From: Winogradskyella sp.
Lineage (GTDB): Bacteria; Bacteroidota; Bacteroidia; Flavobacteriales; Flavobacteriaceae
DNA: 64,000 nucleotides
Reading direction: 5' to 3'
Assembly (NCBI GenBank): GCA_028383925.1
Contig: JAOEWO010000009.1
Location: 1 to 64,000, forward strand
In this document: positions 1-64,000 of the stretch, piece after piece
Layout of the letters: every line of letters begins with the position of its first letter
How positions within the stretch are numbered: the first letter of the stretch is position 1
Made by a program: the position numbers and the translations under genes
The notes under the pieces: model-generated
The model's input: only the letters and a program-made list of their open reading frames with translations
The model's database searches: none
Told to the model about the DNA's origin: nothing

Positions 1-2
1 GT

Positions 3-2033
3 GGAAGTGCTGGCCGATTAACTTTTGATCAGAATGCAACCACTAATAACACACTTAGTAATTCGTTTTTTACGTTTTTAGCGAATGAATTCGAGCAAAT
101 AGATCAAGTTACCGTCAATTTTGATGGAAAATCAAATAACTCAACAAGTACTGTTGGAATTCAGATAGCACATTCTCTGGGTGGAGGAGCGGTTAACAAT
201 CAATTTAACGGAAATGAGACATTGACTGTAAGTTGGGCACCATATAGTATTATTAGATCTTTAAGTGCTGATTTTGATGAGATTCGTGTAGGTTTAAGAG
301 TGAAAACGAATGTAGCTAATGCATCATTAGGTGATACATTCGATTTTGATAATGTTTCTGTAATTGTAGATTACTTTAATTTAGCACCTCCTGCTCCAGC
401 AGGAATAGCATCTGCACAAGATGGCGCATGGGATGATACGGCAACTTGGGTTGAAGGTGTTGTTCCTACCTCATCAGATAATGTTATTATAGATCACATT
501 ATTACAGTAAATGGTGATGTTTCAGCCAATAATTTAACCATATCTGCAGGTCAACAAGTATTGGTAAATAAAGGAAATTCAATTACAGTTCTGGGTGATT
601 TAGTTACAGATTCTGGTGCTGAAAACAGCCTAATACTTAGAGGTGACTCAGATCAGTTTTCATCTTTAATTGTTAACGGAACTTCTACGGGAGAGGTGCG
701 ATTCAGAAGATATGTGAATGATAATGAAGCGACTGCAGGAAATGATTTAATAGCATCACCTGTTGTAATCACCTCGTTTAATGATTTTTATGGTGACAAT
801 GCCTCATTTTTTGTTGAAGACCCAGGAAGTAATGCTGTACTTTTCGGTCCGTTTGACAACTCAGCTAATCCTGGCGTTTATGTTAATTGGGATTTTAGTG
901 CCACAAATGAGCTTACACCTGGAGTTGGTTACAGAATGGGAACTAATGGAACATTAGATGTCACATCAGCTTTGAATTTTCACGGCCAAGTAACAACTAC
1001 CGATGTTAATGTTACTATTACTGAAGAAGTTGGTGGTTTTGGAGAATGGAATTTAATAGGAAATCCTTATCCGTCTTATATTACACTTGCTGATTTTTTA
1101 ACTGAAAATAATGCTGAATTTGCAGCATCAAGTTCTGGAGTTTATGGTTATGATGGTGATGCTTCAGATGGATGGCAAGTTTGGAATTTAGCATATTCTG
1201 CTGCGAACTCCGGTGCATTAATCTCTCCTGGTCAAGGATTTTTTGTAGCATCTAAAACAGGTGGTGGTTCAGTTGATTTCAAAACCGCTATGAGAGCTAT
1301 TGGAGCTACTGACGATTTTATTTTAGGAAGAAATAGTGAAACAAGTCATCTTGGGAATTTTGAAATATTACTTAGCAATAGTAACGATGAGTCATACAAA
1401 TCTAGTTTTTACTTTAATACAAATGCAACTACTGCTTTAGATCCTGGATATGATTCAAAAATGTATGGAGAAACAATTCCTAATTTTTCAATCTACTCTG
1501 AGTTGGTAGAAAATAATGTAGGTGAAGCTATGTTAGTGCAGTCTTTTGGTGCTTCAGAAATAAGTAATGTTGTTATTCCAATAGGAATCAATGCAGCCCA
1601 AGGAGAACAATTAACTATTAGCATTTTTAATGTTGATATGCCTGCTTCAGTTGAAGTTTATTTAGAAGATACACTAGAGAATACGTTTACACTATTAAAT
1701 GATTCGGATTTTACAATTACACCAACTACTAATCTTTCAGGAACTGGACGTTTTTATCTACGTATTTCTGAAGATGCATTATCTCTAGTTGATAACCCAC
1801 TAGATACAATTCAAATATATGCACTTAATGATCTTTTAGTAGTCAATGGAAATGTAAAAACAAATACAGTTTTAAACCTGTATGACCTTCAAGGAAGATT
1901 GGTAATTAGCAAAATTTTAGATGCATCTCAAGTTAATCAAAGTATTGATGTTTCAAATGCAACAACAGGAGTATATGTAGTTGTTCTTGAAGGTCAAGGT
2001 TATTTAGAAACAAAAAAAGTAATTATAAACTAA
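3..2033 (+). CDS. T9SS type A sorting domain-containing secreted protein, 5' truncated by window edge
   Basis: Frame is open from nt 3 (GSAGRLTFDQNATTNNTLS...), so the listed TTG start at 222 is internal. C-terminus LNLYDLQGRLV...SIDVSNATTGVYVVVLEGQGYLETKKVIIN is a typical Por secretion tail. Confidence 0.85.
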   Translation, partial: GSAGRLTFDQNATTNNTLSNSFFTFLANEFEQIDQVTVNFDGKSNNSTSTVGIQIAHSLGGGAVNNQFNGNETLTVSWAPYSIIRSLSADFDEIRVGLRVKTNVANASLGDTFDFDNVSVIVDYFNLAPPAPAGIASAQDGAWDDTATWVEGVVPTSSDNVIIDHIITVNGDVSANNLTISAGQQVLVNKGNSITVLGDLVTDSGAENSLILRGDSDQFSSLIVNGTSTGEVRFRRYVNDNEATAGNDLIASPVVITSFNDFYGDNASFFVEDPGSNAVLFGPFDNSANPGVYVNWDFSATNELTPGVGYRMGTNGTLDVTSALNFHGQVTTTDVNVTITEEVGGFGEWNLIGNPYPSYITLADFLTENNAEFAASSSGVYGYDGDASDGWQVWNLAYSAANSGALISPGQGFFVASKTGGGSVDFKTAMRAIGATDDFILGRNSETSHLGNFEILLSNSNDESYKSSFYFNTNATTALDPGYDSKMYGETIPNFSIYSELVENNVGEAMLVQSFGASEISNVVIPIGINAAQGEQLTISIFNVDMPASVEVYLEDTLENTFTLLNDSDFTITPTTNLSGTGRFYLRISEDALSLVDNPLDTIQIYALNDLLVVNGNVKTNTVLNLYDLQGRLVISKILDASQVNQSIDVSNATTGVYVVVLEGQGYLETKKVIIN

Positions 2034-2160
2034 AGTCAGAAGCTAAAATATACTTTGCGTAGACTTCTTTAGACTATTTTTATACTTGAATATACATAAT
2101 TGTTGACAACTTTAGGGTTGTCAACAATTAATTAAACCTAATCTAAATCGATAGTAATAT

Positions 2161-3879
2161 ATGAAAACTAGACTTTTGCTTTTATCAATTCTAACCTTGA
2201 CTTTCATTGTTTCGTGTGAAGAAGATGATAATGCTTTAAATGTAACAGGTATAGTTGGTTTTACACTAAGTGAATTAGTTGAAATAGAGAATGCCACAAG
2301 TGGCTTGACTGTTAATGTCGGAATCAATGATTATAATCATGCAGGAGGCACAATAAGTGTTTCAATTACAGGTGCAGATTATGGTTTAGCCTATGAAACT
2401 AATGAAGGAAGTGCAGATTTTATCTTAGATGTAGCGCCTCAGGCTTTAGTCTCAACGTTTTCTATAATTCCTGTTGATGATGACTTAATAGAAGATGATA
2501 AGGTATTAACTATTACCTTAACCAGTATAACTGGAGCTTTAGAAATTGGTGAAAATTCAACTTTGACTTTTACAATCATTGATAACGATGATCCTTTGGT
2601 GGCCATAGTCGGTTTTGAAAATGCCACAGCACAAATACAAGAAAATGACAGTAATAGTACATCTATAATAATCCCTTTTGATCAAGCAACAACAGATGGT
2701 GGAATTATAACAATTTCATCATCTGGAGATGCTATTTTTGGTACAGATTATACTGTTATTGGTCAGACTTTAGGTGATTTTACCATTAACGTTCCAGGAG
2801 GAGCCACTTCTGCTAGCTTTGATATTCAAGCTATTGATAATAGCGTTTTTGAGGCTGACAAAACAGTAACATTTTCTATCAGTGAAGTATCAGGAGGATT
2901 GTCTGCTGGTGTGACAACTGAAACAACAATAACAATAATTAATGATGACTTACCTCCGAATCCAGTTATTGATTTTAGTGCGGCTAACGCATTAACCCAT
3001 AATGAAGATGCAGGAACAATTACGCTTAATTTTGATTTATCGTCAATAACATCTTCTGATGCTACTATAGAACTGACTACATCTGGTAGTGCTGACGCAT
3101 CAGATTTTAATTTTAATGGCAGTACAATAAACCCGTATTCGTTTGTAATTCCTTCAGGATCTAGTACTTCAAGTATTGATGTTTCTATCGTTGATGATGG
3201 CGATTTAGAGACTGACAAAACCATTACATTAACCATTTCATCTGTTACAGGAGGATTAGATCCAGGGGTTAATTTACAAACACAAACCATTACAATAACT
3301 GATAATGATAATGTTGCTTTTGACTATGTAGAAACTTTTGAAACCGTTGCTGATTTAGATGAAGCAGGTTATGAAGCATTTATATTGCCATCTCAAGACT
3401 TACCTGATAATAAGTTATTTAAATTCAATTTTAATGCAACGAAATATGCCGATGTTGATGATGAAACACAAACTTCAGATACAGGATTGGTCGTGTTTTA
3501 TAGTAATACTCAAAACGGGAATGGACAATTAGATAATGTTGTCATTTCGCCACAAATGCAAACAAGTGGTAATGTTAATGTGTCTATTGATATTTCATAC
3601 ACACAGGCACCAGAATTTAATAACGCTGATGTTACATTTTATTATTCTGAAACTTATGATGGATCAGGAACTTGGAATGATTCAGATTGGTTAGTAATGG
3701 GAACAGAAACAGCTGCGAGTATGAATGCTGAAGGGTTTAATACAACCGAGTATAAAAGGAAATTAATGAACATTTCGCTAACATCAAGTTTTTACATGGC
3801 TGTTAGAGTGACACAAACCATAGATGATGTCTTTTTTAAAACCCAATGGCGTTTAGATAATTTTAAAGTAAATAACTAA
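2161..3879 (+). CDS. Calx-beta repeat-containing lipoprotein
   Basis: Lipobox LTFIVSC followed by acidic EEDD; repeated D(D/N)xxxExDKxxxxxIxxxxGGLxxGxxxxxTxTIxDND units. Confidence 0.8.
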   Translation: MKTRLLLLSILTLTFIVSCEEDDNALNVTGIVGFTLSELVEIENATSGLTVNVGINDYNHAGGTISVSITGADYGLAYETNEGSADFILDVAPQALVSTFSIIPVDDDLIEDDKVLTITLTSITGALEIGENSTLTFTIIDNDDPLVAIVGFENATAQIQENDSNSTSIIIPFDQATTDGGIITISSSGDAIFGTDYTVIGQTLGDFTINVPGGATSASFDIQAIDNSVFEADKTVTFSISEVSGGLSAGVTTETTITIINDDLPPNPVIDFSAANALTHNEDAGTITLNFDLSSITSSDATIELTTSGSADASDFNFNGSTINPYSFVIPSGSSTSSIDVSIVDDGDLETDKTITLTISSVTGGLDPGVNLQTQTITITDNDNVAFDYVETFETVADLDEAGYEAFILPSQDLPDNKLFKFNFNATKYADVDDETQTSDTGLVVFYSNTQNGNGQLDNVVISPQMQTSGNVNVSIDISYTQAPEFNNADVTFYYSETYDGSGTWNDSDWLVMGTETAASMNAEGFNTTEYKRKLMNISLTSSFYMAVRVTQTIDDVFFKTQWRLDNFKVNN

Positions 3880-3893
3880 AACAAACAAAAACA

Positions 3894-4238
3894 ATGAAAA
3901 AAATAATAGTTACATGCATTCTTTTTTTAGGGCTAGGATTAACAGGATTTGCACAGTCTGAAAAATTAAAAGAAAAAGCAACTGAAAAAGTTGAACAGTT
4001 AAATAAAGAAATAATGGCTGGAGATGAATCACAAGCACTTAGTGAATCTCAAAAAGAACAAATCCTTGCGGTTCAAATTGAACGCATAAAAGAGTTAAGA
4101 AAGGCTAATAAAGATGGTGCTGATAAAGAAGCTAAAAAAGCTATTAATAAAAAGCACAATCAAAAAATCTTTAAAGAGATTTTAACCAAAGAACAAATGA
4201 AGGCTAGAAAGGCTGGGAAGGAAAACCTAAAGAACTGA
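3894..4238 (+). CDS. small secreted hypothetical protein, charged helical
   Basis: Signal peptide MKKIIVTCILFLGLGLTGFAQ, then a Lys/Glu-rich helical region. Confidence 0.6.
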   Translation: MKKIIVTCILFLGLGLTGFAQSEKLKEKATEKVEQLNKEIMAGDESQALSESQKEQILAVQIERIKELRKANKDGADKEAKKAINKKHNQKIFKEILTKEQMKARKAGKENLKN

Positions 4239-4254
4239 TTTAATAGCAATTTCA

Positions 4255-6120
4255 ATGACGCGTATACTATTACCTATATTTATTTTTCTTTTAACAGGTT
4301 TTAAATCTTTTGCTCAGACATCACCCGAAGTAATGGTTGATAGAATGGGTAGAGGAATTAATGTAGGTAATGTGTTAAGCGCGCCTTTTGAAGGAAATTG
4401 GGCGCCAGTACTTGTTGAGTCTTACATTCAAGACATCGCTGTTGTAGGTTTTAAAAACGTACGAGTACCCATTAGGTTTGATAACCAAACAACATCATTA
4501 GATGCTGTTAACTATGAAAATAACCTAGGTAATTATATTGGTTCTCCTTCAGATTATCAAGTTAATTCAACATATTTAGATCGCATTGAAGAAGTGACCA
4601 ATTGGATCGTTGACAATGAGATGGTTGCCATTATAGATGTGCATGGAGACCATTGGTTTTGGGAAAGTTATGATAGTGAAAGTGCTGAATACAAAACAGG
4701 TAATGATAGACTGGCAGCCGAAGACCGTTTTAGGGCAATTTGGAGAGATATTTCTGAAAGATTTCAGAATAAATCAGAAAATATCTTGTTCGAAATAATG
4801 AACGAGGCATACTTTAGTATGTCTGCACCAGAAGTTAATTATATTAATTCCGAAATACTTTCTATTATTAGAGTAACTAATCCTACCCGAAACGTTATTG
4901 TTAATGGTGGTGGTGTTAATTCTTGGGAAGCACCATTGCAGATTCCATCAAGTTTTATTAATGGTGACGATTACTTGATTGCAACGTTTCACTATTACAG
5001 ACCTTTTAGTTTTACAAGTTCCTCTAGACCTGAATTTAACGATAATGATTGGGGAACAACCTCAGACAAGGCTACAGTAGATTCTGAGTTTGATGCCGTT
5101 TTATCATGGTCTCAGTTTAATGATATTCCAATATTTTTTGGTGAATTTGGAGCAGATAACACCTGTGGTTTTGATTATGAAGATGGAATATGCGGAACAG
5201 ATGGAGGTCCAGACAATGCTTCACGAGTAGAATACCATCGCTATCTAGCAGAAGCAGCTGTAAGTAGAGGATTCAGTTTTGCTGCTTGGGATGCTGGTCA
5301 TAAATCAAATAAAACCATTTATAATGTATCCGATAGGAGTTGGGTAGTTGATGTGAGAAACGCACTTTTAGGTGTAGATTGTTTGACTTCAGGAATTATC
5401 AAAAATGCTGACATAGAGTGTGGTTTTAATACCGATTGGGATTTGTTTGTACAATCACCTGCCATTGCAAATTATTTCAATGCTGATGCATTGAATAGCA
5501 GAAGTGATAGTAATACAATGCAAGTTGATGTAACGTCTACTGATGGGTCGTCATTTAACAGAGTTATTTTAAGAAATGATATTATTGAAGACTTATCAGC
5601 TATAAACAATACACTGAACTTTTCCTGTTTTGCTAAAGCTTCTACGAATGACCAACAATTCAGAATAAGACTCAGAGCTGTGGTAAATGGTGTCGTAGAA
5701 TTATCGGCTTCACCAAACTTAAACTTATCTGATTCAGAATTTGAACAATTTGATTTTCAATATCAAATCCCTGAAAATGCATCATCGTTGCAATTTCAAG
5801 TGCTGTGCGGAAATCAACCTGGAGTGTATTATTTTGATGATTTTAGTGTTGAAGAAGAAACACTTTCACTAGCTGATTTTCAAAATTATAGTAAGTCTGT
5901 TTTATATCCAAATCCAACAAACACTATACTTAATTTTAAAACTACTAAACAAATAAGTTTGGTAGAACTGTATAATTTAAATGGGCAACAATTCAAGATA
6001 GGCCATTCTAATAATCAAATAGATGTTTCAAATTATGCTAATGGATTATACTTTGTTAGACTTATTTATAATGAAGGAGACATTTCAAATCATAAAATAT
6101 TAATTAATCATAATAACTAA
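4255..6120 (+). CDS. GH5-family glycoside hydrolase (cellulase/endoglucanase-like) with C-terminal carbohydrate-binding-like region and T9SS sorting domain
   Basis: RGINVGNVL, FKNVRVPIRF, acid/base motif ILFEIMNEAY, nucleophile motif PIFFGEFGADN; C-terminal YPNPT...VELYNLNGQQF...GLYFVRL. Confidence 0.88.
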   Translation: MTRILLPIFIFLLTGFKSFAQTSPEVMVDRMGRGINVGNVLSAPFEGNWAPVLVESYIQDIAVVGFKNVRVPIRFDNQTTSLDAVNYENNLGNYIGSPSDYQVNSTYLDRIEEVTNWIVDNEMVAIIDVHGDHWFWESYDSESAEYKTGNDRLAAEDRFRAIWRDISERFQNKSENILFEIMNEAYFSMSAPEVNYINSEILSIIRVTNPTRNVIVNGGGVNSWEAPLQIPSSFINGDDYLIATFHYYRPFSFTSSSRPEFNDNDWGTTSDKATVDSEFDAVLSWSQFNDIPIFFGEFGADNTCGFDYEDGICGTDGGPDNASRVEYHRYLAEAAVSRGFSFAAWDAGHKSNKTIYNVSDRSWVVDVRNALLGVDCLTSGIIKNADIECGFNTDWDLFVQSPAIANYFNADALNSRSDSNTMQVDVTSTDGSSFNRVILRNDIIEDLSAINNTLNFSCFAKASTNDQQFRIRLRAVVNGVVELSASPNLNLSDSEFEQFDFQYQIPENASSLQFQVLCGNQPGVYYFDDFSVEEETLSLADFQNYSKSVLYPNPTNTILNFKTTKQISLVELYNLNGQQFKIGHSNNQIDVSNYANGLYFVRLIYNEGDISNHKILINHNN

Positions 6121-6133
6121 TAATTTAAAAATC

Positions 6134-7348
6134 ATGAAAAAAATTACATTTTTAATTATATTACTTATAATACCAATTATTACTATTGGACAAACATTTG
6201 ACTTTAATGGTACAGACGATGGTTTTACACCTGCAGGATCTTGTACATTAACTACTAATCCTACTTTTTTGGGAGTAGATTTAACCGGAGATGGTACCAA
6301 TCCGGCTTTTGGAACTGATACTGCTGGAGTAGATGCAGATTTAAACTCTTTTGCTGGTGTAACTATCAAGAATAGTGATCCTGCTGGACCAACATTTATG
6401 AGAATATCTTATCTAAAAGCAGCTGGAGGAAGACGATATGTGAATTTAGATATTACAGCTGGTGATACAGATTATAAAACCTATTGGTTCGATTTATCAA
6501 ATGCAGATTGGGCAGGTACAGAAGATGATGTAAAAGTACATTTTAAGGGTGCTGGGAATACTACATATACTATACCTATTGCAGGAGTGACTTTAGAAAT
6601 TGATAAAATTCAATTCGTTGATGAACTACCAAGAGAAGAAAAATTAGTTTACGAGTTTAATACTGGTGGTGATGATGAAGGTTTTAATACTATACTTGAT
6701 GCAACAACGACGGTTACAGGTGGTAGTTTAGTTGTCACACCTGATGGTGGTGCAATTGCTAAAGTAACTAATGGAGTTAACTCGGTTAATGCAGCGGCTA
6801 ACACCCATGTTCATATTATTTACAAAAACAATTCTGCAACAAACAATCAAATCAGATTTCAATTCAGATCAGATGGAGATAATTATGTAGGATTTTTTGG
6901 TGCTAATAGTTCAATAAATCAAAGTATGGGATCATTTGAAACACTTGACATTGATTTGGCATCAACTAGACCTGAATGGACGGGAACTGCTCAAGATTTT
7001 CAAGTTGCATTAAGAAATACTGCCAATGCTGGAAATGTTACAGATGCAAATGGAACTTTGGAAATTGATAGAATAGTCTTTGATAATAATGCGACTTTAA
7101 ATATTGAGCAATTTAACGCTAACGAAATTTCTATTTATCCTAATCCTGCAGTAAATTTTGTAACTGTTAAAGGACTAAATACCTTATCTAAAGTTCAATT
7201 ATTTGATGTTTTAGGAAAAGTAGTTTTTGAGGCAACGGAATTATTAAATGATCAATTTAGTGTTGAAGCATTTAATTCTGGAGTTTATCTGTTGAAACTT
7301 ACAGATGAAAATAATAGTACAATAACTAAAAGATTAATTATTAAATAA
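6134..7348 (+). CDS. T9SS-secreted protein with two beta-sandwich (CBM-like) domains
   Basis: Signal peptide; two similar domains each ending in LEID(K/R)I(Q/V)F; C-terminal sorting domain ISIYPNPAVNFVTVKG... Confidence 0.7.
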   Translation: MKKITFLIILLIIPIITIGQTFDFNGTDDGFTPAGSCTLTTNPTFLGVDLTGDGTNPAFGTDTAGVDADLNSFAGVTIKNSDPAGPTFMRISYLKAAGGRRYVNLDITAGDTDYKTYWFDLSNADWAGTEDDVKVHFKGAGNTTYTIPIAGVTLEIDKIQFVDELPREEKLVYEFNTGGDDEGFNTILDATTTVTGGSLVVTPDGGAIAKVTNGVNSVNAAANTHVHIIYKNNSATNNQIRFQFRSDGDNYVGFFGANSSINQSMGSFETLDIDLASTRPEWTGTAQDFQVALRNTANAGNVTDANGTLEIDRIVFDNNATLNIEQFNANEISIYPNPAVNFVTVKGLNTLSKVQLFDVLGKVVFEATELLNDQFSVEAFNSGVYLLKLTDENNSTITKRLIIK

Positions 7349-7405
7349 TAGTTAGAATAGAACAGTTTATTTAATATACTTAGGTCTATGACATAATTAA
7401 AATGA

Positions 7406-7436
7406 TAAAAGTCCAGTTATTGTAATTGGACTTTTA
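7406..7436 (+). terminator. intrinsic terminator
   Basis: AAAAGTCCAGTTA-ttg-TAATTGGACTTTT hairpin. Confidence 0.65.
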
Positions 7437-7465
7437 TTTTACAAATAGTTAAACAAATTTTATCG

Positions 7466-8842
7466 ATGAAAAAAAGTAGTTTTCTGTTATTAATTGCCGC
7501 TGTATCTGCATTAGGAGGTTTGCTGTTTGGTTATGACACAGGTGTTATAAATGGGGCACAGTTTTATCTTACTAAGTTCTTTAATTTAAGTGATGCTTTA
7601 AAGGGTTGGGTAGTAGGTAGCGCACTCATAGGTTGTTTTATAGGGGCTATTGTTGCTGGCCCTTTAAGTATTAAAATTGGCCGTAAATGGTCATTAATTA
7701 TTTCGGCTATATTTTTTACACTTTCTGCTTACGGCTCTGGCTTACCTCAAATTTTTCCTCAGTCTGTTAGTATGTTGGTGTTTTTTAGAATTTTAGGTGG
7801 TTTAGGGATTGGAATAGCCTCAATGAATGCTCCAATGTATATCGCAGAGATAGCACCTTCAAATATTAGAGGTCGTATGGTAACATATTACCAGTTGGCA
7901 ATTGTTATTGGATTTTTTGTTGTGTTTTTATCCACTTATTTTATTGGTAATAATCTTACCGAAGCTGAAAATATTCAAATAGGTTGGCGTCGCATGTTTT
8001 GGTCCGAATTAATTCCAAGTGGCTTATTTTTAATTTTATTATTCTTTATTCCTAAAAGTCCGCGGTGGCTTGCTTTAAAAGGCAATGACGCTGAAGCGCT
8101 AAAAGTTTTAAGGCGAATAAATGAAGAAAACATAGCTAATATTGAAATTAAACAAATTAAGCAATCATTAAAAACCTCTCGTTCTGCAGTAAATGTAAAT
8201 TATTTTTCTAAAGCTATATTGGCCATTGTCGCAATTGGTACTGTATTATCGGTTCTGCAGCAATTTACAGGAATTAACGCGGTGTTGTATTATGGTGCAG
8301 ATATTTTTGAGAAAGCCTTAGGTTTTGGTAAAGAAGATATTTTAGCGCAGCAAATTTTGTTAGCATTTGTTAATTTGATTTTTACGTTTGTAGCCATGTT
8401 TACAGTCGATAAATTTGGAAGAAAACCACTTTTATACATCGGGTCTATTGGTATGATAGTTGGATTTTTCCTATTAGGAATAACATTACAGCAAAACAGT
8501 GTTGGGGTTTTATCGCTTGTAGGTGTACTTTTGTTTATAGCCTCATTTGCATTATCTATGGGTCCTGTGGTTTGGGTATTGTTATCAGAAATGTTTCCAA
8601 ATAAAATAAGAAGCGTAGCAATGTCTGTAGCTGTGGCTGCTCAATGGGCGGCAAATTATATGGTTTCACAGTCATTTCCCATGGTTATGGGAAGTGAAAC
8701 TAATAATTCTGAACCTTGGAATGGGTCATTGCCATATTTTATATTTATTATGTTTATACTAGTTATAGTTTATTTAACCTATAAGTTTATTCCTGAAACC
8801 AAAGGAAAGTCGCTCGAAGAAATTGAAGGGTTCTGGAAGTAA
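7466..8842 (+). CDS. sugar porter (SP) family MFS transporter
   Basis: GGLLFGYDTGVINGAQ, GRKWSLI, PESPRW-like PKSPRWLALKG, FIPETKGKSLEEIE motifs. Confidence 0.9.
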   Translation: MKKSSFLLLIAAVSALGGLLFGYDTGVINGAQFYLTKFFNLSDALKGWVVGSALIGCFIGAIVAGPLSIKIGRKWSLIISAIFFTLSAYGSGLPQIFPQSVSMLVFFRILGGLGIGIASMNAPMYIAEIAPSNIRGRMVTYYQLAIVIGFFVVFLSTYFIGNNLTEAENIQIGWRRMFWSELIPSGLFLILLFFIPKSPRWLALKGNDAEALKVLRRINEENIANIEIKQIKQSLKTSRSAVNVNYFSKAILAIVAIGTVLSVLQQFTGINAVLYYGADIFEKALGFGKEDILAQQILLAFVNLIFTFVAMFTVDKFGRKPLLYIGSIGMIVGFFLLGITLQQNSVGVLSLVGVLLFIASFALSMGPVVWVLLSEMFPNKIRSVAMSVAVAAQWAANYMVSQSFPMVMGSETNNSEPWNGSLPYFIFIMFILVIVYLTYKFIPETKGKSLEEIEGFWK

Positions 8843-8861
8843 ATTTAAACACAAAAGCTAT

Positions 8862-8898
8862 AAAAAAAGCGAGTTATTTTATCCGACTCGCTTTTTTT
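8862..8898. terminator. bidirectional intrinsic terminator
   Basis: AAAAAAAGCGAGT ... ACTCGCTTTTTTT between convergent genes. Confidence 0.7.
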
Positions 8899-8928
8899 AT
8901 TGATAACCTAGAAATAAACTTGGTTTGT

Positions 8929-10465
8929 TTATCTAATTCGTTCAATTGTAAAATATGTTTTTCCATAGGAACTATCTAGCGTCACACCAGTTTGAGAATT
9001 GTTAACATAAATCTCTATTGTTTGTCCAGCTGTAACACTAGCAACACAGGAGATTTGTCCGGCTACCTGACTTGCATCTATAGTATTGTAGTAATGATTA
9101 ACAGAATATTCTTGGTATAATGCACCATTAATGTAAACAGCGATGCCATAATATTCAGTATTGGCCTGAGCATTTACAGTATGAAAGCTAGAATCTATTC
9201 TATAAACACCTGTTGTTTCAGCAACAAACCTATTGTTAGCTGTTTGAAACTCTGTAGAACTTGTCGGGTTTAAAGTCACAGAATTAAACGCCACTTTTTG
9301 CCAACCACCAGTTCCTAAAGCTTGATTAGTTGTCATGTTGGTCCTAATGATTGGAAATGTATTAACATTTGGTGCTTGGTCTTCAAAAGACAACTGACCT
9401 GCACTATCTGTAACTAAAATTTGATCTACAGTGCCATCAACTAAAGCAAATGCGTAGCCATTGTTAGCACCTGGATTTGAAATCTGTAACTCCCCATTTA
9501 TCCTAACCAAATCATTATCAAAACGGCCATATATGAGAGCTCCATTTTGTCCTGCGTTTGAGTTTTCAATATATAAGCGATCACTATTGATTTCATTAAA
9601 CCCAGATTGATAACCAATAAATACATTACCACTTTTACTTTCTGAAGTTCCAGAATTATCTTCTGGATTATAATCGCCAGCAACAGCATCATATCTTATA
9701 TACACATTATTAGAAGCATCTGGACCACCTATATATATGTTTCTATCATTATTGTTATCGGCAACATTATTAATACCGGTTGTATTAGTAGTTAATGTAA
9801 ATGCACCTAAAGCAATGTTAGATGAACTTGAAGTATTCGTTGATAGTGCTTGTCCACCAACAGCTGTATTATTATCCCTACGTATTTGCATCAAGGGTAA
9901 AAGATCCAATACCAATATTTTGCCTCCCAGAAGTATTTAGTCTTAGTGATTGATAACCAATAGCAACATTATTATTATTATTATCTTCTGGGTTATTCAC
10001 ATCTGCTCCAATTACATCTCTCAAAGCTTCATAATCGATTCCAATATTTTTATTATGTGAACTGTCATCGTTTTCACCTGCTGAAATTCTTAAAAAGATT
10101 GATGAACCATCATTAGTACCATCAACATCAGGTTTCCCATCTAATAAATCGTTTATTTTTTCTATGCTAGTTATCGGCATCCATCGACCAGCAGTATTCT
10201 CCCAATAATGAAACTTTTCAGAATAATTTATACTTACAAAATTAACAGCAGTAGTTAGATAAACCAACATATCATCTTGATTCGCTCCAGGATTTGTTCC
10301 GGGAAATGTATCTACTTTATGAATTAAAATACCATCAGTATTTGTAGGTGTAACTTGATTGGAAGATTGAATTTGTAAAGCGGCATTAGGTGCAGTTGTA
10401 CCAATGCCAACCTGTCCAAAAATGAACAAAGGAAGTAAAAAAATAAGAAACACAATTTTTTTCAT
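8929..10465 (-). pseudogene. fibre-like protein with YadA-head-type repeats and probable C1q-like C-terminal domain, split by a frameshift
   Basis: ORFs 9878..10465 (signal peptide, repeats NTSGRQNIGIGSFTLDANT) and 8929..9915 (RDNNTAVGGQALSTNTSSSSNIALGAFTLTTNT...) continue one repeat array in different frames; total span of 1537 nt is not a multiple of 3. Confidence 0.7.
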
Positions 10466-10486
10466 AAATGAACTTAATAGACAAAA

Positions 10487-10636
10487 TCAATCAAAAGGAT
10501 TTCCTCCTGGATCTGGTGGTGAAGATGCTTGTGCCTGTTTTGGATTTAATACAATAAAGGTACCTACTGCCGTTAAAGCAGCATACTTCCCCATTTTTTT
10601 TATGGCTTCTTTTCGACTAATTTGTTTTTGCTTCAT
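10487..10636 (-). CDS. 49-aa small secreted peptide
   Basis: MKQKQISRKEAIKKMGKYAALTAVGTFIVLNPKQAQASSPPDPGGNPFD*; signal peptide-like with AxA site; absent from the ORF track because it is short. Confidence 0.65.
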   Translation of the reverse strand: MKQKQISRKEAIKKMGKYAALTAVGTFIVLNPKQAQASSPPDPGGNPFD

Positions 10637-10889
10637 AAGAATGGAATTTATTTAAATAATGCACGCATATTTGGAATTAGATACTTACTACATTAAATAT
10701 AACAAATACCTTAGAGGATTAAAAATTGAAATGCTAAGTATGATTTTAATTATACTAATTATGACAAAAATCAAACTGTTTACAATATTGATTTAAAAGA
10801 TTACAGTAGTGTTATTGATTTGCTTTAGAAGATATTAAGGATTTAAATAATCTCATAGACTGGTTCGAGAATAGGTCAATAGGGTGTAC

Positions 10890-10926
10890 AAAGCGAAACA
10901 AAAACTCTATTTTGTCTCGCTTTTTT
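10890..10926 (+). terminator. intrinsic terminator (plus strand) with no obvious upstream plus-strand gene
   Basis: AAGCGAaACAAAA-actcta-TTTTGTcTCGCTTTTTT. Confidence 0.55.
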
Positions 10927-10986
10927 GTTATCAAAACATTTGCGCGCTTAATGCTTAAGGCTTAATTTTAAAAAAAAAAGAATGGA

Positions 10987-11967
10987 ATGACATTAAAAGA
11001 TCTTGCCAAAATAGCTGGTGTTTCAATATCTACGGTTTCTAAAGCACTTAATAATAGTGCAGAGATTGGGCAAAAAACTAAAGCGCGCATTCACGATTTA
11101 GCTAACCTTTATAATTACCAACCCAATAACTTGGCCATAAACCTAAAAACGGGTAAAACAAAGACTATTGGTGTTATTGTACCTAGTATTCAAAACAATT
11201 TTTTTGCTAAGGTTATTATAGGTATTGAAGAGGTGCTTAATGCTTCAAATTATAATATCATTATATCTATTACTAATGAGTCTCAAGAAAAAGAAGTTGC
11301 AATTGTTAAGACACTTTCAAATGGTGTTGTAGATGGTTTTTTAGTTGCAGTTGGTGAGGAAACTCAAGTTAATCAGCATGTAGAACATTTTAATTACGCT
11401 AATAAAAGAAATAAACCTATTGTTTTATTTGATAGAGTTATTAAGAGTCTAGATTTTAATAAGGTAATTGTAGATGATAAAGGTATTGTAAATTCTGTTG
11501 TAAAAAATTTAGTAAAGCAAGATAAAAAAGCCATTGCTTTAGTTTCTGCAATTTATAACCTAAGTGTAGGGCAATCTAGAAAAGAAGGCTACTTAGATGC
11601 TATAAAAGGCCAACAAGAGGCTATTGTTTTAGAGGCTAATGTTGAAGATTTAGAACGTGAACTAAAAACACTATTAGATAATACAACTGTAGACGCTATA
11701 GTTGCCGCAGATGAAGATGCTGCTTTATTAGCTTTAAGAGTTGCTAAAGCAAAAGGTCTTAGTATGCCAAGAGATATTTCTATAATAGGATTTGCACCAA
11801 CAAAATTAGCCGAAAATGTGAGTCCGCAGTTAACAACTATAAATCAGCATGGTATAGATATTGGTAAAAAAGCAGCTCAGTTATTAGTTAATAAATTAGA
11901 AGATAGCACGTTAGATCCTCAGCGTGTAATCGTTAATTCTACAGTAGTGCACCGAGAAACAACATAG
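10987..11967 (+). CDS. LacI family transcriptional regulator
   Basis: TLKDLAKIAGVSISTVSKALNNSAEIGQKTK HTH and periplasmic-binding-protein-like effector domain. Confidence 0.92.
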   Translation: MTLKDLAKIAGVSISTVSKALNNSAEIGQKTKARIHDLANLYNYQPNNLAINLKTGKTKTIGVIVPSIQNNFFAKVIIGIEEVLNASNYNIIISITNESQEKEVAIVKTLSNGVVDGFLVAVGEETQVNQHVEHFNYANKRNKPIVLFDRVIKSLDFNKVIVDDKGIVNSVVKNLVKQDKKAIALVSAIYNLSVGQSRKEGYLDAIKGQQEAIVLEANVEDLERELKTLLDNTTVDAIVAADEDAALLALRVAKAKGLSMPRDISIIGFAPTKLAENVSPQLTTINQHGIDIGKKAAQLLVNKLEDSTLDPQRVIVNSTVVHRETT

Positions 11968-12031
11968 TTATTTACAAAAACAAAATAGTTGTTTTTATTG
12001 TAACTTTGGTAAACACAAATACACACTTATT

Positions 12032-12622
12032 ATGTTAGATAATTTTTGGTTTAATGTTAAATATGGCATTAACCATGTATTAGACCTTAACGGTTACGAC
12101 CATGTACTTTTTTTAATGGTTTTAGCTGTACCGTACGTTTTTAAAGATTGGAAACGTGTACTCCTACTTGTTTCTATGTTTACCTTAGGGCATACAGTGT
12201 CACTTATTTTGGCAGCTTATGGTTTGGTTACTGTAAATGGTAAGTTGGTAGAGTTTTTAATACCAGTAACAATATTAATTGCAGCACTTTATAATGTGTT
12301 TACTGCTGGTAAAAAAGACAGAGGTAACAAAATAGGATTACTCTTTTTTACAACCTTATTTTTTGGCTTAGTACATGGCTTAGGCTTTGCTAGAGAATTT
12401 AAAATGATTTCTGGCCAAACAGATAGTAAATTACTTTTATTAATAGAATTTGCTTTAGGTATAGAAATAGCACAAGTTATTATTGTTTTTATAGTGCTGT
12501 TTATTGGGTTTTTGTGTCAAACTATTTTTAGATTTTCTAGACGAGATTGGGTTATGGTACTTTCGGCCATAGTTATTGGTTTGGTAATACCAATGTTAAT
12601 TGAAAATGATTTTCTTAAATAG
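12032..12622 (+). CDS. HupE/UreJ family membrane protein
   Basis: GINHVLDLNGYDHVLFLMVL, FTLGHTVSLILA, LVHGLGFAREF motifs. Confidence 0.8.
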   Translation: MLDNFWFNVKYGINHVLDLNGYDHVLFLMVLAVPYVFKDWKRVLLLVSMFTLGHTVSLILAAYGLVTVNGKLVEFLIPVTILIAALYNVFTAGKKDRGNKIGLLFFTTLFFGLVHGLGFAREFKMISGQTDSKLLLLIEFALGIEIAQVIIVFIVLFIGFLCQTIFRFSRRDWVMVLSAIVIGLVIPMLIENDFLK

Positions 12623-12718
12623 AATATAAAGTTTGGTAAAACTTTAACTACGCGTCATAGTTTATAAAATACTATCCTTTTATATTCGTTGTTAATACAC
12701 TACGATAACACTTTATTA

Positions 12719-13150
12719 ATGTCAATACAAAAACAACTACGTTACGATAAAGCCTATTTACGAATAGCAGAAGAATGGGGAAAATTATCGCATTGCAAGC
12801 GTAAACAAGTAGGCGCATTAATAGTTAAAGACAGAATGATAATTTCTGATGGCTATAATGGTACACCAACGGGTTTTCAAAACTATTGTGAAGATGACGA
12901 AGGCTACACCAAATGGTATGTTTTACACGCTGAAGCTAACGCTATATTAAAAGTAGCAGCATCTACACAATCTTGTAAAGGTGCGACGTTATATATAACA
13001 CTTTCGCCATGTAAAGAATGTAGTAAGCTTATACACCAAGCTGGTATTGTAAGAGTTGTTTATAAAGAAGGTTATAAAGACGATTCGGGTTTGCAATTTC
13101 TTAAAAAAGCAGGTATATCTTTAGAGCATATAGATGATTTAAAACAATAA
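12719..13150 (+). CDS. dCMP deaminase family protein
   Basis: HAEANAILKVA and SPCKECSKLI zinc motifs; start at MSIQKQLRYDKAYLRIA preferred over the longer ORF from 12689. Confidence 0.87.
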   Translation: MSIQKQLRYDKAYLRIAEEWGKLSHCKRKQVGALIVKDRMIISDGYNGTPTGFQNYCEDDEGYTKWYVLHAEANAILKVAASTQSCKGATLYITLSPCKECSKLIHQAGIVRVVYKEGYKDDSGLQFLKKAGISLEHIDDLKQ

Positions 13151-14757
13151 TGGCTAATAAAAATAAATACATACCCTTATTATTAGGTGTTGCAATTGCA
13201 ACTGGTGTATTTATTGGTGGTAAGTTAAATTTTACAGACACATCAGATAATCTTTTTACAACAAATAGTAAAAAAGACAAGCTCAATCGGTTAATAGACT
13301 ACATAGATTACGAGTATGTAGATGCGGTTAATACAGACAGTATTGTAGATGTAACCGTAAATGGTATTTTAGACAATCTAGATCCTCACTCAACCTATAT
13401 TCCTAAAGAAGATTTAAAGCGTATTACTGAAAACATGAAAGGAGATTTTGTGGGTATAGGCATAAATTTTTATCCTTACAAAGACAGTATTGCTGTAATA
13501 AAACCCACAGAATATGGCCCAAGCGAGCGTGCTGGTATTATGAGTGGTGACCGTATTCTATACGCAGACGGAGATTCGCTTTTTGGTCGTGCTATTACTA
13601 ATGAGTTAATTGCTAAAAAACTAAAAGGTGATAAAAATACCAAAGTAAAACTTACTGTGTTTCGTAAAAGTGAAGCAAAATTACTTGAGTTTGAAGTAAG
13701 ACGAGAAAACATACCTATTAAAAGTGTTGATGCTGCTTACATGTTAACCGATAACTTGGGTTATATAAAAATAAATCGTTTTGCAGAATCTTCTTATAAA
13801 GAATTTAAATCTGCTTTAACCGAGTTAAAAGAGCAAGGTGCTACAAAATTAGCGTTAGATTTAAGAGATAATCCTGGTGGATTTTTAGGTATTGCAGAGC
13901 AAATAGCTGACGAGTTTTTAGAAGATGATAAACTCATTGTATTTACAAAAGATAAAAAAGGAAAAGAAGAACGGACTTACGCAACCCGTCGTGGTGATTT
14001 TGAAGATGGTGAAATTTATATTTTAATTAACGAAAACTCAGCCTCAGCAAGTGAGGTTATTGCGGGTGCGTTACAAGATAATGATAAAGGTGTAATAATA
14101 GGAAGACGTTCTTATGGTAAGGGACTTGTACAACGCGAAATGGCACTTGGCGATGGCAGTGCTGTGCGACTTACCGTTTCTAGATATTACACACCTACTG
14201 GGCGCTCTATACAACGTCCTTATACCAATGGAGGTAATAAAAGCTATTATAATGAGTATTATAAGCGCTTAAGAACAGGTGAGTTAGCCGATGAAGGCAA
14301 CATAGAGGTAGACGATTCTTTAAAATTTACCACACCAAAAGGCAAAGTCGTTTATGGTGGTGGTGGTATTATACCAGATGTATTTGTGCCAGTAGATAAA
14401 TCTATAGATAATGAAACTATAAACTACTTAAGGCGACGTGGGTATTTTGGTTATTTTGTTTTTGAAGAATTAGACAAAGATCGTAGTGTTTATGCCAATG
14501 TTTCTAAATTCGATTTTATAAATAATTTTGAAGTTAGCGATGCTATTGTTGTTCGTTTTCAAGATTATATTAGTAAAAAAGAAAGTGCTAATATTACTTT
14601 TGTGGCTTACAACGAAGAAGTAAAACTGTTTATAAAAGCAACATTGGCACGTCAATTATTTGATGAAAATGCGTTTGAAGAGATTAAGAATTCGCAAGAT
14701 ATTATGGTGCAAGAAATTATACTTTTAAGTGCAGAGCAGCCAGATTTTAAACAGTAA
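13150..14757 (+). CDS. S41 family C-terminal processing peptidase
   Basis: PDZ-like region; catalytic NENSASASEVIAGALQDNDKGVIIGRRSYGKGLVQ; ATG overlaps the upstream TAA (TAATG). Confidence 0.9.
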   Translation: MANKNKYIPLLLGVAIATGVFIGGKLNFTDTSDNLFTTNSKKDKLNRLIDYIDYEYVDAVNTDSIVDVTVNGILDNLDPHSTYIPKEDLKRITENMKGDFVGIGINFYPYKDSIAVIKPTEYGPSERAGIMSGDRILYADGDSLFGRAITNELIAKKLKGDKNTKVKLTVFRKSEAKLLEFEVRRENIPIKSVDAAYMLTDNLGYIKINRFAESSYKEFKSALTELKEQGATKLALDLRDNPGGFLGIAEQIADEFLEDDKLIVFTKDKKGKEERTYATRRGDFEDGEIYILINENSASASEVIAGALQDNDKGVIIGRRSYGKGLVQREMALGDGSAVRLTVSRYYTPTGRSIQRPYTNGGNKSYYNEYYKRLRTGELADEGNIEVDDSLKFTTPKGKVVYGGGGIIPDVFVPVDKSIDNETINYLRRRGYFGYFVFEELDKDRSVYANVSKFDFINNFEVSDAIVVRFQDYISKKESANITFVAYNEEVKLFIKATLARQLFDENAFEEIKNSQDIMVQEIILLSAEQPDFKQ

Positions 14758-15358
14758 CTTTATCGTGTATTTTGGTGTGCTTACCACCATTCCACAATGT
14801 TAAAATATCTGTAGCAACATGAGAGCCACTGCCGCAAGCTATGGCAAACTGACTTCGCCAACCAGCTAAAGTGCCAGCGACGTACAAATTATTTTCAATA
14901 AGATGATCGTTGTTTTTTAACCAAATTCTATCCTTTTCAATCGCAGCTTTTGGGTGTGGTGCTATGTAGTTTTCTAAGCCTTTTATGGTTATTAAACTTG
15001 TATAGCCAACAGCAATAACAACTATTTTTGCGCTATATGAGTTTTTGTTTGTTTCAACTAAAAAGTGTTCTGGTGCTTTAGATATTGCTGTTACTTTTTC
15101 TGTATCTATTTGGGTAATGTGAGGGTACAAATCTTTAAGTTGTTGTTTGCCTTCTGCTAAAATAGTACGACCAAGAGTTGCTGGTTTTAAACCTAAAACA
15201 TTGTTAAAAAGAGCATTTTGAAGATGCGATGTTTTTTGGTGTGTAATAATTGCTATTTTTTTGTCTTTAGCAAACGCTTTGTTTTTAGCAGAACCTAAAA
15301 CCAAGCCACAAGACAAACCTGCTGCGCCACCACCAATAATTAGGACATCAAAAGTCAT
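14747..15358 (-). CDS. FAD/NAD(P)-dependent oxidoreductase, thioredoxin-reductase-like, short
   Basis: N-terminal DVLIIGGGAAGLSCGLVLG; C-terminal NLYVAGTLAGWRSQFAIACGSGSHVA. Confidence 0.75.
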   Translation of the reverse strand: MTFDVLIIGGGAAGLSCGLVLGSAKNKAFAKDKKIAIITHQKTSHLQNALFNNVLGLKPATLGRTILAEGKQQLKDLYPHITQIDTEKVTAISKAPEHFLVETNKNSYSAKIVVIAVGYTSLITIKGLENYIAPHPKAAIEKDRIWLKNNDHLIENNLYVAGTLAGWRSQFAIACGSGSHVATDILTLWNGGKHTKIHDKVTV

Positions 15359-15564
15359 TAGCGCTTTTTTTCTAGTTTCTCAATTTTTTTCGAAATTCTT
15401 AAAATTTGTAAAAGTGTAATAGCGCAAAGTGAAGCGCCAATTGTTAAAATAGCGGTGAAACTTTCTCCCTGTAACAACGCATCAAAATCTAATTTTGTCG
15501 TATTAAAAATAATAAGAGCAAGAGCTGTAATAGATAAAATTAAAGTTAATATCTTCATAATCAA
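15358..15564 (-). CDS. small membrane protein, hypothetical
   Basis: 68 aa, two hydrophobic segments, packed between neighbouring minus-strand genes. Confidence 0.6.
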   Translation of the reverse strand: MIMKILTLILSITALALIIFNTTKLDFDALLQGESFTAILTIGASLCAITLLQILRISKKIEKLEKKR

Positions 15565-15572
15565 TAGTTTTT

Positions 15573-16154
15573 TTAAGCCAATAACGCTTTAATGTTATGG
15601 GCAAATAATTTAACTGCAATGGCTAGCAAAATTACACCAAAAATCTTTCTTATAATCTTAATACCGTTAGCACCAATAAATTTTTCAATTTTGGCAGATG
15701 TTTTTAATACAGCATATATTACAATAACATTACAAATTACAGCCACAATTATATTTTCTATATCAAATTCTGCACGCAAAGATAAAAGTGTAGTTAAACT
15801 TCCTGGGCCTGCAATAAGCGGAAACGCTAACGGAAACACCGAAGCCGTTATAGCATCGTGGTCGTCATCTTTATATAATGTAATGCCTAAAACCATTTCT
15901 AAAGCAATAAAAAATATAACAAATGCACCAGCTACAGCAAAAGAATTTACATCTACACCAATAACACTAAGTAAACTTTTACCAACAAATAAAAACACTA
16001 TCATTATTAGCCCTGCTATTAATGATGCTTTTTCACTCTGTATATGACCAACTTTTTTACGTAAATCAATAATAATAGGAATGTTCCCAACAATATCAAT
16101 TACGGCAAAAAGTACCATAAAGGCTGTAAAAATTTGTTTAAAATCTAAAGACAT
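15573..16154 (-). CDS. MarC family membrane protein
   Basis: FAVIDIVGNIPII, PLAFPLIAGPGSLTTLLSL motifs. Confidence 0.87.
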   Translation of the reverse strand: MSLDFKQIFTAFMVLFAVIDIVGNIPIIIDLRKKVGHIQSEKASLIAGLIMIVFLFVGKSLLSVIGVDVNSFAVAGAFVIFFIALEMVLGITLYKDDDHDAITASVFPLAFPLIAGPGSLTTLLSLRAEFDIENIIVAVICNVIVIYAVLKTSAKIEKFIGANGIKIIRKIFGVILLAIAVKLFAHNIKALLA

Positions 16155-16334
16155 TGTACTTGTTTTTCAAATTCGCGGCAAAGGTGCAACAATATTAAAG
16201 ATTTTCAATATTAAATTAAGATTAATTAATAGTTACTTTACCTTAATGAATTCATTTTAAAACACATACTCGTATAGGTATTAAACACGTCTTAGAATTC
16301 TTTTAGTTATCTAAAGTTTAATTATTTTTGTCAC

Positions 16335-16907
16335 ATGTTTCAACTTGGAAAAACAATTGTATCTGAAGATATTATAGAGAAAGACTTTCTATGCAACCTT
16401 TCTGCCTGTAAAGGGGCTTGCTGTATAGATGGTGATGCTGGTGCACCTCTAGAAAAAGATGAGGTTAAAATATTGGCAGATATTTACCCTAAAGTAAAAC
16501 CTTTTTTACGAGAAGAAGGTATTAAAGCTATTGAAGAGCAAGGTACTTCTGTAAAAACCGCTTTTGGTGATTTAGAAACTCCATTAATTAATGGTGCAGA
16601 TTGTGCTTACGTTATATTTGATGAGAAAAATACAGCACTTTGTGCTATAGAAGAAGCGTATAACCAAGGGGAGATTAGTTGGAAAAAACCAATATCTTGC
16701 CATCTATACCCGATTAGAGTTAGAGATTATACAGAGTTTTCGGGTGTTAATTACGATAAGTGGGAGATTTGTGACGATGCTTGTTCTCTAGGTAAAGAAT
16801 TACAAGTCCCGGTTTATAAATTTGTAAAAGAAGCTTTGATTAGAAAATTTGGTGAAGATTGGTATGCAGAATTAGAGAAAGTAGCGCAAAGTAAATACAA
16901 CAGGTAA
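16335..16907 (+). CDS. DUF3109 family protein
   Basis: Cys-rich pattern FLCNLSACKGACCIDGDAGAPL and SCHLYPIRV. Confidence 0.82.
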   Translation: MFQLGKTIVSEDIIEKDFLCNLSACKGACCIDGDAGAPLEKDEVKILADIYPKVKPFLREEGIKAIEEQGTSVKTAFGDLETPLINGADCAYVIFDEKNTALCAIEEAYNQGEISWKKPISCHLYPIRVRDYTEFSGVNYDKWEICDDACSLGKELQVPVYKFVKEALIRKFGEDWYAELEKVAQSKYNR

Positions 16908-17058
16908 TTTTTTATATTTTTTTAATCTTTAATAGTTGGGGTTTTTTTTAATCCTGACTTTTTTTGTGCCAATCAATCAAAAAATAAATATAAATAGACC
17001 ATCTTTTTGTTTAAATATTGTTCAATTTTCATTCTATTAAAACTCCCAATAAACACTA

Positions 17059-17103
17059 AGCGTTAAGTCTTTTTTTGTACGACAAAGACTACTTTAAAAC
17101 GCT
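17059..17103. promoter_or_regulatory. imperfect long inverted repeat in nrdB leader
   Basis: AGCGTTaAGTCTTT ... AAAGACT...AACGCT arms at 17059-17072 and 17084-17103. Confidence 0.35.
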
Positions 17104-17360
17104 AAACACTAAATATTTAAATGCTTTAAAATCAAATGATTAATTCTATTTTTCAAAAAATCCTTTGTTAATGGTCTATTCAAACGTTTGTTAAAAACTT
17201 GTTGACAACGTTTACTAAATACCCTTTCATTTTAAAGCACAAAAGTCAATCTTTGTTAAAGGCAATATAAAGAAGAGATTTCTGCTTTAGAAAATTGCCT
17301 TTTTTACACCTATCAAGGAAATTTATAAAACGTTTTACGGATATGCTAACGAAATCCTGA

Positions 17361-18701
17361 ATGACTAAAAATCATTCTACTGATATCTTAGCCTTTAAAT
17401 TGAAAAAAAGTATGGAGATTAAACAACTAGAGATTACCCAAATTATTAAAAGAGATTACGAAACAAGTCCGTTTGTTTTAAATAAAATTTCCAATGCTGT
17501 AGAAAAAGCGATGCTTTCTGTTGGTAATGGTAGTAAAGAAGATGCAAAGTCTATTTCTGCAAACGTTTTACAAGAATTACTAGAGCGCAAAGAAAGAGAT
17601 AATAAATATTTGCCAACGGTAGAAGAGGTACAAGATCTTGTAGAGCTTAAATTAATGAATAGTACGTTTCAAGATGTAGCTAAAGCTTACATTTTATATA
17701 GAGACGAGCAAACTAGAAACAGAAAAACAAATGTTTTTGAAAAGCGTATTAATTTAAAACCTTACGAGTATCCTGCTCTTAACGAATATGTAGATGCTAT
17801 TAGACACTCATACTGGATTCATTCAGAATTTAACTTTACTAGTGATATTCAAGATTTTAAAACGAGACTAACCGTTGTAGAGCAAAATGCAATTAAAAAT
17901 ACAATGTTAGCCATTTCTCAGATTGAAGTTGCTGTAAAATCATTTTGGGGCGATATTTATGGTAAAATGCCAAAGCCCGAAATTGGAGCTGTTGGTGCAA
18001 CCTTTGCCGAAAGTGAAGTACGCCACCATGATGCCTACTCACACTTGTTAGAAATTTTAGGACTTAACAACGAATTTAAGAGACTAAAGAAAAAGCCCGT
18101 AATAATGAGACGTGTTCATTATTTAGAAACGGCTTTAAAAAATGCAAAGAGTGACGATAATAAAGAGTATGCTGAGTCTATTATGCTATTCTCTCTATTT
18201 ATAGAGCATGTGTCTTTATTCTCTCAATTTTTAATAATAATGGCCTTTAATAAACATAGAAATATGTTGAAAGGTATTTCTAATGTGGTAGAAGCAACTT
18301 CTAAAGAAGAGCAGATTCACGGAGATTTTGGAATAGACATTATTAATATTATTAAAAACGAAAACCCAACTTGGTTTGACGAGGAGCATAGCGTTTTAGT
18401 AAAATCATTATGTGAAGAAGCTTTTGAATCTGAAAGCAAAATTATTGATTGGATTTTTGAAGCTGGTGAATTAGAGTTCTTACCTAAAGATGTTATTAAA
18501 GAATTTGTAAAAAATAGATTTAACAATTCATTAGAAAGCATCGGAATTGATAAAATATTTGAAACAAATGAGGCCTTATTAGTGCAAACCGAATGGTTTG
18601 ATGATGAAATCATTGGAACAAAACATGGAGATTTCTTTGTGAAGCGTTCTATCAATTACAGCAAAAGAACCAAAAGTATAACCAGCGATGACCTTTTTTA
18701 A
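17361..18701 (+). CDS. nrdB: class I ribonucleotide reductase radical-generating subunit with N-terminal ATP-cone
   Basis: ATP-cone IIKRDYETSPFVLNKISNAVEKAM...ELKLMNSTFQDVAKAYILYRDEQ, then R2 motif FAESEVRHHDAYSHLLEI. Start may be 17412 (MEIKQLEITQ). Confidence 0.92.
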   Translation: MTKNHSTDILAFKLKKSMEIKQLEITQIIKRDYETSPFVLNKISNAVEKAMLSVGNGSKEDAKSISANVLQELLERKERDNKYLPTVEEVQDLVELKLMNSTFQDVAKAYILYRDEQTRNRKTNVFEKRINLKPYEYPALNEYVDAIRHSYWIHSEFNFTSDIQDFKTRLTVVEQNAIKNTMLAISQIEVAVKSFWGDIYGKMPKPEIGAVGATFAESEVRHHDAYSHLLEILGLNNEFKRLKKKPVIMRRVHYLETALKNAKSDDNKEYAESIMLFSLFIEHVSLFSQFLIIMAFNKHRNMLKGISNVVEATSKEEQIHGDFGIDIINIIKNENPTWFDEEHSVLVKSLCEEAFESESKIIDWIFEAGELEFLPKDVIKEFVKNRFNNSLESIGIDKIFETNEALLVQTEWFDDEIIGTKHGDFFVKRSINYSKRTKSITSDDLF

Positions 18702-18704
18702 ACC

Positions 18705-20510
18705 ATGAACGACAACACTAACTTAGACCTCGACAATAACATGATTAAAGCACAAACTTCAGCAACACCAGCATCTAGCCAAGAGGAATTACTTAATGCT
18801 AGAAAAGAAGCTATAAAAGAAGCTAACAAAGAGCCAGAAATTAAATGGTTAACAGAAAATAGTCGAAAGTTTTTAGCTTCGGGTTATTTAACAGAAGGTA
18901 CCAATCCTGAAGAAAGAATTAGAGAAATTGCTGAAAGAGCAGAAGAGATTTTAAAAATTGATGGTTTTGCAGATAAGTTTTATGGCTACATGGCAGAAGG
19001 TTATTATTCTTTAGCCTCACCTGTTTGGTCTAACTTTGGTAAAAAACGTGGTTTGCCAATAAGTTGTTTTGGTTCGCATATTTCTGATGATATGGGCGAT
19101 ATCCTTTATACACAGTCTGAAGTTGGGATGATGTCTAAATTAGGTGGTGGTACATCTGGTTACTTCGGTAAATTAAGACATAGAGGCGCACCAGTAAAAA
19201 ATAATGGAGAGTCTTCTGGCGCTGTACACATTATGCAATTATTTGAAAAAATGGTTGATGTTGTAAGTCAAGGTTCTGTAAGAAGAGGTCGTTTTTCTCC
19301 TTATTTACCAATAGATCATCCAGACATTAATGAGTTTTTAGAAATAGGAACTGAAGGTAACCCAATACAAGAGTTAACACATGGTGTAACCGTGGGTAAC
19401 GAGTGGATGGAGCAAATGATAGAAGGTGATGCAGATAAAAGAGCCATTTGGGCAAAAGTATTACAAAGAAGAGGTGAGATAGGATACCCTTACATTTTCT
19501 TTAAAGATAATGCTAATAATGCAGCACCAGATGTATACCAAGAGAAAAAACATGAGATTTACGCAAGTAACTTATGTTCAGAAATAATGTTACCTACAAA
19601 CGATAAATGGTCTTTTGTATGCGTATTATCATCTATAAACTTATTGCATTACGATAAGTGGAAAGATACTGACGCTGTAGAAACTATGGTGTATTTCTTA
19701 GACGCTGTTTTAGAAGAGTTTGTAACTAAGTTAGAAGAATTTAGAGATTCGCCAGACCGTGATGATAGACAAACGTTTATGTTTATGGAGAAGGCCTATA
19801 ATTTTGCTAAAGAAAATAGAGCATTAGGAATGGGAGCTTTAGGATGGCACTCATTATTACAATCTAGAATGTTAGGATTTGACTCTAAAGAAGCATTTGA
19901 TCTTAACAGTGAAATATTTAAAACTATAGGCGAAAAATCTCGTAAAGCATCGGAAGAATTAGCCGTGTTATTTGGTGAGCCAGAGGTATTAAAAGGTTAC
20001 GGAAGACGTAATACAACATTAAACGCAGTAGCACCAACAACATCTTCGGCATTTATTTTAGGACAAGTATCACAAGGTATTGAGCCAATTTGGTCTAACA
20101 GTTATGTAAAAGATATTGCTAAAATAAAGACCACAATAAAAAACCCATTCTTAAAAGCACTTTTAATAGAAAAAGGAATGGATACTGTTGATGTTTGGAA
20201 AAGCATTAGAGATTACGATGGTTCGGTACAACATTTAGAAGGACTTACAGATCACGAAAAGGATGTGTTTAAAACCTATTCTGAAATTGACCAAATGACG
20301 TTGATTTACCAAGCCGCAAACAGACAAAACCACATAGATCAAGGACAGTCTTTAAACATTATGGTACATCCAGATATGCCAGTTAAAGAGATTAACAAGA
20401 TTTATGTTACAGCTTGGAAATTAGGTGTAAAATCATTGTACTACCAACACAGTATGAATGCCGCACAGAAATTTAAACAAAAGAAAGAATGTGCTAGCTG
20501 TGAAGGCTAA
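18705..20510 (+). CDS. nrdA: class I ribonucleotide reductase catalytic subunit without ATP-cone
   Basis: SEVGMMSKLGGGTSGYFGKLRHRGAPV, YASNLCSEIMLP, MGALGWHSLLQ, C-terminal CASCEG. Confidence 0.93.
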   Translation: MNDNTNLDLDNNMIKAQTSATPASSQEELLNARKEAIKEANKEPEIKWLTENSRKFLASGYLTEGTNPEERIREIAERAEEILKIDGFADKFYGYMAEGYYSLASPVWSNFGKKRGLPISCFGSHISDDMGDILYTQSEVGMMSKLGGGTSGYFGKLRHRGAPVKNNGESSGAVHIMQLFEKMVDVVSQGSVRRGRFSPYLPIDHPDINEFLEIGTEGNPIQELTHGVTVGNEWMEQMIEGDADKRAIWAKVLQRRGEIGYPYIFFKDNANNAAPDVYQEKKHEIYASNLCSEIMLPTNDKWSFVCVLSSINLLHYDKWKDTDAVETMVYFLDAVLEEFVTKLEEFRDSPDRDDRQTFMFMEKAYNFAKENRALGMGALGWHSLLQSRMLGFDSKEAFDLNSEIFKTIGEKSRKASEELAVLFGEPEVLKGYGRRNTTLNAVAPTTSSAFILGQVSQGIEPIWSNSYVKDIAKIKTTIKNPFLKALLIEKGMDTVDVWKSIRDYDGSVQHLEGLTDHEKDVFKTYSEIDQMTLIYQAANRQNHIDQGQSLNIMVHPDMPVKEINKIYVTAWKLGVKSLYYQHSMNAAQKFKQKKECASCEG

Positions 20511-20551
20511 TTAAATGCCTTTGAAAAAAGGAATCTTATAAAATTGAATTT

Positions 20552-20583
20552 AAAAAAAGCATCTCTAATTGAGATGCTTTTTT
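20552..20583. terminator. intrinsic terminator after nrdA
   Basis: AAAAAAAGCATCTC-taatt-GAGATGCTTTTTT. Confidence 0.75.
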
Positions 20584-20613
20584 AATTAAATACTAATAAA
20601 AACCTTCAAGTTT

Positions 20614-20640
20614 GTCATTCTGAACTTGTTTCAGAATCTA
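20614..20640. repeat. interspersed-repeat-like hairpin at the 3' end of the adjacent gene
   Basis: GTCATTCTGAACTTGTTTCAGAATCTA; perfect 8-bp stem ATTCTGAA/TTCAGAAT. Confidence 0.5.
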
Positions 20641-21357
20641 AATTTCAAACAAAGTATCTGTACCCAAATAGCTATCATCTTTATTATAATACCAAGCTCT
20701 TAATTTAGGCATTTTAATGCCATTAACGATAGCTTCTTCAGAGAGTAATATATATTCTCCGCTTTTGGGTTTTACCTTGCCATTAGCATCTGTTTTAAAA
20801 AATTGATACACTTCCATGGCATACGTATTAGGGTTAAAATAGAAGTACCATACGTCGCTACCTACGGCTTCGTTATAAGTTACTTTTAATACCAAATACT
20901 CCTTCCCTTTAAACGTTCTTTTTTCAACAGTTTTACTAAGATTAGTGCCAGGGTCTCTTAACTTTATAGGTAAGCCATAGAGGTAAGTATAGTAGTTTTT
21001 ATAAAGGGTTGCTCTCTTGCAAGACATGTTTTTTTCTTTAGCCGCAATACTATCTATGTTTTTACCATTATACACCATATAGCATTTGCCTTTTGTAAGG
21101 GTGTAAACAGTGGTAACCGTGTGTTTAGTGGCTTTGATACTAAAAAACTCATTACGCAGATCTAATCGTATAAGGCTTGTACGTGCTGGTGCATTTGGTG
21201 TGGTCATTACTACTTTAAATTTACCTTTAAATGTTTTCCAGCTATCTGTTGGGTCATGATAATTTATAGACTTTTCTAACAACGCTTCTGCCGTTATATT
21301 TTGCGCAATACCAGTTAAGGAAAAACAGCACATTACTAATGTTATAATAGTTTTCAT
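20638..21357 (-). CDS. secreted hypothetical protein (outer-membrane lipoprotein-sorting-like / DUF6503-like)
   Basis: Signal peptide MKTIITLVMCCFSLTGIAQ; VWYFYFNPNTYAMEVYQFFK, beta-rich. Confidence 0.65.
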   Translation of the reverse strand: MKTIITLVMCCFSLTGIAQNITAEALLEKSINYHDPTDSWKTFKGKFKVVMTTPNAPARTSLIRLDLRNEFFSIKATKHTVTTVYTLTKGKCYMVYNGKNIDSIAAKEKNMSCKRATLYKNYYTYLYGLPIKLRDPGTNLSKTVEKRTFKGKEYLVLKVTYNEAVGSDVWYFYFNPNTYAMEVYQFFKTDANGKVKPKSGEYILLSEEAIVNGIKMPKLRAWYYNKDDSYLGTDTLFEI

Positions 21358-21394
21358 TTGGTTTAAATTTTCTACAAATTACAAATTTGGAAAT

Positions 21395-21439
21395 AAAAAA
21401 AGCATCCAATGCCGAATTTTACGGGAGGATGCTTTTTTT
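21395..21439 (-). terminator. intrinsic terminator downstream of the ompA-family pseudogene
   Basis: AAAAAAGCATCC ... GGATGCTTTTTT. Confidence 0.6.
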
Positions 21440-21463
21440 AATTGCCGTGTATACTTTAAAGGA

Positions 21464-22315
21464 CTATTTTGCTTCCATTAAAGCAAAAAATTTGTCAATA
21501 TTTGGCATTAAAATAATTCGTGTTCTTCTGTTTTTAGAACGGTTTTCGCGTGTGTTATTATCAACTAAAGGCTGGTAACTACTACGGCCAGATGCAATTA
21601 ATTGTACTGGGTTTACTTTATATTTGTTTTGTAATTGTCTTATTACAGAAGTTGCTCTTAGTACGCTTAAGTCTCAGTTGTCTGCAATTTTATCTGTATT
21701 TATGGTTCTAGAATCGGTGTGGCCTTCTACCATAACATCAATACTTGCTTCTGAGTTTATAACATCAGCAAGTTTTTGGAGAATAGTGTTTGCTTTACTG
21801 CTAATTCTATAACTACCAGAGTTAAATAACATTTTATCAGATATAGAAATCATAACTACAGTTTCGTTAATATTAACGGCAATATCTTCATCTTCATTTA
21901 AGGCGCTTGTATTTATTGTTTTTTCAAGATTGTATTGCACTGCTAAGTTCATAGAGTCTTTTAATGTTTTTGCCTGTTCTAGTTTAGTAGGATCCACATT
22001 TTTTAAGGTTGCTAGCAATTGGCGTTTACTTGCATTAGAGATTACGGTGCCATCTGCATTAATGTTTAGTTTAATGTCATTTTCTATTTTAAGACCTTCA
22101 ACATCATCATTAAGCGCGTTTAATTTTGAATTGTAATCATTAACTCTAGATTGAATTTTTGCAAATTTAGTTTCTAGGTCTTCTTTTTCTACTCTAGTCT
22201 TGGTTAGTTCACTTTTAATTTCACCATTTTCTTGTTGTAAGGCTATATATTTCTTTTTTGAAACACAAGAACTTAATAAAATTACGGTTACTAAAAGGAT
22301 TGAAATTTTCTTCAT
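21464..22315 (-). pseudogene. OmpA family lipoprotein interrupted by an in-frame TGA
   Basis: Listed ORF ends ...VEGHTDSRTINTDKIADN*; the same frame continues DLSVLRATSVIRQLQNKYKVNPVQLIASGRSSYQPLVDNNTRENRSKNRRTRIILMPNIDKFFALMEAK* to 21464 (852 nt, 284 codons). Confidence 0.85.
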
Positions 22316-22401
22316 ATTATTAACTTTAAGTTAAATTAGATTTACACTTTTATATACGATTAAGTGTTAGCTTTGGACGTTGAATGTTTTAAATTTTTAT
22401 A

Positions 22402-23526
22402 ATGAATTCTAAATTAAAGGAAGTTGCTTTAGTATTTTTTAAGTTAGGTTGTTTTGCTTTTGGTGGCCCAGCTGCACACATTGCAATGATGGAAGAAGAA
22501 ATTATTGAAAAAAGAAAATGGATGACAAGAGATTATTTTCTCGATCTTATAGGTGCTACTAATTTAATACCAGGGCCAAATTCTACCGAAATGACTATGC
22601 ATTGTGGTTATGAGCGTGCAGGTAAATCAGGCTTATTTGTTGCTGGTCTTGCATTTATTTTTCCCGCAACCATTATTACAGCATTATTGGCTTATTTGTA
22701 TGTGGAGTATGGTGAGTTACCAGAAGTAGAACCATTTATTTATGGTATTAAACCTGCGGTATTGGCAATTATAGCTTCTGCAATACTTAAGCTTAGTAAA
22801 AAAGCAATTAAGAGTATAGAGTTAGCCCTATTGGGTGTTATGGTTTTAACAGCTAGTTTACTTGGTGTTAATGAAATTGTAGCCTTATTATCTGCGGGTG
22901 TTTTTGGGATGTTTTACTTTTACTTAAAATCTAAATCACAATCTACGCTCAACGCATTTACACCACTTTTATGGGTATTTGGTATAAAAGCAACTGCGGC
23001 AAAGTTGACCACATTAAAACTCTTTTTAATTTTCTTAAAAGTAGGTTCTATACTTTATGGTAGCGGTTATGTTTTGTTTGCGTATTTAGATGCAGAACTT
23101 GTAACTCGAGGTTTACTGACTAGAGCAGAGTTAATAGATGCTATAGCTATTGGGCAATTTACCCCAGGACCCGTATTATCTACATCTACTTTTATAGGTT
23201 ACCAACTCTCTGGTTTTAGTGGTGCTTTGGTGGCGACAACCGGTATTTTTTTACCGTCCTTTTTGTTTGTGTTAATCTTAAACCCATTTATAGCAAAAAT
23301 GCAACAATCTAAGATGTTGAGGTACTTTTTAGACGCCGTTAATGTTGCTGCTGTTGCTGTAATGTTAGCTGTACTCTTTATAATGGTAAAAGAAACACTT
23401 ATAGAATGGCAAAGTATTCTTATTGCTTTAATAGCCGTTGTATTAACGTTTAAAACTAAAGTAAGTACTATTTGGACTATAGTTATTGGTGCAGTTATAG
23501 GCTACTTAGTAATTACGCTTTTTTAA
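22402..23526 (+). CDS. chrA: chromate transporter (CHR family, two-domain)
   Basis: FKLGCFAFGGPAAHIAMMEEE, GATNLIPGPNSTEMTMHCG, and second half KVGSILYGSGYVLFAYL...QFTPGPVLSTSTFIGY. Confidence 0.88.
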   Translation: MNSKLKEVALVFFKLGCFAFGGPAAHIAMMEEEIIEKRKWMTRDYFLDLIGATNLIPGPNSTEMTMHCGYERAGKSGLFVAGLAFIFPATIITALLAYLYVEYGELPEVEPFIYGIKPAVLAIIASAILKLSKKAIKSIELALLGVMVLTASLLGVNEIVALLSAGVFGMFYFYLKSKSQSTLNAFTPLLWVFGIKATAAKLTTLKLFLIFLKVGSILYGSGYVLFAYLDAELVTRGLLTRAELIDAIAIGQFTPGPVLSTSTFIGYQLSGFSGALVATTGIFLPSFLFVLILNPFIAKMQQSKMLRYFLDAVNVAAVAVMLAVLFIMVKETLIEWQSILIALIAVVLTFKTKVSTIWTIVIGAVIGYLVITLF

Positions 23527-23540
23527 ATATTTGATTAATA

Positions 23541-23575
23541 AAAAGCCTCAAATCTTATAAAGATTTGAGGCTTTT
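23541..23575. terminator. bidirectional terminator
   Basis: AAAAGCCTCAAATCTT-ata-AAGATTTGAGGCTTTT. Confidence 0.75.
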
Positions 23576-23599
23576 GTTATTTTAAAAAAGATTGGTAAT

Positions 23600-25879
23600 T
23601 TAATCTTCTTCAGCTGTAATTGTTGCAGGTTCAACAGAACTATCATGAGCGTTGTAGTACTCTTCTAATAAATTCATTGTCGCTGTTAATAAATCTTTAG
23701 TTTCTAATAATAAGCCAAAATATAAGGTCGTATTTTTTGGACTAGATTCTTCTGTTCTTGTTCTGGCAACTTGCTTAACAATTTTATCGGTTACCAGGTC
23801 AAAGATTTCTTTTTTGTTGTTTATAACAGCACCTATTTGCTCAAATGAATGCGAATCGAATGCTGCTGTTGTTTTATTAAAAAGAATTTCTATAGCATCA
23901 TCTACTTCTTTTAGTTCTTTTATCTGACTAAATTTAAGCTTCTTGTGATTGTTATTAATATGCTTATGGCTAGTTTTAGAGATGTACTCTAAAGATTGCG
24001 TCATGTCTTGTAAATAGCCTAAAATATTAATATAAAAACTACTGGCTCTTAAACTGGTTTCATCTAGGTTTTTAATAAAGTAGAATATATTATCGCGTAG
24101 ATTATCTACCTCTTCAGATAGCTTATCTATTTGTTTCTTGTTCTTTTTTAATAACGCTAAATCTTGTTTAGCTAAGCCTTTAATTGCATTAGTGTATATT
24201 CTGTTTCCACGTTTTACGACACTTGCAATGTTACTAGCACTCTCTAAGATAACTCCTTGTACAGAACTACTTCCTGTTTCTTTTAAGCTATCTTCATCAA
24301 TAGTTTTGTTAGACTCATTTTTATGAGACATGTAATTTCTGTATAATAGAATACCTGTTAATAACAATAAAATAGGCGTCATTACAGACGGATTCCACTG
24401 TATTAAAAACACAACAAAACCAGCAGCTACAAATGCGCCAATTGCGGTACCAAACCAACCACCAATAACGTTTAATACACCAGCAACTCTGTATACTGCA
24501 CTTTCTCTTCCCCATGCTCTATCGGCAAAAGAGGTTCCCATAGCAACCATAAAAGTTACATATGTAGTAGAAAGTGGTAATTTCATTGATGTAGCAATAG
24601 CGATTAATACACCAGCAACCATAAGGTTTACTGCTGCCCTAATCATATCAAATGCAGGCGCATCAATACTTTGATCTTTAGTTAAAGTTACGGCATTTGG
24701 TTTTTCAAAACTTCTGCCTATTTTCTCTTGAGTAGATTTAGGTATTACTACGCTAAATACGTTAGATAACCAAGTCGTTCCTTTTACAACGCTTCTAGAT
24801 AACCCATTTGGTTCAAATTTATCGTGAGTATCACCTTGGCGAGATAAACTTAATTCTGTCTCAGCTACCGTTTTTGCTTTTTTAGAAAACCATAAGGTAA
24901 GTACCATAATTGCACCAGCTATAAATAATAGTAAAGGTTCTGCAGGTACTTTTTTCTCTAATACTTGCATAGAAAATAAAGAAGCATCTACACCAGATAC
25001 AGACCAAGCTTCATAAGAATGGTATGCAGCCATTGGCACTCCTATAAAGTTTACCAAATCATTACCAGAAAAAGCTAATGCTAAACCAAAAGTACCTACG
25101 GCAATAACGACTAGTAATATTGTTTTTTTTGTGATGGCCTGAAAAGCAAAAGAGACTAATAACCACATTACAAAACTACCAAGTATGATGTAAATTTCAT
25201 TTCCTTCTACAATACTTTTAAGATCTTTATAGTATGGTGTCCCTTTCAAGCCTTTTAAAAATATAAAGTAAGTAATAGCAGTTAAACAAACAGCTCCAAA
25301 TATGGCGCCAAAATTTTTGATTTTATTTTCATATTGAAATGTAAATATTAATCGCGAAACCCATTGTACTAAAGCACCAACTGTAAAAGCAATAAATACA
25401 GACATCAGTATACCTCTAATAATTTCTATAGCCTTCTCTGTATTTATATAACTACCTAAATCAGAGATAGTTGCTGAGTCTGAAGCTGTAATTTTAATTA
25501 AAGACATTACTACAGCCGCACCTAATAAATTAAAAACAATAGATACCGTTGTAGAAGTTGGTAGGCCAAGCGTATTAAAGAAATCTAATAACAATATATC
25601 TGTTATCATTACTGCCATAAAGATGTACATAATATCTTCAAAGCTAAACATGGCGGGTACAAAGATGCCTTTACGGGCAACCTCCATCATTCCGCTAGAA
25701 AAAACGGCGCCTATAAAAATACCTAAACTTGCCACAATCATAATGGTTCGCATAGAAATAGCTTTAGAACCAATTGCTGAGTTTAAGAAATTAATAGCAT
25801 CATTACTAACACCTACAACTATATCAAATACAGCTAAGACGGTAATAGCAATCAACATAAATAAGTAAATATTCTCCAT
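23600..25879 (-). CDS. PiT-family inorganic phosphate transporter fused to a C-terminal PhoU/DUF47-like domain
   Basis: VGVSNDAINFLNSAIGSKAI, FSGNDLVNFIGVPMAA, LPLSTTYVTFMVAMGTSFADRAWGRESAVYRVAGVLNVIGGW; C-terminal ~200 aa helical bundle. Confidence 0.87.
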   Translation of the reverse strand: MENIYLFMLIAITVLAVFDIVVGVSNDAINFLNSAIGSKAISMRTIMIVASLGIFIGAVFSSGMMEVARKGIFVPAMFSFEDIMYIFMAVMITDILLLDFFNTLGLPTSTTVSIVFNLLGAAVVMSLIKITASDSATISDLGSYINTEKAIEIIRGILMSVFIAFTVGALVQWVSRLIFTFQYENKIKNFGAIFGAVCLTAITYFIFLKGLKGTPYYKDLKSIVEGNEIYIILGSFVMWLLVSFAFQAITKKTILLVVIAVGTFGLALAFSGNDLVNFIGVPMAAYHSYEAWSVSGVDASLFSMQVLEKKVPAEPLLLFIAGAIMVLTLWFSKKAKTVAETELSLSRQGDTHDKFEPNGLSRSVVKGTTWLSNVFSVVIPKSTQEKIGRSFEKPNAVTLTKDQSIDAPAFDMIRAAVNLMVAGVLIAIATSMKLPLSTTYVTFMVAMGTSFADRAWGRESAVYRVAGVLNVIGGWFGTAIGAFVAAGFVVFLIQWNPSVMTPILLLLTGILLYRNYMSHKNESNKTIDEDSLKETGSSSVQGVILESASNIASVVKRGNRIYTNAIKGLAKQDLALLKKNKKQIDKLSEEVDNLRDNIFYFIKNLDETSLRASSFYINILGYLQDMTQSLEYISKTSHKHINNNHKKLKFSQIKELKEVDDAIEILFNKTTAAFDSHSFEQIGAVINNKKEIFDLVTDKIVKQVARTRTEESSPKNTTLYFGLLLETKDLLTATMNLLEEYYNAHDSSVEPATITAEED

Positions 25880-25958
25880 AATTTTTAATTAAAATAAGTT
25901 TGCAAATATCTTTATACAATTTTAGTTATACGTTACCTAATTGTTATTTTATTGTGTT

Positions 25959-27164
25959 TTAAAAATGAATGTCAAAACCTAGTCTAAAGGTAATGTTATC
26001 GTTGTTTCCGTCTAAAGAGGTGTAGCTAATATCAGACTGTACTTTAAGTTTGTGCCCAACAATAAATTTATTTACACCAAGCGTATATTGTTTTGTTGGT
26101 AAATCTCCGGTAACATCTTCGTAACTTACAGTTGTAAAACGGCCAGCAATTTCGTAATTATTTTTAAACAAGTAACCTGCTTGTAAGTTTAAAGCATTAC
26201 CAGTTAATACAATGTCACCAGTTGGTGTTGTGCCATCTATTTCTGTTGCGATTTCATCATCTGCGGTACGTTTTGCATATTCACCCATAAATGAAAACCC
26301 ATTGTATTTAAACATGGCATCTGCAAAAATAGTGGTTTGGTCTGTTTCGTAAATAGTACCATCTGTTCTTATCATGTAAGCTCCAGCAAAACCTCTTTCT
26401 CTTACAGCATCTTGGTTATAGTTATAGGTAAAACCCATCATTAATTTTGGTTTCTCTTCGCGTTTTAAGTCAGATTGGCTATAATCTCCTTTAGATTTAA
26501 AAGTACCAAATGGTAAAAATTCTAATCTTGCAGTATATTGTAAACCTCCTATATTTCCTTCTGAAACATTACGACCTTCACCTTGTGATACAGAAAATTT
26601 TTCGCGCATTAAGAAATCACGTCCTAATTTTGTTTTGTGACGTATTTGAATACCTAAATCACGATCTATATTAAAACGACTATTTAATAGTGAACGGTCT
26701 ATAAGTTGCATATTAGCAGAAGATACCACACGTTCTACGTTACCAGGTAGTTTGGTTTGACCTGCCCATAATTCCCAATTGCCATAAAAATTCCACATAA
26801 TTACAGCATCTAAGATATAACGTGGTGTGTTTCTGTTAAATTCATTAGCACCCGAAATATCTCTATTAGATAGACCTAATTCTATTTTGTATTTAAGTTT
26901 AGGGCTGTAAGCAAAACCATCAAATTTTAAACGTGCACGACGCACAATAAAATTATGTTCTGGACTGCCGTATTGGGTACCATTATAATCCCAAGAAGAA
27001 TTTGAACGTACTTGAAAACGTGGAGCAAATTTTACACTAAATGAGCTGTCTTTTGCTACAAAGTTAATTAAACCTTTACCAAAAGAAGTATCACTAATTT
27101 CTTGTGCACTAATAGATGTTGTCGCACATAGGATAAGTGCGATTAAAGCTAATCTTAATTTCAT
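25959..27164 (-). CDS. phosphate-selective porin O/P-like outer membrane protein
   Basis: Signal peptide; FAPRFQVRSNSSWDYNG, RRARLKFDGFAYSPKLKYKIELGLSN, C-terminal ITFRLGFDIHF. Confidence 0.78.
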   Translation of the reverse strand: MKLRLALIALILCATTSISAQEISDTSFGKGLINFVAKDSSFSVKFAPRFQVRSNSSWDYNGTQYGSPEHNFIVRRARLKFDGFAYSPKLKYKIELGLSNRDISGANEFNRNTPRYILDAVIMWNFYGNWELWAGQTKLPGNVERVVSSANMQLIDRSLLNSRFNIDRDLGIQIRHKTKLGRDFLMREKFSVSQGEGRNVSEGNIGGLQYTARLEFLPFGTFKSKGDYSQSDLKREEKPKLMMGFTYNYNQDAVRERGFAGAYMIRTDGTIYETDQTTIFADAMFKYNGFSFMGEYAKRTADDEIATEIDGTTPTGDIVLTGNALNLQAGYLFKNNYEIAGRFTTVSYEDVTGDLPTKQYTLGVNKFIVGHKLKVQSDISYTSLDGNNDNITFRLGFDIHF

Positions 27165-27202
27165 TATAATTTTAAGTTTTTGTCGAATGCAAATAACTAA
27201 CT

Positions 27203-27235
27203 TTAATGTTAAGTTAATGTTTCTTAAATATTAAG
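27203..27235 (-). promoter_or_regulatory. Pho-box-like 11-bp-periodic repeat upstream of porin
   Basis: TTAATGT-TAAG-TTAATGT-TTCT-TAAATAT-TAAG, about 10 bp upstream of a TTTG -7-like element (27190-27193, minus). Confidence 0.5.
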
Positions 27236-27245
27236 TTTTGGGCAT

Positions 27246-27274
27246 AAAAAAACTGCCTTGGCCAAAGGCAGTCA
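27246..27274 (-). terminator. orphan minus-strand intrinsic terminator
   Basis: Minus strand: ACTGCCTTTGGCCAAGGCAGTTTTTTT; no T-tract on the plus side. Confidence 0.65.
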
Positions 27275-27467
27275 TTAGAAATCATGATAATTAGTCGACA
27301 AAAACTAATAGATTATACGAAACTAATATGTCTCATGAGACAGTATCAAAGATAAACGACATGTTTAATGCTAACGTAACGCTATTATTAACGAATCATT
27401 AAAATATACTTGAGGGCTGTTTTTTATAACCACCTCAATTACACGTATTTAAGATCGCAATGTAAAA

Positions 27468-27500
27468 TTAATGTTAAGTAAATGTTGTTTTAATATTAAC
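27468..27500 (+). promoter_or_regulatory. Pho-box-like 11-bp-periodic repeat upstream of YwqK-like gene
   Basis: TTAATGT-TAAG-TAAATGT-TGTT-TTAATAT-TAAC, 7 bp upstream of a consensus -7 TATATTTG (27508-27515). Confidence 0.55.
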
Positions 27501-27545
27501 TAATCATTATATTTGGGTAATACGTAATTTTTTAAACCCACAGTT

Positions 27546-27914
27546 ATGAACAAAAGAGTCTTGTTTTTATTCGCTTTATTATTTAGTATTGTTTCTTTTG
27601 CGCAACAAGAGCGCAAGTTAGAACTTAACAAAGACACCAACTTAATTGACGTAACTTATTATCATGACAATGGAGCTGTAAGTCAAACAGGTACTTACAC
27701 TTTAGATGGTAAATTACAAGGTGAATGGTTAAGCTATGATATTGATGGTAATAAGAATATTGCGGCAAATTATGATAATGGGAAAAAAGTCGGCAAGTGG
27801 TTTTATTGGACAGATAAAACTTTAACAGAAGTAGATTATACAAATAATGCTATTGCTAGCATTAACGAATGGCAAAAAGGATCTAAATCCTCTTTAGCTA
27901 GTCGTAATAAATAA
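27546..27914 (+). CDS. secreted YwqK/MORN-like repeat protein
   Basis: Signal peptide ending SFAQ; YYHDNGAVSQTGTYTLDGKLQGEWLSYDIDGNKNIAANYDNGKKVGKWFYW. Confidence 0.75.
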   Translation: MNKRVLFLFALLFSIVSFAQQERKLELNKDTNLIDVTYYHDNGAVSQTGTYTLDGKLQGEWLSYDIDGNKNIAANYDNGKKVGKWFYWTDKTLTEVDYTNNAIASINEWQKGSKSSLASRNK

Positions 27915-27926
27915 AGCATTTACTTT

Positions 27927-27966
27927 ACATAAATAAAAAAAGCATCCATACTATGGATGCTTTTTT
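27927..27966. terminator. bidirectional terminator
   Basis: AAAAAAAGCATCCAT-act-ATGGATGCTTTTTT. Confidence 0.75.
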
Positions 27967-27986
27967 AGTTAAAATCTATTCTAAAC

Positions 27987-29177
27987 TTAGTTACCTACAG
28001 TCCAATTGGCTCCCCAAGTTGCAAAATCTGTGCCTGTAGCATTACCAATACCAGATAAGAAGTCTGCGTCAGTAAACGTATCTCCAGTATCATTTTTTAA
28101 TTGAAGTGTAACATCTACAAAAGTGACGTCTGTTACAGATAAGTCACCATTTATAACTCCGGTACCTGTTGGGTTAAGACTTGTTGCGCCAGCATTACCG
28201 TCTAAATCAAAACCTTCTTCAAAGCCTTCTAATAATACGTTTGTAAAAATACCTTGTGTACCTGCTCTTAATCTAATAGCTTCATTACCTGTGTCAGATC
28301 CATTACCAACTATAGTTAAGTTAGTTACAGTTGGTTTAGACCAAAATATTGGGCTAGAGTTGTTTCCTATGTCTGTGTTGTAACCATCAGCTTCAATACC
28401 TTTATCGTGCTCAGCACCATGAGATACATGTGCATTTGTAATAGCGCCAGTGTAACCTTCTGTCCAATCAATAGAATCGTCTTGTGCGTTAACTACAGAT
28501 ACAAAATCTACGTTTACTGTACCACCAAAAAACTCAACACCGTCATCTTTTCCTTCAAATACTTGTATGTATTGTACAGTTGTGCCATTACCTACACCAT
28601 AAAAAGAGATACCATTGTTTTCTGATTGTCCATCTGCTGAGCCGCCAGAATACTGTACTCTTAAATATCTAATAATACCAGAATTATTACTTACATCTGT
28701 ACCACCATAAGGTAAACTTGCAATTTCTGAAGTAGCAGTAGCCGCACCTGTTACGGAGTTAATAGGCGCGTCTCCTAAAAGAATTAAGCCTCCCCAATCA
28801 CCAGCTTGTGGTGCAGAAGAATCTGATGTTAAAACAATAGGATTACTTGCAGTACCATTAGCGATAATCTGTGCACCACTAGAAATAGCAATGTAAACAT
28901 CCGATCCTGATGCCTCAGCTTCTAAAACCATACCAGCAGGTATTGTTAATGTAGTACCAGATGCCATAATAAGAGATCCGTTAATTTTGTACGTATTGTT
29001 TGCGTCTAATGTTAAATCTTCAGTGTAAGTACCTGCTAAAAATATAGTACCATTAGTGTTGCCACCACCAGAACCTGTGCTATTATCATTGATAATAATG
29101 TCTGCTGTATCATCTGTTGTACATGAGTTGAAAAGCATTCCGAAAATAGCTAAACCTAAAAATAATTTATTCTTCAT
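27987..29177 (-). CDS. beta-helix-like surface lipoprotein, partner of the TonB-dependent receptor
   Basis: Lipobox LFNSC followed by TTDDTAD; repeat-like IVLTSDSSAPQAGDWGGLILLGDAPIN, DGVEFFGGTVNVDFVSVVNAQDDSIDWTEGY. Confidence 0.7.
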   Translation of the reverse strand: MKNKLFLGLAIFGMLFNSCTTDDTADIIINDNSTGSGGGNTNGTIFLAGTYTEDLTLDANNTYKINGSLIMASGTTLTIPAGMVLEAEASGSDVYIAISSGAQIIANGTASNPIVLTSDSSAPQAGDWGGLILLGDAPINSVTGAATATSEIASLPYGGTDVSNNSGIIRYLRVQYSGGSADGQSENNGISFYGVGNGTTVQYIQVFEGKDDGVEFFGGTVNVDFVSVVNAQDDSIDWTEGYTGAITNAHVSHGAEHDKGIEADGYNTDIGNNSSPIFWSKPTVTNLTIVGNGSDTGNEAIRLRAGTQGIFTNVLLEGFEEGFDLDGNAGATSLNPTGTGVINGDLSVTDVTFVDVTLQLKNDTGDTFTDADFLSGIGNATGTDFATWGANWTVGN

Positions 29178-29211
29178 TTTGTTTTGAATTTAATTTCTTA
29201 TTAATATTTGT

Positions 29212-32067
29212 TTAAAAATTATATTTGAATTGAAGTCCTATGCCTAGTCCTCGTTTATAGTTTGTGACGTCTTTACCGTTTGGTGATGTTACTAATACAT
29301 TACCTAAAGAGGTGCCTTCTCTTAAGTATTGTACTGTTGGGTTTAAAATGTTTCTTATACCAAGGTTAAGTTCCATTTTGTCGTTTAGTTTGTTTTTAAG
29401 TACAAAATCTAATGTTGGTATACCTTTTTCGATAACATTACCAAGTTGCCCAGAACCTAAAGCATCAATTCTATCTGAGAAGTAAGAAAAGATTAAATTG
29501 GCTGTGGGTTTGTAGTTACCAAATGTTGGTGAGTAATTAATATCTGCATTAACAATAATTGGTGATGCTCCTTGTAACTCTTCTTCACTTTTATTAAAAC
29601 TAACACTGTAAGTACCAATTATAGATTCGTACAAATCTTGTTGTGTGTGCATGTAAGTAAAGTTAAAACCTGCAGAAAGTTTTGCATTTTCTTTTTCGTC
29701 ATCCATAAGAATGTTTTTTCTTATTTCGGCTTCAAAACCTAATATTTCAGCACGTTCACCGGTTCTAAAAAAACGTTGTGTACCTGTAGCATCAAAGGCT
29801 ACAACTTGGTTTACAGGATCGTTTATTTGTTTGTAAAATGCACCTATAGAGATAATTTCACTTTTACTCATAAACCATTCGTATTTTAAATCTAAGTTTA
29901 AGATTCTAGAATACGATACATCACTTACGTTGGTGTAAGCTATGTTGCTTGTACGTCCTAATAAATCTGGATTACCACCTATGCGCTGAGAAATACTTTC
30001 GTAAAGAAATGGTGATACTTCTTTAAATTCTGGTAACGATATGGTTTCACTTGCAGAAAAACGTAAATTTTGATCTTCATTTACACCATACTTTACACTA
30101 AGACTTGGTAAAAATACCGTTTCATTAGCGCCAATGGTATTGTTACCTGCGGCACCTAAGTTAATAACGTCATAACTTATCTCTTGTGCTATAGCTTCAA
30201 CTCTTACACCTGGCACAAATAACCATTTGTCTCCTACTTTTAGTTCTGCATTTGCATAACCAGCATACACATCTAAATTACCATTATAAGTGTTTTCTGG
30301 TAGTGCTGGACGGTTTCTATTGCTTTGTCCAGGAATATTATTAATAGCTCTAATACTATATAAACCATTTTGGTTAAAGCTAGTACTTAAATTATCTAAA
30401 GAAAAAATACTGTTTAAATTATTAACGTTAGATACTGTTGTATTTGGGTTAGTAATATCGTAACCATATCTAATATTATCAAACTGTCTTTCTTTTGCTC
30501 TACCTGCAAAACCGAAGTTTAATTTTAAGTTTTCGTTGGTATTGTAAGCTAAATTTACTCTGCTATTAAATTCGTTATCGTTTATATTTTGAAAATAACG
30601 TTGGTTATCAAAAACAACATTACTATAAAAAGTAGGTGTTGTATTTGCATCATTGTCTAGTGCAAATTGGTAGTTTTCTACACTTATACGTTTTCTGTCT
30701 GGCTCGTGTGCGTTAACGACATTATAGCCAATGCCCCAATCTAAATCATATTTGTTATCTTCAAATTTATGACGACCAGTTAATTGGTTTACATAAATAA
30801 GGTTTTGATTAAATTGAACATTCATTTGGTAAAAACCTTCATCAGTATTTAAAATAGCATCTCTATTTCTACCTTTACCGTCTATACCAAAATAACCCAC
30901 TCTATCAGATGCGTTATTTATAAAAAGTGAATTAAACTTAAGTGAGTTGTTAGCATCAATTTTATAGTTTATGGTAGCCATTGCTGTAGTTTTGGTAGAA
31001 TATTCAAATTCTTCAGCATCTTCAAAAGCTTTCTTTTCTACGTTAGTATAATCTACGTTAGAACCTCTTCTGTATTCAAAACCATTTTCAAAAGAACCTG
31101 TACCATAAAAGCTTAATCTAGATCCGTTTTCAAAATCAAAAGATTTTCCAAAAGCACCACCAAAATTTATATCTATTGGTGTTTCTGCTTGTTGCGGATC
31201 AAAGCCGTGAGATAAAATAACTGCAAAAGGATTATTGTCATACCTATTATAGAATCCAAAATAACTAGTGCCTTCGCTTCTAAAAAATGTTTGATCTGCT
31301 GCGTTTGTGTTAACAGAAGAACCTACATTAAATGTAAAAAAGCCTTTCCCTTTGTAATCTTTAGAAGTGATATCTACATTACCAGCAGAAAAATCTCCAA
31401 AAAAGCGAGACGAATAGGCTTTACTTATTGATACATTTTCTATAATATCTGAAGAAAATAAATTTAAGTCTATATTTTTTTTGTTAACATCGTTAGACGG
31501 TAATGTTAAACCATTCATGGTTGTATTTAAATAACGGTCACCCAAACCTCTTACATAAACATTACTAGAACCTTCTTGTTTAGATACACCAGATATTTTT
31601 GAAACTGCACCTGCAGCATCACTAACTCCTTTACGAGACAACTCTTCTGCACCAATACTTTGCTTAATTTCTACGGCCTTTTTTTGGTCTAATAATAGTG
31701 CTGTTTCACTTTGTTTTCTTGTAGTTGTAGTAATTACTATTTCTTCGAGACTAGCTGCGCTAGCTAACATAGAAACGTTTAGGGTTATTACTTTATTTGC
31801 AATAACTTCTACTGTAATATCTTGCGTTTGGTAACCAACAAAACTGAAACTTATAACGTATGTTCCAGGTTCTAAATCTGTAAGTTCATAAAGACCATCC
31901 ATATTAGAGGTTGTGCCTTTTGTGGTTCCTTTTATTAAAACATTAGCAAAAGGTAACGGTTCATCGTTATATTCTTTGTCAATTAACTTACCCGCAATAG
32001 AGCCTGTGCTTTGTGCAAACGTTGTTGCTGTAATAAGTAAAATAAATAGATATTGTAAACTTTTCAT
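29212..32067 (-). CDS. TonB-dependent receptor with N-terminal carboxypeptidase-regulatory-like domain
   Basis: GSIAGKLIDKEYNDEPLPFANVLIKGTTKGTTSNMDGLYEL, plug SKISGVSKQEGSSNVYVRGLGDRY; ends GIGLQFKYNF. Start MKSLQYLFILLITATTFAQ preferred over 32127. Confidence 0.88.
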   Translation of the reverse strand: MKSLQYLFILLITATTFAQSTGSIAGKLIDKEYNDEPLPFANVLIKGTTKGTTSNMDGLYELTDLEPGTYVISFSFVGYQTQDITVEVIANKVITLNVSMLASAASLEEIVITTTTRKQSETALLLDQKKAVEIKQSIGAEELSRKGVSDAAGAVSKISGVSKQEGSSNVYVRGLGDRYLNTTMNGLTLPSNDVNKKNIDLNLFSSDIIENVSISKAYSSRFFGDFSAGNVDITSKDYKGKGFFTFNVGSSVNTNAADQTFFRSEGTSYFGFYNRYDNNPFAVILSHGFDPQQAETPIDINFGGAFGKSFDFENGSRLSFYGTGSFENGFEYRRGSNVDYTNVEKKAFEDAEEFEYSTKTTAMATINYKIDANNSLKFNSLFINNASDRVGYFGIDGKGRNRDAILNTDEGFYQMNVQFNQNLIYVNQLTGRHKFEDNKYDLDWGIGYNVVNAHEPDRKRISVENYQFALDNDANTTPTFYSNVVFDNQRYFQNINDNEFNSRVNLAYNTNENLKLNFGFAGRAKERQFDNIRYGYDITNPNTTVSNVNNLNSIFSLDNLSTSFNQNGLYSIRAINNIPGQSNRNRPALPENTYNGNLDVYAGYANAELKVGDKWLFVPGVRVEAIAQEISYDVINLGAAGNNTIGANETVFLPSLSVKYGVNEDQNLRFSASETISLPEFKEVSPFLYESISQRIGGNPDLLGRTSNIAYTNVSDVSYSRILNLDLKYEWFMSKSEIISIGAFYKQINDPVNQVVAFDATGTQRFFRTGERAEILGFEAEIRKNILMDDEKENAKLSAGFNFTYMHTQQDLYESIIGTYSVSFNKSEEELQGASPIIVNADINYSPTFGNYKPTANLIFSYFSDRIDALGSGQLGNVIEKGIPTLDFVLKNKLNDKMELNLGIRNILNPTVQYLREGTSLGNVLVTSPNGKDVTNYKRGLGIGLQFKYNF

Positions 32068-32150
32068 TAGTATGTTTTGTATTTCGATGCAAAGAAACGT
32101 TGACAATATCTTTTTTACGTTAATCAATAATTAACTCTTCGTAATAAAAA

Positions 32151-32215
32151 GGTTAGCTTAAAGTTAGCCTAACATTACCCATAGGTTTGCTTTGTAAACA
32201 ATTACTTAACATTGA
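32151..32215 (-). promoter_or_regulatory. two candidate Pho-box-like clusters upstream of the TonB-dependent receptor
   Basis: Minus strand TCAATGTTAAGTAATTGTT (17/19 identical to the 27468 box) and GTAATGTTAGGCTAACTTTAAGCTAACC (11-bp period). Confidence 0.4.
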
Positions 32216-32383
32216 AATTTTTATCTAGGTGTATTATATATTTCTAACTAATTCTATTCCAATTTATATATCTTGCAAACTCTAAGATTTTAACTGTAGA
32301 TGCGGTGATTTATATTTGTAAATAATCTAAATATTTAAAGCCCAATATCATCTAAACAGACTAAAACATTAAAATTTAAATAC

Positions 32384-33724
32384 ATGAACTGGGAGCAACT
32401 ACTATCCTTAAAGCGTTACGGTGATACACATAAAAGGTTACGAAAAGAACAAGACGAAACACGTTTGGGTTTTGAGGTAGATTATGATCGTATTATATTT
32501 TCTTCAGAATTTAGGGGGCTTCAAGATAAAACACAAGTAGTACCTTTATCTAAAACAGATTTTGTGCACACGCGGTTAACACATAGTTTAGAAGTTAGTG
32601 TGGTCGGTAGATCTTTAGGGCGTAAAGTTGGTAAATTACTTTTAGAGAAACATCCACATTTAGAAAATGTGCATGGTTATAGAATGAACGATTTTGGGGC
32701 CATTGTTGCTGCTGCAGCTTTAGCGCACGACATCGGTAACCCACCATTTGGCCACTCGGGTGAAAAAGCTATCGGTTCTTATTTTAAAGCTGGTGACGGA
32801 GCGCAATTTAAAAGTTTACTTACAGTCAAACAATACCAAGACTTATGTGATTTTGAAGGTAATGCCAACGGATTTAAAATTTTAACCGAAAGTAGAGCAG
32901 GTAGAGAAGGTGGGTTAAGATTAAGTTATGCCACGTTAGGTGCATTTACAAAATACCCAAAAGAGTCGTTGCCTAAAAAGCCAACAACGCATATTGTAGA
33001 TAAAAAATATGGGTTTTTTCAGAGTGAAAAAGAGATGTTTAAAAATGTAGCTACAGAGTTAGGTTTGGATGCAAGAAGTAAAGATCATCTTAGTTTTCAA
33101 AGACATCCTTTAGCGTTTTTAGTTGAAGCAGCAGATGATATTTGCTACACAATTATAGATTTTGAAGATGGTATTAATTTGGGACTCATACAAGAGGAAT
33201 ATGCCCTAGAGTATTTAATAAATTTAGTTAGAGGAAAAATTAAGACCAAAAATTATAATGCTTTAAAAACAACTGAAGATCGTGTAAGTTATTTGCGTGC
33301 TTTGGCTATTGGGACCTTAATAGATGAAGCTGCTCTACTTTTTATGAAACATGAAGACGCTATTTTAGCTGGTAAATTTGAAACCGCACTGTTAGATGTT
33401 AGTCAGTATAAAGCACAAATTAAAGATATAATAGACCTAAGTGTTACTAAAGTTTATTGCTCTAAAGAAGTTATAAATAAAGAGATTGCAGGTTACGAAA
33501 TTCTTAATCAGTTACTAAATGCTTATGGTAAAATGGCATTTAATGTTTTTGAAGATAACTGCTCTAACTATGATGAATTATTGAAAAATATTTTACCAGA
33601 AACGGTAAAATTAACCAACGATTCGCTTTATAATAATCTATTGGCGGTTTGTCTTTATATTTCAAAACTCTCAGATACTAACGCTATGTTACTGCATCAA
33701 AAGTTAAAAGGGCACATTTTATAG
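32384..33724 (+). CDS. dgt: deoxyguanosinetriphosphate triphosphohydrolase
   Basis: HD motifs THSLEVSVVGRSLG, AAALAHDIGNPPFGHSGE, VEAADDICYTIIDFEDGI. Confidence 0.92.
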   Translation: MNWEQLLSLKRYGDTHKRLRKEQDETRLGFEVDYDRIIFSSEFRGLQDKTQVVPLSKTDFVHTRLTHSLEVSVVGRSLGRKVGKLLLEKHPHLENVHGYRMNDFGAIVAAAALAHDIGNPPFGHSGEKAIGSYFKAGDGAQFKSLLTVKQYQDLCDFEGNANGFKILTESRAGREGGLRLSYATLGAFTKYPKESLPKKPTTHIVDKKYGFFQSEKEMFKNVATELGLDARSKDHLSFQRHPLAFLVEAADDICYTIIDFEDGINLGLIQEEYALEYLINLVRGKIKTKNYNALKTTEDRVSYLRALAIGTLIDEAALLFMKHEDAILAGKFETALLDVSQYKAQIKDIIDLSVTKVYCSKEVINKEIAGYEILNQLLNAYGKMAFNVFEDNCSNYDELLKNILPETVKLTNDSLYNNLLAVCLYISKLSDTNAMLLHQKLKGHIL

Positions 33725-33802
33725 TGTATTTCAACGAATAAATTTGCTATTTACCGATATATTGTTTTTATTTAACTCATAATCAGCCCTAAAAACCTAC
33801 TT

Positions 33803-33973
33803 ATGAGAAATAATATACTTGGAGGCTTAGTCATCTTCATGGTTGTTTTGACTTGCCTATTGATGATTGATGATATTTCCAATCCAAAAGAAAACACCTC
33901 TAATCAAGTTAATACTGAGGTAGAAAAAATTGAGTCTACTACAGACTTAGCAATTATTGATACTGAAGAGTAA
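33803..33973 (+). CDS. 56-aa small membrane-anchored protein
   Basis: MRNNILGGLVIFMVVLTCLLMIDDISNPKENTSNQVNTEVEKIESTTDLAIIDTEE*; stop region overlaps the dxs stop region on the other strand. Confidence 0.5.
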   Translation: MRNNILGGLVIFMVVLTCLLMIDDISNPKENTSNQVNTEVEKIESTTDLAIIDTEE

Positions 33974-35764
33974 ATTTTTAATTGTTTTTTTTATAGTTGC
34001 AACATCTAACCCTTGCATAGTTTGCAATTGGCTTAGTGTGCCATGCTCAACAAATGCATCGCTTATGCCAAGTATCTTAATTTGATGCTTATAGTTGTGT
34101 GAATTTGCAAATTGTAATATACTACTGCCAAATCCGCCAATAACAGTACCATCCTCAATAGTAATAACAGCCTTGTAGTGCTTAAATATGGTATGTAATA
34201 ATACAGTATCTAAAGGTTTAATAAATTGCATATCGTAGTGGCCAATAGCGTCAATTTCATTTAATTTTAAAAGGGCATCCTCAACGGATTTTGCAATAGT
34301 ACCAACAGAAAGTACAGCAATATCTTTACCTTGCTTTAGGCAAATTCCTTTTCCTATATCAATAGTTTCAAAAGGTTTTTTCCAGTCTAAAATATGACCT
34401 CTACCTCTTGGGTAACGTATCGCAATAGGAAAATTAATGCCTAACTGAACCGTGTACATTATATTACGAAGCGCAACAGCATCTCTTGGTGCAAAAATAA
34501 CAAGATTAGGAATACAATTTAAATACGCCAAGTCAAAAACACCATGGTGTGTGGCACCATCTTCGCCAACCAAACCAGCACGATCTAAACAAAATACTAC
34601 TGGTAAATTTTGTAAAGCAACATCATGTATTATCTGGTCGTAAGCACGCTGTAAAAATGTAGAATAGATGTTACAAAACGGAATTAAACCTTGGGTTGCC
34701 ATACCTGCGGCTAACGTAACTGCATGTTGCTCTGCAATACCTACATCAAAAGCACGATTAGGCATTTCTTTCATCATATATTTTAGAGAACTCCCGGTTG
34801 GCATTGCAGGTGTAATTCCTATAATATTTTTATTTTTTTTGGCTAATTCTACAATAGTTTCGCCAAAGACATCTTGGTATTTTGGTGGCTGTTCTAAACT
34901 AGATTTAGCAGAAAGCTCACCGGTTTTTGCGTTAAACTGACCAGGTGCATGATAGGTGACTTGGTTTTCTTCAGCTTGTTTTAAGCCTTTTCCTTTTGTA
35001 GTAATAACATGCAGAAACTTTGGGCCTTTTACAGTTTTTAAACGGTTTAATTCTGAAATTAATAAAGGTAAATTGTGCCCATCTATAGGTCCGGAATAAT
35101 TAAAATTTAAAGCTTCAAAAATATTATCTTGTTTCTCAGTGCCTTTTTTTACATTGGTTAAATACTGTTTTAAAGCACCAACACTTGGGTCAATACCAAT
35201 GGCATTATCGTTGAGTATAACTAACAAATTAGCATCAGTAACACCTGCATGATTTAAGCCTTCAAACGCCATTCCGCCTGCAATAGAAGCATCTCCAATT
35301 ATAGCAATATGGTGTTTGTTTTCGCCCTTAAGTTGTGATGCAATTGCCATGCCCAAAGATGCCGAAATTGAGGTTGATGAATGCCCAACGCCAAAAGTAT
35401 CATAACTGCTTTCGCTACGTTTTGGAAAACCACTAATACCGTTAAGTCTACGGTTGGTATCAAAAACAGCTTTACGACCCGTTAGTATTTTATGTCCGTA
35501 CGCTTGGTGACCAACATCCCAAACTAATAAATCTTTTGGTGTGTTAAAAACGTAGTGTAATGCAATAGTTAATTCTACAACACCCAAACTAGCACCTAAA
35601 TGCCCTTCTTTTGTGGCCACTATATTTATAATAAACTCGCGTAATTCTTTAGCTAATTGAGGGAGGTCTTTAGCTTTAAGATTTCGTAAATCTTTTGGTA
35701 GGTTGATATGTTCTAAGAGTGAATTTTTCACCTTGTAAAAATACGAGATTTTATTAGTCTTCAA
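33947..35764 (-). CDS. dxs: 1-deoxy-D-xylulose-5-phosphate synthase
   Basis: LVWDVGHQAYGHKILTGR, GDASIAGGMAFEGLNHAG, DRAGLVGEDGATHHGVFD, TIEDGTVIGGFGS. Confidence 0.93.
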   Translation of the reverse strand: MKTNKISYFYKVKNSLLEHINLPKDLRNLKAKDLPQLAKELREFIINIVATKEGHLGASLGVVELTIALHYVFNTPKDLLVWDVGHQAYGHKILTGRKAVFDTNRRLNGISGFPKRSESSYDTFGVGHSSTSISASLGMAIASQLKGENKHHIAIIGDASIAGGMAFEGLNHAGVTDANLLVILNDNAIGIDPSVGALKQYLTNVKKGTEKQDNIFEALNFNYSGPIDGHNLPLLISELNRLKTVKGPKFLHVITTKGKGLKQAEENQVTYHAPGQFNAKTGELSAKSSLEQPPKYQDVFGETIVELAKKNKNIIGITPAMPTGSSLKYMMKEMPNRAFDVGIAEQHAVTLAAGMATQGLIPFCNIYSTFLQRAYDQIIHDVALQNLPVVFCLDRAGLVGEDGATHHGVFDLAYLNCIPNLVIFAPRDAVALRNIMYTVQLGINFPIAIRYPRGRGHILDWKKPFETIDIGKGICLKQGKDIAVLSVGTIAKSVEDALLKLNEIDAIGHYDMQFIKPLDTVLLHTIFKHYKAVITIEDGTVIGGFGSSILQFANSHNYKHQIKILGISDAFVEHGTLSQLQTMQGLDVATIKKTIKNLLFSINNC

Positions 35765-36701
35765 TTATAAACGAGATTGGTAAAGTAAAGATTGTAGCAA
35801 TATTTTTACTTCTATGATTTCCAGGTTTAAATTGAGGTAATAAATTTAGAACTCGTTTTATCTCTTCTTCTATTAATAAATTATATGAACCTCTTATTTT
35901 TATATCTTTTACAAAGCCTTTTTTATCAATTTTAAATTGTGTATTAATTTTTTCTTTTTCTTCTGAGTTAAGATTATTAATAATAGCGCTATTAAAATTA
36001 GCTATTACTATTTCTATTATTCTTTTAGAAAAGTATTCTCTTTTTTCTGAAAGGGTTAAATTATTAGGGGTATCTAAAAATTCAGGAGGATTTTCTATTA
36101 TCAAGTGCCCTAATAAATCGTCATCATTTTCTGGTGTTTCAATTTCTAAATCATCTATTTGTGTCGGTATTACATCAATTTCACCAACCGGTTCTATAAT
36201 TATCATGCCATCTTCAACTTTTTCATCTTTAATTTTTGATTTAACTTTTTGTTTTAGTGATGTTGCGCTTGTGTCTAATTCAACTTTTTTAACGTCACTG
36301 TTTTTTAAAATTGTATCAATAGATTTTTTATATGTCTCTACGACTTCAATACTATTTATCTTTTGTTTTTTACCGTCAGTATTAGAACAAGTAAACAAGG
36401 TTGTACCCATTGTTAGTAATAGTGCTAAAAGAAATAGTCTACGAAAATTCCAAGTTTTATTAAAAATAACTTCAGGTATTTTTAGATTAATTGTATTTAA
36501 TTGGCTCTGTTTTATATGGCCACAGATGCGTTTATTTTTGTTGTTATGTATATAATTCTGAATCTCATTAACATTCATATGAGTAAAATCAACAACCGTT
36601 TTGCAACAAGATTTACAAAAACGACCTTTTTCATTTTTACTCATTTTAGACCAATCTTCATGGCAAGGTTTAGGAATTGAAATAGAATAGTTCAGTTTCA
36701 T
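35754..36701 (-). CDS. TonB C-terminal-like protein with N-terminal Cys-rich domain
   Basis: N-terminal CHEDWSKMSKNEKGRFCKSCCKTVVDFTHMNVNEIQNYI...ICGHI; single TM; C-terminal FKIDKKGFVKDIKIRGSYNLLIEEEIKRVLNLLPQFKPG. Confidence 0.7.
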   Translation of the reverse strand: MKLNYSISIPKPCHEDWSKMSKNEKGRFCKSCCKTVVDFTHMNVNEIQNYIHNNKNKRICGHIKQSQLNTINLKIPEVIFNKTWNFRRLFLLALLLTMGTTLFTCSNTDGKKQKINSIEVVETYKKSIDTILKNSDVKKVELDTSATSLKQKVKSKIKDEKVEDGMIIIEPVGEIDVIPTQIDDLEIETPENDDDLLGHLIIENPPEFLDTPNNLTLSEKREYFSKRIIEIVIANFNSAIINNLNSEEKEKINTQFKIDKKGFVKDIKIRGSYNLLIEEEIKRVLNLLPQFKPGNHRSKNIATIFTLPISFIIED

Positions 36702-36781
36702 AATTTGTAGCTTTGCGGTTAGAACATCAAATTTCTTGCCGCAATGATTTGTAATTGGTTTGAAATTGTACTTTTACAACT

Positions 36782-37231
36782 ATGATAAATCCATTTGACG
36801 ATACTTATTTTATGAAAAAAGCGCTTAAAGAAGCTGAAGCTGCTTTTGAAAAAGGTGAAATACCTGTTGGTGCTATTATTGTAGTAGAAGATAGAGTTAT
36901 TGCTAGAACTCATAACCTTACCGAATTATTAAACGATGTTACCGCACATGCAGAAATGCAAGCCATAACGTCTGCTGCTAATTTTTTGGGTGGTAAATAT
37001 TTAGCAAAGTGTACATTGTATGTAACTTTAGAGCCTTGCCAAATGTGTGCAGGTGCATTGTATTGGAGCCAGATTTCTAAAATTGTTTATGGCGCTTCAG
37101 ATGAGCAACGTGGTTTTAAGGCTTTAGGTACAAAGCTTCACCCAAAAACAGAGGTGGTAAGAGGTGTTATGGCTGATGAAGCTTCTGCGTTAATGAAACG
37201 TTTTTTTATTGAAAAACGTAATCTAAATTAA
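36782..37231 (+). CDS. tadA: tRNA-adenosine deaminase / nucleoside deaminase
   Basis: VTAHAEMQAI and TLEPCQMCAGALYWSQI. Confidence 0.88.
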   Translation: MINPFDDTYFMKKALKEAEAAFEKGEIPVGAIIVVEDRVIARTHNLTELLNDVTAHAEMQAITSAANFLGGKYLAKCTLYVTLEPCQMCAGALYWSQISKIVYGASDEQRGFKALGTKLHPKTEVVRGVMADEASALMKRFFIEKRNLN

Positions 37232-37242
37232 AATAAAAGACC

Positions 37243-37707
37243 ATGAGAAACACGATGTTAGTTATAGTACTATTAGTAACTTTTGCTTGCAAAACAAATA
37301 TGAAAACTTCTAAAAGTGAAACAATACAATCTACATTAATAGCAAAAGGTAATTTATACGGCTCGGGTGCAGAAGGTATAAATGCTCAAAATAGAGTTGT
37401 ATCTAACCAAAATGATTGGGATGCTTTAATAACTAAAATGAACTTAGTAAATACGGTGACATCTAGTTTTTCTGAAGTAGAAATAGATTTTGTTAACTTT
37501 GATGTTGTGGCTGTTTTTGTTGAAGTTAAGGGTAGTGGTGGTTACAGTCTAGATTTAAATTTGACTAAAAATTCTGAAAATATTGTTGTGGCTATAAAGC
37601 AAAACGCACCAGATGGGTTATCTACCTCAGTTATGACGCAACCATTTTATATTGTTAAAGTGCGTAAAAGTAATGTGCCAATTATATTTACTAAAACTAA
37701 CGAATAG
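37243..37707 (+). CDS. PrcB-like lipoprotein
   Basis: Lipobox-like VTFACK; VDFVNFDVVAVFVEVKGSGGYSLDLN; PFYIVKVRKS. Confidence 0.65.
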   Translation: MRNTMLVIVLLVTFACKTNMKTSKSETIQSTLIAKGNLYGSGAEGINAQNRVVSNQNDWDALITKMNLVNTVTSSFSEVEIDFVNFDVVAVFVEVKGSGGYSLDLNLTKNSENIVVAIKQNAPDGLSTSVMTQPFYIVKVRKSNVPIIFTKTNE

Positions 37708-37771
37708 TTAAGATTAGAGCAAAAAAAACGCCCAACTAAAAGTTGAGCGCTGAAACTTATAAGATATATAC

Positions 37772-37963
37772 TTATAGTACCTCTACTTGAGCGGCAACCA
37801 TTCCTTTTCTTCCTTCTTCTTCGCTGTACTCGACTTTATCCCCTTCACGTAATTCTACGTTGTTAAGGTTTGATACGTGTACGAAGATGTCTTCTCCTGT
37901 TTCATCGTTGGTAATGAATCCAAATCCTTTAGAGTCATTAAAAAATTTAACTGTTCCAGTCAT
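37772..37963 (-). CDS. cold shock protein
   Basis: MTGTVKFFNDSKGFGFITNDETGEDIFVHVSNL. Confidence 0.95.
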   Translation of the reverse strand: MTGTVKFFNDSKGFGFITNDETGEDIFVHVSNLNNVELREGDKVEYSEEEGRKGMVAAQVEVL

Positions 37964-38129
37964 TATAATATAAATAAAAATTAAAAAACAAAGATATAAT
38001 TTAAATTAATTGGAATGTTAAGAAATTGTATAATTTTAACACCCTGAAGGTTAAATAATTAAGCGATTTTTTATAAGTCCTTATTAATAAAGGGCTCAAC
38101 TAATAAGTGTTAAGCTTTATAAAATATAT

Positions 38130-38375
38130 TTATATTTTATTTTCTTTTTGGTTGGCCTTCATTTTATCTAGATTTTCTTTTGTTAGCATGTAATCTCTAA
38201 GATCCTTGCCTTTCCATCTGTAATAAGAAAATAGTGGAAATACAACCAAGAATAGCCCAACAACACCAAACCCAACGAGTTTTTGAGCATAAGAAATATC
38301 TAGTATTAAGCCAGAAATAATACTTGAGGCTGAAGCTATAAAGGCTATGAATGTTATAATTTTTATGGGTTTCAT
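38130..38375 (-). CDS. small membrane protein, hypothetical
   Basis: Two predicted TM segments, basic C-terminus. Confidence 0.6.
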   Translation of the reverse strand: MKPIKIITFIAFIASASSIISGLILDISYAQKLVGFGVVGLFLVVFPLFSYYRWKGKDLRDYMLTKENLDKMKANQKENKI

Positions 38376-38464
38376 TAGTCTTGTTTTATTAATTTTTAGA
38401 GTCGTCGAGACCCTTATTCGGGTTAAAATATTATAATGTGCTAAATATGAGAGTTACTTGTAAG

Positions 38465-40246
38465 CTAAGATGTAAAATTAATTAATTCGCGTCTATAAGC
38501 CGTTAATAATTTTGACTTAGATACAAAACCGTAATATTTACGGTCTTTAATAACAGGTAAATTCCAAGCTCCAGAAGACTGAAATTTTTTCATAACCACT
38601 TCCATAGAGTCATCTTCGTAATGAATATACTCAGGTGGTTTTTGCATAAATGTTTCAACTGTGGTAGAGTTGTAAAGCGACTGATCAAACATTACGGTTC
38701 TTATATCATCTAGTAATATAATACCAACAAAACTATTGTCTGTATCAGTAACTGGAAATAAATTTCGGTTAGATTTAGAGACACCATCTTTTAGCATATC
38801 GCCCAATGACATATCTGGGTGTAACGAAATAAAATCTTTCTCTATTACAGCATCTAAGGTCATTAATGTTAATACATTTTTATCTTTATCTTGTGTTAAT
38901 AGCGCACCTTTTTCTAGCAGTTCCTTGGTGTAAATTGTATGGTCTAATCCGTTTTTATTAATAATAAACGACATAGAAGCTGTAATCATTAATGGTATAA
39001 ATAGGGCATAGCCACCTGTAATTTCAGCTATTAAAAATATGGCTGTTAGTGGCGCGTGCAGTACACCAGCTATTAAACCAGACATACCAATTAAAGTAAA
39101 GTTAGCTTCAGAAACAGAAAAGCCCAGACCACAATTATTAATAACCTTAGCAACCACATTTCCTAAAGCACTTCCCATAACTAAAGTTGGTATTATGATT
39201 CCGCCAGAGCCTCCTGCTGCAAAAGTCGTGGTCATTGCTATGGCTTTAAAAAGTGTGATGCCAAATAGTAGGCCAATAACAATCCAAATATTATCTAAAT
39301 AAGCATCAAAAGGGGTGTTTCCTAAAGCTTTAATATCATTGCCAGCCATTAAATCATTTATAAAACTAAAACCTTCACCATAAAGTGGTGGAATAAAAAA
39401 TAACATCACACCTATGGCTAAACCACCAATAATAAGTTTGTGTTTTGCAGATTTAAAGCGGTTAAAGAAGTTGGTAATACCAAAGTATATTTTAGAAAAA
39501 TAAATTGAAGCAATACCAGTACCAATTCCTAAAAGGATATAAAATAACGTGTCTTTAATGGCAAACTTTTCTGAGACTGTAAAATCTAATAATACACTAT
39601 CACCCAAAAAAAAGTATGATGTAATTACAGAAGAGACAGAAGCAATTAAAAGCGGTAATAACGAGGCAAAAGTAAGATCTAAACTAAAGACTTCAATAGC
39701 AAAAATTATGGCAGCTATCGGAGATTTAAAAATTGAAGCGATGGCACCTGCAGATGCACAAGCTATAAGCAAACTTCGTGTTTTTTTGTCTACATGTAAC
39801 CATCTGCTTAAGTTAGAACTTAAGGCTGAAGCAGATAAAATTGCTGGGCCTAACAACCCAACCGAACCTCCAAACCCTACGGTTAAAGGTGCGGTAATTA
39901 ATGGTAAATAAATATTTTTTTTATCTATAATACCATTGCGTTTAGACAAAGCATATAAAATAGTAGGTATAGCGTGGCCACTTGGTTTTTTAGTTACATA
40001 TTTTACAAAAAGATACACCAATAGTAAACCAATAATTGGTAAGATAAAGTAAATGCTATTTTGAGTAAGTACAATACCTTTCTCTAAAATAGCCTCTATA
40101 GTAAAGGTTATATTTTTTATAGTTACAGAGACGATACCAGCTAATAACCCAATAATTAAGCTTAGTAAAAACACAAAGTTTTTTTCAGAGATATGTTTAT
40201 ATCTCCAAATATGTAAGCGTTTAAAAATCTTTGATTTTGTTGGCAC
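38465..40246 (-). CDS. ClC-family chloride channel/transporter with CBS domains
   Basis: GFGGSVGLLGPAILSASALSS, KSPIAAIIFAIEVFSLD, TTFAAGGSGGIIIPTLVMGSALG; C-terminal CBS pair. Confidence 0.9.
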   Translation of the reverse strand: MPTKSKIFKRLHIWRYKHISEKNFVFLLSLIIGLLAGIVSVTIKNITFTIEAILEKGIVLTQNSIYFILPIIGLLLVYLFVKYVTKKPSGHAIPTILYALSKRNGIIDKKNIYLPLITAPLTVGFGGSVGLLGPAILSASALSSNLSRWLHVDKKTRSLLIACASAGAIASIFKSPIAAIIFAIEVFSLDLTFASLLPLLIASVSSVITSYFFLGDSVLLDFTVSEKFAIKDTLFYILLGIGTGIASIYFSKIYFGITNFFNRFKSAKHKLIIGGLAIGVMLFFIPPLYGEGFSFINDLMAGNDIKALGNTPFDAYLDNIWIVIGLLFGITLFKAIAMTTTFAAGGSGGIIIPTLVMGSALGNVVAKVINNCGLGFSVSEANFTLIGMSGLIAGVLHAPLTAIFLIAEITGGYALFIPLMITASMSFIINKNGLDHTIYTKELLEKGALLTQDKDKNVLTLMTLDAVIEKDFISLHPDMSLGDMLKDGVSKSNRNLFPVTDTDNSFVGIILLDDIRTVMFDQSLYNSTTVETFMQKPPEYIHYEDDSMEVVMKKFQSSGAWNLPVIKDRKYYGFVSKSKLLTAYRRELINFTS

Positions 40247-40260
40247 AGTTTAAATCTAAT

Positions 40261-40290
40261 AAAAAATCCTGCAAGAAGCAGGATTTTAAT
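40261..40290. terminator. intrinsic terminator
   Basis: AAAATCCTGC-aaga-GCAGGATTTT. Confidence 0.6.
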
Positions 40291-40293
40291 AGT

Positions 40294-42048
40294 TTATGAT
40301 TTTAAATTCAATTTTAAACTTAGTTCCTTTAGTTGCTCATCATCAATTGGTGCTGGTGCATCTATCATAACATCGCGACCCGAGTTATTTTTAGGGAATG
40401 CAATAAAATCGCGTATCGTTTCTTGGCCTCCTAAAATGGCAACCAATCTATCTAAGCCAAAAGCTAAACCTCCATGTGGTGGTGCTCCATATTCAAAAGC
40501 ATCCATTAAGAAACCGAATTGCGCTTTTGCATCTTCATCAGAGAAGCCTAAATGTTTTAACATAATGGCTTGTGTTGCTTTATCATGAATTCTGATAGAG
40601 CCTCCTCCAATTTCGTTTCCGTTTAATACTAAATCGTAAGCATTGGCTTTTACATCACCAGGATGGGTGTCTAATAATTCTATTTGTCCGGGTTTTGGTG
40701 AAGTGAATGGATGGTGCATGGCATGGTAATGCCCTGTTTCTTCATCTAATTCTAATAATGGGAAATCTATAACCCAAAGTGGTGCAAATACTTTAGGATC
40801 TCTTAACCCTAAACGTGTTGCTAATTCCATACGTAAGGCACTCAATTGTGCGCGTACTTTATTGGTGTCTCCAGATAATACACAAACTAAGTCTCCTTTT
40901 TTAGCTCCTGTAATTTCTGCCCATTTTGCTAAGTCGTCTTGGTCGTAAAATTTATCTACTGAAGACTTAAAGCTTCCATCGTCGTTACAACGGCTATAAA
41001 TCATACCTAAAGCACCAACTTGCGGACGCTTTACCCAATCTATTAATTTATCTATTTCTTTTCTTGTATAGTTATTTCCACCTGGTACAGCAATACCAAC
41101 AACCAATTCTGCATTATTAAAAACACCGAAGTCTTTATGTTGTGCAACAGCATTTAATTCTCCAAATTCCATTCCAAATCTAATGTCTGGTTTGTCGTTT
41201 CCGTACAAACGCATGGCGTCATCGTAAAGCATTCTTGGGAATTTTTCAACGTCTACACCATTCACCTCTTTTAGTAAATGACGTGTTAAACCTTCAAAAA
41301 CATTTAAAATATCTTCTTGCTCTACAAACGCCATTTCACAATCTATTTGTGTAAATTCTGGCTGACGATCGGCACGTAAATCTTCATCTCTAAAGCACTT
41401 TACAATCTGAAAGTATTTGTCCATACCACCAACCATCAATAATTGTTTGAAGGTTTGAGGTGATTGTGGAAGCGCGTAAAACTGTCCTTCATTCATACGA
41501 GAAGGCACTACAAAATCTCGAGCTCCTTCTGGTGTAGATTTTATTAAATAGGGTGTTTCTACTTCTATAAAACCATCACCCGAAAGGTAATTTCTAACCT
41601 CTTGTGTTACTTTAGCTCTAAATATTAAGCTTTCTTTTACAGGGTTACGACGAATATCTAGGTAGCGATATTTCATACGTAAGTCGTCACCACCATCTGT
41701 TTTATCTTCAATAGTAAAAGGCGGTACTAAAGAGGCGTTTAATATATTTAATTCAGACACTAAAACCTCTACATCTCCGGTTGGAATATTTGGATTTTTA
41801 GACGCACGTTCTATAACGTTTCCTTTAACCTGTATTACAAATTCGCGTCCTAACTTAGACGCTTTTTCCATTAAGTCTTTTGAGGTGCGTTCTTCATCAA
41901 AGTAAAGTTGTGTAATGCCATAACGATCTCGTAAATCGATATAAATCATAAACCCTTTATCTCTTATTCCTTGAACCCAACCCGAAAGTGTAACTTCTGT
42001 ATTATTGTGTGATGCTCTTAATTCACCACAATTGTGACTTCTGTACAT
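40294..42048 (-). CDS. aspS: aspartate--tRNA ligase
   Basis: [79 protein letters not shown]. Confidence 0.96.
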
Positions 42049-42131
42049 TGTAATTTATTGACTATAAATAGGCTGCAAATTTAGCACTATTATTAATAAT
42101 ATAAGAGTTGTAAAAGCGCTTTTGTACGTGT

Positions 42132-42845
42132 TTATTTTTTTATAAACTGTTTAATTGTGCAATAGCCACCACTATAGGCTTTAAGAAAGTAAGTTCCTTT
42201 TGAAAATTTAGAGACATCAATAGTAGACACAGTTTTTTTTATTGATTTTAAAATTTCTCCTGTTATAGCGTAAATTTCAATACGCTCAATAGTATTTATT
42301 TTAGTAGTGATGGTAATGGTGTTTGTTGTAGGATTTGGGTGTATATTAATTTCTACCCATTTGTTGTCTGGCTCACTTAAAATTACGGCTTCATAATAAG
42401 CAATATCGCCATTTGGTGCCATAATTGTTAAGGTACTTAAATCGTTAATAGTATTTATGGTATAAGATAGAGGTATATCTATTGTGTTGTAAAAAAAATT
42501 AAAATAGTTAGTTTCAAAACTCAGGTTTTCGGTAAGTCCACAAACTATTAGTGTTTGTGCTAAACCAGAAATTATAAATGTCATTTCTGGGTCGTTATAG
42601 GTGATGTTATTACCAGATGAAGTTAAACTATTACAGACTCCACTGCTAAAAGCGTCAGTATTTGGGTCATTATCGTTAGTCAATTCTAAGGTAACACTTG
42701 CTACTTCGTTATTACTTGGTGCTGCTATTTCGTTACCACCAATTATAATACGTGTGCAATGCCATGTAACATCTACTAAGCTTTCACTCTGACTAAATAG
42801 TAATAGTGGAAAAATGAGTGTAATTATTGAGCTTAGTATTTTCAT
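42132..42845 (-). CDS. T9SS sorting domain-containing secreted protein
   Basis: Signal peptide; C-terminal INIHPNPTTNTITITTKINTIERIEIYAITGEILKSI...GTYFLKAYS. Confidence 0.75.
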   Translation of the reverse strand: MKILSSIITLIFPLLLFSQSESLVDVTWHCTRIIIGGNEIAAPSNNEVASVTLELTNDNDPNTDAFSSGVCNSLTSSGNNITYNDPEMTFIISGLAQTLIVCGLTENLSFETNYFNFFYNTIDIPLSYTINTINDLSTLTIMAPNGDIAYYEAVILSEPDNKWVEINIHPNPTTNTITITTKINTIERIEIYAITGEILKSIKKTVSTIDVSKFSKGTYFLKAYSGGYCTIKQFIKK

Positions 42846-42879
42846 GATAAAGTATATCTATAAAGATAAAAAATTAAAT

Positions 42880-42914
42880 AAAAGCGCCACAACATTTGTT
42901 GTGGCGCTTTCTGC
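42880..42914. terminator. intrinsic terminator
   Basis: AAAGCGCCACAACA-tt-TGTTGTGGCGCTTT. Confidence 0.75.
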
Positions 42915-42968
42915 TATTAATATAACCTCAGTAAATTAGCTGCGATTTTTATTTTTAAATAGTTCTTT

Positions 42969-45900
42969 TTATAAGGCACTTTCGTCTAAGCGCTTATCTA
43001 TATTAAGGGTGCCTTTAGTTGCTAAATCGTTAGACTCAATTGTTTTAGAATTATGAAACCACATCTTTAATCTCATACTTAAAAAGAATAAAATAGGAAC
43101 AACTATAAGGGTAAGAAATGTGGCTATAAAAAGACCATAAATTACGGTCCAAGCTAGTGGTCCCCAAAAAACCACGTTATCACCACCCATATAAATATTA
43201 GGATTAAAATCTGCAAACAGTGTAAAGAAGTTAATATTTAAGCCAATTGCTAACGGTATTAATCCTAAAATAGTAGTAATTGCAGTTAAAAGCACAGGCC
43301 TTAAACGCGCTTTACCTGCTTTTACAATACTATTAAAAAGATCGTCTTTAGTTAAATAATCTTCTTTTTCTAAGCCTAAATCGTTCTTCTTTCTATCTAT
43401 AAGTAATTGTGCATAATCTAATAATACTACACCGTTGTTTACAACGATTCCGGCAAGCGATATAATACCAACCATGGTCATCATAATAACAAAAGCACTA
43501 CCCGAAATTACCAAGCCACCAAATACACCAATTAAACTCAAAAATATAGCCAACATAATAATAGTTGGTTTTGAAATTGAATTAAATTGAAAAATTAAAA
43601 TAAAGAAAATTAAACCAAGACCTGTAAAGAAGGCTCCCATTAAAAAAGCCATTTGCTTGTTTTGCTCTTCAATTTGCCCTGTGTAATCAACCTTAACATC
43701 AGAAGGTAAATTATCGTAACTCTTCATTTCATTCTGAATTTGAGTTACAATTGCACCTGCATCTGTATAGCCAGGCGCTAAAGCAGAATATATAGTTACT
43801 ACACGTTTGGTGTCTCTATGCTTTATAGCGCTAAAACCAGAGTTATTTTTTTGACTGGCAACTGCAGACAACGGAATTTCTTTTATTTTACCCGTGTTAT
43901 CTCTAAAGGTTATATTTTGGTTAAACAAGGCGCTTTTATTATATCTATTTTCTTCATTGAAGCGTACATAAATATCAAAATCATCACCATCTTGCTTGTA
44001 AATACCGGCTTTAGACCCAAAGATAGAATTACGTAATTGACTACCAATTTGGTTAGCACTAACACCTAATTCGCCAGCTTTTTCTCTGTCTATCTCAACC
44101 TGCATGGTTGGTTTGTCTTTATTAACATCTATTTTAAGCTCATCAATACCAGGTATACTTCTCGAATTAATAAATTCTCGCATTTGCTCTGCAACAGCTA
44201 TTAATTGGTTATAGTCATTACCCTCAATCTCAACATTAATTGGCGAGCCAGCAGGTGGCCCATTCGCATCTTTTTCAACAGAAATTAATACTCCCGGAAA
44301 AATACCAACTAAGGCTTTTTGTACTTTTTGTCTTAAAATTTCACTGTCTTCGCCACGACGGTATTTGTACTCGCGCATAGATGCTGTAATTTTAGCTTTG
44401 TGCGGAATTTCGGCTTCAGAGCCACCATCTGTTTGTGGATTACCAGCACCTTTACCAACCTGCGAAACGGCACTTTCTACTAAGAAGTTTTTACCGTCAT
44501 CAATATATTGACTCTGGTTAATTACCTCGTAGACGCGTGTTTCAATTTTGCTAGTAATAGCATTGGTTTTTTCTATAGCTGTACCTTCTGGGTATTCTAT
44601 ATAAACAATAATTTGATTTGGTTTGTTGTCTGGAAAAAATTCAATTTTTGTACGTTTCTGGTCTATTGAAGTCCCAAATGCCATAAATGCAGCAATTAAT
44701 AATAAAAAGGTGCCTATACTTAAAATATAAGGACGCTTTTTAGATAAGGCTCCACTTAACATACGCTCGTACCAGTTTTCAAGTTTTACTAACGATTTTG
44801 TTTGAAAGTTATTGGCCCATTTTCTAATAAAGAAACGGTAAGCCCAAAGTAAAAGGGCTGTAAAAATCATTACGGTACCTAGACCACGATATGTACCGCC
44901 AAAAATTAAAATTAATAAACCAATACCACCAACAATACTAGTAGTTTTTATAATTTGTTTAATAGGCATTTCTTTATCATCAATCTTCATAAATTGAGAT
45001 ACTAATACCGAGTTAAAAAAGATGGCTACAAATAATGAAGAGCCTAAAACTATAGATAATGTAATAGGTAAAATTTTCATAAACTCACCCATTATACCAG
45101 GCCAAAAGGCTAATGGTACAAAAGCTGCCACTGTTGTTAATGTTGAAATTATAATAGGAAATGCAATTTCTCCAATACCTACTTTTGCTGCTTTTAAACG
45201 ACTTAGGCCTTCGTCTTCCATTAAGCGGTAAACGTTTTCTACAACTACAATACCGTTATCTACTAACATACCAAGTCCCATAATAAGACCAAAAAGCACC
45301 ATCGTATTTAAACTATAACCAATAGCGCCTAAAATCATTAAAGACATAAACATAGACATTGGTATAGCAAAACCAACAAATAGGGCATTTTTAAATCCTA
45401 AAAAGAACATTAAAACCGTCACCACTAAAATAACACCAAAGATGATATTGTTTACCAGATCATCAACTTGGCCAATAGTAACCGACGATTGGTCGTTTGT
45501 AATTGAAACTTCTAAATCTTTAGGAAATACATTTTTAACAGCATTTTCTTTTATCACTCTTATTTGTTCTGCGGCGGCAACCATGTTTTTGCCTGCACGT
45601 TTTTTTACGTCTAGCATTACTACGGGTTTGCCCGATTTTCTTGCATAGGTTGTTAGATCTTCTTCTTTAAAAGCAACAGTTGCAACATCTTTAAGGTAAA
45701 TAGCATTTCCGTTTTCAGCTTTAACAACAAAGTTTTCAAGCTCAGATGGTGTTTCTATTTCGCCAATAATACGTATAGTTCTGCGTTGGCCACTTGCTTT
45801 TAAGTTACCGGCAGACTGTGTAACGTTTCCGTTACCAATAGCGCTAAGAATATCATTAAAAGTTACCTTAGCGGCCATCATCTTATAAATATCAACGGCA

Positions 45901-46505
45901 ACTTCAACTTCTTTTTCTTGCGCTCCTCTAATGTCTGCTTTTTTAATTTCAGGTAAATCTTCTATTTCATCTTGCAGGTATTCTGCATAATCCTTTAATT
46001 TTTCAATAGGATAATCACCAGAAATATTAATATTTAAGATGGGCATTTCTTCAGATAAGCTTAACTCAAAAACATCTGGTTCTACTTTTGCACCATTAAA
46101 TGTTGGCCAATCTTCACCAGAAGTTTCAGAGTCTATTTCATCTTTTACTTTCTGTTTGGCCTGTTCTACCGTAATGTTTTCATCGAACTCTACCATTAAC
46201 ATAGAGTAATCTTCTTGCGATGTTGAGGTGATTTCTACAACGTTACTTACCGTTTTTAGTTTATCTTCTAACGGATCTGTAACTAATTTCTCAATATCTT
46301 CTGCAGTATTACCAGGATAAATGGTACTTATATAGATCTTAGTTTCGTTAACCTCTGGAAAGTTTTCTCGAGGCATACTAAAGAAAGCAGAAACACCAAG
46401 AAATAAAAACACAGCGATAAGCACATACATCGTGGTTTTGTTATTTATAGCCCAAGATGAGAGACCAAATTCTTTATCTATATTTTTTTTCTTTTTACTC
46501 TCCAT
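42969..46505 (-). CDS. RND efflux transporter permease subunit
   Basis: FPEVNETKIYISTIYPGNTAEDIEKLVTDPLE, GLGMLVDNGIVVVENVYRLME, VVNNGVVLLDYAQ. Confidence 0.92.
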   Translation of the reverse strand: MESKKKKNIDKEFGLSSWAINNKTTMYVLIAVFLFLGVSAFFSMPRENFPEVNETKIYISTIYPGNTAEDIEKLVTDPLEDKLKTVSNVVEITSTSQEDYSMLMVEFDENITVEQAKQKVKDEIDSETSGEDWPTFNGAKVEPDVFELSLSEEMPILNINISGDYPIEKLKDYAEYLQDEIEDLPEIKKADIRGAQEKEVEVAVDIYKMMAAKVTFNDILSAIGNGNVTQSAGNLKASGQRRTIRIIGEIETPSELENFVVKAENGNAIYLKDVATVAFKEEDLTTYARKSGKPVVMLDVKKRAGKNMVAAAEQIRVIKENAVKNVFPKDLEVSITNDQSSVTIGQVDDLVNNIIFGVILVVTVLMFFLGFKNALFVGFAIPMSMFMSLMILGAIGYSLNTMVLFGLIMGLGMLVDNGIVVVENVYRLMEDEGLSRLKAAKVGIGEIAFPIIISTLTTVAAFVPLAFWPGIMGEFMKILPITLSIVLGSSLFVAIFFNSVLVSQFMKIDDKEMPIKQIIKTTSIVGGIGLLILIFGGTYRGLGTVMIFTALLLWAYRFFIRKWANNFQTKSLVKLENWYERMLSGALSKKRPYILSIGTFLLLIAAFMAFGTSIDQKRTKIEFFPDNKPNQIIVYIEYPEGTAIEKTNAITSKIETRVYEVINQSQYIDDGKNFLVESAVSQVGKGAGNPQTDGGSEAEIPHKAKITASMREYKYRRGEDSEILRQKVQKALVGIFPGVLISVEKDANGPPAGSPINVEIEGNDYNQLIAVAEQMREFINSRSIPGIDELKIDVNKDKPTMQVEIDREKAGELGVSANQIGSQLRNSIFGSKAGIYKQDGDDFDIYVRFNEENRYNKSALFNQNITFRDNTGKIKEIPLSAVASQKNNSGFSAIKHRDTKRVVTIYSALAPGYTDAGAIVTQIQNEMKSYDNLPSDVKVDYTGQIEEQNKQMAFLMGAFFTGLGLIFFILIFQFNSISKPTIIMLAIFLSLIGVFGGLVISGSAFVIMMTMVGIISLAGIVVNNGVVLLDYAQLLIDRKKNDLGLEKEDYLTKDDLFNSIVKAGKARLRPVLLTAITTILGLIPLAIGLNINFFTLFADFNPNIYMGGDNVVFWGPLAWTVIYGLFIATFLTLIVVPILFFLSMRLKMWFHNSKTIESNDLATKGTLNIDKRLDESAL

Positions 46506-47685
46506 CTTCGTCTTCTTTATAATTAATTACATCTACAGATTGTCCGTCTCTTACACTTCTCGCACCTTCTTTAACAATTTCAGCACCATTTACTAGACCA
46601 GAAAGTACTTCAATAATATCACCTTGAGTTTTACCTGTTTTAATAATAACACGCTTTGCTTTACCAATACCATTACTATTTTTGTTACTTACCACATAGA
46701 CAAATTGCTCACCAGCTGCGTTTTCAGAAATGACGCTTTGCGGTATTAAAAGTGCTTCTTTATTGGTGTAATCGTTAATTTTTAAACGTGCAGTAAGATT
46801 AGGTTTAATAGACTTATCTTTATTTGGCACTGCAATTTCTACTTTAAAGGTTCTGTTTGCAGGATTAATAAAATCACTAGCTTGGCGTACTTTAGTTGCT
46901 ATAGTTTTTCCTAAAACAGGTAAACTTACTTCAACATTTTTACCAGCTACAACGTCTATTACGTAACGCTCTGGCACCTCAGTTTCAATATACATATTAT
47001 CTAAATTAACAATACGCATTAATGGTGTTTGCCCTGCGCCAACCACGTTGCCTTGCTCTGTTATAATATCATCTATTGTACCAGAAAAAGGCGCTCTCAC
47101 TGTTGTTTTAGCTATTTGTTTGTTTAATTGATTAACAGCTTCCTTTTGAGACTCGTAAGTAGATTTGGCTTGTAAATATTGCATTTCACTTCCAATATTT
47201 TGATCCCATAGACGCTTCTGACGTTCAAAAGTTGTTTTAGCTAATGCAGATTGTATTTTTAACTGCGCTACTTGTTGACTTAAACCTCCATCATCAATTT
47301 TTGCCAATATCTGCCCTTTACTAACGTTTTGTCCTTCTTTAACATACACATGTGTTAATATGCCATTATACTCTGGTGTAATTGTAAGAAGATCTTTTGT
47401 TGTTACGTTTCCTTGAAGTTCTATAACATGATTAAAAACTTCATTATTTGCTTTAAATGTGGTTATTAATGGAATGTTTTTGGTCGTATCCATTACTTTT
47501 ATTTTATCATCTAAAAGCTTTATTTGGTCACTAAGTGTTTGTTGCTCATTAACAAGACTACCTCTTTTTTCTCTTAAGGTTTTAAGGTCTCCTTTTTCTA
47601 AAACGGTCTCAACAGAATTCTTTTTTTCACCTGAACAGGAAACCAGAATAAGTGCTACAATTAGTATTTGATATATATGTTTCAT
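46495..47685 (-). CDS. RND efflux periplasmic adaptor (MFP) lipoprotein
   Basis: Lipobox VSCSG; HVYVKEGQNVSKGQILAKIDDGGL; TTVRAPFSGTIDDIITEQGNVVGAGQ. Confidence 0.9.
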   Translation of the reverse strand: MKHIYQILIVALILVSCSGEKKNSVETVLEKGDLKTLREKRGSLVNEQQTLSDQIKLLDDKIKVMDTTKNIPLITTFKANNEVFNHVIELQGNVTTKDLLTITPEYNGILTHVYVKEGQNVSKGQILAKIDDGGLSQQVAQLKIQSALAKTTFERQKRLWDQNIGSEMQYLQAKSTYESQKEAVNQLNKQIAKTTVRAPFSGTIDDIITEQGNVVGAGQTPLMRIVNLDNMYIETEVPERYVIDVVAGKNVEVSLPVLGKTIATKVRQASDFINPANRTFKVEIAVPNKDKSIKPNLTARLKINDYTNKEALLIPQSVISENAAGEQFVYVVSNKNSNGIGKAKRVIIKTGKTQGDIIEVLSGLVNGAEIVKEGARSVRDGQSVDVINYKEDEDGE

Positions 47686-47698
47686 ATGGGTTGGTTAA

Positions 47699-49042
47699 TT
47701 AATTATTGATTGGTGTATTTAAAATAGTTTCTAATGTAGCTTTAGAGTTTATAACATCTAACATAGCTTGTAATAACTCTTGTTGTGCGGTATATAATTG
47801 TGTTTGTGCTTGTCTTAGTTGAAAGCTTGAACCAATACCTTCAAAGAATTTGGTTTGGTTTTTAGTTTCTATACGCTCAGCAAGTGCTAGGTTTTGTTTT
47901 TTATTTGCATAATCTTCAATAGCAAATTGGTAATCGCTTTTTGCCGATGCCATTTGTAGTTTTATACGTTGCTCAGTTTCTGTTAACTGCGTCTCGGCTT
48001 TTTCTAAGTTAATTTTTGCACGCTGTGTTGCAGAACTTCGCATGCCAGAGCTAAAAATAGGAATGCTAAGGTTAACGCCAAATAACGACGAACCAAACCA
48101 ACGTTGGTCGTTATTTAAAAATGAAAAATCATTAGAAAAAGCAGAATAACCACCGTTTAAAAAAGCGTTTAAAGTTGGCAGCGCTTTACTTTTTTCTAAT
48201 TTTACCATAAGTGCTTTTGCTTTAGTATCATTATTAGCAATGAGATAATCTATAGTTTTTTCAGGGTTGTTTTCTTCGTCTAATAAAGATAAAGACATGT
48301 TGTTTTGAGCTAAAGTTTCTAAATTATCGCTAAGCTCTAAAGTGTTGTAAACGTCTCGTCCTAATGTAATATTTAGCATTTGGTAAGCTAAAGTTTTTAG
48401 CCTAGTAACATTATTAAGATTGCTTTTTACACTAGATAGGGTAATTTGAAGCTGCTCTACACTTTCTTCATCGCCCAAGCCATTTTTATAAATTTTGGTG
48501 GTTTCAAAAAGATTTTTTTCTAAAACAACTATATTTCGGTTTAAGATAATTAGACTTTCTTCTGCAAGTAATACATTGCCGTAAGCATCAATAACTGCTT
48601 TTCTTACGTCGAGATCGGTTTTAGTTTTTGCATTTTCAGAAATTTCTAAAAACACCTTTGCAGATTGCAGAGCGACTAAATACGAGCCATCAAATATTTT
48701 TTGGTCTACCGTTGCAAATACATTTGCGCTTTGTTGGGTGCCAAAAATAACATCTTGAAATGTGCCTGGTTGCCCGCCAAAAATTTCAGCCGGAATTACA
48801 GAAACTTGTTGTTTTAAAAAGTTTTGGTAATCTGCTCTTGCACTTATTTGTGGTAAACCAGATGCTGTAGTTTCCCATTTTTGTTGTTTTGCAGCTGCAA
48901 TATCTCGAGAGGCGTTTATAGCAGTTCTGTTATTTTCTAAAGCGAAGTCTATGGCTTCTTGTAGTGAAAAGCGTTGCGGTTTTTGTTGCGAAAACCCTAA
49001 GCTAAAACACAGTAGTAAAATAATTATTGAAAAGTGTTTCAT
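47699..49042 (-). CDS. TolC family outer membrane efflux protein
   Basis: FSLQEAIDFALENNRTAINASRDI; LRQAQTQLYTAQQELLQAMLDVINSKATLETIL. Confidence 0.9.
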   Translation of the reverse strand: MKHFSIIILLLCFSLGFSQQKPQRFSLQEAIDFALENNRTAINASRDIAAAKQQKWETTASGLPQISARADYQNFLKQQVSVIPAEIFGGQPGTFQDVIFGTQQSANVFATVDQKIFDGSYLVALQSAKVFLEISENAKTKTDLDVRKAVIDAYGNVLLAEESLIILNRNIVVLEKNLFETTKIYKNGLGDEESVEQLQITLSSVKSNLNNVTRLKTLAYQMLNITLGRDVYNTLELSDNLETLAQNNMSLSLLDEENNPEKTIDYLIANNDTKAKALMVKLEKSKALPTLNAFLNGGYSAFSNDFSFLNNDQRWFGSSLFGVNLSIPIFSSGMRSSATQRAKINLEKAETQLTETEQRIKLQMASAKSDYQFAIEDYANKKQNLALAERIETKNQTKFFEGIGSSFQLRQAQTQLYTAQQELLQAMLDVINSKATLETILNTPINN

Positions 49043-49048
49043 TATTAT

Positions 49049-49654
49049 TTATGATTGATTTTTTGTTATAAACTGATTTAATATTTCTAATCCTTTTTCT
49101 GTAACAATAGCTCTAAGGTGATATTCTAAGTAACTCTCCATTAAATAATCCATTTGGTAGTGCTCTGTCGGAAAAAACATATTGTCTTTAATACCAGTCA
49201 TACCTGTAAAATACATTCTAGAAATAAAATCGACGTCTATAGTATTTCTAAAAACCTCAGTTGCTACTCCATGCGCTAGGCTGTCTTCAACAGATTTGTG
49301 CATTTTATCGAATTGCTTAATTTTTAACTGGTTATGAATTTGAGGGTAGTATTTTTTGAGTTGGTACTGTGGTGATGCCTTTTCGTTTTTAAGATGGTGC
49401 ATTACAAACATTTTAATGGAGTAAAGCTCTTCAATTGGGTTAGATGCCGTGTTGCATATATGATCTATGCCATTACAAATAGTATCAAATAAGTTAAATG
49501 TTACAGCTTCAACTAATTTAGTTTTATTGCTAAAATGTACATAAATAGTCTTTTTAGAAATGCCCATAGCATTAGCAATATCATCCATGGTAACACTCTT
49601 AAACCCTAGGGTTAAAAAAAGTTCTGATGATTTATGTAAAATGTTTTCTCTCAT
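49049..49654 (-). CDS. TetR/AcrR family transcriptional regulator
   Basis: MRENILHKSSELFLTLGFKSVTMDDIANAMGISKKTIYVHFSNKTKLVEAV. Confidence 0.9.
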   Translation of the reverse strand: MRENILHKSSELFLTLGFKSVTMDDIANAMGISKKTIYVHFSNKTKLVEAVTFNLFDTICNGIDHICNTASNPIEELYSIKMFVMHHLKNEKASPQYQLKKYYPQIHNQLKIKQFDKMHKSVEDSLAHGVATEVFRNTIDVDFISRMYFTGMTGIKDNMFFPTEHYQMDYLMESYLEYHLRAIVTEKGLEILNQFITKNQS

Positions 49655-49663
49655 ATTAGTTGG

Positions 49664-49705
49664 CAAATGTACGTAAGGAAACTTTAAAAACAAAAAAAGT
49701 TTCCT
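49664..49705 (-). promoter_or_regulatory. TetR promoter (-7 TACATTTG, minus) and operator-like inverted repeat
   Basis: Perfect 10-bp inverted repeat AGGAAACTTT-N10-AAAGTTTCCT at 49676-49705; TACATTTG on the minus strand at 49664-49671. Confidence 0.6.
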
Positions 49706-49773
49706 AAGTTTTAGTCTTTTTTTTACAGCCCTAACATTGCAATAAAATATGATGAAAGCATTATTTTTGTGCT

Positions 49774-50748
49774 ATGCAAAATATAGAAGCGTATCAAACA
49801 TCTTTTATTAACCATTTAAAAGAGTTTACAGTAAATAAAGAACCAAAAAATCTTTACCAGCCCATTAATTATATTCTTAATCTTGGTGGTAAACGTTTAA
49901 GACCTGTATTAACTCTAATGACTGCTGAGATTTTTGGTGGTAATGTTAATAACGCAATGAATGCAGCTCTATCTGTAGAGGTGTTTCATAATTTTTCTTT
50001 AGTACATGATGATATTATGGATGATGCCCCTTTACGAAGAGGTAAAGCCACAGTACACGAAAAATGGGATATTAACACAGGTATCTTATCGGGTGATGCC
50101 ATGCTAATAATGGCTTATCAGCTATTTGAAAATTATAAGCCTAGTACATTTTTAGCTTTAGCAAAGTTGTTTAGTAAGACTGCTTTAGAGGTTTGCGAAG
50201 GTCAACAATACGATGTAGATTTTGAAACCAGAAGTGATGTTACGATATCAGAATATCTTAAAATGATAGCATATAAAACAGCTGTTTTGGTTGGTGCAGC
50301 CATGAAAATGGGTGCTATTGTTGCAGATGCTTCAGAAGAAGACCAAAATGCAATATATGATTTTGGTCGTTATTTAGGTATTGCATTTCAGCTTCAAGAT
50401 GATTATTTAGATGCCTTCGGAAACCCGGAAACCTTTGGTAAACAGGTTGGTGGTGATATTATAGAAAACAAAAAGACCTATTTATATTTAAAAGCATTAG
50501 AGTTTTTGGGTACATCTGAAAGGCTTCAACTCGAAGATTTATTCGCTAAAAATTTTGAAGATAATACTGAGAAAATTAAAACCGTAAAACAGTTTTTTAT
50601 CTCTAGTGGCTCAGCAGAGGCAACTCAAAGAGAAATTGAAAACTATACGTTAAAGGCCTTTTTAATATTAGAAAATTTAAATATTTCTGCTTCTAAAAAA
50701 ATGCAATTAGAAGATTTTGGAAACAGTCTTATGACGCGAAATGTTTAA
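49774..50748 (+). CDS. polyprenyl synthetase (trans-isoprenyl diphosphate synthase)
   Basis: GGKRLRPVLTLM, VHDDIMDDAPLRRGKATVH, FQLQDDYLDAFGNPETFGKQVGGDI. Confidence 0.93.
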   Translation: MQNIEAYQTSFINHLKEFTVNKEPKNLYQPINYILNLGGKRLRPVLTLMTAEIFGGNVNNAMNAALSVEVFHNFSLVHDDIMDDAPLRRGKATVHEKWDINTGILSGDAMLIMAYQLFENYKPSTFLALAKLFSKTALEVCEGQQYDVDFETRSDVTISEYLKMIAYKTAVLVGAAMKMGAIVADASEEDQNAIYDFGRYLGIAFQLQDDYLDAFGNPETFGKQVGGDIIENKKTYLYLKALEFLGTSERLQLEDLFAKNFEDNTEKIKTVKQFFISSGSAEATQREIENYTLKAFLILENLNISASKKMQLEDFGNSLMTRNV

Positions 50749-50769
50749 GTCTTTCAGTTTAAAATAAAA

Positions 50770-51120
50770 ATGAAACTACCTGACACATTTCAAGATTTAA
50801 TAACAGAAGCAAATCAACTAGAGCTCTATAAAAAATTAATAATTCAATTAAATAAAGATTTACGTTCTGCCAATGTAGATTTAGAGTTAGATGAAGATAC
50901 GTTGCCAACAAGTTTAAAATTAGTATTGCAAGAAGCGCTATTTTATCTTATTCAAAATAAATTTTCAGATTATGTTAACTTACTTTATATCGTAGATGTT
51001 TCTGAAATTAAAGTCCGTGAAATTGATGGTAACGACACGGTAAAACTATCTGAAGCTATTGCATTTTTAATCTTACAACGTATTTGGCAAAAGGTGTGGT
51101 ATAAATTTAAGTATGCTTAA
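50770..51120 (+). CDS. hypothetical protein
   Basis: 116-aa ORF following the polyprenyl synthetase in the same orientation. Confidence 0.55.
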   Translation: MKLPDTFQDLITEANQLELYKKLIIQLNKDLRSANVDLELDEDTLPTSLKLVLQEALFYLIQNKFSDYVNLLYIVDVSEIKVREIDGNDTVKLSEAIAFLILQRIWQKVWYKFKYA

Positions 51121-51671
51121 AACCAAAATCTTACAAAAGGCATCCATGCTTCGGGTTGTATGCTTTTATTTCGGTCATATAATAGGTCGTATCTTATACC
51201 AATAGTAACATTACCGTTTGTATAACCTAAACCCATAAATAAAGCTGGGTACCAATAGCGTTCTTCAAAACTTGGGTTATTTTGTAATTGAAACAGTGGG
51301 TCAAATTCTCTATTAACATGCAGTTGTTCAAACTCTGCAGAGATCTGTATTTCTCTATACGGATTAAATAGGCCAATAGCGCTAGCACCTAAAACAGTAG
51401 ATTTAAATGTGTCGCGTTGCGAACTGTATTGAAAGTTTAAACCAACACCAGTAGCTATATAAGGATTAAATCTATAAAGTGCATTTGGTGCTAAAGCCGC
51501 ACTAAAAAAATCATTACCTATATTTAGTCCTAAACCTCCACCAAATTGAACGTTTTTCCAAAAGGATGATGTGTTTTTTAGATCTTGAGAAAATGAAAAG
51601 ACTGTAAAAAGAAATATTAAAATGCTACTAAAAATCATCTTTTTGTAACGTAACCCAATTAAATTTATCAT
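51117..51671 (-). CDS. outer-membrane beta-barrel protein
   Basis: Signal peptide; alternating barrel-like strands, C-terminal MPFVRFWF. Confidence 0.65.
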   Translation of the reverse strand: MINLIGLRYKKMIFSSILIFLFTVFSFSQDLKNTSSFWKNVQFGGGLGLNIGNDFFSAALAPNALYRFNPYIATGVGLNFQYSSQRDTFKSTVLGASAIGLFNPYREIQISAEFEQLHVNREFDPLFQLQNNPSFEERYWYPALFMGLGYTNGNVTIGIRYDLLYDRNKSIQPEAWMPFVRFWF

Positions 51672-51787
51672 CTTAATAATTCTTATTTTTTCAATATGTT
51701 ATAAATATAATAAAACCACATCTATATTTAGCAAAAGTTGTATTTTTGAATAAATTTTGTTGAAGCGATAACGTCTCATAAAAAATA

Positions 51788-54544
51788 ATGGATAAATATT
51801 CCTTTCTAAACGCAGCACATACAGCATATTTTGCTGATTTATACGACCAATATCTTAAAAACCCAGATTCTGTTGAGCCAAGTTGGCGTGCCTTTTTTCA
51901 AGGTTACGACTTCGGTTCTGAAAATTACGGAATGGAGGGTGAAATCGTTGAGGGTGTATCTGCACAAATACCAGAACAACTTCAAAAAGAATTTCAGATT
52001 TTAAACCTTATAGATGGTTACAGAAACAGGGGGCACTTGTTTACAAAAACAAACCCAGTAAGAGCCAGACGTAAGTATGAGCCTACTCTAGAAATAGAAA
52101 ACTTTGGTTTATCTAAAAACGATTTAGAATCTAAGTTTTCTGCAGGTGAAGTTTTAGGTTTAAGTGCAGCAACGCTTCAAGATATTATAGATCATTTAGA
52201 GCGCATTTATTGCGACTCTATCGGTGTAGAATACATGTATATAAGAAAGCCCGAAGAAATTCAGTGGATTCAGAAGAAGCTTAATATAAACGATAACCAT
52301 CCTACTTTTTCTGCAGAAGAAAAGAAAAATATATTAAGAAAACTTAACGAAGCTGTTTCCTTTGAGACTTTTTTACATACCAAATACGTTGGTCAAAAGC
52401 GTTTTTCTTTAGAAGGAAACGAGTCGCTTATTCCTGCACTAGATGCACTTATTGAGACGGCAGCCGGCTATGGTGTTAAGGAATTTGTTATGGGTATGGC
52501 GCATCGTGGTCGTTTAAGTACATTAACAAATATTTTTGGCAAATCAGCACAAGATATTTTTAGTGAGTTTGATGGTAAAGATTACGAAGAGGAAGTATTT
52601 GATGGTGATGTAAAGTACCATTTAGGTTGGACCAGTGATCGCGAAACCAATAACGGAAAGAAAATAAACCTAAGTATAGCACCAAATCCCTCTCACTTAG
52701 AGACTGTAGGTGCTGTTGTAGAAGGTATTGCGAGAGCAAAACAAGATAAAAAAGAAGTTGAAGACGCATCACAGGTTTTACCAATTGTTGTACATGGTGA
52801 CGCTGCAATTGCAGGTCAAGGTCTAGTATATGAGCTTGTGCAAATGGCACAGTTAGAAGGCTATAAAACTAACGGAACCATACATATAGTTGTTAATAAT
52901 CAAATTGGTTTTACAACTAATTATTTAGACGGTCGCTCAAGTACCTATTGTACAGATGTTGGTAAAGTGACGTTATCGCCAGTATTACACGTAAATTCTG
53001 ATGATGCTGAGTCTGTAGTGCATGCTATTTTATTTGCATTGCATTTTAGAATGAAATTTAAACGCGACGTTTTTATAGATTTACTAGGGTACAGAAAATA
53101 CGGCCATAACGAAGGTGATGAGCCTAAGTTTACACAACCTTTACTTTATAAAGCCATATCAAAACATAAAAACCCCAGAGATATTTACGCAGAACGTTTA
53201 TTGTCTGAAGGTGTTATTGCTGAAGGTTACGTTGCCAAAATAGAAAAAGAATACAAAGATAAGCTTGAAGAAAAGCTAGAAGATTCTAGAAAAATTGAGA
53301 AGACCGTTATTTCTCGTTTTATGCACGAACAGTGGAAAGATTTTGTGCGTGTAGATGAATCAGAAATGATGAAGCCTGTAGATACAACGGTTTCAAAAGA
53401 TCTTTTAAAAGATATTACTAAAGTTGTTTCTAATTTACCAGAAGATAAAAAGTTTATAAGAAAGATTCAGCGTTTAATAGAATCTCGCCAAACCATGTTC
53501 GATGAGAATCGTTTAGATTGGGCAATGGCAGAGCACTTAGCTTATGGTACTTTATTATCAGAAGGCTTTAATGTTAGAATTTCTGGGCAAGATGTAGAGC
53601 GTGGTACATTTTCGCATAGACATGCTGTTGTTAAGGTAGAAGATAGCGAAGAAGAAATAATTTTGTTAAAAAATGTTGCTGAAGCGCAAGGTCAATTCAA
53701 TATTTTTAATTCATCATTGTCAGAATATGGTGTTGTTGGTTTTGATTATGGTTATGCCATGGCAAGTCCTAATACACTTGTTATATGGGAAGCTCAATTT
53801 GGAGATTTCAGTAACGGTGCTCAGATAATGATAGACCAGTACATTTCTTCTGGTGAAGACAAATGGAAAACACAAAACGGATTAGTAATGTTATTGCCAC
53901 ATGGTTACGAAGGTCAAGGTGCAGAGCACTCGTCGGGTCGCATGGAGCGCTATTTACAAGTGTGTGCTAAAGATAATATGTTTGTTGCAGATTGTACAAC
54001 ACCGGCCAACATGTTCCATTTAATTAGAAGGCAAATGAAGGTTAATTATAGAAAGCCTTTAATCATATTTACACCAAAAAGTTTATTACGTCATCCAAAA
54101 GTAGTGTCGTCTGTAGATGATTTTGCAAACGGAAGTTTTGAGATGTTAATAGATGATGAAACCGCAAATGTAGACCATGTAAAAACATTAGTTTTTGTTA
54201 CAGGTAAGTTTTATTACGACTTACTAGAGGTCCAAGAAAAACTAGAAAGAACAGATATTGCATTAGTAAGAGTAGAGCAGTTGTTTCCGTTACCAGCAGA
54301 AGCGATGCGAAATGTTATTAAGAAATATAAAAATGTAGACGATATTGTTTGGGCACAAGAAGAACCAAGAAATATGGGTGCTTACAGCCATATGTTAATG
54401 CATTTAGAGGAAGCAAAACAATTTAGATCTGCAAGCAGAAGACCTTATGGTGCACCTGCAGCAGGTAGTTCTGTGCGTTCAAAAATAAGACACCAAGAAG
54501 TTATAGATTACGTTTTTGATAAAACCAAAAACAACCAAAGATAA
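51788..54544 (+). CDS. sucA: 2-oxoglutarate dehydrogenase E1 component
   Basis: FVMGMAHRGRLSTLTNIFGK, HGDAAIAGQGLVYE, IVVNNQIGFTTN, HGYEGQGAEHSSGRMERYLQ. Confidence 0.96.
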   Translation: MDKYSFLNAAHTAYFADLYDQYLKNPDSVEPSWRAFFQGYDFGSENYGMEGEIVEGVSAQIPEQLQKEFQILNLIDGYRNRGHLFTKTNPVRARRKYEPTLEIENFGLSKNDLESKFSAGEVLGLSAATLQDIIDHLERIYCDSIGVEYMYIRKPEEIQWIQKKLNINDNHPTFSAEEKKNILRKLNEAVSFETFLHTKYVGQKRFSLEGNESLIPALDALIETAAGYGVKEFVMGMAHRGRLSTLTNIFGKSAQDIFSEFDGKDYEEEVFDGDVKYHLGWTSDRETNNGKKINLSIAPNPSHLETVGAVVEGIARAKQDKKEVEDASQVLPIVVHGDAAIAGQGLVYELVQMAQLEGYKTNGTIHIVVNNQIGFTTNYLDGRSSTYCTDVGKVTLSPVLHVNSDDAESVVHAILFALHFRMKFKRDVFIDLLGYRKYGHNEGDEPKFTQPLLYKAISKHKNPRDIYAERLLSEGVIAEGYVAKIEKEYKDKLEEKLEDSRKIEKTVISRFMHEQWKDFVRVDESEMMKPVDTTVSKDLLKDITKVVSNLPEDKKFIRKIQRLIESRQTMFDENRLDWAMAEHLAYGTLLSEGFNVRISGQDVERGTFSHRHAVVKVEDSEEEIILLKNVAEAQGQFNIFNSSLSEYGVVGFDYGYAMASPNTLVIWEAQFGDFSNGAQIMIDQYISSGEDKWKTQNGLVMLLPHGYEGQGAEHSSGRMERYLQVCAKDNMFVADCTTPANMFHLIRRQMKVNYRKPLIIFTPKSLLRHPKVVSSVDDFANGSFEMLIDDETANVDHVKTLVFVTGKFYYDLLEVQEKLERTDIALVRVEQLFPLPAEAMRNVIKKYKNVDDIVWAQEEPRNMGAYSHMLMHLEEAKQFRSASRRPYGAPAAGSSVRSKIRHQEVIDYVFDKTKNNQR

Positions 54545-54588
54545 AAACAATACAACTCAAATTTAGAGCTTAAATAAAGATAAAGCCC

Positions 54589-55821
54589 ATGATTTTAGAA
54601 ATGAAAGTGCCTTCACCAGGCGAATCGATTACTGAAGTAGAAATTGCAGAATGGCTAGTGCAAGATGGAGATTACGTAGAAAAAGATCAAGCCATAGCAG
54701 AAGTAGATAGTGATAAAGCGACTTTAGAATTACCTGCAGAAGCTAGTGGAATAATTACATTGGCCGATGCTGATGGTAATAGATATGAAGAAGGTGACCC
54801 TGTTGTGGTAGGTGCAGTTGTATGTTTAATAGATACAAGCGCAGCTAAACCAGAAGGTGGCGATGCTGCTGTGAAAACAGAAATTAAAGAAGCAGCTCCT
54901 AAGAAAGCGGAGCCAAAACCTATAGTTGCCGAAACAAAAACCTACGCAACTGGTACTGCTAGTCCTGCTGCTAAGAAAATTTTAGCAGAAAAAGGAATGA
55001 ATGCAAGTACTGTGTCAGGCACTGGTAAAGACGGTAGAGTAACTAAAGATGATGCTGTAAATGCGGTACCATCTATGGGTACACCAACAGGTGGAAGTAG
55101 AGGGACGTCTCGTAGCAAAATGTCAATGTTACGTCGTAAAGTAGCCGAACGTTTAGTAGAAGCTAAAAATACAACGGCAATGTTAACCACATTTAATGAG
55201 GTTAACATGACACCCATTTTTGAGTTACGTAAACAATACAAAGAGCAGTTTAAAGCTAAGCATGGAGTGGGTCTTGGTTTTATGAGTTTCTTTAGTTTGG
55301 CAGTTGTTAGAGCGTTAAAAATGTATCCTGCTGTAAACTCAATGATAGACGGTAAAGAAATGTTGTCTTACGATTTTGTAGATATTAGTATTGCTGTATC
55401 TGGCCCTAAAGGACTAATGGTACCAGTGATTAGAAATGCAGAAAACTTATCGTTTAGAGGTATTGAGTCTGAAGTGAAACGCTTAGCTATTAGAGCAAGA
55501 GAAGGTGAAATCACTGTAGATGAGATGACTGGTGGAACATTTACTATCACCAATGGTGGTGTTTTTGGAAGTATGTTATCTACACCAATAATAAATCCTC
55601 CACAGAGTGGTATTTTAGGTATGCATAATATTATAGAGCGACCAATAGCTGTAGATGGTAAAGTTGAAATTCATCCTATGATGTATGTGGCTTTATCATA
55701 TGATCATAGAATTATTGACGGTAAAGAATCTGTAGGTTTCTTAGTTGCAGTTAAAGATGCATTAGAAAATCCTGAAGAATTATTAATGGATAATAATTTA
55801 AACAAGGTTTTAGAATTATAA
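54589..55821 (+). CDS. sucB: dihydrolipoyllysine-residue succinyltransferase (E2)
   Basis: Lipoyl domain [25 protein letters not shown]; catalytic [18 protein letters not shown]. Confidence 0.95.
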
Positions 55822-55844
55822 ATTAATCTATAATTTTAAAATAT

Positions 55845-55877
55845 AAAAAAGCGCAATCATTTATGATTGCGCTTTTT
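55845..55877. terminator. intrinsic terminator after sucB
   Basis: AAAAAAGCGCAATCAT-tt-ATGATTGCGCTTTTT. Confidence 0.75.
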
Positions 55878-55904
55878 CTCCTTACAATAAGTAACTAACT
55901 AAAA

Positions 55905-56018
55905 TTAACTAAAAAAATTGACTGCAATATTTGCTGATATTACAAGTATAGAACTAAGAATAAGTAGAATTATAACTAGCTTATCTTTTTTTGAATAATT
56001 GTCTTTCATTGTCTGCAT
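55905..56018 (-). CDS. 37-aa putative membrane peptide
   Basis: MQTMKDNYSKKDKLVIILLILSSILVISANIAVNFFS*; basic N-terminus plus one TM helix. Confidence 0.4.
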   Translation of the reverse strand: MQTMKDNYSKKDKLVIILLILSSILVISANIAVNFFS

Positions 56019-56120
56019 AGATATATTGGGTTTTTTAAAAAGCTCTAAATTTTAAATTAAATTTAGAGCTTTAGAAACTTAAATTTGGGGCAAAAATTAA
56101 TAGGCAATGTAAAATTCGGA

Positions 56121-56157
56121 ATAATTTAGACACCATACTATACGTAACTTTACGTAT
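56121..56157. repeat. 37-bp repeat copy 1 with perfect 7-2-7 palindrome
   Basis: ATAATTTAGACACCATACTATACGTAACTTTACGTAT. Confidence 0.85.
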
Positions 56158-56302
56158 TTTTTGGTTTTTATTACGCTTTTGGCTCATTTTGGTACTTTTT
56201 AAAAAAAGTAAAGCCTTGGATTTTCATCCAAGGCTTAATAATCCCTAAGAACTAATTAATAGCTCGTTATTAACCCTAATTAATAACGCTGTAAATATCC
56301 GT

Positions 56303-56339
56303 ATAATTTAGATACCAAACTATACGTAACTTTACGTAT
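56303..56339. repeat. 37-bp repeat copy 2 with perfect 7-2-7 palindrome
   Basis: ATAATTTAGATACCAAACTATACGTAACTTTACGTAT; 35/37 identical to copy 1. Confidence 0.85.
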
Positions 56340-56356
56340 ATTTCATTTATTTTATA

Positions 56357-56980
56357 TTAAATAAATTCGCTATTTTCTTTAGCCCAAATCAGTAAACTAT
56401 TTTGTTTACGCTCTAGCTTAAGCTTTTTAATAATATTACTCTTATGTTTTTCTACCGTTCTTGTAGATATAGATAATAACGCACCAATCTCAACTCCTGT
56501 TTTATTGTTAGAGATATACCTAAGTATGTTTTTTTCGTGTGTTGTTAATGTATTAAGATATTGTGGTTGGTTTTTTAATTCTAAAAAATTAAGTAGTTCT
56601 GGGCTAAAATAAGGCCGGTCTTTAATAACTGATGCGATACAATTTTCTATTTCTTCTAAAGCAAATTCTTTTAGTACATAACCAAATACACCAATAGACT
56701 TTGCTATATTGTAGGTGGTTTCATCTTTTTCAAAAGTAATTAAGACAATTTTAGTGGCCAGTTTGTCTTTTTTACATTTTTCTGCAATTTCTAAGCCCGT
56801 AAGAAAAGGCATTTTAATATCTAAAATTGCAATATCTGGTGCGTGAGCTTTAATTAAAGATAATGCTTCTTTGCCATTTTTGGCAGAAGCTAAAACGTTA
56901 AAACGTTGTTCAATAAGATAATCATTTAACCCTTTAAGTACTAAAGGGTGATCATCTGCTATTATTATAGAAGGATTCAT
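56357..56980 (-). CDS. NarL/FixJ-type response regulator (REC + LuxR HTH)
   Basis: IIIADDHPLVLKGLNDYL, IAILDIKMPFLTGLE; HTH TGVEIGALLSISTRTVEKHKSNIIKKL. Confidence 0.92.
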   Translation of the reverse strand: MNPSIIIADDHPLVLKGLNDYLIEQRFNVLASAKNGKEALSLIKAHAPDIAILDIKMPFLTGLEIAEKCKKDKLATKIVLITFEKDETTYNIAKSIGVFGYVLKEFALEEIENCIASVIKDRPYFSPELLNFLELKNQPQYLNTLTTHEKNILRYISNNKTGVEIGALLSISTRTVEKHKSNIIKKLKLERKQNSLLIWAKENSEFI

Positions 56981-57038
56981 GTTGCTATTAATTCTGTTCT
57001 ATGTTAAAGATATAAAGATTCTCGAGGTTTTATAGGGC

Positions 57039-57479
57039 TTATAGTTTTAAGTACAAGTTTTTTTTATCGTAGTCTATAATCGCTTTTGCTTTTTTTAAAA
57101 CATCTGCACCTATAATACCATCTACAGGTTCTGCATTATGTTTTACAAGACCTTCATTAACATGAGAAAGGTTAAATAGTATAATTGCAAAATTTACTTT
57201 TTTCCATTTCCCAATCTTCAAGTTGTTAGACTTTGAAACTTTGGTTAACATATTAGATGCGCCAGCACCCACTGCTTTTATTTCAGAATCTTTAACTTTT
57301 AAATTAAAACGTTCAATCGCTTCAAAACCTACACAGCTACTAGAGGCGCCAGTATCTAAAATAAAACGTCCTTTAATATTATTAATAGATGCTTTTATTT
57401 CAAAATGATTGGTTTTGGTCAGTTTCAATTTTATTTTAGAATAACCTTTGTCTATGAGGTGCGTTTTTAGTGTATTCAT
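57039..57479 (-). CDS. retropepsin-like single-domain aspartic protease
   Basis: GRFILDTGASSSCVGFEAIERF and DGIIGADVLKKAKAIIDYDKKNLYL. Confidence 0.82.
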   Translation of the reverse strand: MNTLKTHLIDKGYSKIKLKLTKTNHFEIKASINNIKGRFILDTGASSSCVGFEAIERFNLKVKDSEIKAVGAGASNMLTKVSKSNNLKIGKWKKVNFAIILFNLSHVNEGLVKHNAEPVDGIIGADVLKKAKAIIDYDKKNLYLKL

Positions 57480-57539
57480 TGTTGCAATTTGTGTAAATAT
57501 AGTAAATGGAATAACGGATTAAACATTTACTTTTGCAGT

Positions 57540-58307
57540 ATGATTATTACAGATACACATACACATTTATATAGTGAGGCTTTTGATGATGATAGATCAG
57601 AAATGATTCAACGTGCTATAAATGCTAATGTGAAACGGTTTTTTATACCAGCAATAGACTCAACATACACGGCGTCTATGTTTCAGTTAGAAAAAGATTT
57701 CCCAGACTATGTTTTTTTAATGATGGGTTTGCACCCTACGCATGTTAAAGAAAATTATAAAGAAGAATTAAAACATGTTGAAGACCAGCTTGCCAATCGA
57801 AAATTTTATGCAGTTGGTGAAATTGGCATAGATCTTTATTGGGATAAAAGCACGTTAGGTATTCAAATAGAAGCTTTTAGATATCAAATTAATTTAGCAA
57901 AACAATATAAACTCCCCATAGTAATTCATTGTAGAGAAGCTTTTAACGAAATATTTGAAGTTTTAGAACAAGAAAAATCTGATGATTTATTTGGTATTTT
58001 TCATTGCTTCAGTGGCACTTTAGAGCAAGCTAAACAAGCCATTTCTTATAATATGAAATTAGGTATAGGCGGTGTGGTTACCTTTAAGAATGGTAAAATA
58101 GATCAGTTTATAAACCAAATAGATACCAAACATATTGTTTTAGAGACAGATGCACCTTACTTAGCACCCAAGCCTTATCGAGGTAAACGTAACGAAAGTT
58201 TATATATTAATAAGGTATTAGAAAAATTATCCGAACTTTACCAAATAAGCGAAAAAGAATTGGCTGAGATTACTACAGAAAATTCAAAAGCTATATTCGG
58301 AATTTAA
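57540..58307 (+). CDS. TatD family metal-dependent hydrolase
   Basis: MIITDTHTHLYSEAFDDDR, YAVGEIGIDLYW, PIVIHCREAF, VLETDAPYLAPKPYRGKRNE. Confidence 0.92.
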   Translation: MIITDTHTHLYSEAFDDDRSEMIQRAINANVKRFFIPAIDSTYTASMFQLEKDFPDYVFLMMGLHPTHVKENYKEELKHVEDQLANRKFYAVGEIGIDLYWDKSTLGIQIEAFRYQINLAKQYKLPIVIHCREAFNEIFEVLEQEKSDDLFGIFHCFSGTLEQAKQAISYNMKLGIGGVVTFKNGKIDQFINQIDTKHIVLETDAPYLAPKPYRGKRNESLYINKVLEKLSELYQISEKELAEITTENSKAIFGI

Positions 58308-58311
58308 AATT

Positions 58312-59337
58312 ATGCAAAAGCAAAATATTTTATTAATATACACAGGTGGTACTATCGGAATGATAAAAGATGCCGATACTGGCACTTTGAGGGCTTTCGA
58401 TTTTAATAATATCTTAACTAGAATACCAGAATTACGCCTTTTAGACTGTAATATAGAAACTGTTTCTTTTAAGGCACCTATAGACTCATCTAATATGAGT
58501 CCTAAATATTGGTCAGATATTGCCAAAATAATAGAAGGTAATTACAATAAATTTGATGGCTTTGTTGTTTTACATGGCAGTGATACTATGAGTTACTCTG
58601 CATCTGCATTAAGTTTTATGCTAGAGAACTTAAACAAGCCTGTTGTTTTTACAGGGTCTCAATTACCAATTGGAGATTTACGTACAGACGCTAAAGAAAA
58701 TTTAATTACATCTATTCAAATGGCATCCTTACATGTTAATGGTGTGCCAGTAATAAGAGAAGTTGCGTTGTATTTTGAATATAAATTATACAGAGGTAAT
58801 AGAACCACAAAAATAAATGCAGAACATTTTGAAGCTTTCGATTCACTTAATTACCCACATTTAGCTGAGTCTGGCGTGCATTTAAATATTAATAAAGAAG
58901 CATTACTAAAACCCAATAGTGGCAAAAAATTAATTGTACGTACAGCTATGGATACCAATGTTGGTATTCTAAAATTATTTCCAGGGATTTCAAAACCTAT
59001 AATAGAAGCGATATTGACAAGCCCACTAATTAAGGGGTTAATTATAGAAACTTATGGTTCTGGTAACGCTACAAATGAAGATTGGTTTATTACATTACTA
59101 AAAAAAGCAATAAGTAACGGACTCTATGTAGTTAACGTTACTCAATGTGCAGGAGGGAGTGTAGCTATGGGGCAATATGAAACAAGTTCTCAGCTAAAAT
59201 CTATAGGTGTAATTTCAGGAAGAGATATTACAACAGAAGCAGCTATAACTAAACTAATGTACCTATTAGGAGAAAAAATAGGGGCAAATAATTTCCAATT
59301 CATATTTGAAACATCGTTAAGAGGTGAAATGACCTAA
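58312..59337 (+). CDS. type I asparaginase
   Basis: ILLIYTGGTIGMI, FVVLHGSDTMSYSASALSFML, VVFTGSQLPIGDLRTDAKENL. Confidence 0.92.
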   Translation: MQKQNILLIYTGGTIGMIKDADTGTLRAFDFNNILTRIPELRLLDCNIETVSFKAPIDSSNMSPKYWSDIAKIIEGNYNKFDGFVVLHGSDTMSYSASALSFMLENLNKPVVFTGSQLPIGDLRTDAKENLITSIQMASLHVNGVPVIREVALYFEYKLYRGNRTTKINAEHFEAFDSLNYPHLAESGVHLNINKEALLKPNSGKKLIVRTAMDTNVGILKLFPGISKPIIEAILTSPLIKGLIIETYGSGNATNEDWFITLLKKAISNGLYVVNVTQCAGGSVAMGQYETSSQLKSIGVISGRDITTEAAITKLMYLLGEKIGANNFQFIFETSLRGEMT

Positions 59338-59413
59338 AATTAACGTAGTAAATTTTACGGTTTGAAGTTTTTTTCGTTATTTGCCTCTCTGTAATTTGTT
59401 TTTTAAAATTTAG

Positions 59414-59501
59414 AGAGAGGTGGCCGAGTGGTCGAAGGCGCACGCCTGGAAAGTGTGTATACTCCAAAAGGGTATCGAGGGTTCGAATCCCTTCCTCTCT
59501 G
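59414..59501 (+). tRNA. tRNA-Ser (anticodon GGA)
   Basis: Acceptor AGAGAGG/CCTCTCT, D-arm GGCCGAGTGGTCGAAGGC, anticodon arm CACGC-CTGGAAA-GTGTG, variable arm, T-arm GAGGGTTCGAATCCCTT. Confidence 0.95.
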
Positions 59502-59576
59502 CTTATATTTTAAGGAGTAGTTACATTTATTTTTTTATCTTTAACCCTTTAACTAATAAAATTAAGATTAAGAACA

Positions 59577-60365
59577 ATGAAAAGATTATTTTCTATCCTC
59601 GCCATAACATGCTTAATGGCCATCGGAACTGTTAATGCTAATGCAACAACACTAGCTGTAACAAGTGCAACAACTGTAACAAGTGCAACAACTGTAACAA
59701 GTGTAATTCAGGCAGATGAAACTGCTGAAGAAAATTTGAGTTTCCATCAAGAATTAAAAAAGCGTTTTATTGAAGGTGGACCTGGTTTTATGGGTATTGT
59801 ATTACTATGTTTAATTCTTGGATTAGCAATTGCTATTGAAAGAATTATTTATTTAAACTTATCTACAACAAACACTAAAAAATTAACACAAAACGTAGAA
59901 GATGCTTTAGCTTCTGGTGGTATTGAAGCTGCTAAAGAAGTTTGTAGAAATACAAAAGGGCCAGTTGCTTCTATTTTCTATCAAGGTCTAGACAGAGCTG
60001 ATGAAGATATTGATGCTGCTGAAAAAGCTGTAGTCGCTTATGGTGGTGTACAAATGGGACAATTAGAAAAGAATGTGTCTTGGATTTCTTTATTTATAGC
60101 TTTAGCACCAATGCTTGGTTTTATGGGTACAGTAATCGGTATGATTTCTGCCTTTGATAAGATTGAAGCTGCAGGTGATATGAATCCTTCTTTAGTAGCA
60201 GGTGGTATTAAAGTAGCACTTTTAACAACTGTATTTGGTCTTATTGTGGCTATTATACTTCAAATTTTCTATAATTATATCATCGCTAAAATAGATAGCA
60301 TTGTAAATGATATGGAAGATGCGTCAATTACATTGATGGATTTATTAGTAAAACACAAAAAATAA
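59577..60365 (+). CDS. MotA/TolQ/ExbB proton channel family protein
   Basis: IALAPMLGFMGTVIGMISAFDKI, GGIKVALLTTVFGLIVAI. Confidence 0.92.
   Translation: MKRLFSILAITCLMAIGTVNANATTLAVTSATTVTSATTVTSVIQADETAEENLSFHQELKKRFIEGGPGFMGIVLLCLILGLAIAIERIIYLNLSTTNTKKLTQNVEDALASGGIEAAKEVCRNTKGPVASIFYQGLDRADEDIDAAEKAVVAYGGVQMGQLEKNVSWISLFIALAPMLGFMGTVIGMISAFDKIEAAGDMNPSLVAGGIKVALLTTVFGLIVAIILQIFYNYIIAKIDSIVNDMEDASITLMDLLVKHKK
59657..59703 (+). repeat. 18-bp in-frame tandem repeat, about 2.6 copies
   Basis: (TGTAACAAGTGCAACAAC)x2 + TGTAACAAGTG, encoding VTSATTVTSATTVTS. Confidence 0.9.
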
Positions 60366-60376
60366 GACATTAAATT

Positions 60377-60823
60377 ATGAATTTTAAAACTATATCAAAA
60401 ATACTAGTAGCGATACTCGGTCTTTTAGGTATCATTTTCTTAGTGCGAATTGTAGCAGCAGGAGATGAAGCTATTGAGACAGGTGGACAAGATGGTTTAG
60501 CAGATCCTATGGGATATGTTGCATACATTATGGTCGGATTAGCTGTAGCACTTGTTTTGTTTTTTATCTTGAAAAACTTATTTACAAATACTGCTGGCTT
60601 AAAAAATACGTTAATAGGTGTAGGAGCATTTGTTATTGTTTTGGTTATTTCTTACGCTATTTCAGGAGGTGACGGTAAATTATACGACCTACAAGAAGGC
60701 GGAGTAGCAACCGAAGGTACATCGCAAATGGTAGGTGCAGGCTTAGTCGCTTTCTATTTATTACTAGCCATTGCGGCGGGAGCAATGATTTTCTCAGGAG
60801 CAAAAAAAATTATAAGTAAATAA
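60377..60823 (+). CDS. four-TM hypothetical membrane protein in ExbB/ExbD operon
   Basis: 148 aa, several hydrophobic helices, tightly spaced between exbB-like and exbD-like genes. Confidence 0.75.
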   Translation: MNFKTISKILVAILGLLGIIFLVRIVAAGDEAIETGGQDGLADPMGYVAYIMVGLAVALVLFFILKNLFTNTAGLKNTLIGVGAFVIVLVISYAISGGDGKLYDLQEGGVATEGTSQMVGAGLVAFYLLLAIAAGAMIFSGAKKIISK

Positions 60824-60829
60824 AGTATT

Positions 60830-61465
60830 ATGGCAAAAAGATCAGCACCAGAAGTTAATGCAGGTTCAATGGCTGACATTGCTTTTTTACTGTTAATTTT
60901 CTTCCTGGTAACAACAACGATAGAGAAAGATAAAGGTATATTAAGGAGTTTACCTCCAATTGATGATACCAATTATGATCCACCTATTATTAAACAGAAA
61001 AACTTATTTACAGTTTTAATAAATCGTAACAACCAATTATTTGTCGAAGACGAAGTAATGGAAATTAAAGATTTAAGAAAAGCGGCTATTGAGTTTTTAG
61101 ATAACGCAGGTGGTACAAATGCCGCAGGTGATGTATGTACGTATTGTAAGGGTAAGAAAGATGAATCTTCATCTGATCACCCAGATAAAGCAATTATTTC
61201 TATGAAACATGATAGGGAAACTTCTTATGAAAAATACATTGAGGTACAAAACGAACTTGTAGCTGCTTATAATCAGTTAAGAGAACGTGAAGCACGTAGG
61301 TTGTATAAAAAATACTACCCAGATGTGGAAAATGTTTTTATAACCATGCTAGAAGAGAAGGAAAAGAATCAATTTAATAAGGATGAAGTTCTTAACGAGC
61401 GCATTGAAGCTATAAAGAATTTATTCCCTATGAAATTGTCTGAAGCAGAACCAGATAAAAATTAA
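60830..61465 (+). CDS. ExbD/TolR family protein, extended form
   Basis: VNAGSMADIAFLLLIFFLVTTTIEKDKGILRSLPP; insertion GDVCTYCKGKKDESSSDH. Confidence 0.88.
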   Translation: MAKRSAPEVNAGSMADIAFLLLIFFLVTTTIEKDKGILRSLPPIDDTNYDPPIIKQKNLFTVLINRNNQLFVEDEVMEIKDLRKAAIEFLDNAGGTNAAGDVCTYCKGKKDESSSDHPDKAIISMKHDRETSYEKYIEVQNELVAAYNQLREREARRLYKKYYPDVENVFITMLEEKEKNQFNKDEVLNERIEAIKNLFPMKLSEAEPDKN

Positions 61466-61476
61466 AAGTAATAATT

Positions 61477-61938
61477 ATGTCTAAGTTTAAGAATAAAAAT
61501 AAAGGTGAGTTACCGGCTATTTCAACGGCTTCACTACCAGATATTGTATTTATGTTACTTTTCTTTTTTATGGTGGCAACTGTAATGAGGGATAACTCTT
61601 TAATGATAGAGAATACATTACCAAGTGCAGATCAGATAGAGAAACTTAAGAAAGACAGAACTATGTTTATTTATGCAGGTAAGCCATCAAAAGACTATAA
61701 GAAATTTGGCGACGAACCACGTATTCAAATTAACGATGCTTTTGTAGGTTTAGAAGATATACAGACGTCTGTATATGAAGCAAGAAATAAGCTAGACGAA
61801 AAACTACAAACAAGGTTTGTAGTTGGTATGAAGATAGACGTAAAAACAAACGCAGGTATAGTTTCAGATATTAAACAACAGTTACGAGAAGCTAATGCAT
61901 TAAAAGTTATGTATATCACAAACACTAAAATTGATTAA
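61477..61938 (+). CDS. ExbD/TolR family protein
   Basis: ISTASLPDIVFMLLFFFMVATVMRDNSLMIENTLP. Confidence 0.88.
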   Translation: MSKFKNKNKGELPAISTASLPDIVFMLLFFFMVATVMRDNSLMIENTLPSADQIEKLKKDRTMFIYAGKPSKDYKKFGDEPRIQINDAFVGLEDIQTSVYEARNKLDEKLQTRFVVGMKIDVKTNAGIVSDIKQQLREANALKVMYITNTKID

Positions 61939-61961
61939 TCAATTTTAAAACTTAATTTTAT

Positions 61962-61997
61962 AAAAAAAACGCCTTGATAATTTCAAGGCGTTTTTTA
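61962..61997 (+). terminator. intrinsic terminator after the exbD pair
   Basis: AAAAAAACGCCTTGA-taat-TTCAAGGCGTTTTTT. Confidence 0.75.
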
Positions 61998-62032
61998 TGG
62001 CTTACATTCTCAGATTTTGTAGATTTATACTT

Positions 62033-62731
62033 ATGAATATTAAATTATCGCTTTTAGTTTTATGTCTTACAGGTATTAGTTTTGCTCAAAATAAAAAAAA
62101 GATGATCAATTCTGAGCCCGATAATAACTACAGAGAAGATCAATTTTACGCCTCTGTGACCTATAATCTTTTAAGTAATAAACCAAAAGATGTCTCGCAG
62201 AGTGGCTTTTCTACAGGTTTTCATTTTGGGTTTATTAGAGATATGCCTATTAATGAGAAAAGAAATAAAGCTATTGGTCTTGGTTTGGGTATATCTTCAA
62301 ATTCATACAATCATAATATAGGTATCGTCGAAGTAGATAACAACCTCACTTATGGTATTATTGATGAGAGTGAGATAAATGTATCAAAAAACAAACTTAC
62401 AACCTATCTAGTAGAAGTTCCTTTGGAATTTAGGTGGCGCACTTCAACGGCTACAGATTATAATTTTTGGCGGATCTACACGGGTTTAAAAGTTGGATAC
62501 ATCGTTTATAATACAGCGACGTTTCAAAGTAACTTAGAAACGATTAAACTTTCAAATTTAAATGACCTTAATAGCTTACAGTATGGTGTAACATTAAGTG
62601 TTGGCTATGGTACATGGAATTTTCATGCATATTATGGCCTTAACTCTATCTTTAACACCGATGCCAACCTAGATGATGCTAATATCGATTTTAGATCATT
62701 TAAGATAGGTCTCATGTTTTATCTGCTATAA
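62033..62731 (+). CDS. PorT-like outer-membrane beta-barrel protein
   Basis: Signal peptide MNIKLSLLVLCLTGISFAQ; barrel strands; immediately follows exbD-exbD, the usual porT neighbourhood. Confidence 0.72.
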   Translation: MNIKLSLLVLCLTGISFAQNKKKMINSEPDNNYREDQFYASVTYNLLSNKPKDVSQSGFSTGFHFGFIRDMPINEKRNKAIGLGLGISSNSYNHNIGIVEVDNNLTYGIIDESEINVSKNKLTTYLVEVPLEFRWRTSTATDYNFWRIYTGLKVGYIVYNTATFQSNLETIKLSNLNDLNSLQYGVTLSVGYGTWNFHAYYGLNSIFNTDANLDDANIDFRSFKIGLMFYLL

Positions 62732-63334
62732 CCAATAGTTAACAAAAATTAACTGCGGAAACAAACCTACAAGCGTTCCTATAAGTAATTCTTTATTGGT
62801 ATGTGCTTTAAGATGCAATCTCGATGTTGCTATTGCACCCAAAATAATCATCATTAAAGAGATTGTGCCATTAATATTTATTTTATAATGAATACTTAAT
62901 GCCACAGCAAACATAAAAAAACCAGCAGCGCCAATCATATGTATACTTGCCTTTACCTTAAACAATGCTAAAATTAGACAGGTTAAAGTTGAACATAAAA
63001 TGCCTAAAAAGAAGTAATATAATTCTATAATCTCAGCAGATGTAAGCACACGCAGTATAATTAAGACCACTATTATACAATTAATAAATAAAGGGATAAC
63101 ACGCTCTTTAGTACTTTTTAAATGAATAGATTGTACTTTGTTTATTGTTTTAAGTAAAAAAAACAATAAAATAGGCAAGAGGATAGTTAGTATTATAATT
63201 GAGAATATTTTGGCCTTAATAATTGGCTCGGGTATAAAACGAGGAGTTTTAGAAAAATAAAATAAGACACCTAATAATGGCATAATCAAAGGGTGAAACA
63301 CCAACGAAATACCTTTTAGTACTATATCTTTCAT
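62726..63334 (-). CDS. polytopic membrane protein, PAP2-like/hypothetical
   Basis: Several TM helices; FHPLIMPLLGVLFYF, ATSRLHLKAHTNKELLIGTLVG. Confidence 0.6.
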   Translation of the reverse strand: MKDIVLKGISLVFHPLIMPLLGVLFYFSKTPRFIPEPIIKAKIFSIIILTILLPILLFFLLKTINKVQSIHLKSTKERVIPLFINCIIVVLIILRVLTSAEIIELYYFFLGILCSTLTCLILALFKVKASIHMIGAAGFFMFAVALSIHYKININGTISLMMIILGAIATSRLHLKAHTNKELLIGTLVGLFPQLIFVNYWL

Positions 63335-63346
63335 TTAATATGCAAC

Positions 63347-64000
63347 TTAAATTTTTTTTCTCAATCTTGCCACAGGCAAATCTAACTGTTCTCTATATTT
63401 AGCCACAGTTCTTCTTGCTATTGGATACCCTTTTTCTTTAAGAATTTTAGAAAGTGCTTCATCGGTTAGAGGTTTCTTTTTGTTTTCTTCCTCTATAACG
63501 GTTTCAAGAATTTTTTTAATTTCTCTAGTAGAAACTTCTTCACCTTGATCATTAGTCATAGATTCTGAGAAAAATTCTTTTATTAGTTTAGTACCATAAG
63601 GTGTATCCACATATTTACTGTTAGCCACACGCGATATGGTAGAAACATCCATTTCTATTTCGTCTGCAATATCTTTTAAAATCATTGGGCGTAATTTACG
63701 CTCATCACCACTTAAAAAGAATTCTTTTTGATAGTTCATAATAGAACTCATAGTAACAAATAAAGTCTGTTGGCGTTGCCTTACAGCTTCTATAAACCAC
63801 TTCGCAGCATCTAGTTTTTGTTTAATAAACATAACTGCATCTTTTTGGGCTTTAGATTTCTGTTTAGTATCCTTGTAGCCCTTAAGCATATTGTTGTACT
63901 CTCTAGAAACATGTAACTCGGGTGCATTTCTACCATTAAGTGTAAGTTCTAACTCACCATCAACAATTTTTATAGCAAAATCGGGTACAATATGCTCAAC
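63347..64000 (-). CDS. rpoN: RNA polymerase sigma-54 factor, truncated by window edge
   Basis: Frame is open to 64000 (VEHIVPDFAIKIVDGELELTLNGRNAPELHVSREYNNMLKGY...); LRPMILKDIADEIEMDVSTISRVANSKYVDTPYG and RPN-box-like ARRTVAKYREQLDLPVARLRKKI. Confidence 0.93.
   Translation of the reverse strand, partial: VEHIVPDFAIKIVDGELELTLNGRNAPELHVSREYNNMLKGYKDTKQKSKAQKDAVMFIKQKLDAAKWFIEAVRQRQQTLFVTMSSIMNYQKEFFLSGDERKLRPMILKDIADEIEMDVSTISRVANSKYVDTPYGTKLIKEFFSESMTNDQGEEVSTREIKKILETVIEEENKKKPLTDEALSKILKEKGYPIARRTVAKYREQLDLPVARLRKKI

Follow-up and report, generated by a model that had tools for sequence, protein, structure and literature searches.

Phosphate-type promoter boxes and a candidate porin-pairing small RNA in a Winogradskyella PiT/porin gene cluster

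The window, the whole stretch of 64,000 nucleotides that was analysed, belongs to a Winogradskyella genome assembly of 2.9 Mb (83% complete), which is what our genome-wide searches covered; the relatives compared are mainly Winogradskyella, Psychroserpens, Olleya and their neighbours. The minus strand encodes a TonB-dependent receptor (29212..32067; PF00593 and PF07715, with the start codon at 32067 read from the sequence), the receptor's partner lipoprotein (27987..29177), an outer-membrane porin of the Porin_O_P family (25959..27164; PF07396, E = 1.3e-13) and a PiT-type phosphate transporter (23600..25879; PF01384, E = 2.4e-29), and the plus strand encodes a YwqK-like small secreted protein of 122 amino acids (27546..27914) that has no Pfam or NCBIfam match. 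The lipoprotein gene adjoins the receptor gene in all 20 of the genera fetched, in 8 of them beside phoBR, and its position and predicted fold suggest an FII-like protein. The order that recurs in relatives is dgt, receptor-lipoprotein, YwqK, small RNA (sRNA), porin and PiT; the porin is directly preceded by dgt in three loci without the sRNA core (L073, L089 and L106), and in other genera (L337, L338, L345 and L347) sRNA and porin occur together with the receptor module missing. PstS (PF12849) had no match in the window's own genome and only weak matches in the genus, from which it is mostly absent, and phosphate uptake in this genome and genus appears to rest on PiT, the porin and the TonB receptor. 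Between the YwqK and lipoprotein genes lies a perfect inverted repeat of AT-rich sequence (27936-27966), flanked on either side by T-runs and likely a bidirectional terminator.

The preliminary description of this DNA had reported two 33-bp Pho-box-like repeats, and these are indeed present at 27203-27235 (TTAATGTTAAGTTAATGTTTCTTAAATATTAAG) and 27468-27500 (TTAATGTTAAGTAAATGTTGTTTTAATATTAAC), with identity at 28 of 33 positions; the next-best ungapped match to either one elsewhere in the window reaches 23 or 24 of 33. The -7-like elements assigned to them were also found, CAAA (TTTG on the minus strand) at 27190-27193 and TATATTTG at 27508-27515. The proposed geometry of the boxes holds, with a correction to the sense of the unit, the informative form of which is TTAACAT on the minus strand. 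Thus, the arrays of box 1 and box 2 share one direction, box 1 being directed towards the porin and box 2 away from YwqK. The idea of a single porin/YwqK divergent promoter region had to be given up, as a separate small RNA gene with its own third box sits between the two repeats. Three arrays had been overlooked: at 27374-27402 between the reported repeats, at 25919-25947 in front of PiT and at 32106-32134 in front of the TonB receptor. The repeats are part of a larger set of at least five candidate promoter boxes of the phosphate-response type in the cluster.

Four of the promoters follow a single layout: a gap of 10 nt separates the end of the array from a -7 element of the form T(A/C)TTTG. 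Box 1 of the porin promoter (TTAATAT-N4-GAAACAT-N4-TTAACAT, 27206..27234, minus strand) is conserved in relatives, where GGAAACAT and TTAACAT are near-invariant, and is followed after 10 nt by TATTTG (27190..27195, minus strand), which we read from the sequence as the -7 element. The PiT promoter (25903..25947, minus strand) reads ATAACAA-N4-GTAACGT-N4-CTAAAAT-N10-TATTTG, and box 3 with the -7 element of the sRNA (27347..27402, minus strand) reads TTAATGA-N4-TTAATAA-N4-GTTACGT-N4-ATTAAAC-N10-TCTTTG; both are conserved. At the TonB receptor (32090..32134, minus strand) the layout TTAATTA-N4-TTAACGT-N4-AAGATAT-N10-TCTTTG is kept in relatives. When aligned on the -7 element, the porin, sRNA and receptor promoters fall into a common register of TTAAT, TTAAC and TTAACA at 11-bp steps. 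Box 2 (27460..27499, minus strand) has four units, TTAATAT, ACAACAT, TTAACAT and TTTACAT, at the same 11-bp period, and its 11-bp-spaced C recurs in 43 loci; here the array is inverted relative to the YwqK -7 element (TATATTTG, 27508..27515, plus strand, with CAAATATA conserved on the other strand), and the 10-nt rule does not apply. Measured against known Pho boxes, the arrays have tandem 7-bp units with 4-bp spacers and an 11-bp period, and they lie upstream of phosphate genes (PiT and Porin_O_P and, for 7 of 8 genera, the intergenic region between phoB and the receptor), but their unit is TTAACAT rather than the E. coli consensus CTGTCAT.

To rank these boxes across the genome, we used a sequence-only profile (R1) built from 28 boxes of relatives, taken from porin, receptor and sRNA promoters; the training set held no window sequence, no PiT promoter and no box 2, and its E-values are rough. 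The top four matches of R1 in the window's own genome are the porin box (E = 5.8e-8), the PiT box (E = 0.0019), the sRNA box (match at 27347-27391, E = 0.009) and box 2 (E = 0.045), all within 1.6 kb, and the best match outside the locus has E = 0.049. The receptor box itself scores weakly, with a nearby match at 32144-32177 (E = 1.1). Since PiT promoters were absent from the training set, the PiT box is an independent prediction of the profile. The same locus also ranks top in most of the 10 relatives scanned. Most of the 80 porin orthologues compared in relatives have box 1 conserved in their upstream DNA, and at least 43 loci have box 2 ahead of YwqK. For PiT and the porin, the genome-wide ranking supports the view of the preliminary description that an 11-bp-period box of 7+4 bp upstream of Bacteroidota -7 elements is common to the phosphate-transport genes of the porin/PiT cluster. 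The genome is AT-rich, and a loose IUPAC scan for two units gave about 680 matches per strand in it, with no excess over a reversed control, a result that is uninformative in itself and that would be expected if the boxes were chance resemblances; the profile ranking and the conservation contradict such an origin, the probability of which we consider negligible.

The block common to relatives between the two reported boxes consists of box 3, (A/C)TTTG, a variable 5′ part, a central hairpin and a terminator. In the window, this corresponds to a predicted RNA gene of ∼97 nt (27246..27342, minus strand; covariance model E = 3.9e-16), for which the covariance-model match is the sole one in the genome. 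The central hairpin, in which AGUUUUUGUCGACU is nearly invariant among relatives, carries in its apical loop the seed UUAGUUUUUGUCG (27296..27308, minus strand), with AGUUUUUGUC invariant in 37 of 37 sequences, and the intrinsic terminator GACTGCCTTTGGCCAAGGCAGTT followed by a T-run (27246..27273, minus strand) has many compensatory changes in its stem. The window copy folds with z = -2.9 relative to shuffled sequences, none of 200 of which is as low. RNAalifold recovers the stem that closes the seed loop and the terminator, and nothing else; the former is nearly invariant, and is thus uninformative for covariation. A 5′ hairpin is not established, because a stem of at least 4 occurs in 47 of 55 sequences compared to 42 in shuffles, which is no better. 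A small ORF within the RNA was considered and rejected, as the sole ATG-started stretch of the window copy is not conserved.

In 71 relatives, the sRNA core lies upstream of the porin gene. When 201 Flavobacteriaceae genomes, one for each genus, were searched with the covariance model (R2), 89 of them had the sRNA at E < 3e-5. Among 297 genomes drawn from the whole phylum, the R2 matches were confined to Flavobacteriaceae, and in the fully listed genomes of one genus (g144), probably Flavobacterium from its phoBR-receptor-lipoprotein order, R2 found no sRNA match. Rfam covariance models gave no match to the sRNA below E = 1. As judged from these searches, the sRNA is a newly recognised family that is absent from Rfam and spans ∼90 genera of Flavobacteriaceae. 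With a promoter and a terminator of its own, as a trans-acting sRNA should have, 27246..27342 is very probably a real RNA gene, driven by the same type of array as the phosphate boxes. In one genome (L341, G161), the sRNA is kept beside PiT, the adjacent porin is gone and the terminator T-run is weaker, which could reflect either decay or a different target.

The apical loop sequence UUUUUGUCG is complementary to GACAAAAACU, which begins four nt past the porin -7 element. According to PMC9723704, the -7 box spans -12 to -5, and thus GACAAAAACU would be the 5′ end of the porin mRNA, with a predicted start at ∼27185 and a leader of ∼21 nt. The target site CGACAAAAACUU (27174..27185, minus strand) offers 11-12 contiguous pairs with the sRNA, which places the window among the weaker pairings of the family. 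The predicted energy is -17.1 kcal/mol compared to -7.2 (sd 2.1) for shuffled leaders, only 1 of 1000 of which reaches that value, and the leaders of PiT, the receptor, YwqK and the lipoprotein yield -4 to -8 kcal/mol.

If the sRNA acts in trans on the porin mRNA, we expected complementarity to the leader to be conserved and to co-vary, and this is the case, although relatedness was left uncorrected: when cognate sRNA-leader pairs were swapped, the mean energy was worse in 5000 of 5000 permutations (likewise uncorrected for relatedness). Matched changes flank the seed, such as sRNA UUACAG with leader CUGUAA (L127), sRNA GUUAAG with leader CUUA..AC (L117, L118 and L124), and sRNA CGUAAAG with leader CUUUAACG (L126). 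Of 57 occurrences of the leader pattern in the 201 genomes, 52 lie at most 300 nt from an sRNA. One genome (G182) has two sRNA copies, and a separate target site accompanies each of them; in two others (G150 and G111) the target site is kept even though the neighbouring porin is a non-orthologous member of Porin_O_P. An extra exact seed match at C1:190806 was rejected as a target, since it looks like coding sequence rather than a leader. From these comparisons, we consider it very probable that the sRNA pairs with the porin mRNA over its first 11-18 nt; it probably regulates the neighbouring porin, apparently as its one target per genome.

Two readings would explain the complementarity otherwise. 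The conserved RNA lies directly upstream of the porin on the same strand, ends in a terminator and has a loop complementary to downstream sequence, all of which would suit a leader or attenuator that acts in cis within the porin transcript, but a conserved promoter (box 1 and its -7 element) lies past the terminator in nearly all loci. Moreover, in two genomes (G141 and G118; loci L386 and L387) ∼3 kb of opposite-strand genes, for carbonic anhydrase and SulP, intervene between sRNA and porin, and the long pairing is kept; contiguity in one transcript fails there, and we rejected the cis-leader reading as highly improbable. Alternatively, the complementary segments might be the arms of a DNA operator, an inverted repeat ∼120 bp apart, and such arms would co-vary as well. 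That one arm sits in the hairpin loop of a conserved RNA with its own promoter, that the terminator stem has compensatory changes, and that the spacing grows to ∼3 kb in the same two genomes leave this second reading, if anything, more improbable still.

Which regulator would bind the arrays was considered from gene content and synteny. A search of the window's own genome with TIGR02154 gave two full-length OmpR-type regulators, on C14 and C41, and the best PhoB-like one is that on C14, which is followed by a histidine kinase; its best NCBIfam match is PhoB, with 217 bits against a cut-off of 296, and its second is Bacteroides PhoB, with 213 against 270. In this genome phoBR lies on C14, outside the cluster. 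Of 20 regions examined in other genera, 8 have the receptor-lipoprotein pair in divergent orientation beside phoB-phoR, and the phoB there is an orthologue of the C14 regulator (74-82% identity) accompanied by its kinase. By inspection, 7 of these 8 phoB-receptor intergenic regions contain the units, 10 nt and NTTTG; the eighth (L318) has the units and no clear -7 element at the 10-nt spacing. The phoBR cluster of F. johnsoniae is arranged in this way too, and its receptor and lipoprotein are induced by Pi depletion, with log2 changes of 8.0 and 9.9 (PMC8115612). The OprP of F. johnsoniae showed no Pi induction (-1.3; PMC8115612), which counts against our reading, with the reservation that its orthology to the window porin is putative.

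These observations point strongly to the repeats as binding arrays for a response regulator of the OmpR family, with PhoB as the most likely one, and PhoB control of these promoters is likely. In our estimate, a different regulator of that family at the boxes, with the cluster answering a non-phosphate signal, is unlikely. That case would draw on the second full-length OmpR-type regulator on C41, on the absence of pst and on the difference between the unit and E. coli CTGTCAT; opposed to it are the presence of PiT and Porin_O_P in the cluster, the synteny with C14-type phoB-phoR and the arrays in its intergenic regions, and the Pi induction of the putative F. johnsoniae homologues (PMC8115612).

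The membership of YwqK in the regulon, which had been proposed from box 2, may or may not hold. Box 2 occurs together with YwqK, and most loci that lack the gene (L337, L338, L345, L346, L347 and L352) lack the box too, L336 being an exception. This links the box to the YwqK gene and therefore makes control of YwqK, positive or negative, plausible; however, the units face the sRNA, away from YwqK. A short dyad, TTG-N5-CAA with variants CTG-N5-CAG, is conserved ∼15 nt after box 2 in the window (27420-27450, minus sense) and in relatives.

Taken together, we assign a probability of about 0.68 to an explanation in which phosphate-type boxes are combined with an sRNA that acts on the porin mRNA. 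PhoB-type arrays would activate the phosphate-uptake cluster from promoters in which they end 10 nt before T(A/C)TTTG, and the sRNA would display UUUUUGUCG in a hairpin loop and base-pair with the 5′ end of the porin mRNA. We somewhat favour repression, in which the duplex would keep ribosomes from entering and so reduce synthesis of the porin. The main alternative is a protective or activating role, in which the duplex at the extreme 5′ end of the porin mRNA would shield it from 5′-end-dependent decay. The pairing site does begin where the mRNA is predicted to start (by the -7 position given in PMC9723704), and sRNA and porin appear to have activator boxes in common; with a leader of only ∼21 nt, however, a duplex there would cover the ribosome landing region too, and we regard protection as distinctly the less probable outcome. 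Under repression, because the same array type stands at the porin and at its repressor sRNA, phosphate starvation would induce both together, and PhoB acting on both would form an incoherent feed-forward loop.

In E. coli PhoB and B. subtilis PhoP boxes, tandem direct units with an 11-bp period take the place of the -35 element. The arrays described here likewise have 11-bp-period tandem units beside the core promoter, where a -35 would otherwise lie, and their unit TTAACAT resembles the B. subtilis PhoP unit TTAACA; they differ in having three to four or more units at a fixed 10 nt from a Bacteroidota TAnnTTTG -7 element. Enterobacterial sRNAs of the MicF/MicC type repress porins, and the sRNA resembles them as a short RNA with its own promoter and terminator that is antisense to the region where translation of an outer-membrane porin starts. 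Unlike them, it is unrelated in sequence, encoded in tandem directly upstream of its target, and has its seed in a hairpin loop, its target at the very 5′ end and apparently one target per genome. Flavobacterial small RNAs are known in the Rfp RNAs of Flavobacterium psychrophilum, one of which, Rfp18, has mRNA targets and affects metalloproteases (PMC9723704); as compared with the Rfp RNAs covered there, the new family differs in having no member in the listed genomes of g144, the genus that is probably Flavobacterium. In the F. johnsoniae PUSIV/PhoBR cluster, phoR, phoB, a TonB receptor, lipoprotein FII and OprP lie together (PMC8115612). By gene arrangement, the order phoR-phoB-receptor-lipoprotein at L317 is similar, whereas the window's cluster holds YwqK, sRNA, porin and PiT and has its phoBR elsewhere, on C14.

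Similar arrays were seen at other loci. A second sRNA gene of ∼80 nt has the same box layout (TTAATTA-TATG-CTAATAT-TAAC-ATAACAT-N21-TCTTTG), UUAGUUAG repeats and a terminator AGTCGGTAT..TACCGACTTTTT; it is present in 10 of 18 related genomes searched in the genus (loci L217, L222, L225, L227, L228 and L234-L243) and not in the window's own genome, and has no Rfam match. A box-like array with a weak score (E = 0.09) lies upstream of a PF12850 phosphoesterase (L212, G010:C4:41485), PF12850 being a family that includes the Pi-induced F. johnsoniae PlcP. In three genomes (loci L183, L215 and L218), a conserved TTAATATTTAGTTAACACTAAGTTTACAT array lies ∼400 bp upstream of an rpiB-like gene, with no -7 element at the usual spacing.

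A bolder reading, to which we give less than even odds, is that in Flavobacteriaceae that lack Pst, phosphate-starved cells would switch their outer-membrane uptake, using PhoB to turn on the receptor-lipoprotein pair and, via the sRNA, to shut off translation of a diffusion porin whose promoter PhoB also activates, the second Pho-box sRNA extending this to a two-sRNA regulon. In the open-access literature, we found no description of a Pho box for Bacteroidota, nor a published one for Flavobacteriaceae, and to our knowledge regulatory RNAs with conserved, co-varying targets are rare in Bacteroidota outside Bacteroides. The sRNA would provide a widespread base-pairing RNA with a single clear target and a predicted loop that includes UUUUUGUC, and the arrays provide a concrete candidate definition of the Pho box for a major marine family: TTAACAT, repeated three to four times at an 11-bp period, then 10 nt, then T(A/C)TTTG.
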